From a virus: a stretch of 30,181 nt of DNA. The notes beneath the pieces were generated by a model. It made no database searches, was not told the origin of the DNA, and saw only the letters and a list, made by a program, of their open reading frames with translations. The position numbers and the translations under genes are program-made. Of the stretch, positions 1 to 30,181 are shown one piece after another (positions within the stretch are counted from its first letter, which is position 1; every line of letters begins with the position of its first letter). The DNA lies in IMG/VR virus record IMGVR_UViG_3300005910_000021, positions 1 to 30,181 of that record; one strand, written 5' to 3'.

Positions 1-729
1 ACCATTTTTTATCCTTCTAATAGTTGAAGTTGATACATTAAATATAATTGATATATTTTTGGTGGTTTCATTATTTTTTACTAACTCTTTAATTTTTCTC
101 ACTTTTTCATTATTTAATTTAGAATTAGGATGATTTTCTCCTGTAAGTTTTTCAGAAATTTTATTTAAAGTTTCTTTAGTATGTTTTTTACCATAAAAAG
201 GATTCTTCTTACCAATTCTTTGTTCTCTCAATTTTTGTTTAGTTTCTTCTGAAAGTTTTGTACCAATTTTCACTTCAGACCATTTCTTTAATTGATTTTC
301 TGTAAGCTTTCTCCCTTTATTAGCTTTACTTACTATATCTTTTACTCTTTGACTTCTTTTTCTACCATACATACCATTATTTTTACCTTTAGATTTCAAT
401 CCTATTTTTCTTTTAGATTCTTCGGAATGTTTAAATCCATGATTTCCTTCTCCACCCCAAGTTAAATTATATCCATTAGGTTTGAAAGAATTATACTGTT
501 TGATATAATGGTATTCCATCTCATCCATTTCTTCTTTAGATGAACATTCCTCTATAATTTCCCATTTAAAATTATCAAAACCATATTTACGAATAGCTCT
601 ATAAAAATAAAAATCTGTACCTGCATTTGCTCGTTGTAAATGTGATTTTTTTCTTTCAGATAAAGGTTTGATAGTTTGACCTATATAACATTTACCATTA
701 ATCTCATTTATAGTTTTATAGATAATCAT
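1..729 (-). CDS. GIY-YIG homing endonuclease, C-terminus cut by window edge
   Basis: The open frame runs from ATG at 729 to base 1 without a stop, so 243 residues are present and the C-terminus is outside the window. The N-terminus has the GIY-YIG nuclease signature (IYK near residue 3, then CYIGQT near residue 13). It is followed by NUMOD3-type DNA-contacting repeats (GKNNGMYGRK, GKKNPFYGKKH, GENHPNSKLN). A helix-turn-helix-like segment near residues 205-243 reads NISIIFNVSTSTIRRIKNG. This is the architecture of free-standing phage homing endonucleases of the Seg/I-TevI type, which cut unoccupied alleles to spread themselves. It starts 1 nt after the stop of the upstream zinc-ribbon gene. 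No intron is visible around it. Confident on family; target site unknown. Confidence 0.9.
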   Translation of the reverse strand, partial: MIIYKTINEINGKCYIGQTIKPLSERKKSHLQRANAGTDFYFYRAIRKYGFDNFKWEIIEECSSKEEMDEMEYHYIKQYNSFKPNGYNLTWGGEGNHGFKHSEESKRKIGLKSKGKNNGMYGRKRSQRVKDIVSKANKGRKLTENQLKKWSEVKIGTKLSEETKQKLREQRIGKKNPFYGKKHTKETLNKISEKLTGENHPNSKLNNEKVRKIKELVKNNETTKNISIIFNVSTSTIRRIKNG

Positions 730-730
730 T

Positions 731-991
731 TCAATCCGATCCAGTTGGTTTGACATTTTGACCATTAGCTCTTGCTTGTTTATAAGCATCCCAATAGTGA
801 CTGCTATTACCCTTCCAGTCGCACATATCTGTGCGATTATTATACTTCAATTCAAAACGTGACTTTGATATCAATCTATCCATTGCTTTCTTACATTTTG
901 GACAGGTATGCTTCTCATCCATTTCTTTTCCAAACTCTAACTTTTCTTCATAACAACCACAATCATTACATAAATACTCGAAAATAGGCAT
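731..991 (-). CDS. FmdB-type zinc-ribbon protein
   Basis: 86 residues. The start MPIFEYLCNDCG, a first CxxC (CNDC) and a second CxxC (CPKC, near residue 31) match the small FmdB/putative regulatory zinc-ribbon family, whose members begin MPxYEYxCxxCG. Two Cys pairs would bind one zinc ion. The tail, rich in Asn and aromatic residues, has no recognisable motif. Family members are widespread in bacteria and phages, with no firm biochemical role. It sits between a lipoprotein gene and the GIY-YIG gene. Family call is solid; function unknown. Confidence 0.75.
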   Translation of the reverse strand: MPIFEYLCNDCGCYEEKLEFGKEMDEKHTCPKCKKAMDRLISKSRFELKYNNRTDMCDWKGNSSHYWDAYKQARANGQNVKPTGSD

Positions 992-1011
992 TTCTTTCTT
1001 CTCCTTACAGT

Positions 1012-1530
1012 TTATATATCTCTAATTTCTAAAACCTTGTTAAATTTCTTCTTAAAACTATCCTTAGCTTTACCTTCCAATTTCTTACCCTTATAGCATT
1101 TTGTACCCTCATCAAATAAATATAAGTATACATCACCACCATATAAGTAAGAAAACCCCATTGGCATTCCTTTGTAAACCAAAAATACAGCAACGGGAAT
1201 CTTACAAGGACTTTTAGGATTTTTATAATACAATTCAAATGCAGAAGGTCCAACCAGAATAATATACTTATCTAACACTATCCAGTTTCTTGTTATTGTT
1301 TGTGGATCAATATACCCCTGATATGAATACTCCCCAAAAGAAGACTTAAAACTATCTTTTGGGGCTATGTATATCTGCTTTTCTCTTATTTTTTGTTTTT
1401 CCTTTTCATTTTTTCCAGATGGTACCTCAATAATATTACCATCTTTTTGAAATACATAATCAGTCGATGTTTTGATACAACCAAACATTACTATTAACAA
1501 CCCAACCAATAATATTTTACTTATTCTCAT
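1012..1530 (-). CDS. Putative phage lipoprotein (possible outer-membrane spanin)
   Basis: 172 residues. The N-terminus is a lipoprotein signal: positive start (MRISK), hydrophobic stretch LLVGLLIVMFG, then Cys18, the expected lipidation residue. The -3/-2 residues (M, F) are not ideal lipobox residues. The mature part is mixed alpha/beta with many Lys, Tyr and Asp and has no recognised domain. Its ATG overlaps by 14 nt the end of a gene for a membrane-anchored coiled-coil protein. Overlap of an inner-membrane coiled-coil gene with a following lipoprotein gene is the classic i-spanin/o-spanin layout used in lysis of Gram-negative hosts. At 172 residues it is long for an o-spanin, so this role is inference; a generic cell-surface lipoprotein is the alternative. 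Confidence 0.65.
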   Translation of the reverse strand: MRISKILLVGLLIVMFGCIKTSTDYVFQKDGNIIEVPSGKNEKEKQKIREKQIYIAPKDSFKSSFGEYSYQGYIDPQTITRNWIVLDKYIILVGPSAFELYYKNPKSPCKIPVAVFLVYKGMPMGFSYLYGGDVYLYLFDEGTKCYKGKKLEGKAKDSFKKKFNKVLEIRDI

Positions 1531-1819
1531 TTCTTTTCATCCTCTCATCAATTCTTATAAGGATATCATTCATTACATCTTGTTTCAATTTTATTTTCTC
1601 CACATCTGTTTGAACTTTCCCTATTTCTTTTTGAACTTGCTGGTTTCTATCATCTCTTTCTTCCTGTATATCTTGTTTGTTTTCAATAACATCAGCAGCT
1701 AAACTTGTAACACTATAAGAACTATGTGTAACCCATGTACCCCAACCAAGTATAGACATAAATAATGCAATGACTATAGCCACCATTATCTTTTTTAGTA
1801 TTCCGTTTTCGGCTTTCAT
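1517..1819 (-). CDS. Membrane-anchored coiled-coil protein (possible inner-membrane spanin)
   Basis: 100 residues. A short charged N-terminus (MKAENGILKK) is followed by one transmembrane segment (about residues 11-30, IMVAIVIALFMSILGWGTWV). The rest, residues 45-100, is highly charged and heptad-like with Gln, Glu and Lys, predicting a coiled coil outside the membrane. N-in single-span topology plus a coiled coil matches i-spanins, and the next gene encodes a lipoprotein in an overlapping frame. The ribosome binding site (GAGAGG) lies inside the last codons of the upstream gene. A holin-like or other phage membrane protein is possible; no endolysin gene is visible nearby to support a lysis cassette. 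Confidence 0.6.
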   Translation of the reverse strand: MKAENGILKKIMVAIVIALFMSILGWGTWVTHSSYSVTSLAADVIENKQDIQEERDDRNQQVQKEIGKVQTDVEKIKLKQDVMNDILIRIDERMKRNENK

Positions 1820-1822
1820 TTC

Positions 1823-2272
1823 TCATAACCTCTCAAATGTGTAATATATCATGAAGGTGTTTTCAATATATTTATCGGTAAGTCTGTAATGTAATTCCTT
1901 TTCAATCCTATCTGAAAATTTATCATATAATTTCTCTCTTTTAATGAAACCACAGTATTGCCATTCTTTTGGCTTCACTTTACTGATAAATTGTTTTAAT
2001 GCACTTAGTGCTCCTGCAAAGGCTTTTAATGGATGTCCTGTATGTGTGTCACCGGTAACAATAGTACCATCCATATCAGCACCAAATGTGAAATGATATA
2101 TACCACTTATCTTTGCTACCTTTGCTCTGTATTTCAGACCATCAAATTGCCATACCCATTTATTCTTTCCATCAGACATTGCATTTATAGATTCTAATGA
2201 TTCATCAAATTCATTACACAATTCTTCAACATATAGATCATATAATTCATCTATATGTTGTTTAAATTTCAT
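1823..2272 (-). CDS. Hypothetical phage protein
   Basis: 149 residues, not recognised. It has a mixed composition and no membrane segment. The middle (about residues 40-80) is beta-rich, with WVWQFDGLKYRAKVAKI and a following FTFGADMDGT; the end is helical. The first residues (MKFKQHIDE) loosely resemble the capsid-targeting N-termini seen in other genes here, which is weak evidence for a virion protein. The ATG overlaps the stop of the upstream gene by one base. Confidence 0.6.
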   Translation of the reverse strand: MKFKQHIDELYDLYVEELCNEFDESLESINAMSDGKNKWVWQFDGLKYRAKVAKISGIYHFTFGADMDGTIVTGDTHTGHPLKAFAGALSALKQFISKVKPKEWQYCGFIKREKLYDKFSDRIEKELHYRLTDKYIENTFMIYYTFERL

Positions 2273-2526
2273 TATTCCTCATCTTCTATAGGTAAATCAA
2301 TAACTATTTGTCTAATTTTCTTTAAATTGGTAAGTATGGCTTTTGCTTCCTTCTTAGTTATTGTTATGTTATCTTTGTCAGCTGATTTTTCAATTTTACC
2401 TAATATTTTAGCTGCATATGGGTCCATAAGTATATTCAATATAACATGCGATAAATTTTCTTTCTGCTTCCGTGTATACTTAGGATCTTCCGTTATCTTT
2501 TCCATTAAATATTCTCTTAGTTTCAT
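2272..2526 (-). CDS. Hypothetical small helical protein
   Basis: 84 residues, Lys- and Glu-rich and predicted all-helical, with no recognised domain. The first residues, MKLREYLMEK, fit a T4-type capsid-targeting pattern with a possible prohead-protease site after the Glu of LME. An AAAGG ribosome binding site lies 8 nt before the ATG. It ends in an acidic tail (EDEE). It may be an internal head protein, by inference only. Confidence 0.6.
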   Translation of the reverse strand: MKLREYLMEKITEDPKYTRKQKENLSHVILNILMDPYAAKILGKIEKSADKDNITITKKEAKAILTNLKKIRQIVIDLPIEDEE

Positions 2527-2531
2527 AATTG

Positions 2532-3341
2532 TTACCTTTCTAAACCACCATTTATAAAATTGTTTAAATAACCAGTAATATTGCCAATGTTAGGAAGTAT
2601 CATCGCTTCCTTGTTATTAAAATGGTACATGCCACCTTCTCTATACTGACCAGGATTATTACCCCAAGAGAATACGGGCACCTTCTGTAGATTGCATATA
2701 GTTGTCCAATAACTTAAAGGACACACCACTACTTTAGCATATGATATGGCACCTATTATATATTTCCAACCATTTTCAAAATAATCTATATATTTAAATA
2801 TTTCATTCTCATTTACTAAGGGTGTATTCATATCACCTATAACAACGAACCCCTTATCTTTTATAGAATTGTAAAAAATGCTCATTTCATCTTCGTCACC
2901 ATAAGGTATGAAAATGCGTAAATTTTTTAGTTCTTCAGGAGTATTTATGTTTTTTAAATCTATATGTTCAAATGTTTTATTATATATGGGGTATTGTATT
3001 ACCGACTTTGTGTAATTTATACCCATCACATCTATATTTTTTTTAGAACAACCCTCTCTTTCTGATATGGATATCTTTAGATCTTTAACGAGAATATTAT
3101 AATTTTTTAAAGATAATAACCTATGTATATAACCTTCCTGTCCTAATTCATCTCTAGATAATTGTTTATATACAGGTAGTTGTTCGTTATCAAAGGTCTT
3201 ATATAAAAAGGAGCGATTAAAATGTGTGCTAATGTATGTTTTATCTGGCTGTAGAACTTTATGTATCCATGTTATGTATGGTCTAAAGGTAAGTATTTCT
3301 TGTTTAAAAGATCCAACATAAGGCCCTAAAATCAATGTCAT
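2532..3341 (-). CDS. Glycosyltransferase family 9-like protein
   Basis: 269 residues. The C-terminal half has the shape of GT-B sugar transferases of the heptosyltransferase (GT9) type. A hydrophobic strand (FVVIGDMN) is followed by a helix, then GAISYAKVVVCPLSYWTTICNL and VPVFSWG, corresponding to the family's donor-binding segment where a Ser or Tyr sits before an Ala/Leu-rich helix and the strand VPVV. The N-terminal half (GPYVGSFKQEI) would bind the acceptor. Phages use such enzymes to modify DNA bases, virion proteins or host surface sugars; the substrate is not visible here. Its ATG overlaps the previous stop by one base. The family call rests on motif shape only. Confidence 0.5.
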   Translation of the reverse strand: MTLILGPYVGSFKQEILTFRPYITWIHKVLQPDKTYISTHFNRSFLYKTFDNEQLPVYKQLSRDELGQEGYIHRLLSLKNYNILVKDLKISISEREGCSKKNIDVMGINYTKSVIQYPIYNKTFEHIDLKNINTPEELKNLRIFIPYGDEDEMSIFYNSIKDKGFVVIGDMNTPLVNENEIFKYIDYFENGWKYIIGAISYAKVVVCPLSYWTTICNLQKVPVFSWGNNPGQYREGGMYHFNNKEAMILPNIGNITGYLNNFINGGLER

Positions 3342-3814
3342 TATATAACATATCCCTCTTCACATATGATAACATTACCATTCCAAAGGTTCAGTATTTC
3401 TTCTTTGTCACAGAAGATATCGTCATTTATGGATATAACCTCCAAATTCTTCAACACATCTTCAAAACAATAATTCAATATAAAGTGCAGTTCGTAAGTA
3501 CTTAAATTTGAAAAATCTAATAGTACCTTGTTATTCTTTCTGAAAAAGGATATAATACCAACACCTTTCTGGTTCTGTATATAATACTTTTTAGACGTGT
3601 ACTTCAGAATATAATTATAGATTCTTATGTTATCTCCTATAATGAACCTATTCGTTTTAGGGTAAAAGGACAAAACTTTCTTTACCTTTTCCTCTGTTGG
3701 ATTAAAGAATGCTAATTTGATCAAATGAACCCTTGATATACCTCTCAAATCCTCATCGTATAGATTATCCTCCGTGATTGTAATAAAATCTGTTCCTATA
3801 CTGGTAATTCTCAT
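3341..3814 (-). CDS. Hypothetical protein next to primase
   Basis: 157 residues, not recognised. It is rich in Ile, Asn, Tyr and Phe with alternating strands and helices and no membrane segment or metal-binding motif. It starts in an ATGA overlap with the primase stop, with AGGAGG inside the last primase codons (Gly-Gly-Lys), so its translation is probably coupled to primase. Position suggests a replication or accessory role, without direct evidence. Confidence 0.6.
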   Translation of the reverse strand: MRITSIGTDFITITEDNLYDEDLRGISRVHLIKLAFFNPTEEKVKKVLSFYPKTNRFIIGDNIRIYNYILKYTSKKYYIQNQKGVGIISFFRKNNKVLLDFSNLSTYELHFILNYCFEDVLKNLEVISINDDIFCDKEEILNLWNGNVIICEEGYVI

Positions 3815-4848
3815 TTACATTTTCCTCCTAATAATTTCAGTCTCCATGGGGAAATCTTAATTTTGGTATAAGCTTTAGTGCTTGAGTATGAATTGTCTAT
3901 AACAAACTTATATATATTATTTATACCAGAACCAACATAAAATTCATTTATATCCTTATATTTATCATTAGAAAACAAAAAGAATTTGGTATTAGGAGGG
4001 GTATTGTTAGAATCTATAAGTTTAAGTATGGATTTTAGACCAGCTTCATCGTTATCAAGGCATACTATCAAACCCTTATTTGTTAATTGTGATATTTCAT
4101 TCAGAAAGTCTTTGGATATTTCACTACCCAAGCAGGATGTTCCTTGACTTCCAATAGTAGCAGCATCAATCAGACCTTCACATATAATTATATATTTGGA
4201 ACTATCAAATTCATGCTTGTTATATATAATACTGCCTTTAGCCAATGTGGGGTTCTTATATTTGGGTAGAATACTATCAATCATTGCTCTTGCTTGGAAG
4301 TAAACAATATGATTATCTTTATCGTATATGGGTATTATAAATCTCCCTTGATAATCACCTTTGTAAGCAACATGTACATTAAGATGGGATATTTTCCTAT
4401 CTCTTATGAATTTTCTTAGAGCTTTCTGATAGATTAGTTTCATATAACCATCAACTCTTTCATCAACAGATATACAGTCATTCAGTATATAATCGTGATA
4501 TTCATATTCATATTCTATTTCCTTAATTATTTTTTCTTTCTTGCGATTGGAAAGTTTTTGGATTAGATAGTCTGGGTCGTATGATTGGAGATCTTTAAGG
4601 GATTGGGCTATGGATATTCCTTTAAGAGTGGAATAAAGAGTAAGAAATGAACCAGATTCATTACAGTTAAAACAATGCCATAAAATTTGCCCCCCATTAA
4701 AATCCATATTAAATCGTTTCTTTGATTTAGATTTCTTTGAATCTCCGCAAAGTGGGCATCTCGATAACACATGGGTACCATTTTTAGAGAGTTTCACACC
4801 TTCCATATATTGATAACAAAATTCAATCATAACATCTAAAGCTATCAT
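3811..4848 (-). CDS. DNA primase (zinc finger plus TOPRIM)
   Basis: 345 residues from ATG at 4848. It makes the RNA primers for lagging-strand synthesis. The N-terminal zinc finger has CPLC at 31-34 and CFNC at 59-62, as in DnaG/T7 gp4 CHC2-type fingers. The TOPRIM catalytic domain has Glu224 (CEGLIDAA) and the Asp265/Asp267 pair in LDNDEAG, which bind metal. RFIIPIYD at 169-176 matches the primase core. It lacks the DnaG helicase-binding tail and any helicase domain, so it resembles the primase half of phage primase-helicases. The upstream TTG at 4854 is a worse start: an AGAGG site sits 7-8 nt before ATG 4848. It follows an HNH gene directly (TAATG). Confidence 0.92.
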   Translation of the reverse strand: MIALDVMIEFCYQYMEGVKLSKNGTHVLSRCPLCGDSKKSKSKKRFNMDFNGGQILWHCFNCNESGSFLTLYSTLKGISIAQSLKDLQSYDPDYLIQKLSNRKKEKIIKEIEYEYEYHDYILNDCISVDERVDGYMKLIYQKALRKFIRDRKISHLNVHVAYKGDYQGRFIIPIYDKDNHIVYFQARAMIDSILPKYKNPTLAKGSIIYNKHEFDSSKYIIICEGLIDAATIGSQGTSCLGSEISKDFLNEISQLTNKGLIVCLDNDEAGLKSILKLIDSNNTPPNTKFFLFSNDKYKDINEFYVGSGINNIYKFVIDNSYSSTKAYTKIKISPWRLKLLGGKCK

Positions 4849-4862
4849 TAACAAACCTCTAT
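4846..4862 (-). promoter_or_regulatory. Primase ribosome binding site inside HNH gene end
   Basis: The last HNH codons (Ile-Glu-Val-Cys-stop) read ATAGAGGTTTGTTAATG, so AGAGG within the HNH reading frame lies about 7 nt before the primase ATG. Stop and start share one A (TAATG). The second HNH gene has the same arrangement at 10130-10147. Confidence 0.8.
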
Positions 4863-5366
4863 TCTTAATTGTTCATACCTGCATCCATCTTTTTGATGCA
4901 CTTTCTTATGGCAAGTATAACATAAAGTAATGCAATTGTCAATATCAGCAGACTCTAATGGATTGGTACTTACTGGATAGATATGGTGGCAATGGAGAGT
5001 ACCGGTAGAACCACACTTAACACATTGATATCCATCCCTTTTCAATACTAATTTTTTTAATTCTGGTTGAACTTCTCTATCCAATTTCAACCATTCTAAT
5101 CTTCCTGCTCTTATTGCATCTTCTCTCATTAATTGTTCAGGTGATTTACCATATATAGAACAGGAATATCTACATTCATCAGAACAATAAAAACGAGATT
5201 CATAATTATAATTACCTTTGAGATATTGAGACCTATTATTGGCATTATAATCTTTTGGTATAAACCATTTATTACATTTAAAACACCTTACTTCTAATAT
5301 ATTCTTATCTTTTGGACTTCTTCTTACCTCTTCACACCATTCTATCTGAGAGGCATAAGTATCATA
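4848..5366 (-). repeat. Duplicated HNH C-terminal segment, copy 1
   Basis: The 519 bp encoding residues 95-266 of the HNH gene are closely similar to 10135-10659. Long runs are identical, for example the part encoding IYPVSTNPLESADIDNC. The similarity includes the stop-proximal codons that make the next gene's ribosome binding site. Confidence 0.85.
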
Positions 5367-5648
5367 AAGAGGTATATGTTTTTTCCATAATTCACCTTTC
5401 CAATTACTATTTTTTTCACCTTTTTGGTTCTTTGATTTTTTTAATTTTCTTTCTTTTGTATTATATCCTTTACCAGCACAAATTTTAGAACAATAATAAC
5501 CTACTTTATTACTTACTTGTGCTAAAAATGGTTCCCCACAAATTTCACATTTCTCTTTGTAAATATAATATACATATCTCTTATCATGCCATTTACCGGT
5601 CTTTTTATTATATTTTAACCCTTCTAAATTATCCCAGCATATTTTCAT
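4848..5648 (-). CDS. HNH homing endonuclease (copy 1)
   Basis: 266 residues. The C-terminal HNH domain has zinc Cys pairs C209/C212 and C243/C246, the HCHH core at 219-222, Asn238 and His247/His251. The centre (95-200) carries further Cys pairs (RCFKC, FYCSDEC). The N-terminus has a separate Cys pair (CEIC, CSKIC) and an NSNWKG element typical of NUMOD-type DNA-binding parts. From residue 95 to the end it is nearly identical to the HNH protein at 10135-11133, while the N-terminal parts differ completely. This is the modular pattern of mobile homing endonucleases: shared nuclease, swapped targeting head. It is wedged directly before primase. Ribosome binding site AAGGAG precedes the ATG. Confidence 0.93.
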   Translation of the reverse strand: MKICWDNLEGLKYNKKTGKWHDKRYVYYIYKEKCEICGEPFLAQVSNKVGYYCSKICAGKGYNTKERKLKKSKNQKGEKNSNWKGELWKKHIPLYDTYASQIEWCEEVRRSPKDKNILEVRCFKCNKWFIPKDYNANNRSQYLKGNYNYESRFYCSDECRYSCSIYGKSPEQLMREDAIRAGRLEWLKLDREVQPELKKLVLKRDGYQCVKCGSTGTLHCHHIYPVSTNPLESADIDNCITLCYTCHKKVHQKDGCRYEQLRIEVC

Positions 5649-5686
5649 AATTAAACTCCTTACTAAGTTAAATTGTTGTGGAGTAA

Positions 5687-5710
5687 GGCTTAGTGAGTAA
5701 GCACTAAGCC
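5687..5710. other. Perfect 9-bp hairpin upstream of HNH gene
   Basis: GGCTTAGTG at 5687-5695 pairs perfectly with CACTAAGCC at 5702-5710 around a 6-nt loop. It lies in an 84-nt non-coding gap between the stop at 5733 and the HNH ATG at 5648. On the minus strand it is followed by TTACTCC rather than a T-run, so it is not a standard terminator. It could protect the mRNA end, regulate HNH translation, or mark the edge of the inserted element. Confidence 0.6.
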
Positions 5711-5732
5711 AAGGTGATCAAACCCTGTCCTC

Positions 5733-5912
5733 CTATTCCTCGAAAAAAATCCCTTTCCAGCATTCATAATCAAAAGGGGTTAATAAGGCTGCCTCTTCAT
5801 ACGTTAAGTCCTTGAATTTCTTATACTTACAGAATATCTTACCATTCTTTATTTTACAATGGAAACAGTTTATACAAAGAGGTGTTGTGTTTTGTTCTTT
5901 TCCATCTTCCAT
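5733..5912 (-). CDS. Small Cys-rich protein
   Basis: 59 residues from ATG 5912 to TAG 5733. Cys13, Cys16, Cys19 of CINCFHC, Cys28 in the following IFCKYKK, and a later Cys (YECW) suggest a zinc-binding knuckle. TLTYEE-like spacing and FDYECWKG resemble small phage zinc proteins, but no family is recognised. The ATG follows the stop of the HTH gene directly (TAAATG), supporting coupled translation. Confidence 0.6.
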   Translation of the reverse strand: MEDGKEQNTTPLCINCFHCKIKNGKIFCKYKKFKDLTYEEAALLTPFDYECWKGIFFEE

Positions 5913-6248
5913 TTACTTGTTCTTTAGGTGTACCATACGTTTCTTTCCATCATTCTCTATTTCTTTTCGTATATCTTTAGGAAATAATCGGATAAATTTA
6001 CTCATATCGTCATCATCTACTTTGAATATTTGTGACATAACGACTGCTGTTTCAAAAGCATCCCATTCCTTATCTAACTTTCTTGTTTCTTTATACACCT
6101 TCTTCAATGCCCTTTTCAATGTTTGGGATACCGCTTGTCTGCTAATACCCAATTCCTTAGCAATCTCAGCACCGGTCTTTTGTTCTGTAAGTGCTTGAAT
6201 ATTATACTCTCTTTGCTCTTCTTCCTTTATAAATGTTCTAATTCCCAT
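5913..6248 (-). CDS. Small helix-turn-helix protein, sigma-region-4-like
   Basis: 111 residues. Residues about 20-53 contain TGAEIAKELGISRQAVSQTLKRALKKVY, a clear helix-turn-helix of the sigma-70 region 4 type: the AEIAKELGIS turn and the recognition helix RQAVSQTLKRAL. The rest is charged and helical. It lacks the sigma region 2 that would bind the -10 element, so it is a DNA-binding regulator or terminase-small-subunit-like protein rather than a full sigma factor. The ribosome binding site GGAGGAG lies within the end of the upstream gene, which it overlaps by 11 nt. Confidence 0.75.
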   Translation of the reverse strand: MGIRTFIKEEEQREYNIQALTEQKTGAEIAKELGISRQAVSQTLKRALKKVYKETRKLDKEWDAFETAVVMSQIFKVDDDDMSKFIRLFPKDIRKEIENDGKKRMVHLKNK

Positions 6249-6435
6249 TGTTTTTCTCCTCCAATAAATGTTTTCTTATGTATCCAGTGTTTTTCACAGG
6301 TGTTTTATTCTTCCATACATATTTTATTTTCTCTTTATTGTATTTATATCCTTGGGTATCTGTTAGAGTATTTTCATTTATATTTACAATTCTTACAATT
6401 TTATCTTTACCGCATTCATCAACCATTACATACAT
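6238..6435 (-). CDS. Hypothetical small protein
   Basis: 65 residues, not recognised. It is Lys- and Asn-rich; the first half could be a small beta barrel or KOW-like fold (VRIVNINENTLTDTQGYKYN), the second half a basic helix. An AGAGGTT ribosome binding site precedes the ATG by about 9 nt. Its 3' end overlaps the HTH gene start, suggesting co-translation. Confidence 0.55.
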   Translation of the reverse strand: MYVMVDECGKDKIVRIVNINENTLTDTQGYKYNKEKIKYVWKNKTPVKNTGYIRKHLLEEKNNGN

Positions 6436-6439
6436 TATA

Positions 6440-6649
6440 TTACAACCTCTTCATATATATTACAACCTTTTCATCTTCTGGATGAACAACACCTCTATCA
6501 TCAACATAATTAGACACTCCATTTATAACGGAATATGGCTCATCTGGTTTTCCTTCATTTTTAGATTTATCGATTTTGAAGGAAAACTTTGTGTATAAAT
6601 CATGTAAATCACCACTTATATTATTACCTTTCCTATAATAGCAAAGCAA
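6440..6649 (-). CDS. C-terminal fragment of a frameshifted acetyltransferase-like gene
   Basis: Up to 69 residues, opening at a TTG at 6649 inside the upstream frame, with no convincing ribosome binding site for it. The content (LYTKFSFKIDKS, EPYSVINGVSNYV, VVHPEDEKVVIYMKR) looks like the end of a GNAT-type fold: a helix with FYxKxGF-like sequence followed by strands. The gene at 6616-6945 ends with NGAKRLDCFA, the strand that normally comes just before. Reading the two with a -1 shift near 6630 gives one coherent protein (DCFA then YYRKGNN). It is therefore either the second half of a programmed frameshift product, a broken gene, or a sequencing-error split. Confidence 0.5.
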   Translation of the reverse strand: MLCYYRKGNNISGDLHDLYTKFSFKIDKSKNEGKPDEPYSVINGVSNYVDDRGVVHPEDEKVVIYMKRL

Positions 6650-6945
6650 TCAAGTCTTTTAGCACCATTTGATACTGCTGATCTCATTAAGGCATTCGCA
6701 GAAGACTTTTGTGATGAAAATAATGATACAAGTTCATTACTATGTGCTATACAGTATCCTGATGAATTGTTCTTACCAAGATAACACTGCATCTTCTTAT
6801 ATTCAGATACACTGTATATTGTCAATGTATCAAGACCTTTTGCATTATCCCCTCTTGATATATCATTACCCCTTATTTTTGATACAGCTTGATGAAATAC
6901 TCTGCCAGTTACCTGTTTGAAATTGTCCTCATCCTCTGGATTCAA
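6616..6945 (-). CDS. N-terminal part of acetyltransferase-like protein, frameshifted
   Basis: 109 residues. The TTG start at 6945 has a strong GAGGGGG ribosome binding site 7 nt upstream. The section SSANALMRSAVSNGAKRLDCFA matches the GNAT-like layout (small-residue loop, helix, strand) in which a C-terminal FYxKxGF part must follow; here the frame stops soon after (IIGKVII). That missing part is found at 6440-6649 in the -1 frame. No standard X XXY YYZ slippery heptamer is visible at the joint. As a separate gene it would be a truncated fold. Substrate unknown. Confidence 0.55.
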   Translation of the reverse strand: MNPEDEDNFKQVTGRVFHQAVSKIRGNDISRGDNAKGLDTLTIYSVSEYKKMQCYLGKNNSSGYCIAHSNELVSLFSSQKSSANALMRSAVSNGAKRLDCFAIIGKVII

Positions 6946-7039
6946 CCGTTGACCCCCTCATCAATTGCTTGGATGATAATTTTCCAATATCCTTAAAAGC
7001 TTCTAATATCTCATTAATTCTACGCAATACTCCATTCAT
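6929..7039 (-). CDS. Possible 36-residue bridging ORF
   Basis: ATG 7039 to TGA 6929, 36 residues (MNGVLRRINEILEAFKDIGK and a short tail), predicted helical. It overlaps the amidohydrolase end by 20 nt and the start of the acetyltransferase-like gene by 17 nt, and fills the otherwise empty 74 nt between them. GGAGG lies 12 nt before the ATG, rather far. It may be a real small protein or serve to couple translation into the TTG-start gene. Confidence 0.35.
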   Translation of the reverse strand: MNGVLRRINEILEAFKDIGKLSSKQLMRGSTVESRG

Positions 7040-7679
7040 AATCTCTTATTTCCTCCAATAATGTATCAATGATATTTTCGAGATCCTTAGTGTATATATT
7101 TCTATTTATCTCAATCATCATGGATTTCACATTATTGTTTTCATGATGTATAGATGGAATTATAGTACCTTCATATGGATAGTTGATATCAATGGTCAAT
7201 CCATTCTTTTGGAAATGTTTCTCAGCCATTTCTATTAATATATCTGGGGTATGTGTCTCATTCATTCCTATACATACATGAGGGTCGGATGGATCATTGG
7301 GAGCAAATGTATGACAATCAATTATTATAACATATTCATAGTAACATAACTGTCTATTAGTGGTTACGTTAAATTTTGTATGATAGTCACGATACATTTC
7401 CATTATATCTTCATCGGGTGTTATTCGCTTGATATCATTACCAAAGGTATCCTTTCTATAAATTATACCCTGATCCTTTGCTTCCATTGGATCATTATGT
7501 TCTAATCTTTCTACATCACAAACGAACCTACTGAGAGGGAAACTGATAATATCACATCCCCAATAATTGAACAATTCATTTACATAAGTGTCAGTAAGAT
7601 TATCAAGATTATCTTGCTCGTTATCAAGCTCTATATGACCACCAAGCTCTCTTGATGAATGGGGTATATGTAGTATCAT
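7020..7679 (-). CDS. N-formylglutamate amidohydrolase family protein
   Basis: 219 residues. The start ILHIPHSS is the hallmark of the family (HxPHxG/S), followed by LTDTYVNEL, SRFVCDVER, IIIDCHTF and late MMIEINR. The His, Asp and Glu residues would bind the catalytic zinc of this carboxypeptidase-like fold. The cellular enzyme hydrolyses N-formylglutamate to formate and glutamate in histidine breakdown. In phages the substrate is unknown; cleavage of a peptide or amide bond in the host wall or a nucleotide-linked compound are guesses. It follows the reductase gene by 14 nt, so both are probably co-transcribed. Family call is strong, phage function open. Confidence 0.85.
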   Translation of the reverse strand: MILHIPHSSRELGGHIELDNEQDNLDNLTDTYVNELFNYWGCDIISFPLSRFVCDVERLEHNDPMEAKDQGIIYRKDTFGNDIKRITPDEDIMEMYRDYHTKFNVTTNRQLCYYEYVIIIDCHTFAPNDPSDPHVCIGMNETHTPDILIEMAEKHFQKNGLTIDINYPYEGTIIPSIHHENNNVKSMMIEINRNIYTKDLENIIDTLLEEIRDYEWSIA

Positions 7680-7693
7680 ATTTTACCTCCTTT

Positions 7694-9913
7694 CTATCCA
7701 CACCTGCTATAACCACAATTACAGGAAGCACATCCTTCTATCATCATTATAGGCATTCCACACTCTGGACATTTTTCAGTATCCGATGAAAAACCATTGT
7801 ACTTGTTATCACTATAATACCTGTCTAACAACTGTGCTAATCCGTCTGGTATGCTTAGTATTTGAGTAGGTTTGAGGTCAGTTTCATCTAATCTCGACCA
7901 TACGGGCTTATCACTATTTATGCCTATAAGTGTTTTGACTATATTTTTTACAGATACCCCACCTTGTAATGCTATAGATACTACCCTTCCCACAGCCTCA
8001 GATAAAGTATTCATTACTTGTCCTGACTTACCAATTTGAAGGAAAAGCTCCACAGGTTTTCCATTTGAAGAGCTTACTGTGGTGTATAGTGTTCCATTGC
8101 CTGTATCAATCTTAAATACATCAGCAGATAGCTTAGCCGGTCTAACAAATTCTTCATGCTCATTCGTTGTGGGGGAGAATGTAACTGGTTGATTCTTCTT
8201 ACTTCCATCCCTATATACGGTAATACCCTTTAATCCCTTCTCGTAAGCATATTTATATAATTCTGAAATGTCCTCCTTAGTAGTTGATTCAGGGAGATTT
8301 ATAGTACTACTTATTGCTGTACTACAATACTTTTGTAATGCTGATTGAACATCTATCCTATCCTTTGGTTTTATATCATGTGCCGTTACAAACACTTCTC
8401 TTACTTCTTTAGGTATACCTCTAATACCTTTTAGAGAACCACCATTATTGAATATTTTTTCAAGCAAATCATCAGTGTACCATGGTTCATTTTGAAATCT
8501 CTCCTCAAATACCTTGTTAACAAACATCATAGTGGAACCGTCAATGAGATTTTTTTGAAATACTAAACCAAAACAAGGTTCTATGCCATATGAAGCATCA
8601 CAGGAAATTGCAGTTGTTCCAGTAGGTGCGCATGTAGTGTGTTGAGAATTTCTAACACCAAACTTTTTAACTTTTCTCATTATTAATTCATCGTCATCAC
8701 AAAAGGTTGATAGTATTTCTTCTACATCTTCTTTAAAATCATTATAATTGTGAAATGGTTCTTTTTCATCTGCCAGTTCAGCACTTTTATCAATAGAAGC
8801 ACTTGTTATTGTTTTCATAATTTTGGATGCAAATTCTTTACCTTTAAGACTATCATACTTAATATCAAGAGTGAACATAGCATCGGCTAAACCCATTATA
8901 CCTATACCTATTTGTCTATACTTTTTAGATACATCTTCAAATCTTTCATCAGGATAATCCATTACATCAATAGAATTATCCATTAGTACTGTTATATCCC
9001 TTGATACATTATATAGATCCGTCCAATGCATTTTATTAGATACTGTAAACTTATTTACATCAATAGCTGATAGGTTACAACATCCGAAAGGGATTAAAGG
9101 CTCCTCACCGCAGGGATTAGTACATTCAATAAGGAACTTACTTTTCAAAGTATTGAATTTATTTATAATATCTATGAACATCATTCCTGGGTCAGCGGAT
9201 TTCCAGCTCATATAAGCAAGTCTATCCCACAATTCTTCTGCATTTATTTCACTTACTTTAATACCATTAGACGGTGAATGTAATGGAAATGATATACTGT
9301 CATCTAATGCTTCCATAAATTTATCAGTAATTGCAACTGATATATTCATATTGGACAACCTACCATCCTCTTCTTTACAGTTTATAAACTCCATTATATC
9401 AGGATGCCATACAGGCATATTACAAAGTATAGCGGCTCTTCTTACTCTACCACCAGACTTAGTTGTTTCACCTACAGCATCGTAAAGACGCATAAATGTT
9501 ATAGGTCCCGAACTTTTACCTTCAGGTGGTTTTTCTTTTTCACCTTCATATATATAAGCATTTCTTTCTCTAAGGTTACCTATGGGAATACCTATTCCTG
9601 ACCCAAATTGAAATACCTTTCGCGACACATTTACAGTATTATAGATACTCTCCATACTATCTTCCAATGATACAACATAACACGCGCTGAATACTTTATG
9701 TTTTGTTCCTGCATTTAAGAAAACTGGGGTATTCGGTCGCCATACATTGTTGGCTAATAAACCATAGGCTATTTCTTCTTCCTCTTTATTTGTGGCGAAC
9801 TCTTTTGCTACCCTTCTAAATGTATCCTTCATTGTCTCATTTTGAAATGAATACAAATTATTAAAAATTCGTATTGCATTATCACTTAGTCCAAATTCGT
9901 TTTCATCATTCAC
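7694..9913 (-). CDS. nrdJ: Class II (adenosylcobalamin-dependent) ribonucleotide reductase
   Basis: 739 residues. It converts ribonucleotides to deoxyribonucleotides using coenzyme B12. Visible features are NTPVFLNAGT (61-70), redox Cys78 in FSACYV, FQFGSGIGIP (101-110), and NPCGEEPL (266-273), where Asn266, Cys268 and Glu270 are catalytic. The redox partner Cys lies in GCCNLSAI (277-284), and APTGTTAIS binds phosphate. The C-terminus ends in a Cys-rich tail (CPECG, EGCASCNCGYSRCG) that would re-reduce the active site. No small NrdB subunit and no ATP-cone are present, consistent with class II. The start is GTG 9913, directly after the upstream TAA. It gives the phage oxygen-independent dNTP supply provided the host has B12. 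Confidence 0.95.
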   Translation of the reverse strand: MNDENEFGLSDNAIRIFNNLYSFQNETMKDTFRRVAKEFATNKEEEEIAYGLLANNVWRPNTPVFLNAGTKHKVFSACYVVSLEDSMESIYNTVNVSRKVFQFGSGIGIPIGNLRERNAYIYEGEKEKPPEGKSSGPITFMRLYDAVGETTKSGGRVRRAAILCNMPVWHPDIMEFINCKEEDGRLSNMNISVAITDKFMEALDDSISFPLHSPSNGIKVSEINAEELWDRLAYMSWKSADPGMMFIDIINKFNTLKSKFLIECTNPCGEEPLIPFGCCNLSAIDVNKFTVSNKMHWTDLYNVSRDITVLMDNSIDVMDYPDERFEDVSKKYRQIGIGIMGLADAMFTLDIKYDSLKGKEFASKIMKTITSASIDKSAELADEKEPFHNYNDFKEDVEEILSTFCDDDELIMRKVKKFGVRNSQHTTCAPTGTTAISCDASYGIEPCFGLVFQKNLIDGSTMMFVNKVFEERFQNEPWYTDDLLEKIFNNGGSLKGIRGIPKEVREVFVTAHDIKPKDRIDVQSALQKYCSTAISSTINLPESTTKEDISELYKYAYEKGLKGITVYRDGSKKNQPVTFSPTTNEHEEFVRPAKLSADVFKIDTGNGTLYTTVSSSNGKPVELFLQIGKSGQVMNTLSEAVGRVVSIALQGGVSVKNIVKTLIGINSDKPVWSRLDETDLKPTQILSIPDGLAQLLDRYYSDNKYNGFSSDTEKCPECGMPIMMIEGCASCNCGYSRCG

Positions 9914-10132
9914 TTATGTTCTCATCCCCCTATCAAAATATTCTTCTATTGATTCATCCATATCTTCTGCACTCTTTGCTGCGTTCAATAGTTTATAAGC
10001 TAAAGCCTTTGCTTCTTTGGATGTCAAGTCATACCATTCAAAGGAATCACCATTCCTTTCTTGATATAATAAAACATCAGGTCCCTCACCCCATGTACAA
10101 ACAGCTTTCCAACTATATGGTTTCTCTTTCAT
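9914..10132 (-). CDS. Hypothetical small protein between HNH and reductase
   Basis: 72 residues from ATG 10132 (MKEKPYSWKAV). A longer reading from 10171 would overlap the HNH frame, and its ribosome binding site would be wrongly spaced. An AGAGG site in the HNH tail serves 10132. The protein has an N-terminal beta part (WKAVCTWGEGPDVLLYQ) and a helical C-terminus (SKEAKALAYKLLNAAKSAED). Not recognised. It ends directly before the reductase GTG, so it may be co-translated with it. Confidence 0.65.
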   Translation of the reverse strand: MKEKPYSWKAVCTWGEGPDVLLYQERNGDSFEWYDLTSKEAKALAYKLLNAAKSAEDMDESIEEYFDRGMRT

Positions 10133-10147
10133 TATTAACATACCTCT
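10130..10147 (-). promoter_or_regulatory. Ribosome binding site inside end of second HNH gene
   Basis: The last HNH codons read ATAGAGGTATGTTAATAATG. AGAGG is part of the Ile-Glu-Val coding sequence, and the next gene starts at ATG 10132, 2 nt past the HNH stop. An internal ATG at 10141 is too close to AGAGG to be used. Confidence 0.75.
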
Positions 10148-10659
10148 ATTTTTAATTGTCCATACCTGCATCCATCCTTTTGATGAACTAACTTATGGCA
10201 AGTATAACATAAAATTATGCAATTGTCAATATCAGCAGACTCTAATGGATTGGTACTTACTGGATAGATATGGTGGCAATGAAGATTATTTTTAGAACCA
10301 CACTTAACACATTTATATCCGTCCCTTTCAAGTACTAACTTTCGGAGTTCTGGTTGAACTTCTCTATCAAGTTTCAACCAACCTAATCTACCGGCACGAA
10401 TAGCATCTTCTTTCATAAGTATTTCAGGTGCCTTACCATATACAGAACAAGAATGCTTGCATTTATCTGAACAATAAAAATTATGTTCACCTCTTACATT
10501 TTTGCTACCTTTTAATGATTGTATTCTACTATTAATAATTTTTAAACCTGGTATAAACCATTCATTACACTTAAAACACCTTACCTCCAATAAATCTATA
10601 TTTTTCATATTCCTTCTAACTTCTTCACACCATTCTAATTGAGGAGCATAAGTATCAAA
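10135..10659 (-). repeat. Duplicated HNH C-terminal segment, copy 2
   Basis: The 525 bp encoding residues 159-332 match 4848-5366. Long stretches near the stop are identical at the DNA level. The upstream halves of the two genes show no visible similarity. Confidence 0.85.
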
Positions 10660-11133
10660 GGTAGGTAAGTTATTTTTACAATAAAATTTTGCATTTTTAA
10701 GAATTGTTTTCCTACCTTTTCTTAATGATTCTAACCTTTCATCAGATTCGTTATAACAAATAGGGCATCTTTGTCCTTGCTGAAAACTATTCCATATCAT
10801 ATTAAATATATGACCTTTAAAACATTTAAATTCCAATTTTGTAACATTATTTATATAATTTAAGGAAAGGCATTCATATTGTCCTTTGGTCATTCTTTTA
10901 ACTTCCTCTTTAATATATAAAAGACCTAATTTTGACCTATTGGAGGCATTTATACCTTTACAAATAGGACATCTAACCCCTTGTTGGAAATCATTCCAAC
11001 TAACCTTGTATTTATGACTTTTTGGACATTTTAATTTTATTTTATTATGTGAATCAATATATGATTTACTTAATAATTTATACCCTTCTTTCTCTATTTG
11101 CCCCTTTACATAATCATATGTCAATTTCTTCAT
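10135..11133 (-). CDS. HNH homing endonuclease (copy 2)
   Basis: 332 residues. Residues 159-332 are nearly the same as residues 95-266 of the HNH protein at 4848-5648, including the HNH core (HCHH at 285-288, Asn304, His313, His317) and its zinc Cys pairs. The N-terminal 130 residues differ. They hold two tandem zinc-finger repeats (about 18-59 and 86-127), each with a strand, KCxxxH, then SWNDFQQG or IWNSFQQG and a CPIC pair. Such repeats are DNA-binding modules in several homing endonucleases. The gene lies between thymidylate synthase and the reductase group, a favoured site for homing genes. Its start lies 4 nt after the thymidylate synthase stop. Confidence 0.93.
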   Translation of the reverse strand: MKKLTYDYVKGQIEKEGYKLLSKSYIDSHNKIKLKCPKSHKYKVSWNDFQQGVRCPICKGINASNRSKLGLLYIKEEVKRMTKGQYECLSLNYINNVTKLEFKCFKGHIFNMIWNSFQQGQRCPICYNESDERLESLRKGRKTILKNAKFYCKNNLPTFDTYAPQLEWCEEVRRNMKNIDLLEVRCFKCNEWFIPGLKIINSRIQSLKGSKNVRGEHNFYCSDKCKHSCSVYGKAPEILMKEDAIRAGRLGWLKLDREVQPELRKLVLERDGYKCVKCGSKNNLHCHHIYPVSTNPLESADIDNCIILCYTCHKLVHQKDGCRYGQLKIEVC

Positions 11134-11136
11134 AAT

Positions 11137-11910
11137 TTATTTTCCTAAGCGATCACGAACTACATCTAACTGAAAATCATAGCAATGCAATTTTAATGAG
11201 GAAAAGGCTAATATACCCACTTTTACTCCTAATTCATTAGCCATATATTCTTGTAGCATTACAATTCCTCCTATATTAACAGGGAAAGCTCCCCATAGGT
11301 CCCAGGAACGGAAATAGATATGAAAATTAAGATAGTATTCATCTTTATCTTTAACAATATGTGTATCAATTCCACGTAAGCACGGACTTGTTCCTCGTTC
11401 TGTCTCCTCCTTGTAAGGTATATCATATGCCATGTTGCTCTCAGGATAACCCACCTGAATATAGCAATGATTATTACCAAATCCTTTCTCTTTATAGTGA
11501 TCGATACACCATTGAATTTGATTAGGAACTACGACCCACTGTCCATCTCCTCTTTCACCTTCTTCATTAACCATCCTCAAAGATGGTACCTTATAACCAC
11601 CACCTGTAATCCATGTTGCGTATTTATAATGCTCTCCAAGGGAAAGACTACCATCCATAAGATAATTGACGAAGTAATTCTCAATGTCAACATCAGTAGT
11701 TACAGGTGGTATACCTTCAGGTAAAATAGGTGATAAAGGTCTTGTAGTTGGATATTGTATAACACCGGAAACATAATTAAATTCAAGCCTTTTGGAACCT
11801 TGATAACTTCCTGAATCTATCTTATTTATATTTCCAAATTGATTTATTTTTTCCAATAAACTATACCAGGTGGAATCTATCGTTTTTTCTTCTACAAATA
11901 CTGCTTTCAT
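11137..11910 (-). CDS. Thymidylate synthase family protein
   Basis: 257 residues from ATG 11910. It methylates dUMP to dTMP, or may hydroxymethylate a pyrimidine nucleotide. Key residues match E. coli ThyA in kind and spacing: Cys177 (TSPCLRGI) as nucleophile, Arg201-Ser202-x-Asp204, Asn212 eight residues after the Asp, and His242-x-Tyr244 thirty residues after the Asn. The N-terminal third differs from bacterial ThyA and resembles the shorter, archaeal/phage-type members, so dCMP hydroxymethylase or another base-modifying variant cannot be excluded. The stop of the preceding gene overlaps the start as ATGA, with AAGGAGG in its last codons. Works with the class II reductase in dNTP supply. 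Confidence 0.85.
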   Translation of the reverse strand: MKAVFVEEKTIDSTWYSLLEKINQFGNINKIDSGSYQGSKRLEFNYVSGVIQYPTTRPLSPILPEGIPPVTTDVDIENYFVNYLMDGSLSLGEHYKYATWITGGGYKVPSLRMVNEEGERGDGQWVVVPNQIQWCIDHYKEKGFGNNHCYIQVGYPESNMAYDIPYKEETERGTSPCLRGIDTHIVKDKDEYYLNFHIYFRSWDLWGAFPVNIGGIVMLQEYMANELGVKVGILAFSSLKLHCYDFQLDVVRDRLGK

Positions 11911-12305
11911 ACTACCTCCTTCTCCCATTTATCTAAAATTTTATTTAAACTTCTCTCTGATATAAATTTAAACCATTCGACCCCATATTCATTATAATTC
12001 TGTAACTCCTTTTCTAAATCTTCAAAAATGGCCTTAATAATCTTTTGTATTAAATCATTTCTATAACGATATGATAATACTTCCTTAATTAAAAGAGGGC
12101 CTTTTATAACCAAATCATTAAGTATATCTTCAGGGTCGTCAATACAAGAAGATTCTAAAATTTCCAGTAACTCTTCAAGCTTTTTAATTGTATAGTGTTC
12201 CTTCATCCTATTTCTTTCCCTTTCCCTTTCTATACGATATGCAGCAGTATCTCTCGCTGCGATAATTCTCACCTTAGTAATTGGTCCATCCTCAAATTCC
12301 TTCAT
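11907..12305 (-). CDS. Hypothetical helical protein
   Basis: 132 residues, not recognised. It is almost all helical with a very charged region RIERERERNRMKEH near residue 23. Its last codons (Lys-Trp-Glu-Lys-Glu-Val-Val) contain the ribosome binding site of thymidylate synthase, and the stop overlaps that gene's ATG, so the two are probably coupled. Starts in a 4-nt overlap with the upstream zinc-ribbon gene. Confidence 0.6.
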   Translation of the reverse strand: MKEFEDGPITKVRIIAARDTAAYRIERERERNRMKEHYTIKKLEELLEILESSCIDDPEDILNDLVIKGPLLIKEVLSYRYRNDLIQKIIKAIFEDLEKELQNYNEYGVEWFKFISERSLNKILDKWEKEVV

Positions 12306-12550
12306 CCTATTTCCTTCTCCCAGTAATCAGATTTATATTTTCTGATAATTTCTTTAGTGCCTTCTTTAATATCTCTTAAAGAGTATAGAGTGTTACAATC
12401 GATACATCTATATTCTTCTATATCAACCTCATCATACATCAATTCATCAGAAAAATTGACCTCTTGAAAGGTTACACCAAATTGATTAATCTTTATGAAA
12501 TGCTTACCACCACAATTTTTACATATAAAGAACTTGTAATATATACTCAT
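12302..12550 (-). CDS. Small zinc-ribbon protein
   Basis: 82 residues. Cys pairs FICKNCGGKH (Cys10/Cys13) and YRCIDCNTLYS (near residues 49-52) are spaced as in a zinc ribbon. Function unknown; such proteins can bind nucleic acid or act as protein-protein adaptors. First of a run of small Cys-rich genes between here and 14006. Confidence 0.6.
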   Translation of the reverse strand: MSIYYKFFICKNCGGKHFIKINQFGVTFQEVNFSDELMYDEVDIEEYRCIDCNTLYSLRDIKEGTKEIIRKYKSDYWEKEIG

Positions 12551-12551
12551 G

Positions 12552-12752
12552 TCATTCCTCCCATCCTATAGATTTTGATATTGACGGTGTAGAACCTCCA
12601 AGTTCATTAAATCTTTTCTCAAATATCTTAAAAAATGGTTTAGTTGAATCGAACCATGGATGCCCCGCTGGAGTAAACCTCCACAGACGGGCCATTTCCG
12701 TTTGGGGTATCTTATTTATTTCTTCTACTTCCTCCTTTTCAAACATACTCAT
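12552..12752 (-). CDS. Hypothetical small protein with conserved-looking core
   Basis: 66 residues. The core EMARLWRFTPAGHPWFDST followed by FFKIFEKRFNELGG looks compact and conserved, and I associate this pattern with small orphan proteins in other phages, but no function is known. No Cys or membrane segment. It overlaps the upstream gene by 4 nt. Confidence 0.6.
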   Translation of the reverse strand: MSMFEKEEVEEINKIPQTEMARLWRFTPAGHPWFDSTKPFFKIFEKRFNELGGSTPSISKSIGWEE

Positions 12753-12961
12753 ATTGGCATTACCTCCTTTACACCATTCTCATATTTTTCAATTATATAG
12801 TTTGAATTGCCTATAAGTTCTGAAGGTATAAATTTAAACCCATTTATAGCTTCATCTAAGTTACTAAATATACGACAACCATTGTAACCATAGGGTAATT
12901 GCCATTCTCTTTCAAATTTATCTCTTTTAGCTTGATCTATAATGATATAACGAGGTTCCAT
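12749..12961 (-). CDS. Hypothetical small protein
   Basis: 70 residues, soluble, alternating beta and helix (YIIIDQAKRDKFEREW, then GCRIFSNLDEAINGF). Not recognised. Start ATG 12961; stop overlaps the next start by 4 nt. Confidence 0.55.
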   Translation of the reverse strand: MEPRYIIIDQAKRDKFEREWQLPYGYNGCRIFSNLDEAINGFKFIPSELIGNSNYIIEKYENGVKEVMPI

Positions 12962-12965
12962 GATT

Positions 12966-13205
12966 TTATTCCCCCTCCTTTTCTGAACATTTTACATAGT
13001 TAGCTACCTTTACTTCTGTCATCATTACCTTTCTCCATTGATCACTTACATAATTTTTTCTACCTATATAACAGGCATCTAAAAACACATAACCATCCCA
13101 GTAAGGACACCCCTTTACCTGGCACGCTAAAGGATAAAGATAACCTAATGGACAATTCTCCAATTCATACATACCTTTAGGCTTGATAATATTAACTTTT
13201 CCCAT
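12966..13205 (-). CDS. Small Cys-rich protein
   Basis: 79 residues. Cys residues in NCPLGYLYPLACQVKGCPYW and later DACYIG and VKCSEKEG suggest a metal site, perhaps iron-sulfur or zinc. No family recognised. Gaps of 2-4 nt to both neighbours. Confidence 0.55.
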   Translation of the reverse strand: MGKVNIIKPKGMYELENCPLGYLYPLACQVKGCPYWDGYVFLDACYIGRKNYVSDQWRKVMMTEVKVANYVKCSEKEGE

Positions 13206-13207
13206 AA

Positions 13208-13474
13208 TTATACCCTTTCGTATATAGTAACTACTGTTTTAACGGGTTTTACTTCTGAACATTCTATCTCATCGTCATCATATTCATATGGTTGTTGGTC
13301 TTGCATTTCTGTTGCACCACTTTCATAAAATGTTTCAAACAATCCCCCATCTTCAGTTTTAAAAATCATCCTATAATTGACTGTCCATCTACTTATTTCA
13401 ATGATTTTATTTTCTATAATCTCCCCTACATCATCATACAATACCTCTTTTAAGTAATCTTTAGCAAATTTCAT
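13208..13474 (-). CDS. Hypothetical protein, beta-rich
   Basis: 88 residues. The middle has alternating strands (TVNYRMIFKTEDGGLFETFYESG), followed by an acidic patch (YEYDDDEIEC) and a strand at the end (TVVTIYERV). No known motif. The start MKFAKDYLKE loosely resembles the capsid-targeting motif of other genes here. It overlaps the upstream zinc-ribbon gene by 4 nt. Confidence 0.55.
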   Translation of the reverse strand: MKFAKDYLKEVLYDDVGEIIENKIIEISRWTVNYRMIFKTEDGGLFETFYESGATEMQDQQPYEYDDDEIECSEVKPVKTVVTIYERV

Positions 13475-13665
13475 ATCTTAAACCCCTCCTTCTTCAATTC
13501 ATCCATGTTTTCATAAAGCCCTACAATCCATTCTTCCATAATTTTTTGTTGGTCTTGACGCTTTCCACAAGAAGGACATTTTTGACCACCATCTAATAAA
13601 TCCTCTCTTGGGGTGGGTTTAGGTAATCCTTCGTCACAATTCCAACAATAATGATAATATCCCAT
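13471..13665 (-). CDS. Small zinc-ribbon protein
   Basis: 64 residues. Cys pairs YCWNCDEGLP (7/10) and KCPSCGKRQDQ (30/33) form a zinc ribbon, followed by a helix. Similar in build to 12302-12550 but not an obvious copy. Function unknown. Confidence 0.6.
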   Translation of the reverse strand: MGYYHYCWNCDEGLPKPTPREDLLDGGQKCPSCGKRQDQQKIMEEWIVGLYENMDELKKEGFKI

Positions 13666-13667
13666 TA

Positions 13668-14006
13668 TTAATCCTCTTCTATTATAAACCCAGCCTGTTT
13701 TTTAAAGGGTTCTAAAATAACAGCAATATCCTTCATTTCCCATAAGGTCATTGAACCCCTTTTCTTATAGCTGGAGCAGTGGATTATGGGATCTAAACTG
13801 CTTAAAGACACTTCAAGTTCAAAACATCTGGCATGAATTTTTCCGTATTCTGTAATTGCTGCCTTTAAATGCTGACAATCATAGCATACACCAAACTTAT
13901 CTTTAGAAAATTTACTTGGTGGGTCTTCAGTATTGGCACCTATACTTCTAGCTCCAATATCAACTTCCTTATCCATCAATTCTCTTAATTCATTTTTTTT
14001 AAACAC
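13668..14006 (-). CDS. Small Cys-containing protein
   Basis: 112 residues. Cys residues at GVCYDCQHL (about 41-44), ARCFELE and IHCSSY (about 60-77) could form one metal site. The N-terminus is charged and helical (KKNELRELMDKEV). Not recognised. It follows the 5' nuclease gene with an 18-nt gap and is probably expressed from the promoter at 14943-14971. Confidence 0.55.
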   Translation of the reverse strand: MFKKNELRELMDKEVDIGARSIGANTEDPPSKFSKDKFGVCYDCQHLKAAITEYGKIHARCFELEVSLSSLDPIIHCSSYKKRGSMTLWEMKDIAVILEPFKKQAGFIIEED

Positions 14007-14024
14007 TTAGGATATCCTTTAGTT

Positions 14025-14912
14025 TCAATACAATTCCATTAGTTTTCGTTCCACATTAGTAAAGTCATCCAAGAAACTTCTGAATCTATTCATTTTAAAG
14101 AACTTATAGATGTTTTCTGGTTCTGGTAATACATATTCCTCGTATGCTTTCCTTATACTATTTTTGATGACATTTGGTATATAATTGAAATCCATTAGAA
14201 CCCTATTCCTCTTAAAGTTCTCCTCCCATCCATTTTCCTTTAACCATTTTTCCCATCCATATATCATAGTTTTTTTCAAAGCAGCTGGACCATAACCAGG
14301 CTTTCTCTTATCTTCAGTTTCTTTTGTTTGACCCCAATCAGATGGAGTTATAACATTGAATATATCATCCTTTTTCTGTCCTAAAAGACTTTTGCTTATG
14401 ATAAACTTTTCAGTATCCTCACAGTCTACATACTTTTGTTTAGAAGGATTGTAAAGTTTCACACCTTCAGAGCATAACTGTAGGAAGTCCTCATCATTGG
14501 AAATTATATATCTATCATTTTCTATAATATCCATACAAAGGACGGCTATAACGTCATCCGCTTCTGATCTTGATAATTGTATTGTTTTGAATGGTAGGTA
14601 TTCCCTAAGTTCGATAGAATAATCGTTTAAGGTTTTGAATAGTTGGTTCCAGTCAACATCCGATTGCTTATCTCTTTGTTTCTTTCTAGACTCCTTATAC
14701 CTTGAAAAATATAAGGATCGCCAACTTTTTCTGTCATCTACTGCTAATATAACTTCGGTGGGATTTTCAACTTTATATAATGATTCGTATATAGAATTAA
14801 TCATCATATACTTCCATAGTTGAAAATCTGGTTGTGGGGTTGTGATTCCAACATCCTTTGAAAAATAATTTCGGAACGCTAAATTATGAAAATCAAACAA
14901 TATTGTAGACAT
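14025..14912 (-). CDS. 5' nuclease / RNase H of the T4 Rnh / FEN type
   Basis: 295 residues. It removes RNA primers and flaps from lagging-strand DNA. The acidic metal residues of the FEN fold are present: Asp7 (LFDFHNLAFR), Asp59/Asp60 (AVDDRKSWR), Glu117 and Asp119/Asp120 (SEADDVIAVL), Asp140 and Asp142 (ISNDEDFLQL), and a later Asp (PSDWGQT). RYKESRKKQR (71-80) is the basic helical-arch region. Length and spacing are close to T4 RNase H (305 residues). The H3TH part near 205-215 (GYGPAALKKT) binds DNA. A strong promoter (14943-14971) and an AAAGGAG site 9 nt before the ATG directly precede it. Confidence 0.9.
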   Translation of the reverse strand: MSTILFDFHNLAFRNYFSKDVGITTPQPDFQLWKYMMINSIYESLYKVENPTEVILAVDDRKSWRSLYFSRYKESRKKQRDKQSDVDWNQLFKTLNDYSIELREYLPFKTIQLSRSEADDVIAVLCMDIIENDRYIISNDEDFLQLCSEGVKLYNPSKQKYVDCEDTEKFIISKSLLGQKKDDIFNVITPSDWGQTKETEDKRKPGYGPAALKKTMIYGWEKWLKENGWEENFKRNRVLMDFNYIPNVIKNSIRKAYEEYVLPEPENIYKFFKMNRFRSFLDDFTNVERKLMELY

Positions 14913-14942
14913 TTTAGATATCTCCTTTCTTTAGATACCTGT

Positions 14943-14971
14943 ATTATAACTTATTTATGGTAAATTGTAAA
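14943..14971 (-). promoter_or_regulatory. Sigma-70-type promoter for the 5' nuclease operon
   Basis: -35 TTTACA at 14966-14971 and -10 TATAAT at 14943-14948, exactly 17 bp apart. It lies in an 80-nt gap before ATG 14912. Three further promoters here share the same hexamers and spacing. The context GTTTACAATTTAC is identical at the 21936-21964 promoter. Recognised by the host vegetative sigma factor, so probably early. Confidence 0.88.
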
Positions 14972-14992
14972 CATTATCCTATTCATCAAACA

Positions 14993-15313
14993 TTATCTGA
15001 CTTTCCTCGTCCACATTTCCCCATTTTCCGGATTTTCGTAAGATAGCCAAAATGGTTGGTTGTTTTTAGATTGGCTCATAAATGCTTGTCCTGCTGTACC
15101 ACTCTTTAAACGCAACCTCTTACGGCCATGCGTCATATTTTGATAAAAAGAATGTTTATCAACATTAAATACCGGCAATCCACCCTTTTCACCATCAGCA
15201 AACACACCATCCAAACTGGTCTTTACTTTACCTGGTTCCCCTGTTATTGCTACATCTGCTTGTGCTTGTGCTTGATGAACATCTATATTATCTACTCCAC
15301 TTATTTCACCCAT
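14993..15313 (-). CDS. Hypothetical protein
   Basis: 106 residues, not recognised. The first half is Gln/Ala-rich and likely disordered (HQAQAQADVA). The second half is basic and aromatic (HGRKRLRLKSGTAGQ, NQPFWLSYENPENGEMW). No membrane segment. It is the last gene before the 14943-14971 promoter. Confidence 0.55.
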   Translation of the reverse strand: MGEISGVDNIDVHQAQAQADVAITGEPGKVKTSLDGVFADGEKGGLPVFNVDKHSFYQNMTHGRKRLRLKSGTAGQAFMSQSKNNQPFWLSYENPENGEMWTRKVR

Positions 15314-15318
15314 TCTTG

Positions 15319-15720
15319 TTATTCCTCCTCATCTTTATATTCCTCCGTTAGTATTCCTCTTTCTTCTTCTGTTATATCATCCTTCATTAGTAATTTGTTA
15401 ATGGCCCTTTTCAATATATTATCTTTCTTAGCTGATTTTTCCTTATCCTTCTTTGACGGCCAAATCTGTATAACTGCCGATTGGTTCTGGTCATATTCGA
15501 ATACCTTCTTTATACGTTTATAGTATACTCTCAAGTTAGCATTCAGATTCAAATAGTAGTTCAATGATACTGACTTCATACCTTTACCGGTTAGTTTATC
15601 AGCATATTTGTTGAAGTCCTTATTCAATGGTATAACTTCATCCGGGTGAAGCATTTTGTCCAATAAAAAACAAACAACTATATCAGCATATTCCCCTGGT
15701 GTGACATTAATCTTAGACAT
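15319..15720 (-). CDS. Hypothetical protein with charged tail
   Basis: 133 residues, not recognised. The N-terminal part is compact and helical (EYADIVVCFLLDKM); the end is very charged (KKDKEKSAKKDN and EEERGILTEEYKDEEE), as in DNA- or protein-binding adaptors. Its ATG overlaps the upstream stop by one base. Confidence 0.55.
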   Translation of the reverse strand: MSKINVTPGEYADIVVCFLLDKMLHPDEVIPLNKDFNKYADKLTGKGMKSVSLNYYLNLNANLRVYYKRIKKVFEYDQNQSAVIQIWPSKKDKEKSAKKDNILKRAINKLLMKDDITEEERGILTEEYKDEEE

Positions 15721-15941
15721 TATCCTAATCCAATATCATTTAAACACTTTTTTAAATTTAATTTTAATCTACCGATGGTTTTTAAATCATTACTTTCTAA
15801 ATCTTTTAAATTTCTTTTCATAGATTCAGCAAAACCCATTGCAAGTTTTGAATATCTTATAATTTCTTTTAATTGTGTGTGTGTTAAACCTTTACCCATT
15901 TTTTCATTCAAGTGTTTATCAATTTTTTCATCAATTTTCAT
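15720..15941 (-). CDS. Hypothetical small helical protein
   Basis: 73 residues, Lys/Leu-rich and predicted all-helical, with heptad-like patterns near 40-65. Not recognised. It follows the PD-(D/E)XK nuclease gene by 2 nt. Confidence 0.55.
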   Translation of the reverse strand: MKIDEKIDKHLNEKMGKGLTHTQLKEIIRYSKLAMGFAESMKRNLKDLESNDLKTIGRLKLNLKKCLNDIGLG

Positions 15942-15943
15942 CT

Positions 15944-16465
15944 TTATGTTCCCTCCATTATTTCCTTTGGTGTGACTATATTAAAAAATTCCTTCATATT
16001 ATAAAAAACTAAAGGTGGTAAACCCTTCTCCTTTTTGAATATTAATCGTATGCTGGGTAAATCTAAACCTTTCCAATAACGGTCCAAACCAATAATAGGG
16101 TTGTTACCTTTCTTTCTATATATAAGCATAGGAAGTTTATTAGCTTTCTTAGCATCACCAATGCATTGTCTCCAAAACAATTCAAGATTGAAACCTTTGA
16201 TACCTTTAAAGTGTTGCCAGAAGGAAGTATGAGGGTATCCATTTTTACATTCCACACTATAAAATTGTGTTAAAGCTTCTTCACCTTCCGGTGTTAATGC
16301 TCTTATATCACCAGAAAGATCTGCATTTTCTTCACTTATAGTTGCCAATCCCCCGGATGCAGGCATTCTCCAATACTGGTAAGGTTTCTCCTTTCCTGTT
16401 AGCCATACACTCAAAAACTTACAGACATCACGCTCCCAGGCTGAACCTTTAGATTTACTACTCAT
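15944..16465 (-). CDS. PD-(D/E)XK nuclease, Holliday-junction-resolvase-like
   Basis: 173 residues. The fold signature is Glu11 in GSAWERDVCKFLS, Asp53 in LSGDI, and Glu72-Cys-Lys74 in VECKNGYP, the metal-binding set of PD-(D/E)XK nucleases. YWRMPASGG (31-39) is a typical loop in phage members of this group. Length fits small resolvase-like nucleases. It could resolve branched DNA before packaging or trim DNA ends in recombination. ATG 16465 follows the stop of the upstream gene by 1 nt. Fold call is good; resolvase activity is inferred. Confidence 0.75.
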   Translation of the reverse strand: MSSKSKGSAWERDVCKFLSVWLTGKEKPYQYWRMPASGGLATISEENADLSGDIRALTPEGEEALTQFYSVECKNGYPHTSFWQHFKGIKGFNLELFWRQCIGDAKKANKLPMLIYRKKGNNPIIGLDRYWKGLDLPSIRLIFKKEKGLPPLVFYNMKEFFNIVTPKEIMEGT

Positions 16466-16466
16466 A

Positions 16467-17522
16467 TCAATTTATCCTGAGCCATTCGGGTTTTCTACCA
16501 CCCATACGCCCATACGCCCATACATGTGTTTTTTCTTCTAATCGTATTTTATTAAAAACAAACTTCTTGTTTTTGTGTGAACCTTTTAATAGTCTTGAAA
16601 AGAAGTCCATTATAATTTTCTTATTTAAACTAATATTATTACTATTTGTTGATTTTAAAAATTTTGATGTTATACTATTATTCACAGGGTCTATTTCTAC
16701 AAAAGCCTTACTATCTTTATATAATATACCTTCCTGTTTAAAATATTTACCTAACTCAACAGCTTCCTTTTTAGTTATTGATGCTATAAATAACAATTTT
16801 TCATTTACAAACCCCCCATCTTCTCTATATCCACCTTTCATTTCAATAAAACCATATCCAATTTCTCTTACCATTTTTTTCAATTCAACATGATTTTTTT
16901 CATTTTCTTTATTACTATAAGTTCCTTTATAAGCAGATATAACGGCAAATGGCTTTTTCTCCTCTTCCACAAACTGCCATATCCTACTCAATGAAGATTC
17001 TGATAAATCCTCTATCCTCTTTTCTATCAACATTTCCCTTTTGTGTGTAACAGATTCATTATATAGAACATCATTTGATATCTTATCTACTGTGAGTTTT
17101 CCATGATAAGTATAAAATTTTGAAAGTGTGTCTATTTTTACAGGCATAAACTTATCATCCTCTCGGAATCCCTGTGTACCTTTAAGTATTCTATTCGCCC
17201 AATCATGTAAGTAATCTTTGGTCTTATTATTTAGTTTTGATAATTGTACTGACCAAAACTTATTAGGGTATCTCCTTATACGAATCCACCCACTTTTCAT
17301 AAGTTTTTTTATGATTACTCTTCTAGCACTACCTTCTTGCCCGATTTTTTCGTCATATTTATCATAAACACCTTCTATATATTCCTTGGTCAGTCCAAAC
17401 TTTTTAGGATACTTAATAATCGTATCTATGTGGGTTCCCTTTGTAGTTATAAGTTCCCCTCTCGGTGAAATAAAAAAGGCACCCTTGATTGTTGCTTCTG
17501 TTATATAGTCTTTGAAATTCAT
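16467..17522 (-). CDS. Possible internal head protein with capsid-targeting-like start
   Basis: 351 residues. It begins MNFKDYITEATIKG, close to the T4 capsid-targeting sequence (MKTYQEFIAEA), with ITE as a possible prohead-protease site. Residues about 190-270 contain PFAVISAYKGTYSNKENEKN, GYGFIEMKGGYRED and NEKLLFIASI. This module matches one in the neighbouring gene 17519-18463 (FGVGMGIFTTM, KNKKLYKDLL, KSVIVINI), and I have seen it in other phage proteins of unknown function. No enzymatic motif is visible. It overlaps the upstream gene as ATGA, with the AAAGG site in its last codons. Packaged protein is an inference from the N-terminus. Confidence 0.6.
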   Translation of the reverse strand: MNFKDYITEATIKGAFFISPRGELITTKGTHIDTIIKYPKKFGLTKEYIEGVYDKYDEKIGQEGSARRVIIKKLMKSGWIRIRRYPNKFWSVQLSKLNNKTKDYLHDWANRILKGTQGFREDDKFMPVKIDTLSKFYTYHGKLTVDKISNDVLYNESVTHKREMLIEKRIEDLSESSLSRIWQFVEEEKKPFAVISAYKGTYSNKENEKNHVELKKMVREIGYGFIEMKGGYREDGGFVNEKLLFIASITKKEAVELGKYFKQEGILYKDSKAFVEIDPVNNSITSKFLKSTNSNNISLNKKIIMDFFSRLLKGSHKNKKFVFNKIRLEEKTHVWAYGRMGGRKPEWLRIN

Positions 17523-18463
17523 AACTTACCTTTCAGATATCCTCTCAGTTTATCTAATGTAGTTTCTAAATCAAGAAAAGAGGTTACCCACGACCAATCA
17601 TTATTTAGTAAATCATTAAGAAACTCTCCTTCGGAACCAACCATCTTTTTGAAATCTTTTAAGAAATCAGAAGAGCTAAAAACCCACTTACCTCCTTTCC
17701 ATGTTGCTACACCTGTAAGTAAATCAGGATCATTAAATCTATGTTTGATGCCAACTGCTTTTGAAACATCGTGGTGGTGAGCTTGATCATAAACCCAAGC
17801 ATATACAGTCTTGGTTTTGTTATAGGCTGTAAATCTTATTATGTTACCTAATGACTTCTTATCTCTTGAGGTTGGATTCTTAAAAACTTCAACCTTCTTA
17901 TCTTTACCAGGTACAGTTGATTTAATATTACTGTACCATTTTTCTTCAATCATATCACCCAATTGAGTTCTATAAAATATTCTCTTATCAGATTCAAATT
18001 TCATGGAGTATTTCCTATTACCAATTATACTATAATAGTTTGTTAATTCTTGTGTAATTTTACCACTATCTATTGATTTAGATTTTATTATACCACCATT
18101 ACCTATCAATGCCGATTTAATTTTTTCATTATCTTTCTTAGAAAACCATATAACAGATTGTTGTTTCCATAGAGAAGATTTAGCAATATTAAGGATTTCC
18201 TTTAAAGATATATTAATAACAATAACGGATTTTTCACTCACATCATATTGTCCTATTTGTTTAATATATTTTTTACCCTTTGATTTTAGTAGTGATAATA
18301 AGTCTTTATATAATTTTTTATTTTTTTCCTGACCTACTTCTTTAGCTGATGGGTTCATAGTTGTAAAAATACCCATTCCAACACCAAAATCCTTTAAACC
18401 ATTAAAATATTGCATAGCCTTAGCAAATTTAGTGGTTTCTTTCATATATTCTTGAAATCTCAT
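17519..18463 (-). CDS. Possible internal head protein, paralogous module to neighbour
   Basis: 314 residues from ATG 18463 (MRFQEYMKETTKF). The ATG 12 nt upstream lacks a ribosome binding site, while 18463 overlaps the upstream TGA as ATGA. The N-terminal motif is again capsid-targeting-like. Residues 20-100 (FGVGMGIFTTM, EKNKKLYKDLLSLLKSKG, KSVIVINISLKE) align by eye with residues 190-270 of the next gene's product. The C-terminal half has VYAWVYDQAHHHDVSKAVG, a His-rich segment of unknown role. No known family name. Confidence 0.6.
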   Translation of the reverse strand: MRFQEYMKETTKFAKAMQYFNGLKDFGVGMGIFTTMNPSAKEVGQEKNKKLYKDLLSLLKSKGKKYIKQIGQYDVSEKSVIVINISLKEILNIAKSSLWKQQSVIWFSKKDNEKIKSALIGNGGIIKSKSIDSGKITQELTNYYSIIGNRKYSMKFESDKRIFYRTQLGDMIEEKWYSNIKSTVPGKDKKVEVFKNPTSRDKKSLGNIIRFTAYNKTKTVYAWVYDQAHHHDVSKAVGIKHRFNDPDLLTGVATWKGGKWVFSSSDFLKDFKKMVGSEGEFLNDLLNNDWSWVTSFLDLETTLDKLRGYLKGKL

Positions 18464-19155
18464 ATATTTAACCATTCCATATTATATATTTTTGAAATAC
18501 CCTTAGTAATTTTTCTATAATAATTACTATAACCCACCCATTTAAAATTCATTAAAAGAGATTTTACTTCCATTTGGTATAAGTATGTATTATCTATCCT
18601 ATACTTATTGTTATACCATCCAGAAAAAAGTTCCTTCACAGATAAATATTTTACCTTACCATTCTTCTTTATATATACATCATCAAATCGTTTATTGATA
18701 ATTTCATAATTGATTAACAACATATTATAATAGTTATCGACCGCTGATTCTATTACATCTGAAAACTTTGAATATTTTAATGGTTCGATACTATTATAAG
18801 CATCTGTAATCTTTGTTGTACTATACCATTCCTCTGTATATATATTGTTTATAATACCTATATACCTTTTATACGTAGGTATAAGCATACGGCCCCAACC
18901 ATGTGATTTTTTAATTTTATCAATTTCAATTTGAAGATTACTAATTGTATAATAATAAAAGGAACCATATTCAGGTGGTAAGTAATTCTTTACTAAACAA
19001 CCCTGTCTTTTCAATAGGTATCTCAAATATTGATAATGAAGAAATTTTCCTTCTTTCGTTTCAATTCTATTACAGTTCTCTAAATACAAAAGAAAACTAA
19101 TATTTTCATCCATACTGAGTTCTTTACATCCATAAAAATCATTCCAATTCCTCAT
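18460..19155 (-). CDS. Hypothetical protein downstream of tmRNA
   Basis: 231 residues from ATG 19155 (MRNWNDFYGCKELSM); GTG 19164 is an alternative. It is very rich in Tyr, Asn and Ile, with helical content and no recognised domain, signal peptide or membrane segment. The chosen start overlaps the stop of an 11-codon mini-ORF (ATGA), which itself has a good ribosome binding site, so this gene is probably read by reinitiation. Upstream lies the tmRNA. Confidence 0.55.
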   Translation of the reverse strand: MRNWNDFYGCKELSMDENISFLLYLENCNRIETKEGKFLHYQYLRYLLKRQGCLVKNYLPPEYGSFYYYTISNLQIEIDKIKKSHGWGRMLIPTYKRYIGIINNIYTEEWYSTTKITDAYNSIEPLKYSKFSDVIESAVDNYYNMLLINYEIINKRFDDVYIKKNGKVKYLSVKELFSGWYNNKYRIDNTYLYQMEVKSLLMNFKWVGYSNYYRKITKGISKIYNMEWLNI

Positions 19156-19184
19156 ATACAACACATCCTTTCTTGAAATCTCAT
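19152..19184 (-). CDS. Mini-ORF / leader peptide MRFQERMCCI
   Basis: Ten codons plus stop, starting at ATG 19184 with AAAGGAAAGT just before it, 13 nt after the tmRNA CCA. Its first 15 nt are identical to the start of gene 17519-18463 (both encode MRFQE). Its stop overlaps the next ATG. It looks like a truncated copy of a capsid-targeting start reused as a translational leader. It may not make a functional peptide. Confidence 0.4.
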   Translation of the reverse strand: MRFQERMCCI

Positions 19185-19196
19185 ACTTTCCTTTTA

Positions 19197-19566
19197 TGGT
19201 GGATCTGCTCGGAGTCGAACCGAGGTCTTGACTGTATCCATTACTAACTGAGTTACATTCATCATAAAGTTTGTGTAAATCAATGAACCCAAACTTTATA
19301 AACTGTTCATTGACCGTGTTACAATGCCTTTGTTATACACCGTTTAACACGAAAAGATGTATAACGTATCCTGTTTAGTCTACGCCTCTTTCATACGTCC
19401 AGGAAACATATGAAGAAACGGCAAAGCCTTTAAGCGGCCATTGCATATTCGTAATTATAATCATCTGCAATTACTTTAAGTTTCCAAACCTTTTAAGGTG
19501 TTGATTAGAATTTTCACCGAATGCAGTTGTAACAAACAAACAACCAATCGAAGCCATTTCAGACCC
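19197..19566 (-). ncRNA. ssrA: tmRNA (transfer-messenger RNA), complete
   Basis: 370 nt ending in encoded CCA (19197-19199). The 5' GGGTCTG (19566-19560) pairs with 3' CAGATCC (19207-19201) as a 7-bp acceptor stem. The third pair is G-U, the alanine identity signal. The T-arm CTCGG-TTCGACT-CCGAG precedes it. The tag frame GCA at 19468 to TAA at 19430 encodes ADDYNYEYAMAA, ending like bacterial YALAA tags. A terminal pseudoknot is visible: TCAATGAAC (19313-19305) with GTTCATTGA (19288-19280), and ATAAAGTTTG (19299-19290) with CAAACTTTAT (19273-19264). Another hairpin pairs 19365-19358 with 19339-19332. It lies between protein genes 8 nt from the DUF5320-like stop, so it must be cut out of the operon transcript. 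It rescues stalled ribosomes and marks the products for proteolysis. Confidence 0.95.
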
Positions 19567-19574
19567 ATAATTAT

Positions 19575-19778
19575 CTATTTATTTCCTCTACTGAACCATC
19601 TACGAAATCTTCCTCCTTGTCTTTTACCCCTTCCTTGTCCTTGTCCTCGTCCTCCGAAGTAAAATCCAGGTTTATAATTGGGTTGTTGTGGTTGTTCATT
19701 ATTATCTGAACAATCTCCAAGTCCTCTTCCCGTTTTTGGACCTTGGCCATCTGGTCCTGTTCCATCGCCTCTTGGCAT
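19575..19778 (-). CDS. DUF5320-like Gly/Arg-rich protein
   Basis: 67 residues. The start MPRGDGTGPDGQGPKTGRGL, followed by a Cys, is the signature of the DUF5320 family (MPGxDGTGPxGxGPxTGRGxGxC). The rest is Gln/Asn- then Gly/Arg-rich (GGRGQGQGRGKRQGG) and probably disordered, with an RGG-like character that could bind RNA. AGGAGGTAAGTAATT precedes the ATG. It sits directly before the tmRNA, an interesting but unproven link. The other frame over the same bases (acidic, 64 codons) is a shadow. Confidence 0.75.
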   Translation of the reverse strand: MPRGDGTGPDGQGPKTGRGLGDCSDNNEQPQQPNYKPGFYFGGRGQGQGRGKRQGGRFRRWFSRGNK

Positions 19779-19780
19779 AA

Positions 19781-20074
19781 TTACTTACCTCCTTTTTCTT
19801 TATATGGATTCATTTTAACATCCTTCTTTGCTTGTTTTTTAGTCTTGCCTTTTCCTCTCCAATGTGTGCTGCCATATTTTTTATCTTTTATGGCAGCGCA
19901 GAATCCTTGTGCTTGTTCACCCATCTTACCTTCCATTCGTTTGACACAGGCAGAAAAAAAACCTTCCTCATCAGCTTTCTTACCGATAGTCTTCTCAAAT
20001 TTTGAAATGCTTTTATCCGTCCAACCCTTGGCTGCAATAGGTGCTTCATTTATTAACCAGTCTTTAAACCTCAC
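19781..20074 (-). CDS. Small basic protein with capsid-targeting-like start
   Basis: 97 residues. It begins MRFKDWLINEAPIAAKG, the best T4-type capsid-targeting match in the window, with INE before Ala as a possible prohead-protease site. The middle reads FSACVKRMEGKMGEQAQGFCAA, and the end is Lys-rich (GKGKTKKQAKKDVKMN), as expected for a DNA-associated internal head protein. It is the first gene after promoter 20092-20120, with AAGGAGG before the ATG. Confidence 0.6.
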   Translation of the reverse strand: MRFKDWLINEAPIAAKGWTDKSISKFEKTIGKKADEEGFFSACVKRMEGKMGEQAQGFCAAIKDKKYGSTHWRGKGKTKKQAKKDVKMNPYKEKGGK

Positions 20075-20091
20075 ATTGCCACGCCTCCTTA

Positions 20092-20120
20092 ATTATAACT
20101 CATTTTTACTTATATGTAAA
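20092..20120 (-). promoter_or_regulatory. Sigma-70-type promoter for the tmRNA operon
   Basis: -35 TTTACA at 20115-20120 and -10 TATAAT at 20092-20097, with 17 bp between. It begins 4 nt past the terminator T-run, so this is a clean boundary between two operons. It should drive 19781-20074, the DUF5320-like gene, the tmRNA and the genes beyond. Confidence 0.88.
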
Positions 20121-20123
20121 CAT

Positions 20124-20161
20124 AAAAAAACCCCAGTACATATCTATTTATATACTGGGGT
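20124..20161 (-). terminator. Rho-independent terminator after the ssb operon
   Basis: On the minus strand ACCCCAGTA (20161-20153) pairs with TACTGGGGT (20138-20130) around a 14-nt AT-rich loop, followed by a T-run of 7 (20130-20124). It stops transcripts from the 21936-21964 promoter. Confidence 0.9.
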
Positions 20162-20180
20162 AAAAATATAACAAATTATT

Positions 20181-20411
20181 TTAATTCAATTCAAACAAAT
20201 CATCGGGTAATTCTGTTAATGATTCCACCTCTATAATAGTATTGACCTCACTTTCTATATCATACAATCTTGCGGAACTTATATATTCATAGAGGTGCTT
20301 TTCTAAAACACTATACAACCTTTCACTACACCTCTCTAAGATTTTCTTTTCTAGATCACTTTCAGATATAAATTTGACAAGTTGTTTGTCAGCCATCCAT
20401 TCTACTTTCAT
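20181..20411 (-). CDS. Hypothetical small protein with shared LPDDLFEL tail
   Basis: 76 residues, mainly helical and acidic. The start MKVEWMAD is repeated as a mini-ORF at 20749-20784, and the end LPDDLFELN is almost the same as the end of the upstream gene (LPDNLFELE). It is the last gene before the terminator. An acidic/hydrophobic C-terminal tail next to a gp32-like gene could be a protein-docking motif; function otherwise unknown. Confidence 0.6.
   Translation of the reverse strand: MKVEWMADKQLVKFISESDLEKKILERCSERLYSVLEKHLYEYISSARLYDIESEVNTIIEVESLTELPDDLFELN
20187..20211 (-). repeat. 25-bp direct repeat, copy A (C-terminal tail)
   Basis: Encodes the end of gene 20181-20411 (LPDDLFEL) and matches 20414-20438 with one mismatch. 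Confidence 0.8.
20388..20411 (-). repeat. 24-bp direct repeat, copy A (start of gene)
   Basis: Encodes MKVEWMAD at the start of gene 20181-20411 and is identical, base for base, to 20761-20784. Confidence 0.9.
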
Positions 20412-20734
20412 TCCAATTCAAACAAATTATCGGGTAATGGCCTCATTTTAGGCACACCACTACCACCTTTCGGAGGATTATCTGGATTAAGCATATCCAC
20501 AGTCGGTTGACATAATTCCGTCTTAACAGAATTATACCTTGGATGGCAAACAGAATCACAGCCATGCCAATCCAAGGTTTTCTTAATTGGTTCTCCTACT
20601 GCTTGGATAAAATTGATAATCATCTCAGCTAGTAGAAAGTCAGGCACATCACACTCATTTTCAATGCAATGTGAATTTAGTAAAACCTGTAAGTCCGCCT
20701 TAAACTGCTTATTAAATATCTCAATTTTGTCCAT
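20408..20734 (-). CDS. Hypothetical protein with LPDNLFELE tail
   Basis: 108 residues. The N-terminal half is helical (IEIFNKQFKADLQVLL). The middle holds Cys and His residues (DWHGCDSVCHPRYN) that could bind a metal. A proline/glycine linker (NPDNPPKGGSGVP) leads to the tail RPLPDNLFELE, shared with the next gene. A flexible linker plus short tail is typical of docking peptides. The AGAGAGG site stands before ATG 20734. Confidence 0.6.
   Translation of the reverse strand: MDKIEIFNKQFKADLQVLLNSHCIENECDVPDFLLAEMIINFIQAVGEPIKKTLDWHGCDSVCHPRYNSVKTELCQPTVDMLNPDNPPKGGSGVPKMRPLPDNLFELE
20414..20438 (-). repeat. 25-bp direct repeat, copy B (C-terminal tail)
   Basis: Encodes the LPDNLFELE tail of gene 20408-20734; differs from 20187-20211 at one base. 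Confidence 0.8.
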
Positions 20735-20748
20735 GATGTTTCCTCTCT

Positions 20749-20784
20749 TTAAGTATTTTCGTCAGCCATCCATTCTACTTTCAT
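20749..20784 (-). pseudogene. Mini-ORF MKVEWMADENT, truncated copy of a neighbour's start
   Basis: Eleven codons plus stop. The first 24 nt are identical to the start of gene 20181-20411, after which the sequence diverges and stops. It lies 3 nt after the gp32-like stop. It is probably a leftover of tandem duplication, possibly still translated as a leader. Confidence 0.5.
20761..20784 (-). repeat. 24-bp direct repeat, copy B (mini-ORF start)
   Basis: Identical to 20388-20411, 373 bp away, with gene 20408-20734 between the two copies. Confidence 0.9.
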
Positions 20785-20787
20785 GGC

Positions 20788-21774
20788 TTACAAATTATCA
20801 AGTTCTTTCAAAAGTTCTTCGTTGGATTGATCTTCTTCTTCATTATCAGGCTCAAATGGTGGGGGATCTTCTTCTCCTTTTTCTACTACAGGTTCGTCTT
20901 CTTTATTAGGTCCCTCCTCGTTTTTGAAATCGGGTATATCATCCTGTGCAATCTCTTTCTCCATACCTTTTGCCTTTTTCCATTCAGAACTTACAAGGTC
21001 CCACAACATAAGTGATTTCAAAGACTCTATAACATCTTCCTCATCCCTTTCCATACCTTCAAGATATTCATCAAGGTCAATAGTTGTCTTCATAACTTCT
21101 TCAATTTTCTTATCACTATCAGCTATGGCATGAGGCTTTCTTCCAAATTCACTAAGACCATAATCAGGCCATACCTTACCTCTTTTATCCTTTATGGTTG
21201 ATGTTACTTTCAAAAAGAAATCAAATCCATCTTTACCAGGATCAAAGATTAGAGGACCTAATCCATTCTTTACATCTGTGACTTGTTCCTTGACCTTCTT
21301 TTCAATCTTACCAGGAAATTCATATGCTCTAACAGTTTCAGTAACTTTATCTTCTTCACTTTCAGCTTCAGCATCTCTTGGATCATCAACTACAAACCAA
21401 TTGCCAACAAACTTTTCCTTTCTTTTAAAATCATAAGCCATAGCTTTATCAGCTTTGGTTCCAGTATAAAGTTTACTACTTACAGAACACCAAGGACAAT
21501 AGTTATCAAAATGAAAGGTTTTAGGACAAAGGAAAAATGACCATTGATCCCCTATCTTAAACATATGATAATGATACTTCTTATAGAATTGACCTTTAGG
21601 ATCTGGTAAAAATCTACCTACATAAACCTTAGCTTTATCAACAGTTCCCTTATCAGGATTCTTCCATGCTAATTCTGACCTTCTCAATCCACCACCACCT
21701 GCTGGTTTGTCTTTCTCATTCTTTTTCTGCTCCTGGAATTTGTCAAACAAGTCACCATTTATCCATTTACTCAT
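20788..21774 (-). CDS. Single-stranded DNA-binding protein, T4 gp32-like
   Basis: 328 residues. It coats single-stranded DNA during replication, recombination and repair. The zinc site is His70-X12-Cys83-X9-Cys93-X2-Cys96, the exact spacing of T4 gp32. The N-terminus is basic and Gly-rich with LRRSELAW (30-37). The core is an OB fold (about 45-210), followed by a long acidic C-terminal tail (265-328) ending ELLKELDNL, which in gp32 recruits replication partners. Length is close to T4 gp32 (301 residues). Expressed from the promoter at 21936-21964, behind a 49-residue gene that it overlaps by 8 nt. Confidence 0.92.
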   Translation of the reverse strand: MSKWINGDLFDKFQEQKKNEKDKPAGGGGLRRSELAWKNPDKGTVDKAKVYVGRFLPDPKGQFYKKYHYHMFKIGDQWSFFLCPKTFHFDNYCPWCSVSSKLYTGTKADKAMAYDFKRKEKFVGNWFVVDDPRDAEAESEEDKVTETVRAYEFPGKIEKKVKEQVTDVKNGLGPLIFDPGKDGFDFFLKVTSTIKDKRGKVWPDYGLSEFGRKPHAIADSDKKIEEVMKTTIDLDEYLEGMERDEEDVIESLKSLMLWDLVSSEWKKAKGMEKEIAQDDIPDFKNEEGPNKEDEPVVEKGEEDPPPFEPDNEEEDQSNEELLKELDNL

Positions 21775-21916
21775 GCTTTACACCCTCCTTTTCTACATAT
21801 TCTCTTATTATGTTTACGACTGCGTAATTTAACAATAATTTTACTTCTTCATCTGCGAATTCGCAATCTAATTCACAACTTCCATCATCTTTATCTCTTA
21901 TGTTTAATACGTTCAT
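21767..21916 (-). CDS. Small acidic protein before ssb
   Basis: 49 residues from ATG 21916 to TAA 21767. The sequence starts MNVLNIRDKDDGSCELDCEF and continues with a helix (ADEEVKLLLNYAVVNIIREY). A strong AAAGGAGG site precedes the ATG, and the stop overlaps the gp32-like ATG region by 8 nt. Likely co-translated with ssb and a candidate partner or regulator of it. Not recognised. Confidence 0.65.
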   Translation of the reverse strand: MNVLNIRDKDDGSCELDCEFADEEVKLLLNYAVVNIIREYVEKEGVKHE

Positions 21917-21935
21917 ATTTTACCTCCTTTAGTAT

Positions 21936-21964
21936 ATTATATAGGAGTTAGTGTAAATTGTAAA
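21936..21964 (-). promoter_or_regulatory. Sigma-70-type promoter for the ssb operon
   Basis: -35 TTTACA at 21959-21964, 17 bp, -10 TATAAT at 21936-21941, overlapping nothing but the end of gene 21965-22165. The GTTTACAATTTAC context is the same as at 14943-14971. It drives the 49-residue gene and ssb. Confidence 0.88.
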
Positions 21965-22165
21965 CTATTCATTTAAATTTTGTTCCTTATATTTATCTTT
22001 TTCGTTAAGGGTTCCCACTGTATCGTTACCATATATCATTTGTTCTCTTAATGGTTCCATATGTATAGGGCATACAGCTTTATCACGAATTGCTATACAT
22101 CCACATTTATATTTTCTACTTCCATCCATTTTCCATAACGGATTGCCTCGTATATTAGTTGTCAT
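21965..22165 (-). CDS. Small Cys-rich protein
   Basis: 66 residues from ATG 22165 (MTTNIRGNPLW); GAGGT lies 7 nt upstream inside the VWA gene. Cys residues in KYKCGCIAI and AVCPIH with His give a likely zinc site. Not recognised. The 3' end touches the ssb promoter. Confidence 0.6.
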   Translation of the reverse strand: MTTNIRGNPLWKMDGSRKYKCGCIAIRDKAVCPIHMEPLREQMIYGNDTVGTLNEKDKYKEQNLNE

Positions 22166-22931
22166 TAGCTGTACCTCTTTCGCTTGTTCCCCCACCACTT
22201 TCACTTGTAGCGCTTGTTTTTACAGTATCATCCTTAGTATCATTGTTAAAGAAATTTGTGGTATTTGTGGCACCTTTCAGTCTACTGGAGGAGTAATTTT
22301 CATAGGACATTTTATATGTAGCACCGGAATCCCTTACTCCTTTATTAGAAGCATCAAAAGATATAGTATTGAGCCTATTTACACCAAGACCATCCACCGC
22401 AGTTTCTAATACATCTTGGTTAGCACCCATAAACACAAAGGTCCAATTATCAGTCTTTTGTAACCTTTCTATTCGTTCCTTTATTCTCAATCTACCTTCG
22501 TCCCATTTGTTTTCCACAGAAGCATTTTCAAATCCATCAGTAATAATAGTAACTAATGCAGCATGATTACCTTCTTTAGGCATATCATTCTCTATACAGC
22601 TTACGGCATACATTATAGCATCGTAAAGTGCCGTCATTCCTCCAAGCCAATAAGTTTTAAGAGGTTCTATAGCATTGATATCTTTACCTCTACAAACTTC
22701 CTTTACCTTACTATCAAACTCAATAATAGTAACATAGTTTGATTGCTCGTCAGAATCCTTTTTTATCTGTTCTAACTGTTCATTGAAATTTGTTCTTGAT
22801 TGTTCTGCGAGATCACACATTGAACCACTATGATCCATCACAAATGCTATATGATTTACTGGTCTACTATCATTAAGTTTAACCTTTCCTTCCTCTTCCA
22901 TATCACTTACTAAATCATCAAATCCACTCAT
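22155..22931 (-). CDS. von Willebrand factor A (VWA) domain protein
   Basis: 258 residues. The metal-ion-dependent adhesion site is complete: Asp33-x-Ser35-x-Ser37 (DHSGSM), Thr100 (GGMTALYDA) and Asp132 (TDGFEN). The Rossmann-like alternation (HIAFVMD, VTIIEF, LVTIITD, FVFMGAN) fits the fold. The C-terminus is Ser/Thr/Asn/Gly-rich and disordered. VWA proteins bind partners through a divalent metal; related stand-alone bacterial proteins work with AAA ATPases or tellurite-type stress systems. No ATPase partner is visible here. The gene start overlaps nothing and follows the upstream stop by 1 nt. Confidence 0.85.
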   Translation of the reverse strand: MSGFDDLVSDMEEEGKVKLNDSRPVNHIAFVMDHSGSMCDLAEQSRTNFNEQLEQIKKDSDEQSNYVTIIEFDSKVKEVCRGKDINAIEPLKTYWLGGMTALYDAIMYAVSCIENDMPKEGNHAALVTIITDGFENASVENKWDEGRLRIKERIERLQKTDNWTFVFMGANQDVLETAVDGLGVNRLNTISFDASNKGVRDSGATYKMSYENYSSSRLKGATNTTNFFNNDTKDDTVKTSATSESGGGTSERGTANDN

Positions 22932-22932
22932 A

Positions 22933-23241
22933 TCATTTATCCTCCCTTTTCATTTCGTACCATTCACATTTTCCACCATTAAATCCCGGTAACACTTCCT
23001 CATATTGTACACATAAATCATACCATAAGTCAGGATGAAAATATTCTATTAAAGTTTCCTTTTCATCATTTCCAAATACTACAGAGGCACGATACATTAT
23101 ACCAACAACAGCATTAGGATCTAACTTCAATCGTTTGACTAATAGCTTTTTTATTTCATCATCTATCATTCTTTCTGGTGGGTGCATACTATCATTAGGT
23201 ATAACCTTTACTTCATCCTCTTTTTTCTTCTTCTGTTTCAA
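22933..23241 (-). CDS. Hypothetical protein
   Basis: 102 residues. TTG start at 23241 with AGGTGAT upstream; an internal ATG near 23187 is a possible alternative. The N-terminus is very Lys-rich (KQKKKKEDEV). The rest has helical and beta parts (DPNAVVGIMYRASVVFG, EYFHPDLWYDLCVQYEEVLPG). Not recognised. Confidence 0.5.
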   Translation of the reverse strand: MKQKKKKEDEVKVIPNDSMHPPERMIDDEIKKLLVKRLKLDPNAVVGIMYRASVVFGNDEKETLIEYFHPDLWYDLCVQYEEVLPGFNGGKCEWYEMKREDK

Positions 23242-23247
23242 AACATA

Positions 23248-23529
23248 TCACCTAATATCCTCTATTATATCTTTAATTTCAGCTAATAAACATGCACCTA
23301 TTGAATCATCATAAGAAAATAAATGCGCACCAAACATTACCTTTTTATCTCTTAAATCGGCATTTTTTTGGTCTAAAATTATACATGCATCAGATATATC
23401 TTCAATTTCAAGGTCTTTATTTTCTAATACTATTGAATCATCATTACATACTATAGTAATAGGTTTTTTAGACCAACAACCAAATATGTAACCATTACCT
23501 AAGTTTTTTTCATACCATACCCAACTCAT
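23248..23529 (-). CDS. Hypothetical protein
   Basis: 93 residues, soluble, acidic and Ile-rich with several Cys (FGCWSKK, VCNDD, DACIILD, GACLLAEI). Not recognised. It overlaps the upstream zinc-ribbon gene by 4 nt. Confidence 0.5.
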   Translation of the reverse strand: MSWVWYEKNLGNGYIFGCWSKKPITIVCNDDSIVLENKDLEIEDISDACIILDQKNADLRDKKVMFGAHLFSYDDSIGACLLAEIKDIIEDIR

Positions 23530-23717
23530 CTTACTATTAATTCCACTAATTCTAAAGATTTATAATCAACAAGTGTACCATTACAAACAGGACATTTTGT
23601 TTCAGAAAACGGTAGCATTTCCTCTTGATTGACATAGTACTTTATCACAGTTTTTTCTCCTGCAATTACAAAAAATGTTTGCCATCTTCTACCACAAAAA
23701 CAACAAAACCCGACCAA
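23526..23717 (-). CDS. Small zinc-ribbon protein with weak start
   Basis: 63 residues. Cys pairs FCCFCGRRW (5/8) and KCPVCNGTL (near 42-45) would make a zinc ribbon. The only in-frame start before the first Cys pair is TTG 23717, with no ribosome binding site and an in-frame stop just upstream, so the 5' end may be altered or the start is unusual. Its stop overlaps the next ATG. Confidence 0.5.
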   Translation of the reverse strand: MVGFCCFCGRRWQTFFVIAGEKTVIKYYVNQEEMLPFSETKCPVCNGTLVDYKSLELVELIVR

Positions 23718-23744
23718 GTAGAAAAACTTGAATTAGTTAATGTA

Positions 23745-24335
23745 TTAAACACCTTTCATTTCCTCTAATTTCACCAAACATTCTCTATATTGTTCTACTA
23801 TATAAGGTATCAATGCTCTATCCTCGTCTGTGAGTTTTAATACTCCTTTACTGATTAAATGAACCAAGAAATATTTGTCAATTTTATTGTGTAAATAGTG
23901 CTGTACAGGAACACTAAAGTTTTTATCTCTAAGTCTACAATAATCCCTTACACCCTTTAGCTTTTCACCATTATATTTTGATATCCAATGTTTAACCCAA
24001 GCAATGGATTTTTTCAACTCTCCTTTGTCAATTTCCATCTCCCTTTTATGGTTTTTATCCCTTACCTTATATATATTCAACACCTTTGGTTCAAAAAATT
24101 GTAAGTATGTGAAGCTCTTATACAATTCAAACCCACAATCAAAAAATTTATCAGGATTTATGTTGGTCCATTTAGTATTGAAGTATTTCGTGGCTAATTC
24201 TAATGCCTCCCTATTCTTCTTGGACATCTTTGTTTTAAGGTGCTTGTCAAAATCTTTAGGAATCCTGTATCCTCTATTGTTAAATTCTGCTTGTGCTCTC
24301 CTGAAAGCTATATATATATCAAGTGTTTCGTACAT
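23745..24335 (-). CDS. Hypothetical phage protein
   Basis: 196 residues from ATG 24335 (MYETLDIYIAFRRAQ). Starting there avoids a long overlap with the upstream gene, and GGAAGAAAG is upstream. Mostly helical, basic and aromatic, with RGYRIPKDFDKH, YFNTKWTNINPDKFFDCG and AWVKHWISKYN. No known family; a DNA-binding or helicase-loader role would be a guess. Confidence 0.55.
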   Translation of the reverse strand: MYETLDIYIAFRRAQAEFNNRGYRIPKDFDKHLKTKMSKKNREALELATKYFNTKWTNINPDKFFDCGFELYKSFTYLQFFEPKVLNIYKVRDKNHKREMEIDKGELKKSIAWVKHWISKYNGEKLKGVRDYCRLRDKNFSVPVQHYLHNKIDKYFLVHLISKGVLKLTDEDRALIPYIVEQYRECLVKLEEMKGV

Positions 24336-24477
24336 TTTTTTGTCTTTCTTCCACCATTTCTTCATACAATTCTTCAAAAGACATTCCTATTCTTTTGAAA
24401 GTAAGTGTTCCTTCTTTTACCCCATTTCTTAAATCCTCAAATATTTCCATTAACTCTTCGTCCGTTTTTATAAGCAT
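24319..24477 (-). CDS. Hypothetical small acidic protein
   Basis: 52 residues from ATG 24477 (MLIKTDEELMEIFEDL), which has AGAGG 5 nt upstream; the longer reading to 24546 would overlap the previous gene by 59 nt. All-helical, Glu-rich. Not recognised. Confidence 0.5.
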   Translation of the reverse strand: MLIKTDEELMEIFEDLRNGVKEGTLTFKRIGMSFEELYEEMVEERQKNVRNT

Positions 24478-24487
24478 TGGTTCCTCT

Positions 24488-24766
24488 TTATAACTGTATC
24501 CTTGCCAATAAATTTCCATAATCACTGTTAATTGACACCATTGCATTACAATATGCTCGTAACTTATTAGCTAATGGTGCCAATTCAGTTTCAATTTCAC
24601 TTTTACCTTCTTCTGCTTCTGTTTCTGGTGATTCGGGACCAATAATTGTAACAAGTCTATTTGATAGACTTGCTTGTGTATTAGCAGATTCCTTTATTAA
24701 ATTTTCCAATCTGCCCATATAATTAAAAATTTGCCCTTGTTTTTCTTCAGTTTTTTCACAATCCAT
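24488..24766 (-). CDS. Hypothetical small helical protein
   Basis: 92 residues from ATG 24766 (GTG 24769 is an alternative), behind a perfect GGAGG site. Helical and acidic at the start and end, with a variable linker (PESPETEAEEGKSEIE). Not recognised. First gene after the promoter at 24793-24821. Confidence 0.6.
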   Translation of the reverse strand: MDCEKTEEKQGQIFNYMGRLENLIKESANTQASLSNRLVTIIGPESPETEAEEGKSEIETELAPLANKLRAYCNAMVSINSDYGNLLARIQL

Positions 24767-24792
24767 CACACTTTCCTCCTCTTTTACTTTTT

Positions 24793-24821
24793 ATTATACA
24801 ACTATTCTAATTATTTGTAAA
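24793..24821 (-). promoter_or_regulatory. Sigma-70-type promoter
   Basis: -35 TTTACA at 24816-24821, 17 bp, -10 TATAAT at 24793-24798. The -35 element ends at the base next to the glycosyltransferase stop. It drives the small-gene and VWA operon to its left. Confidence 0.88.
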
Positions 24822-25928
24822 CTATGGAAGTCTTCGTCCCATAAAACTCAAATAGGTGCTAACATATTTCCTCAAGTTATCGTTTTCTTCCCACCATAAT
24901 TGACCCTTTAGTGTTTTATAATCATCATTCCAAATTCTTTCTCTCAATTCTACATCTTTGGCTAATGCTTCTATACGGTCTATCATATATTCTTCTGTAT
25001 CACACTTCATTTTCATTAGATTGTATGGTGCAACATTGCTATATATACCAGGTATTCCAGAAGCAGTAAATTCCAAGGCCTTGATATTACTCTTGCTATC
25101 ATTAAACTCCCCTTTTTGTAATGGTGCTATTCCTATATCAGCATTCAAACTCTTCAAATAATTAGGATACTCAAATGTGTTCTGCCAGTCATGAAATTCT
25201 ATCTTACCTTTAACATCTTCTAACTCCATAGGTAATGCTCCCATAAACACCCATTCATATACATCAGTTGTCCTTTTGATGAAATCCATAAGTTCGTTAC
25301 CTAAATCCCCACCATCGGAAGAACTTTTCATTGAAGGATGTTTGAAATGGTTCTGACTCCCAGCCCATAATATCCTTATCTTATTACTTTCTTCATACCT
25401 TTCATGCTTAGGTTTGATATCACCCCATATGAATTTAGCAAGATGATTAGGTATAACTTTGATATTCTTATTATATTTGGAGTAAATTTTTCTTAATGGG
25501 TGAGTAGAGACAACTATACCATCAGATTCTCTCATCATGGCTTCTATATGATGAACATTATCCCTATAATATGTATGGGCGAAATTCCACTTAGGTATGT
25601 CCATAAGCAGATCATCAATTTCATATATTAATGGTATTTTATGTTTAGGTTGGATTAATTGACGGAATTTTCTATGAATGTTAAGGTGTGCTTCAGTTGC
25701 GGAACGTTGAAATTGTATAAAGGAGAAGTTTTTATAGAAGTTAGTATCCCCTATGTATTGAGAAAAGTAAGATGTATGAACTGATATTTTAGGTATCTTT
25801 AGATAATTGAGAAGGAGATAGGGGGTCACGGTCCTAAGAATTCCGCAACCTCCGAGGTCGCCTAAGAAGCTAAGGAAGCCTATGCGAGACGGTGTTTTTA
25901 TTGGTAACAACTTTTTCTTTACTGACAT
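24822..25928 (-). CDS. Glycosyltransferase, GT-B fold (GT4-like)
   Basis: 368 residues. The donor-binding end has the typical GT4 pattern: RILWAGSQNHFKHP (about 205), EWVFMGALP, IEFHDWQ, LNADIGIAPLQKGEFNDSKSNIKALEFTASGIPGIYSN described by its key residues, where Asn/Lys before ALEF and the Glu mark the donor site. The N-terminal acceptor half has GFLSFLGDLGGCG and the EIDDLLMDIP segment seen in phage/bacterial members. Substrate unknown: host surface glycan, virion glycoprotein or modified DNA base. It is read before the promoter at 24793. Confidence 0.8.
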   Translation of the reverse strand: MSVKKKLLPIKTPSRIGFLSFLGDLGGCGILRTVTPYLLLNYLKIPKISVHTSYFSQYIGDTNFYKNFSFIQFQRSATEAHLNIHRKFRQLIQPKHKIPLIYEIDDLLMDIPKWNFAHTYYRDNVHHIEAMMRESDGIVVSTHPLRKIYSKYNKNIKVIPNHLAKFIWGDIKPKHERYEESNKIRILWAGSQNHFKHPSMKSSSDGGDLGNELMDFIKRTTDVYEWVFMGALPMELEDVKGKIEFHDWQNTFEYPNYLKSLNADIGIAPLQKGEFNDSKSNIKALEFTASGIPGIYSNVAPYNLMKMKCDTEEYMIDRIEALAKDVELRERIWNDDYKTLKGQLWWEENDNLRKYVSTYLSFMGRRLP

Positions 25929-25951
25929 ATTTAATTAATTTCGTTCCTCCT

Positions 25952-26185
25952 TTAATTACCTGGCCATAGGACGATAGCATTTACACCATCATCACCGGCA
26001 TATACATCTTCTTCTGTAAGTTCAGGCATATAAATTTCACCTGAATATTGTGAATCTGGTACATAAGTTTGCTTCGAAAAACCAGCCAATGGAGAATAAC
26101 CATTACCTTCACTATCTAAAGGTAATACAACCAATACATCATCATCCAATGGTGCAAGTAAACGTCTTAAATCTTTAACCAACAT
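25952..26185 (-). CDS. Hypothetical small protein
   Basis: 77 residues. The start VKDLRRLLAPLDDDVLVVLPLDSEGNGYSPL, given here as separate elements (VKDLRRLLAPLDDD then VVLPLDSEGNGYSPL), has the look of small conserved proteins in phages and bacteria; the end NAIVLWPGN is also typical. Acidic, soluble, function unknown. Confidence 0.6.
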   Translation of the reverse strand: MLVKDLRRLLAPLDDDVLVVLPLDSEGNGYSPLAGFSKQTYVPDSQYSGEIYMPELTEEDVYAGDDGVNAIVLWPGN

Positions 26186-26186
26186 A

Positions 26187-26696
26187 TTAAAATACCCCCA
26201 ATTCCTTTAGTGTTTCATTAATTCCAAGTTTCTTCAATTTCAAATTCAAAAACTCTGAAATGGTTGGCTGATAGATCTTTACATGAGGGAACATTTTAGC
26301 TTCTATGCATGATTTATGACCTTTCTTCAGGTTGCATTGCTTACATGAGGCAACACAATTTTCAAAAGTTGACTTACCACCTTTAGATTTAGGGATAACA
26401 TGGTCAATGGTCAATTTCTTAGATTCCTTACCACAGTATACGCATTTGAAACCATCCCTTACTAAAACATTGCGCTTGGAAAACGGCACTTTAGTCTTGA
26501 AAAGGGTTCTAATGAATTTTACTAATTTCAAAACTAACGGAATCCTCATTACCACACTTCCATCGAAGTTCTTAATGATTCTCTCAGAGTACTTTAATAC
26601 TTCTGTTTTACCTTTAACCATTAAGCAAACAGCTTTCTGCCATCCAATTGAACCAAGGTAGCTATAATCTGCATTTAAAAGTATTATATTGCTCAT
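26187..26696 (-). CDS. HNH endonuclease family protein
   Basis: 169 residues from ATG 26696, with GGGGGGT 6 nt upstream. The HNH core has Cys pair CVYCGK (about 90-93), KLTIDHVIPKSKGGKS with the catalytic His, Asn (FENCVASCKQCN) and the Cys-rich finish. The N-terminal half (MSNIILLNADYSYLGSIGWQ, then WQKAVCLMVKGKTEVL) is typical of short, bacterial-type HNH proteins rather than the modular homing genes at 4848 and 10135. It may process DNA in the phage or be a solitary mobile nuclease. Confidence 0.85.
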   Translation of the reverse strand: MSNIILLNADYSYLGSIGWQKAVCLMVKGKTEVLKYSERIIKNFDGSVVMRIPLVLKLVKFIRTLFKTKVPFSKRNVLVRDGFKCVYCGKESKKLTIDHVIPKSKGGKSTFENCVASCKQCNLKKGHKSCIEAKMFPHVKIYQPTISEFLNLKLKKLGINETLKELGVF

Positions 26697-26910
26697 TTTC
26701 AACCCCCCATTTCATTAATTCTTCTAACATAGACTCTATTCTATCTAATTGTTCTTTATCTTCCCTTGTTAAAACTCCATATACAGATCCACCCTGTTCT
26801 ATTGATAAACGCTGTTTTGCTGTGGTACCATTCGTTATCATATAGCTACTATAATCTTCATCTCCATTGGTGACTCTTAAATATTTAGTAGTTTCATCTA
26901 AAATTTTCAT
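26662..26910 (-). CDS. Hypothetical small protein
   Basis: 82 residues. An N-terminal beta part (KYLRVTNGDEDYSSYMITNG) is followed by a coiled-coil-like helix (REDKEQLDRIESMLEELMK). Not recognised. Its 3' end overlaps the HNH gene by 35 nt and carries that gene's ribosome binding site. Confidence 0.55.
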   Translation of the reverse strand: MKILDETTKYLRVTNGDEDYSSYMITNGTTAKQRLSIEQGGSVYGVLTREDKEQLDRIESMLEELMKWGVENEQYNTFKCRL

Positions 26911-27158
26911 GTTATAATTCTCTTATCATCCTGCACCAATAGCTTTTTGAGTTCAGGTTTTTTCATAACATTGTCCGCAAACTCTTTATACTTACCCGAA
27001 GCCTCTTGCTTAGTAAACTTCTTAAAATTACCGTTATCATCCTCCAGCGTTATTACTGCCTTTCCTGTCTTACAAAATGCACATATCTGCTCACCCTTTT
27101 CTGTCACAAACATCATAGTTGGCGGCAGTATCGTGCGGCAACGTTGACAAAGACCCAT
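26907..27158 (-). CDS. Small zinc-finger protein
   Basis: 83 residues. Cys pairs LCQRCRTI (4/7) and ICAFCKTG (26/29) make a short zinc finger, followed by an acidic strand and a basic helix (FTKQEASGKYKEF). Not recognised; nucleic-acid or protein binding is possible. Overlaps the next gene start by 4 nt. Confidence 0.65.
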   Translation of the reverse strand: MGLCQRCRTILPPTMMFVTEKGEQICAFCKTGKAVITLEDDNGNFKKFTKQEASGKYKEFADNVMKKPELKKLLVQDDKRIIT

Positions 27159-27169
27159 GTTTACTCTCC

Positions 27170-27439
27170 TTATTTTTTATCTACAGCATTTACATCTGTT
27201 GAAAATACTATTATACCACCTTTGAACTTATCTAAACTCATTTGATGTGGTGATATGCCTTCCTTTAACAATTCTCCATTTAATGAATAATATTCCTGGA
27301 TAATACCATCTTTATACCATAACCTATCATCTATAGATTCAAGAGCAAACCAATGCTTCTCATTATCTATAAGAATCTTCCTTTCTGAAATCTTATAATC
27401 ATTTATATCCCTATATCTTAACCGGTCTGTAAATTTCAT
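27170..27439 (-). CDS. Hypothetical protein
   Basis: 89 residues. Strands with many aromatic residues (KHWFALESIDDRLWYKDG, QEYYSLNGELLKEG) suggest a small beta fold. Not recognised. Its ATG lies in a 4-nt overlap with the ligase stop, so it is coupled to ligase. Confidence 0.55.
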   Translation of the reverse strand: MKFTDRLRYRDINDYKISERKILIDNEKHWFALESIDDRLWYKDGIIQEYYSLNGELLKEGISPHQMSLDKFKGGIIVFSTDVNAVDKK

Positions 27440-29214
27440 AATATTCCCATTAAATCATCATAACTAATTATTTGTGTACCATATTCTCTTGCCTTTTTTG
27501 TCTTACCTGATTGAGAATCTACATCATTAGTAACAAGGTAGTTGGTTGTTTTACTCATACCTTTTACTGTTCCGCCTTGATCTTCTATGAGTGATATAAT
27601 TTCCTTTCTACCTATATCACCTTTACCAGTTAAAGCAAATTGTTGTCCTTTCAGTAACATATTATTATCTCCTTCTTTCTCAAACTTCATACCAATTTGT
27701 TCTGTAAGGTATTTATACAAGTTTTCACACCTATAAATGTTCATTACAATATTTCCTGCTATCTTAGGACCTACACTCTCACATTCTGTTAGTTCATCTA
27801 TCCCAGATTCAAATATATTTTCAATAGTACCAAAGCATCCTAATAAAGTTTTTGACATCCTTCTACCCACACCTGGTATAGCGAATGATTGTAATAATTT
27901 TTCTTGTGTAGTAGTAAGGGTCTTAGTTATTTCATCTACTATCATTTCACCACTTCTTATACCGAAACCATCTATTTCCGATATTTCAAATTCATTAAGG
28001 TCATATACTTCTTCAATATAATGGACACCAAGCTTCTCTAATGTTATACTTGTTATATTCTCTGCACCTAATGCTCTTAGAAAATACTCTACGCTTTTTA
28101 GTGTCCTTGAATGACAGTTTTTATTAGTACAAACAATATCAACACCCTTCCATTCAACTTTAGTATCACAAGATGGACAATAATCAGGTACATCCTTCTT
28201 CTTAGATGTATTGTTCTCTACGGAGGTTAAATATGGAATTACATCACCACTCCTCGTTATTTTTACAGTAACTCCAGAAACAATACTATTGTCCAATATA
28301 AATTTGGCATTAAATCCTGTAGTCCTATTTATTTTGACACCACCTATTTCTATGGTTTCAAATATCACAACGGGTATAATCCTTCCTGTCCTACCAACAT
28401 TCCACTCTACTGATAATACTTTAGTTTCGACTGATTCCCCTTGTACCTTAAACGCTATTTTATTTTTAGGGTATTTTACATCTTCCCTTTCTGAATTATT
28501 GACGGTTAATACAACACCATCTACATCCCAATCCCCTTTACTGCTTATCATAGACATTACTTCTTTAATATCAAATTCTTCCATCAATACCCATTCAGGT
28601 GTTCTTAAACCCAAAGATTCAATAAGCACAAATCTTTCATACTCAGTATAGGTTTTTAATTCAGCATATTCAATCAGTTCATAGAAAAATGGAAAAATCA
28701 ATTCTACATCATTTAATTCATCTCTATTAAGCATACCGGCTACACCATTTCTTGCGGTCTTAAATCCAAGGTCCAAATGAGAACCACCTACAAGCAATGC
28801 TTCTCCACGTACTACCATGAGACTCTTATTTTCTATAGGCTCACAAAATATTTTAGCCTTATCCGTTATATCTCTACCATATTCACCATCACCTCTAGTA
28901 GAAGCAAATTCTACTTCACCATCTCTATATATAACAAGTATACTTACACCATCTAATTTCTGACTTGCTAAAATTTCACCAGGATGTTTTTCAATCCACC
29001 CATCTACGGTATCAGGTTTCAACTTATTAAGACTACCTAATACATAGGGTAGCTTTATCTTATCCTTTGAAGGTGAACCCACAGTTTTAAAATAGGGGTC
29101 GTTTGGATATTCCTCTTTAGCCTGTTCCTTTAGATAGTCATATTCTTCATCAGATATAGGAGAGGTACCATCAGTGTAATACAACAAATCATATTCTTTT
29201 AGTTTCTTAATCAT
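27436..29214 (-). CDS. ligA: NAD-dependent DNA ligase
   Basis: 592 residues. It seals nicks using NAD+. The adenylation site is Lys86 in QKLDGVS, followed by STRGDGEYGRDIT. The OB part includes NVGRTGRIIPV (272-282). The zinc finger has Cys346, Cys349, Cys362 and Cys367. Helix-hairpin-helix repeats lie near 385-515 (IDGFGIRSGE, IPGVGRRMS, CESVGPKIAG). A C-terminal BRCT domain (about 520-592) has FALTGKGDIGRKEI. It is about 80 residues shorter than E. coli LigA, mainly at the N-terminal nicotinamide-binding part, which begins directly with LLYYTDGTSPISDEEYDYL. Full domain order argues for an active enzyme. Starts overlap with the 56-residue gene upstream. Confidence 0.95.
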   Translation of the reverse strand: MIKKLKEYDLLYYTDGTSPISDEEYDYLKEQAKEEYPNDPYFKTVGSPSKDKIKLPYVLGSLNKLKPDTVDGWIEKHPGEILASQKLDGVSILVIYRDGEVEFASTRGDGEYGRDITDKAKIFCEPIENKSLMVVRGEALLVGGSHLDLGFKTARNGVAGMLNRDELNDVELIFPFFYELIEYAELKTYTEYERFVLIESLGLRTPEWVLMEEFDIKEVMSMISSKGDWDVDGVVLTVNNSEREDVKYPKNKIAFKVQGESVETKVLSVEWNVGRTGRIIPVVIFETIEIGGVKINRTTGFNAKFILDNSIVSGVTVKITRSGDVIPYLTSVENNTSKKKDVPDYCPSCDTKVEWKGVDIVCTNKNCHSRTLKSVEYFLRALGAENITSITLEKLGVHYIEEVYDLNEFEISEIDGFGIRSGEMIVDEITKTLTTTQEKLLQSFAIPGVGRRMSKTLLGCFGTIENIFESGIDELTECESVGPKIAGNIVMNIYRCENLYKYLTEQIGMKFEKEGDNNMLLKGQQFALTGKGDIGRKEIISLIEDQGGTVKGMSKTTNYLVTNDVDSQSGKTKKAREYGTQIISYDDLMGIL

Positions 29215-29377
29215 CTAAATAACTCCCTGTCTCTTTCCAATGTTTAAGTATATTCCTTATATCTAAAAGAGCTTCAAGTTTACACACCTCTACACTCAAT
29301 TTTGCTTCACTAACACTATATAAAGCATTACCACCAATTTCTTTTAGTCCATTCATTATTTCTTCTTTCTTTCTCAT
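29207..29377 (-). CDS. Small helical protein upstream of ligase
   Basis: 56 residues from ATG 29377 to TAA 29207 (starts MRKKEEIMNGLKEIGGNALY). Helical, mixed charge. Its start overlaps the preceding stop as ATGA and its end overlaps the ligase start by 8 nt, both typical of coupled phage genes. Not recognised. Confidence 0.6.
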   Translation of the reverse strand: MRKKEEIMNGLKEIGGNALYSVSEAKLSVEVCKLEALLDIRNILKHWKETGSYLDD

Positions 29378-29646
29378 GCTAACATTCCCCCATCTGGTAG
29401 TGTAGGTTGTCCTTCTACTAACACCTTTAAAAATGCTTGTAATGTTTCCTTCAAATCAATAGGAACCACTTTCATATTGAATACCAGTTTACCCATTACC
29501 TTTTTAGGGTTAGATGTATAAGCATTGATAAAATTAGTGTCAGATTTATACACAACCTCTACGAGTTTTGCTATCTTCGTTTCCCAGAAAAGATTGTAAT
29601 CCTCTTCTTTGATAAATATGGTTTGTTCTACAGGTTTTTCTATCAT
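29374..29646 (-). CDS. Hypothetical protein
   Basis: 90 residues from ATG 29646 (MIEKPVEQTIFIKEED), with GGAAGGGG in the upstream gene end and an ATGA overlap; the longer reading to 29685 is unlikely. Alpha/beta, with KVVPIDLKETLQAFLKVLVE near the end. Not recognised. Confidence 0.6.
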   Translation of the reverse strand: MIEKPVEQTIFIKEEDYNLFWETKIAKLVEVVYKSDTNFINAYTSNPKKVMGKLVFNMKVVPIDLKETLQAFLKVLVEGQPTLPDGGMLA

Positions 29647-30083
29647 GCTTCCCCTTCCAAGCATTCCAATAGTCGCTTTAAACACTTAATCAGTTTGGTA
29701 TTTTTAAGTTTGATCCTATTGTTAAATTCCTCTTCGGTTAATTCTACATCATTAAGATACCAATACTTCCAACCATTAATACATTCTATAGCAGGACCAT
29801 CTGTTCTATGAAATTTACCATTCAGGTACCATTCCTTATCACCATTAATACATTCTATAGCAGGACCATCTGTTCTATGGAATTTACCATTCAAGTACCA
29901 ATACTTATCACCATTTGCGCATTCTATAGCAGGACCATCTGTTCTATGGAGTTTACCATTCAGGAACCATTTCTTATCACCATTGGGATATTCTAAAGCA
30001 GGCCCATCTACTCTATGAAGTTTACCATTTAGAAACCATTGCTTAGTACTATCATCATACACCTTTACCGTATATTCTATCAT
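29643..30083 (-). CDS. WFLNGKLHRTDGPAIE repeat protein
   Basis: 146 residues. Residues 16-107 are four tandem 23-residue repeats (W[FY]LNGK[LF]HR[TV]DGPA[IL]E...NG), with a fifth partial unit at 108-115. The C-terminal 30 residues are a basic amphipathic helix (IKLKNTKLIKCLKRLLECLE). Such MORN-like beta-hairpin repeats occur in phage and giant-virus proteins and are thought to mediate binding; target unknown. Near-identical DNA copies show recent expansion. The start overlaps the upstream stop as ATGA, behind GAGGAGG. Confidence 0.8.
   Translation of the reverse strand: MIEYTVKVYDDSTKQWFLNGKLHRVDGPALEYPNGDKKWFLNGKLHRTDGPAIECANGDKYWYLNGKFHRTDGPAIECINGDKEWYLNGKFHRTDGPAIECINGWKYWYLNDVELTEEEFNNRIKLKNTKLIKCLKRLLECLEGEA
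29763..30038 (-). repeat. Four tandem 69-bp coding repeats
   Basis: Four units of 69 bp in frame inside gene 29643-30083, with the two downstream-most units most alike. The GCAGGACCATCTGTTCTATG block recurs in three of the four. Confidence 0.85.
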
Positions 30084-30181
30084 CCTTCCTCCTCTGAAAA
30101 CAAGCTGTCCTTATTATCTTTAACAATTTCATCCTTATCATATACTTCCCTCTTATGATACAGGCTCTCCAACTCTTTGTA
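30080..30181 (-). CDS. C-terminal end of an upstream gene, cut by window edge
   Basis: The last 33 residues (starting YKELESLYHKREVYDKDE, ending SEEEG) and TGA of a gene that begins outside the window. Acidic and helical. Its stop overlaps the repeat-protein ATG. Too short to identify. Confidence 0.6.
   Translation of the reverse strand, partial: YKELESLYHKREVYDKDEIVKDNKDSLFSEEEG

Follow-up and report, generated by a model that had tools for sequence, protein, structure and literature searches.

The homing endonuclease genes of T4-type phages, namely, I-TevI, I-TevII, I-TevIII, segB and Aeh1 mobE, are described, in the sections of the reports cited here, as preceded by an upstream RNA that pairs with the ribosome-binding site (PMC2988022, PMC3014915). 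In the T5orf172 homing endonucleases of ICP1 and its relatives, CapR, DUF723 and DUF4379 fingers and recombination of modules have been reported in the cited part of the study (PMC10448857), and in the modular NUMOD-type enzymes (the I-HmuI and I-TevI class), according to the cited excerpt, a nuclease domain is tethered to DNA-binding motifs (PMC3943268). Here we describe two HNH genes, HNH1 and HNH2, of an uncultured phage, the virus record IMGVR_UViG_3300005910_000021, the analysed stretch of which (30,181 nucleotides) is referred to below as the window. The best explanation for the whole of the evidence, to which we assign a probability of about 0.8, is that both genes are mosaics of exchangeable parts and that the leader RNA of HNH1 masks its ribosome-binding site. 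Under this reading, the parts would be a C-terminal nuclease half common to a large family from environmental phages; an N-terminal head for DNA binding, of which there are at least six kinds; and a separate leader RNA that extends up to the start codon, present in front of HNH1 and of many such genes whose nucleases are unrelated.

Table 1. Features of the HNH1 and HNH2 loci in the window
Feature	Position	Strand	Description
Primase-like gene	3811..4850	-	TOPRIM, CHC2 zinc finger; ORF listing starts at TTG 4854
HNH1 tract inferred copied into HNH2	4844..5034	-	gene conversion; counterpart about 10131-10321
HNH1	4848..5648	-	266 aa HNH homing-type endonuclease; type I head and shared nuclease half
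Shared nuclease half, HNH1	4848..5366	-	Cys-rich domain and HNH
HNH1 leader RNA	5646..5733	-	~88 nt three-way junction and pseudoknot; ends at HNH1 ATG
Ribonucleotide reductase (RNR)	7694..9913	-	downstream of HNH2
HNH2	10135..11133	-	332 aa HNH homing-type endonuclease; tandem CapR/DUF4379-like (CPIC) head and shared nuclease half
Shared nuclease half, HNH2	10135..10659	-	Cys-rich domain and HNH
Thymidylate-synthase-like gene (TS)	11137..11928	-	precedes HNH2

Both HNH open reading frames are present on the minus strand, where the original prediction had placed them. The two proteins belong to the HNH superfamily (PF01844 at 32.9 and 27.3 bits, cut-off 21.4), and the HNH cysteines and histidines are invariant across 17 aligned members. 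Among described proteins, HNH1 is similar, though weakly (E 2e-14), to the HNH endonucleases of PHROG 1271 over residues 12-258; among 50,697 phage records, none contained a place covering 80% of HNH1. A PDB fold search with the HNH1 structure model (mean pLDDT 76.8) retrieved GVE2 HNH (5h0m) as the best match at E 0.024, and none below 0.001. The sites of both genes are free of HNH genes in some relatives. In one of these (L018), RNR lies directly after TS and the primase directly after g5733, so that both places are empty, and in another (L021), an HNH-family gene is absent from both places too, whereas in a sister phage (L017) both are occupied; such variable presence is a hallmark of homing endonuclease genes. 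HNH1 and HNH2 would be free-standing genes of the HNH homing type inserted into a conserved TS - RNR - HTH - primase block, and are predicted to be active in homing. The likely ATG of the primase-like gene overlaps the HNH1 stop codon (TAATG). By eye, the C-terminal codons of HNH1 and HNH2 may supply the Shine-Dalgarno sequence of the next gene.

The heads of the two proteins are unrelated, as had been proposed. The type I head of HNH1 includes MKICWDN, a single zinc knuckle and NSNWKG, its best Pfam match being zf-FCS, below the cut-off; the HNH2 head consists of two tandem CPIC repeats and matches PHROG 559 at E 2e-26, with sub-threshold similarity to CapR (20.4 bits, cut-off 24.2) and DUF4379 (20.2 bits, cut-off 24.5), and a related head in another contig (L014, 9173-9574) exceeds the cut-off for both of these domains. 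Both heads are Cys-rich and occupy the same position, as would be the case if they were one domain that diverged past recognition without any exchange; nevertheless, this appears extremely improbable, given that their matches differ in both the family (PHROG 559 versus the PHROG 1271 type) and the Pfam zinc fold, and that a single kind of head is found on distant branches of the nuclease tree and on another nuclease as well. Presumably, it is the head that directs each enzyme to its target. Profile search found no NUMOD3 (PF07460) in HNH1 or HNH2; this motif is present in two relatives (L063 and L065) and in the GIY-YIG gene of the window, and it is in this and in the modular build that the family resembles the NUMOD-type enzymes as described in the cited excerpt. 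The nuclease half discussed here differs from those enzymes in that it matched no Pfam models other than the HNH ones.

The nuclease halves (172-174 residues) had been called nearly identical. They are indeed shared, and chance likeness is excluded because a search with HNH2 retrieves HNH1 at E 2e-92, but near-identity was an overstatement, with 75% identity of the proteins over 174 columns and 79% of the DNA over 551 nt. The DNA repeats start at 5387 and 10680, about 20 nt from the breakpoint that had been expected near 5366/10659, and end at about 4844 and 10131; the edge of homology falls at codons ~88-95 of HNH1 and ~152-159 of HNH2, and no homology was detectable upstream. Identity is uneven along the repeat, mostly 57-87% per 10-codon block and 87-100% in the last 50 codons (93% for their DNA), and the repeat contains another, stronger break near nt 615 of HNH1 (window ~5034).

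The two sides of this internal break apparently have different histories. Sites at which HNH1 agrees with HNH2 and those at which it agrees with its orthologue in another phage number 26 and 67, respectively, before the break, and 32 and 8 after it (0 of 5000 permutations). Judging from these patterns, the nuclease half of HNH2 is an older paralogue, the last ~190 nt of which were recently overwritten, and the source was most likely HNH1. A single recent head swap between copies of the same gene in this genome, by which HNH2 would have acquired a new target, would account for the different head of HNH2, for the grouping of its full nuclease half with HNH1 and the HNH1 orthologue (99/86) and for the similarity of the last 50 codons. 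Only a slight chance can be given to such a swap, however: the part of HNH2 before the converted tract is not sister to HNH1 in the tree, and HNH1 shares more identity with its orthologue (84%) than with HNH2 (75%). Replacement of the head in place was rejected as the simplest reading once the converted 3' tract was treated separately, and the proposal that the exchange occurred within one genome is not supported, given that only the last ~190 nt are recently shared. In the sister phage, the HNH gene between TS and RNR combines a type I head with a nuclease half of a third lineage, and because of this, the spot looks like one colonised by different mosaic genes rather than one where a single gene was re-headed.

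The wider family, by contrast with the history within this genome, supports the module exchange that was originally predicted. The 71 full-length nuclease halves carry at least six kinds of heads that are scattered over the nuclease tree. Tandem-CPIC heads occupy three separate places, and the tandem-CPIC, VCPVT and RRED heads 2-3 places each, with the starred branches forcing 3, 2 and 2 changes, respectively. Elsewhere, tandem-CPIC heads are fused to a different nuclease with the motif LELDIW.P..IEFNG.YWHS. The repeated CPxC fingers of HNH2 resemble those of the T5orf172 enzymes in being exchangeable DNA-binding heads, although here their partner is an HNH nuclease half, whereas the LELDIW-type nuclease takes this place in other phages. 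The composition of these genes is mosaic by sequence comparison, and the exchange of heads is real, yet of a kind already known from the cited part of the T5orf172 study (PMC10448857).

HNH1 is preceded by a leader that would fold into a three-way junction, with stems P1 (GGAG/CTCC), P2 and P3 (GGCTTAGTG/CACTAAGCC), in which the loop of the third stem (CTTACT) pairs with AGTAAG, a strand that overlaps the Shine-Dalgarno sequence AAGGAG of HNH1. A pattern search yielded 1 match at this position (0 expected), and the covariance model scored 88 bits, whereas the fold of this single sequence reached a z of only -1.72 versus shuffles. Comparison of copies revealed covariation of both the stems and the pseudoknot. 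In 48 distinct rows, 96.5% of the P1-P3 cells are paired, compared to 41-59% when slid, and 147 cells contain double changes, compared to 33 after shuffling. A pseudoknot of at least 6 nt was found in 17 of the 19 distinct copies identified by pattern when each loop was matched to its own partner, and in 11 of 342 crossed combinations (0 of 10000 permutations). For 49 copies found with a covariance model that was built without the pseudoknot, the respective values are 42/49 and 108/2352 (0 of 5000 permutations), so that the strand complementary to the ribosome-binding site is conserved by covariation. Duplicates of the same copy and matches with E >0.1 (L110 6332 and L177 3387) were removed from this set, which also omits L110 1818, because L109 7315 is its twin, along with those copies that turned up in whole records alone; many of the leader copies come from related contigs and few samples, and so are incompletely independent. 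The seven copies with less than 6 nt include three that the script did not parse; L181, which reaches 6 nt only if a G-U pair is counted; L091, which precedes a broken gene; and L071 and L112, in which the pairings are short. In two copies (L190 and L197), the pseudoknot is kept where a clear Shine-Dalgarno sequence was not seen.

The sequence comparisons further demonstrate an association of the leader with endonuclease genes. Downstream of it are HNH, GIY-YIG, EndoVII-like and other homing-type endonucleases; the 19 distinct pattern-found copies are followed by 15 endonuclease genes or fragments, 2 broken frames and 2 genes of no assigned function, and the copy in L197 precedes a gene without an endonuclease match. 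Five of the 24 distinct pattern matches (L186, L187, L195, L196 and L199) were discarded as chance, being GC-rich and lacking the P3 stem or pseudoknot, and the match in L239 (20.1 bits) is doubtful. An HNH-type gene in L009 and a GIY-YIG gene in L010 have leaders that are identical at 83 of 88 nt (94%), compared to 58% and 51% for the flanks, and all three components (leader, head and nuclease) behave as exchangeable units. Not all such genes require the leader because HNH2, like most members of the family, lacks it: a scan of the window gave a single copy, that of HNH1, and leaders precede 20 of the 71 members of the nuclease family and 17 of the 41 with type I heads. In L194, three copies are located inside group I introns or at their 3' margin, and the two for which alignments were displayed fall within the inserted P8 loop; near HNH1, no group I intron match was found, and the leader is not part of the catalytic core. 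The region 5600-5790 matched none of the 4227 models of Rfam 15 up to E 5, and at the gathering score the whole window yielded the tmRNA only. Searches of seven whole phage records (T4, SPO1, ValKK3, phiN3, KLB2, phiSA_BS1 and LR756501) with model R2 produced no convincing copy, three of the seven having matches at E 0.04-0.09 that were judged by eye to be chance, and, when phage records were searched with one leader by BLASTN, 8 of them gave short pieces (E 0.3-4) that were not judged element-like.

From the position of the pseudoknot, the folded leader appears to cover the ribosome-binding site of these endonuclease genes. Most likely, it would act as a translational repressor that, until opened, prevents synthesis of the endonuclease from transcripts reading through from genes upstream. 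The T4-type cases are alike in that the ribosome-binding site of a homing endonuclease gene is paired to RNA immediately upstream of it, but those are described, in the cited sections, as hairpins of individual genes, whereas the three-way junction and loop-RBS pseudoknot described here form one conserved structure that is common to several nuclease families. Conceivably, the leader might instead aid translation by presenting the ribosome-binding site, as structure aids initiation of T4 genes 25 and 38 according to the part of PMC3014915 cited here, or else might be a processing site or small ribozyme; we consider this improbable because the paired strand overlaps the Shine-Dalgarno sequence in most copies and the T4 homing-gene precedents are repressive in the cited part of PMC2988022. 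The letters GACA, CTTG and ACTCC of the junction are conserved far above the stems, as in a binding core, and this could point to a switch that senses a ligand, or a protein such as the endonuclease itself, rather than a mere fixed mask. Such sensing is possible but seems unlikely to us: no ligand is known, and the use of one core by endonucleases of different families speaks against its recognition by the product of each gene. More tentatively than the masking reading, and at somewhat less than even odds, we propose that one pseudoknotted RNA family moves as a cassette between unrelated homing endonucleases and acts as an infection-stage or ligand-dependent switch, so that these selfish phage nucleases would be put together from three interchangeable parts, namely, a switch, a targeting head and a blade.

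Because homing endonuclease genes depend on DNA cleavage for their spread, survival of the phage requires control over their timing. A portable RNA control element common to unrelated nuclease families would make the control itself swappable, and the leader RNA may serve as a marker for finding homing-type endonuclease genes. Furthermore, given conversion within a genome, near-identity of phage nucleases that are paralogues is not necessarily a guide to the time of their divergence.

The window (30,181 bases) carries genes for RNR, a thymidylate-synthase-like protein (TS), a primase-like protein and tmRNA, and both HNH homing-type endonuclease genes, HNH1 and HNH2, lie where the original prediction placed them. 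The nuclease half that they share (a C-terminal Cys-rich domain plus HNH) is real, with 75% protein identity over 174 columns and 79% DNA identity over 551 nt; the direct repeats in the DNA begin at 5387 and 10680, in line with the breakpoint expected near 5366/10659, and the N-terminal heads were unrelated in all comparisons made. The two halves are not, however, nearly identical throughout, as had been claimed: DNA identity is 93% in the last 50 codons and only 75% in the preceding 122. Both genes end in AGAGGT.TGTTAAT with an ATG close behind, and the Shine-Dalgarno sequence of the next gene may therefore be supplied by their last codons.

In a sister phage (contig 3300024259_000036; L005, L017, L048, L062), the HNH1 orthologue occupies the same place, has the same head and is 75% identical, and the TS-RNR place is taken by an HNH gene whose head is of type I (zinc knuckle). 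With this orthologue as the third sequence in a conversion test, the ratio of sites where HNH1 matches HNH2 to those where it matches the orthologue switches from 26/67 to 32/8 near nucleotide 615 of HNH1 and, at third codon positions alone, from 8/28 to 24/6 at the same break, each switch being reached in 0 of 5000 permutations. Across the break, HNH2-orthologue identity rises from 69% to 79%, whereas HNH1-orthologue identity is 84% before it and 81% after it, a pattern that suggests HNH1 as the donor of the converted 3' tract. In the tree, the pre-break part of the HNH2 nuclease half can be placed only within a 17-row group, not next to HNH1. Taken together, the site switch and this position indicate that the high similarity apparently stems in part from gene conversion between the copies, and the proposed recent head swap in this genome is not borne out.

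Relatives show both insertion places without these genes. In L018, TS ends at 7973 and RNR starts at 7992, g5733 (the gene beside primase) ends at 10710 where primase starts, and no HNH gene intervenes in either case; L021 has no HNH-family gene at either place, with other sequence between TS and RNR, and L019, L024 and L026, too, are without an HNH-family gene at the two places, where they carry other sequence. The block is visible only in part in L020 (the contig end cuts primase), L022, L023 and L025. In the window, the stop codon of HNH1 shares bases with the ATG that is likely to start primase, and HNH2 begins 4 nt past the TS stop.

With 17 aligned nuclease halves (A1) as the query, scans retrieved 76 loci from viral contigs and 17 from genomes; after removal of duplicates, there were 99 open frames, 71 with a full nuclease half, the 28 partial or weak ones being left out of the tree. 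By motif, the 71 heads comprise 41 type I, 10 NUMOD3-only, 6 other, 4 EndoVII-like zinc, 3 tandem CPIC, 2 VCPVT, 2 RRED and three further labels with one each, a rough division obtained with regular expressions in which some NUMOD3-only rows are plainly misfiled (e.g. L112_4653, L121_2389). On the careful nuclease tree, the bootstrap of which is not fully settled (correlation 0.977), tandem-CPIC heads require three changes, every one forced by starred branches, and VCPVT and RRED heads two each. Heads of the HNH2 kind also occur on another nuclease in L169, L172, L174 and L175, where three to five CPIC-type repeats precede a domain resembling LELDIW.P...IEFNG.YWHS, a motif that we take to be of the Vsr/EDxHD type. 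Because module exchange among phage homing endonucleases, CapR/DUF4379 fingers included, is already described in two reports (PMC10448857; PMC3943268), the head exchange adds a further case to a known kind. The original prediction holds for part of the observation and for module exchange as such.

Conservation between the window and the sister phage extends to the 80-odd nt upstream of the HNH1 ATG, where one base is lost in concert from both strands of a stem. A 21-base pattern from this leader matched 24 of 175 loci, many directly before other endonuclease genes, and 10 stretches in the viral collection; a wider pattern matched 25 stretches, and over all loci there were 24 distinct copies, 5 of which were judged to be chance. 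The remaining 19, kept irrespective of the following gene, align across GGAG...ATG (alignment A4). In 17 of the 19, the loop of stem P3 is perfectly complementary (at least 6 nt) to a stretch before the start codon of its own gene, compared with 11 of 342 mismatched combinations, and none of 10,000 permutations attained the summed complementarity of 120 (highest value 95). RNAalifold alone gave double changes in 6 of 15 pairs.

A covariance model, R1, built with P1-P3 and without the pseudoknot, was run over the loci and 39 whole records, and had matches (E up to 0.1) in 27 of the latter, up to six per record. Own complementarity of at least 6 nt is seen in 42 of 49 distinct copies against 108 of 2352 crossed combinations (0/5000 permutations), a near-independent test for the 30 copies past the first 19, given that the search model did not treat the pseudoknot as a pair. 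Alignment A5, made with the model, has 58 matches and 48 distinct rows and is fitted to the structure, so that counts lean toward it; in A5, 96.5% of cells are paired, compared with 41-59% when partners are slid by 1-3 columns, double-change cells number 147 against 33 in shuffles, and a double change is seen in 14 of 17 pairs; the two strands of P1 vary together (GGAG/CTCC, GAGG/CCTC, AGAG/CTCT, AGGG/CCCT). The single window copy gives a weak thermodynamic signal (z -1.72). Rfam had no model at gathering score in the whole window except tmRNA, no match up to E 5 in 5600-5790, and, in 11 further loci, matches to group I introns alone, each of them in L194.

Features and side observations
Feature	Record	Position	Strand	Remarks
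HNH1	window	5648..4848	-	266 aa; zinc knuckle + NSNWKG head
HNH2	window	11133..10135	-	332 aa; tandem CPIC head
Leader	window	5733..5646	-	~88 nt
Shared gene ends	window	4848-4870, 10131-10155	-	HNH1, HNH2
Third HNH gene	window	26187-26702	-	PHROG 16726; like HNH1/HNH2 only in HNH core
GIY-YIG gene	window	1-726	-	cut off by window end; three NUMOD3 motifs, similar to heads of some HNH family members
RNR frame	L025	1-3114		1037 aa vs 739 in window; could hold intein
RNR in two frames	L023	2183-6170		1.3 kb between; could hold intron or inserted gene
Three group I intron matches	L194	173-4608		~4.4 kb; two leaders without long frame behind
Headless nuclease half (188 aa), separate type I head (91 aa)	L008	9571-10607	-	leader upstream; split or decaying gene
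Eight nuclease-half matches, six leaders	G006 (L009, L065, L067, L070-L074)			single 33-kb record; decayed pieces included
Leader, 7-nt pseudoknot	L197 / L232	9880-9963 (L197)		no clear Shine-Dalgarno; gene behind 162-170 aa, no endonuclease match

Downstream of the 19 pattern-found leaders lies an endonuclease gene or fragment in 15 cases, a broken frame in two (L091, L194) and a gene without a match in two (L177, L197). The genes after all 49 copies, a list biased by the fetching of most loci as HNH relatives, include the HNH1/HNH2 family, GIY-YIG (assigned by Pfam in L189, by phage hits in L079 and by similar sequence in L010 and L084), PHROG 655-type homing endonucleases (L190 by profile, L009, with NUMOD3, and L192 by similar sequence), EndoVII-like (L181, L189), HNH_3 (L194), a PHROG 3339 homing endonuclease (L096), and genes in which a CPIC or type I head is joined to a PHROG 5104-like end (L014, L189). 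Among the 71 family members, the leader precedes 17 of 41 with type I, 2 of 10 with NUMOD3-only and 1 of 6 with other heads, and none of the 14 with other named heads or headless; it was not found at HNH2. The three leaders in L194 all fall outside the intron core: two are located in sequence inserted at the P8 loop of group I introns, and the other lies at the 3' edge of a partial match to an intron. A metagenome-assembled genome contig holds two more copies, one preceding a 496-aa frame.

The leaders of L009, before a type I head fragment, and L010, before GIY-YIG, agree at 83 of 88 positions, compared with 58% over 88 nt upstream and 51% over 150 nt downstream, values taken as background for AT-rich DNA. 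Judged from this comparison, the leader would form a module with a sharper boundary than the one originally proposed, located at the start codon.

In PMC2988022 and PMC3014915, RNA structures that hide the ribosome-binding site (RBS) of I-TevI, I-TevII, I-TevIII, segB and Aeh1 mobE are described as keeping translation low on some transcripts. Among listings from one open-access library, we found no description of a shared pseudoknotted leader of this sort, which does not prove its absence from print. By analogy with those structures, the HNH1 leader may be an RBS mask: HNH1, in its tight gene block, would be read through from upstream genes, and the P3 loop would hide its RBS. The conserved letters of the junction would be compatible with an opener that is a ligand or a protein. 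It is this neighbouring leader RNA that is the part worth following up.

Follow-up and report, generated by a model that had tools for sequence, protein, structure and literature searches.

A structured leader RNA and a Shine-Dalgarno-bearing coding tail at a free-standing HNH endonuclease gene before a phage primase

Homing endonuclease genes depend on insertion beside conserved genes without harm. HEARO RNA, the HNH endonuclease-associated RNA and ORF, represents a structured RNA beside an HNH gene, and compact operons place the Shine-Dalgarno sequence (SD) of a gene in the coding tail of the previous one, with TAATG or ATGA at the junction. In systems of the T4 type, hairpins that sequester the ribosome binding site cover the SD of I-TevI/II/III, segB and Aeh1 mobE (PMC2988022). 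T4 homing endonuclease genes also embed promoters of essential neighbours, as in segG/gene 32 (PMC2988022).

The locus described here lies in a window of 30,181 nt, the whole stretch of viral DNA analysed, and we regard it as probably the downstream end of a mobile endonuclease cassette, with a leader RNA at the front and an SD-bearing tail at the back. The leader has a defined anatomy, covaries among its copies and is repeatedly associated with several nuclease families at different positions. Like HEARO, it is a structured RNA beside an HNH gene; unlike HEARO, the element measures about 85 nt, lies in the leader, also precedes GIY-YIG genes and has no Rfam match. As with the T4-type hairpins, RNA structure before a phage homing endonuclease gene covers the SD, and late promoters often lie close by; however, those hairpins are individual, simple structures found gene by gene, whereas the leader is one conserved fold of three stems and a pseudoknot shared by several families. 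The SD lies within the hairpin stem in the T4 type and is reached here by a pseudoknot from a loop to downstream sequence, which is not a simple hairpin. Late transcripts of the T4 type lack the inhibitory structure, whereas TATAAATA-like late-promoter motifs lie here upstream of the whole element (4-14 nt upstream in 12 of 41 copies), so that late transcripts would include all of it; the window copy has no TATAAATA-like motif in the 60 nt upstream. The segG/gene 32 type is alike in that a mobile gene holds its neighbour's expression signal, favouring retention, but that signal is a promoter, whereas here it is a translation start site in the last codons. The junctions at 4848 and 10132 are identical to those of compact operons, save that the upstream gene is mobile.

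Table 1. Coordinates of the features at the two HNH junctions and in the leader of HNH1.
Feature	Position	Strand	Evidence
DNA primase, T4 gp61-like	3811..4848	-	phrog_47 E 2e-44
HNH1, free-standing HNH endonuclease gene, 266 aa	4848..5648	-	PF01844 E 7e-8; phrog_1271
AGAGGT in HNH1 Ile-Glu-Val codons, SD of primase	4855..4860	-	sequence, SD score
Structured leader RNA (GACAG RNA), GGAGGACAG to HNH1 ATG	5648..5733	-	pattern, model R1, covariation
HNH1 SD AAGGAG, 7 nt before ATG 5648	5656..5661	-	sequence, SD score
Pseudoknot 3' strand AGTAAG, complement of P3 loop, overlapping HNH1 SD	5659..5664	-	
P1 3' strand CTCC	5680..5683	-	covariation, single-sequence fold
P3 hairpin GCTTAGTG-CTTACT-CACTAAGC, 8 bp	5688..5709	-	7/8 pairs two-sided; permutation
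P2 hairpin GGT-TTGATC-ACC	5713..5724	-	two-sided changes at all 3 pairs
P1 5' strand GGAG, pairing with CTCC 5680-5683	5730..5733	-	outer-pair covariation
59-aa upstream gene, TAG stop abutting the RNA element	5733..5912	-	sequence; related gene in G001
72-aa gene after HNH2	9914..10132	-	homologue in G001
HNH2, CapR-type N-terminus fused to HNH1-like HNH half	10135..11133	-	PF01844; phrog_559 E 2e-26
AGAGGT in HNH2 tail, SD of 72-aa gene	10142..10147	-	sequence, SD score

HNH1 is inserted between a small gene and the primase (T4-like primases are 25-26% identical to the latter), and the relative G001 has an HNH gene at the same position. HNH2 starts 3 nt after a thymidylate-synthase-like gene. 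The HNH domain PF01844 scores above the cut-off in both genes, which have homologues in many PHROG HNH families, while the CapR match of the HNH2 N-terminus falls below the cut-off. The N-terminal halves of HNH1 and HNH2 differ, whereas their C-terminal 555 bp are 79% identical in DNA, and because these ends are paralogous the two tails are not independent. The paired segments (HNH1 4851-5400 and HNH2 10138-10700, minus strand) represent one nuclease half joined to two N-termini, by domain swapping or gene conversion. In G001 (L057 1306-2220), the gap after thymidylate synthase, which is the place of HNH2, holds a different HNH gene and an extra 76-aa gene. A third HNH gene of the window (26187-26702, minus strand; phrog_16726) belongs to another PHROG family and has no leader RNA. 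The window also encodes a phage tmRNA (19197-19566, minus strand; tag ADDYNYEYAMAA; Rfam tmRNA 124.9 bits; ARAGORN), which suggests a bacterial host, and metagenome-derived contigs near-identical to positions 1-30181 (99.99-100%) are IMGVR 3300025586_000240 and 3300023292_000016.

On the minus strand, HNH1 ends in AGA ATA GAG GTT TGT TAA (R-I-E-V-C-stop), with AGAGG at 4856-4860; GAGGT ends 6 nt ahead of the primase ATG (4846-4848), which has one base in common with the HNH1 stop (TAATG). HNH2 ends in AAA ATA GAG GTA TGT TAA, with AGAGG at 10143-10147, and the ATG of the 72-aa gene (10130-10132) begins 2 nt past the stop, at a GAGGT spacing of 9 nt. The preliminary description, which had placed AGAGG in the Ile-Glu-Val-Cys codons of both HNH genes and the following starts at 4848 and 10132, is thus right in its coordinates and spacings. 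The tail common to both genes is ATA-GAG-GTN-TGT-TAA, and G001 carries GGAGATATGTTAATG where the window has the AGAGGT of the HNH1 tail.

For 56 reading frames on the minus strand of the window, starts and SD motifs were assigned. Of 34 gene pairs spaced at -15 to +6 nt, 27 have the downstream SD in the preceding coding tail or across the stop; because these tight pairs share the arrangement, a coding-tail SD at the HNH genes is ordinary for this phage and reflects its normal gene packing. There is an even chance that nothing more is needed to account for the tail SD, the HNH gene simply following the spacing rule of its neighbours. Nuclease genes show such a spacing: in 20 copies with an SD in the tail (GIY-YIG genes included), the next start is always at -11 to +6, and where it is at least 13 nt away the tail has no SD of its own, the SD being intergenic or spanning the stop. 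The exceptions are L075 (overlapping start, no SD) and L009 (10 nt, no SD). Non-homologous nucleases of the GIY-YIG type in the same position likewise carry an SD at their end (L095, L098, L099, L111), which makes the tail SD a product of tight packing in general and not something peculiar to the HNH family. Packing accounts less readily for the recurrence of the same tail before at least six unrelated genes, as if it moved with the HNH gene, and for the strong GAG bias of the tail, and it leaves the leader RNA untouched. Among glutamate codons, GAG makes up 9 of 14 in the last five codons and 53 of 364 (14.6%) elsewhere in the same genes (P = 3e-5, relatedness of sequences uncorrected); in ExC-type tails glutamate is GAG in 8 of 9 cases, against a background of 15%. 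Such a bias in the last codons argues for selection on the nucleotides.

HNH homologues were gathered and their tails tabulated against the next gene. A tail of the type R/K-[I/M/T]-E-[V/I/E]-C or K-E-C with GAGG or GGAG recurs among them, and ExC-type tails with these motifs precede the primase (in the window and in G001, whose HNH gene is 75% identical to HNH1), the 72-aa gene (window HNH2), a head-closure gene (L003, L112, L069), a head-tail adaptor gene (L053, L070, L004), a tail-tube gene (L094) and a small gene (L008). Since the same type stands before several unrelated genes, the HNH tail appears to travel with the nuclease gene. This recurrence supports part of the earlier proposal that a mobile gene brings its own translation signal for the gene it displaces; against the remainder stand homologues whose tails lack AGAGG (L007, L009, L011-L014, L017, L020-L022, L024), most of which have the next gene at least 13 nt off with its own SD or have no co-directional gene, and the SD of L110, which was captured.

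Comparison with nuclease-free sites shows that the recipient, too, can supply a tail SD, besides those that arrive with the nuclease. HNH homologues show presence/absence polymorphism at the head-tail adaptor, sheath and head-closure sites. At the tail-sheath site, the leader AAGGAGGAAATATAATG seen in nuclease-free L115 (tail-sheath site AAGGAGGAAATATAATAATG) supplies the codons for the nuclease C-terminus KKEEEEI of L110; because the frame of the nuclease runs on into the leader of the recipient, this SD was captured rather than brought. In L116 the nuclease stop lies just ahead of the recipient leader. At the head-tail adaptor site most relatives are nuclease-free with their own leader (nuclease-free L071 GAGGAGTAATATGAATG versus nuclease-bearing L070 GAGGAGTGTTAATTTTG). 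Different nuclease families occupy the same junctions before sheath, head-closure or adaptor starts in L110, L116, L003, L112, L111, L053, L070 and L074.

Extending capture to the window, so that the tail SD would be the recipient's, the nuclease frame would have run into it at insertion and the HNH gene would have brought nothing, is in our view unlikely. The L110 tail, which equals the recipient's own leader in comparison with L115 and L101, and the AGGAGT that leaders at the head-tail adaptor site share whether or not a nuclease is present speak for it, but GAGGAGTGTT is present in L008 too, before an unrelated gene, EVC and EIC tails recur at several sites, and the HNH-free primase leader differs. 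That leader belongs to G010, the only HNH-free primase relative available for comparison (49% identity); it has its own SD, AAAGGA, as expected if the nuclease displaced the original one. In line with the proposal of a displaced signal, no HNH-free relative with the same sequence before primase was seen, the distant G010 being the single one compared, and the viral and genome collections yielded no close empty primase site, all close primase relatives carrying HNH. In G001 the homologue of the 72-aa gene follows a different gene and is preceded by an SD of its own, AAGGATGATTAAAATG. The overlap of tail and SD is thus real and the arrangement ordinary, its reading as an adaptation is supported in part, and the leader RNA is the more interesting feature.

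Ahead of many homologous nuclease genes, GGAGGACAG recurs, followed by CTTACTCC and then the nuclease SD. The leader consists of P1, GACAG, P2 and P3, with a pseudoknot of 6-7 bp between the whole P3 loop and the nuclease SD. The window copy, whose pattern match has a chance expectation of 0.00 and which scores 57.7 bits with model R1, begins on the last base of the upstream TAG, which is the first G of P1. Its minimum-free-energy fold contains P1, P2 and P3 without help, and the P3 loop (5696-5701) provides the 5' partner of the pseudoknot, which covers half of the SD (about AGG of AGGAGG) in a helix that is weak on paper (-4.0 kcal/mol). GACAG and a UNAC near the P1/P2/P3 junction are nearly invariant and unpaired.

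A regular-expression scan of viral contigs and of the loci in the set gave 41 distinct copies; L093 among them, and L191, match the pattern without the structure and were set aside as chance. Alignment of 38 elements with MAFFT and RNAalifold misaligned P3 through differences in stem length and predicted P1 only; it was replaced by per-sequence parsing with permutations and by a length-matched gapless subset. The P3 loop is typically 6-7 nt long with its complement on the SD of the following gene, and loop and SD region pair over a mean of 6.76 bp, against 3.78 for swapped partners (38 copies, 31 loop strands) and a maximum of 4.45 in 5000 permutations; for P3 alone the permutation comparison is 6.66 versus 4.61. 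In the 17 gapless copies, whose rows leave out the variable linker, 91.6% of pair cells are standard and 16 of 23 pairs show two-sided changes; none of 500 shuffles reaches any of these measures, and slid structures pair at 38-54%. P1 is nearly invariant in the subfamily, while the adjoining outer pair covaries (P 5e-5) and L012 has GAGGG/CCCTC. In a second group with the core GACAGRGGGTWGCTCCCTT, quite different P1 strands still pair, as in L184 (GATAGAAA/TTTCTATC) and an Enterocloster phage (AAGTAAATAA/TTATTTACTT). Model R1 also recovers copies left out of its building. The sequence comparisons thereby establish covariation in the leader and the conserved fold predicted from it.

Mechanistically, the pseudoknot would hide half of the endonuclease SD and keep nuclease translation low or conditional, while the tail SD and the stop/start overlap would give ribosomes access to the displaced gene, either directly or through re-initiation, so that the recipient gene would not be silenced when the endonuclease is restrained. 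Tail SDs would arise in two ways, carried with the HNH gene or produced by a frame reading into the recipient SD, both under the same selection that packs most gene pairs of this phage. If this is correct, a shared, portable leader that restrains the nuclease, with a tail that keeps the displaced gene translatable, would explain the presence of unrelated families at the same sites. It is possible, though we propose it tentatively, that the leader represents a novel class of regulatory RNA in phages, perhaps responsive to a ligand or protein, which has spread as an interchangeable expression module across unrelated nucleases and would allow a selfish nuclease gene to settle ahead of an essential phage gene while its own translation is held back.

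The narrower idea of a ligand- or protein-sensing switch, in which GACAG and UNAC bind something that controls the SD pseudoknot, seems rather improbable. Translational riboswitches are built in this way, with conserved unpaired junction bases and a downstream SD pseudoknot, and the near-invariant unpaired GACAG and UNAC beside the three-way junction, with the SD pseudoknot downstream, form an architecture compatible with this, and no more than compatible; however, conserved junction bases may serve tertiary folding alone, no ligand is indicated and the genes have no common metabolic pathway. It is highly improbable that the 5' element works at the level of DNA, whether within a homing site or as a recombination border. 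In several recipients the insert does have the element at its 5' border, but compensatory changes keep P1, P2, P3 and the pseudoknot paired despite sequence divergence, and in almost every copy associated with a nuclease the pseudoknot reaches the SD. An intron or ribozyme was likewise rejected, as there is no match to group I or any other Rfam family, the nuclease has its own start and no gene is split.

The leader is known in about 55 distinct copies, a count that takes in those from the regular-expression scan, further model hits and the second group, with three or more on some contigs. The genes after it encode HNH, GIY-YIG (PF01541), NUMOD3, EndoVII-like (phrog_1035), CapR-type (phrog_559) and phrog_3339 homing endonucleases. 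HNH2 of the window and the G001 nuclease after thymidylate synthase lack the element, and because HNH2 has a tail SD without it, tail SD and leader RNA are separable. Nor is the element exclusive to endonucleases, since it precedes a DUF5055 gene in L097, L100 and L102 and a gene in L188 that does not look like a nuclease. The DUF5055 copies (L097 6828, L100 5674, L102 2059) have an extended P1, TTAAG-GGGAG/CTCCC-CTTAA, and in L097 and L102 the pseudoknot lies upstream of the SD instead of over it. Rfam 15 gave no family above the gathering threshold and no match of any kind, and no similar element was found in papers on candidate structured RNAs (PMC2864571, PMC8040213) or on phage homing endonucleases. 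The leader provides a signature by which mobile nuclease genes can be sought in phage genomes that lack annotation, and it is a candidate for a new class of translational regulators.

Cultured Enterocloster bolteae phages, CB457P1 and CB473P3 among them, carry a copy about 90 nt ahead of an I-TevI-like gene annotated as intron-associated endonuclease 1, with the pseudoknot CTGCAA/TTGCAG beside the SD. Since model R1 gives that copy only 13 bits, its assignment rests on the shared 20-base core and the re-formed stems; it was retained because P1, P3 and the pseudoknot re-form with other bases, and these members make the leader testable at the bench. Most BLAST matches of the element in cultured phages were discarded, lying within coding sequence with E near 1-10, and the core pattern was absent from 397 genomes of Hungatella's family. 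A scan of genome contigs gave 51 pattern matches that look like chance apart from L124, the only one with the pseudoknot before an SD. There, in a contig of a Lokiarchaeota bin, the element (5246-5315, minus strand) precedes a short frame that looks like a Zn finger and is similar to the nuclease of L110, and the copy is probably a relic before a decayed nuclease frame, or else the bin includes a phage contig.
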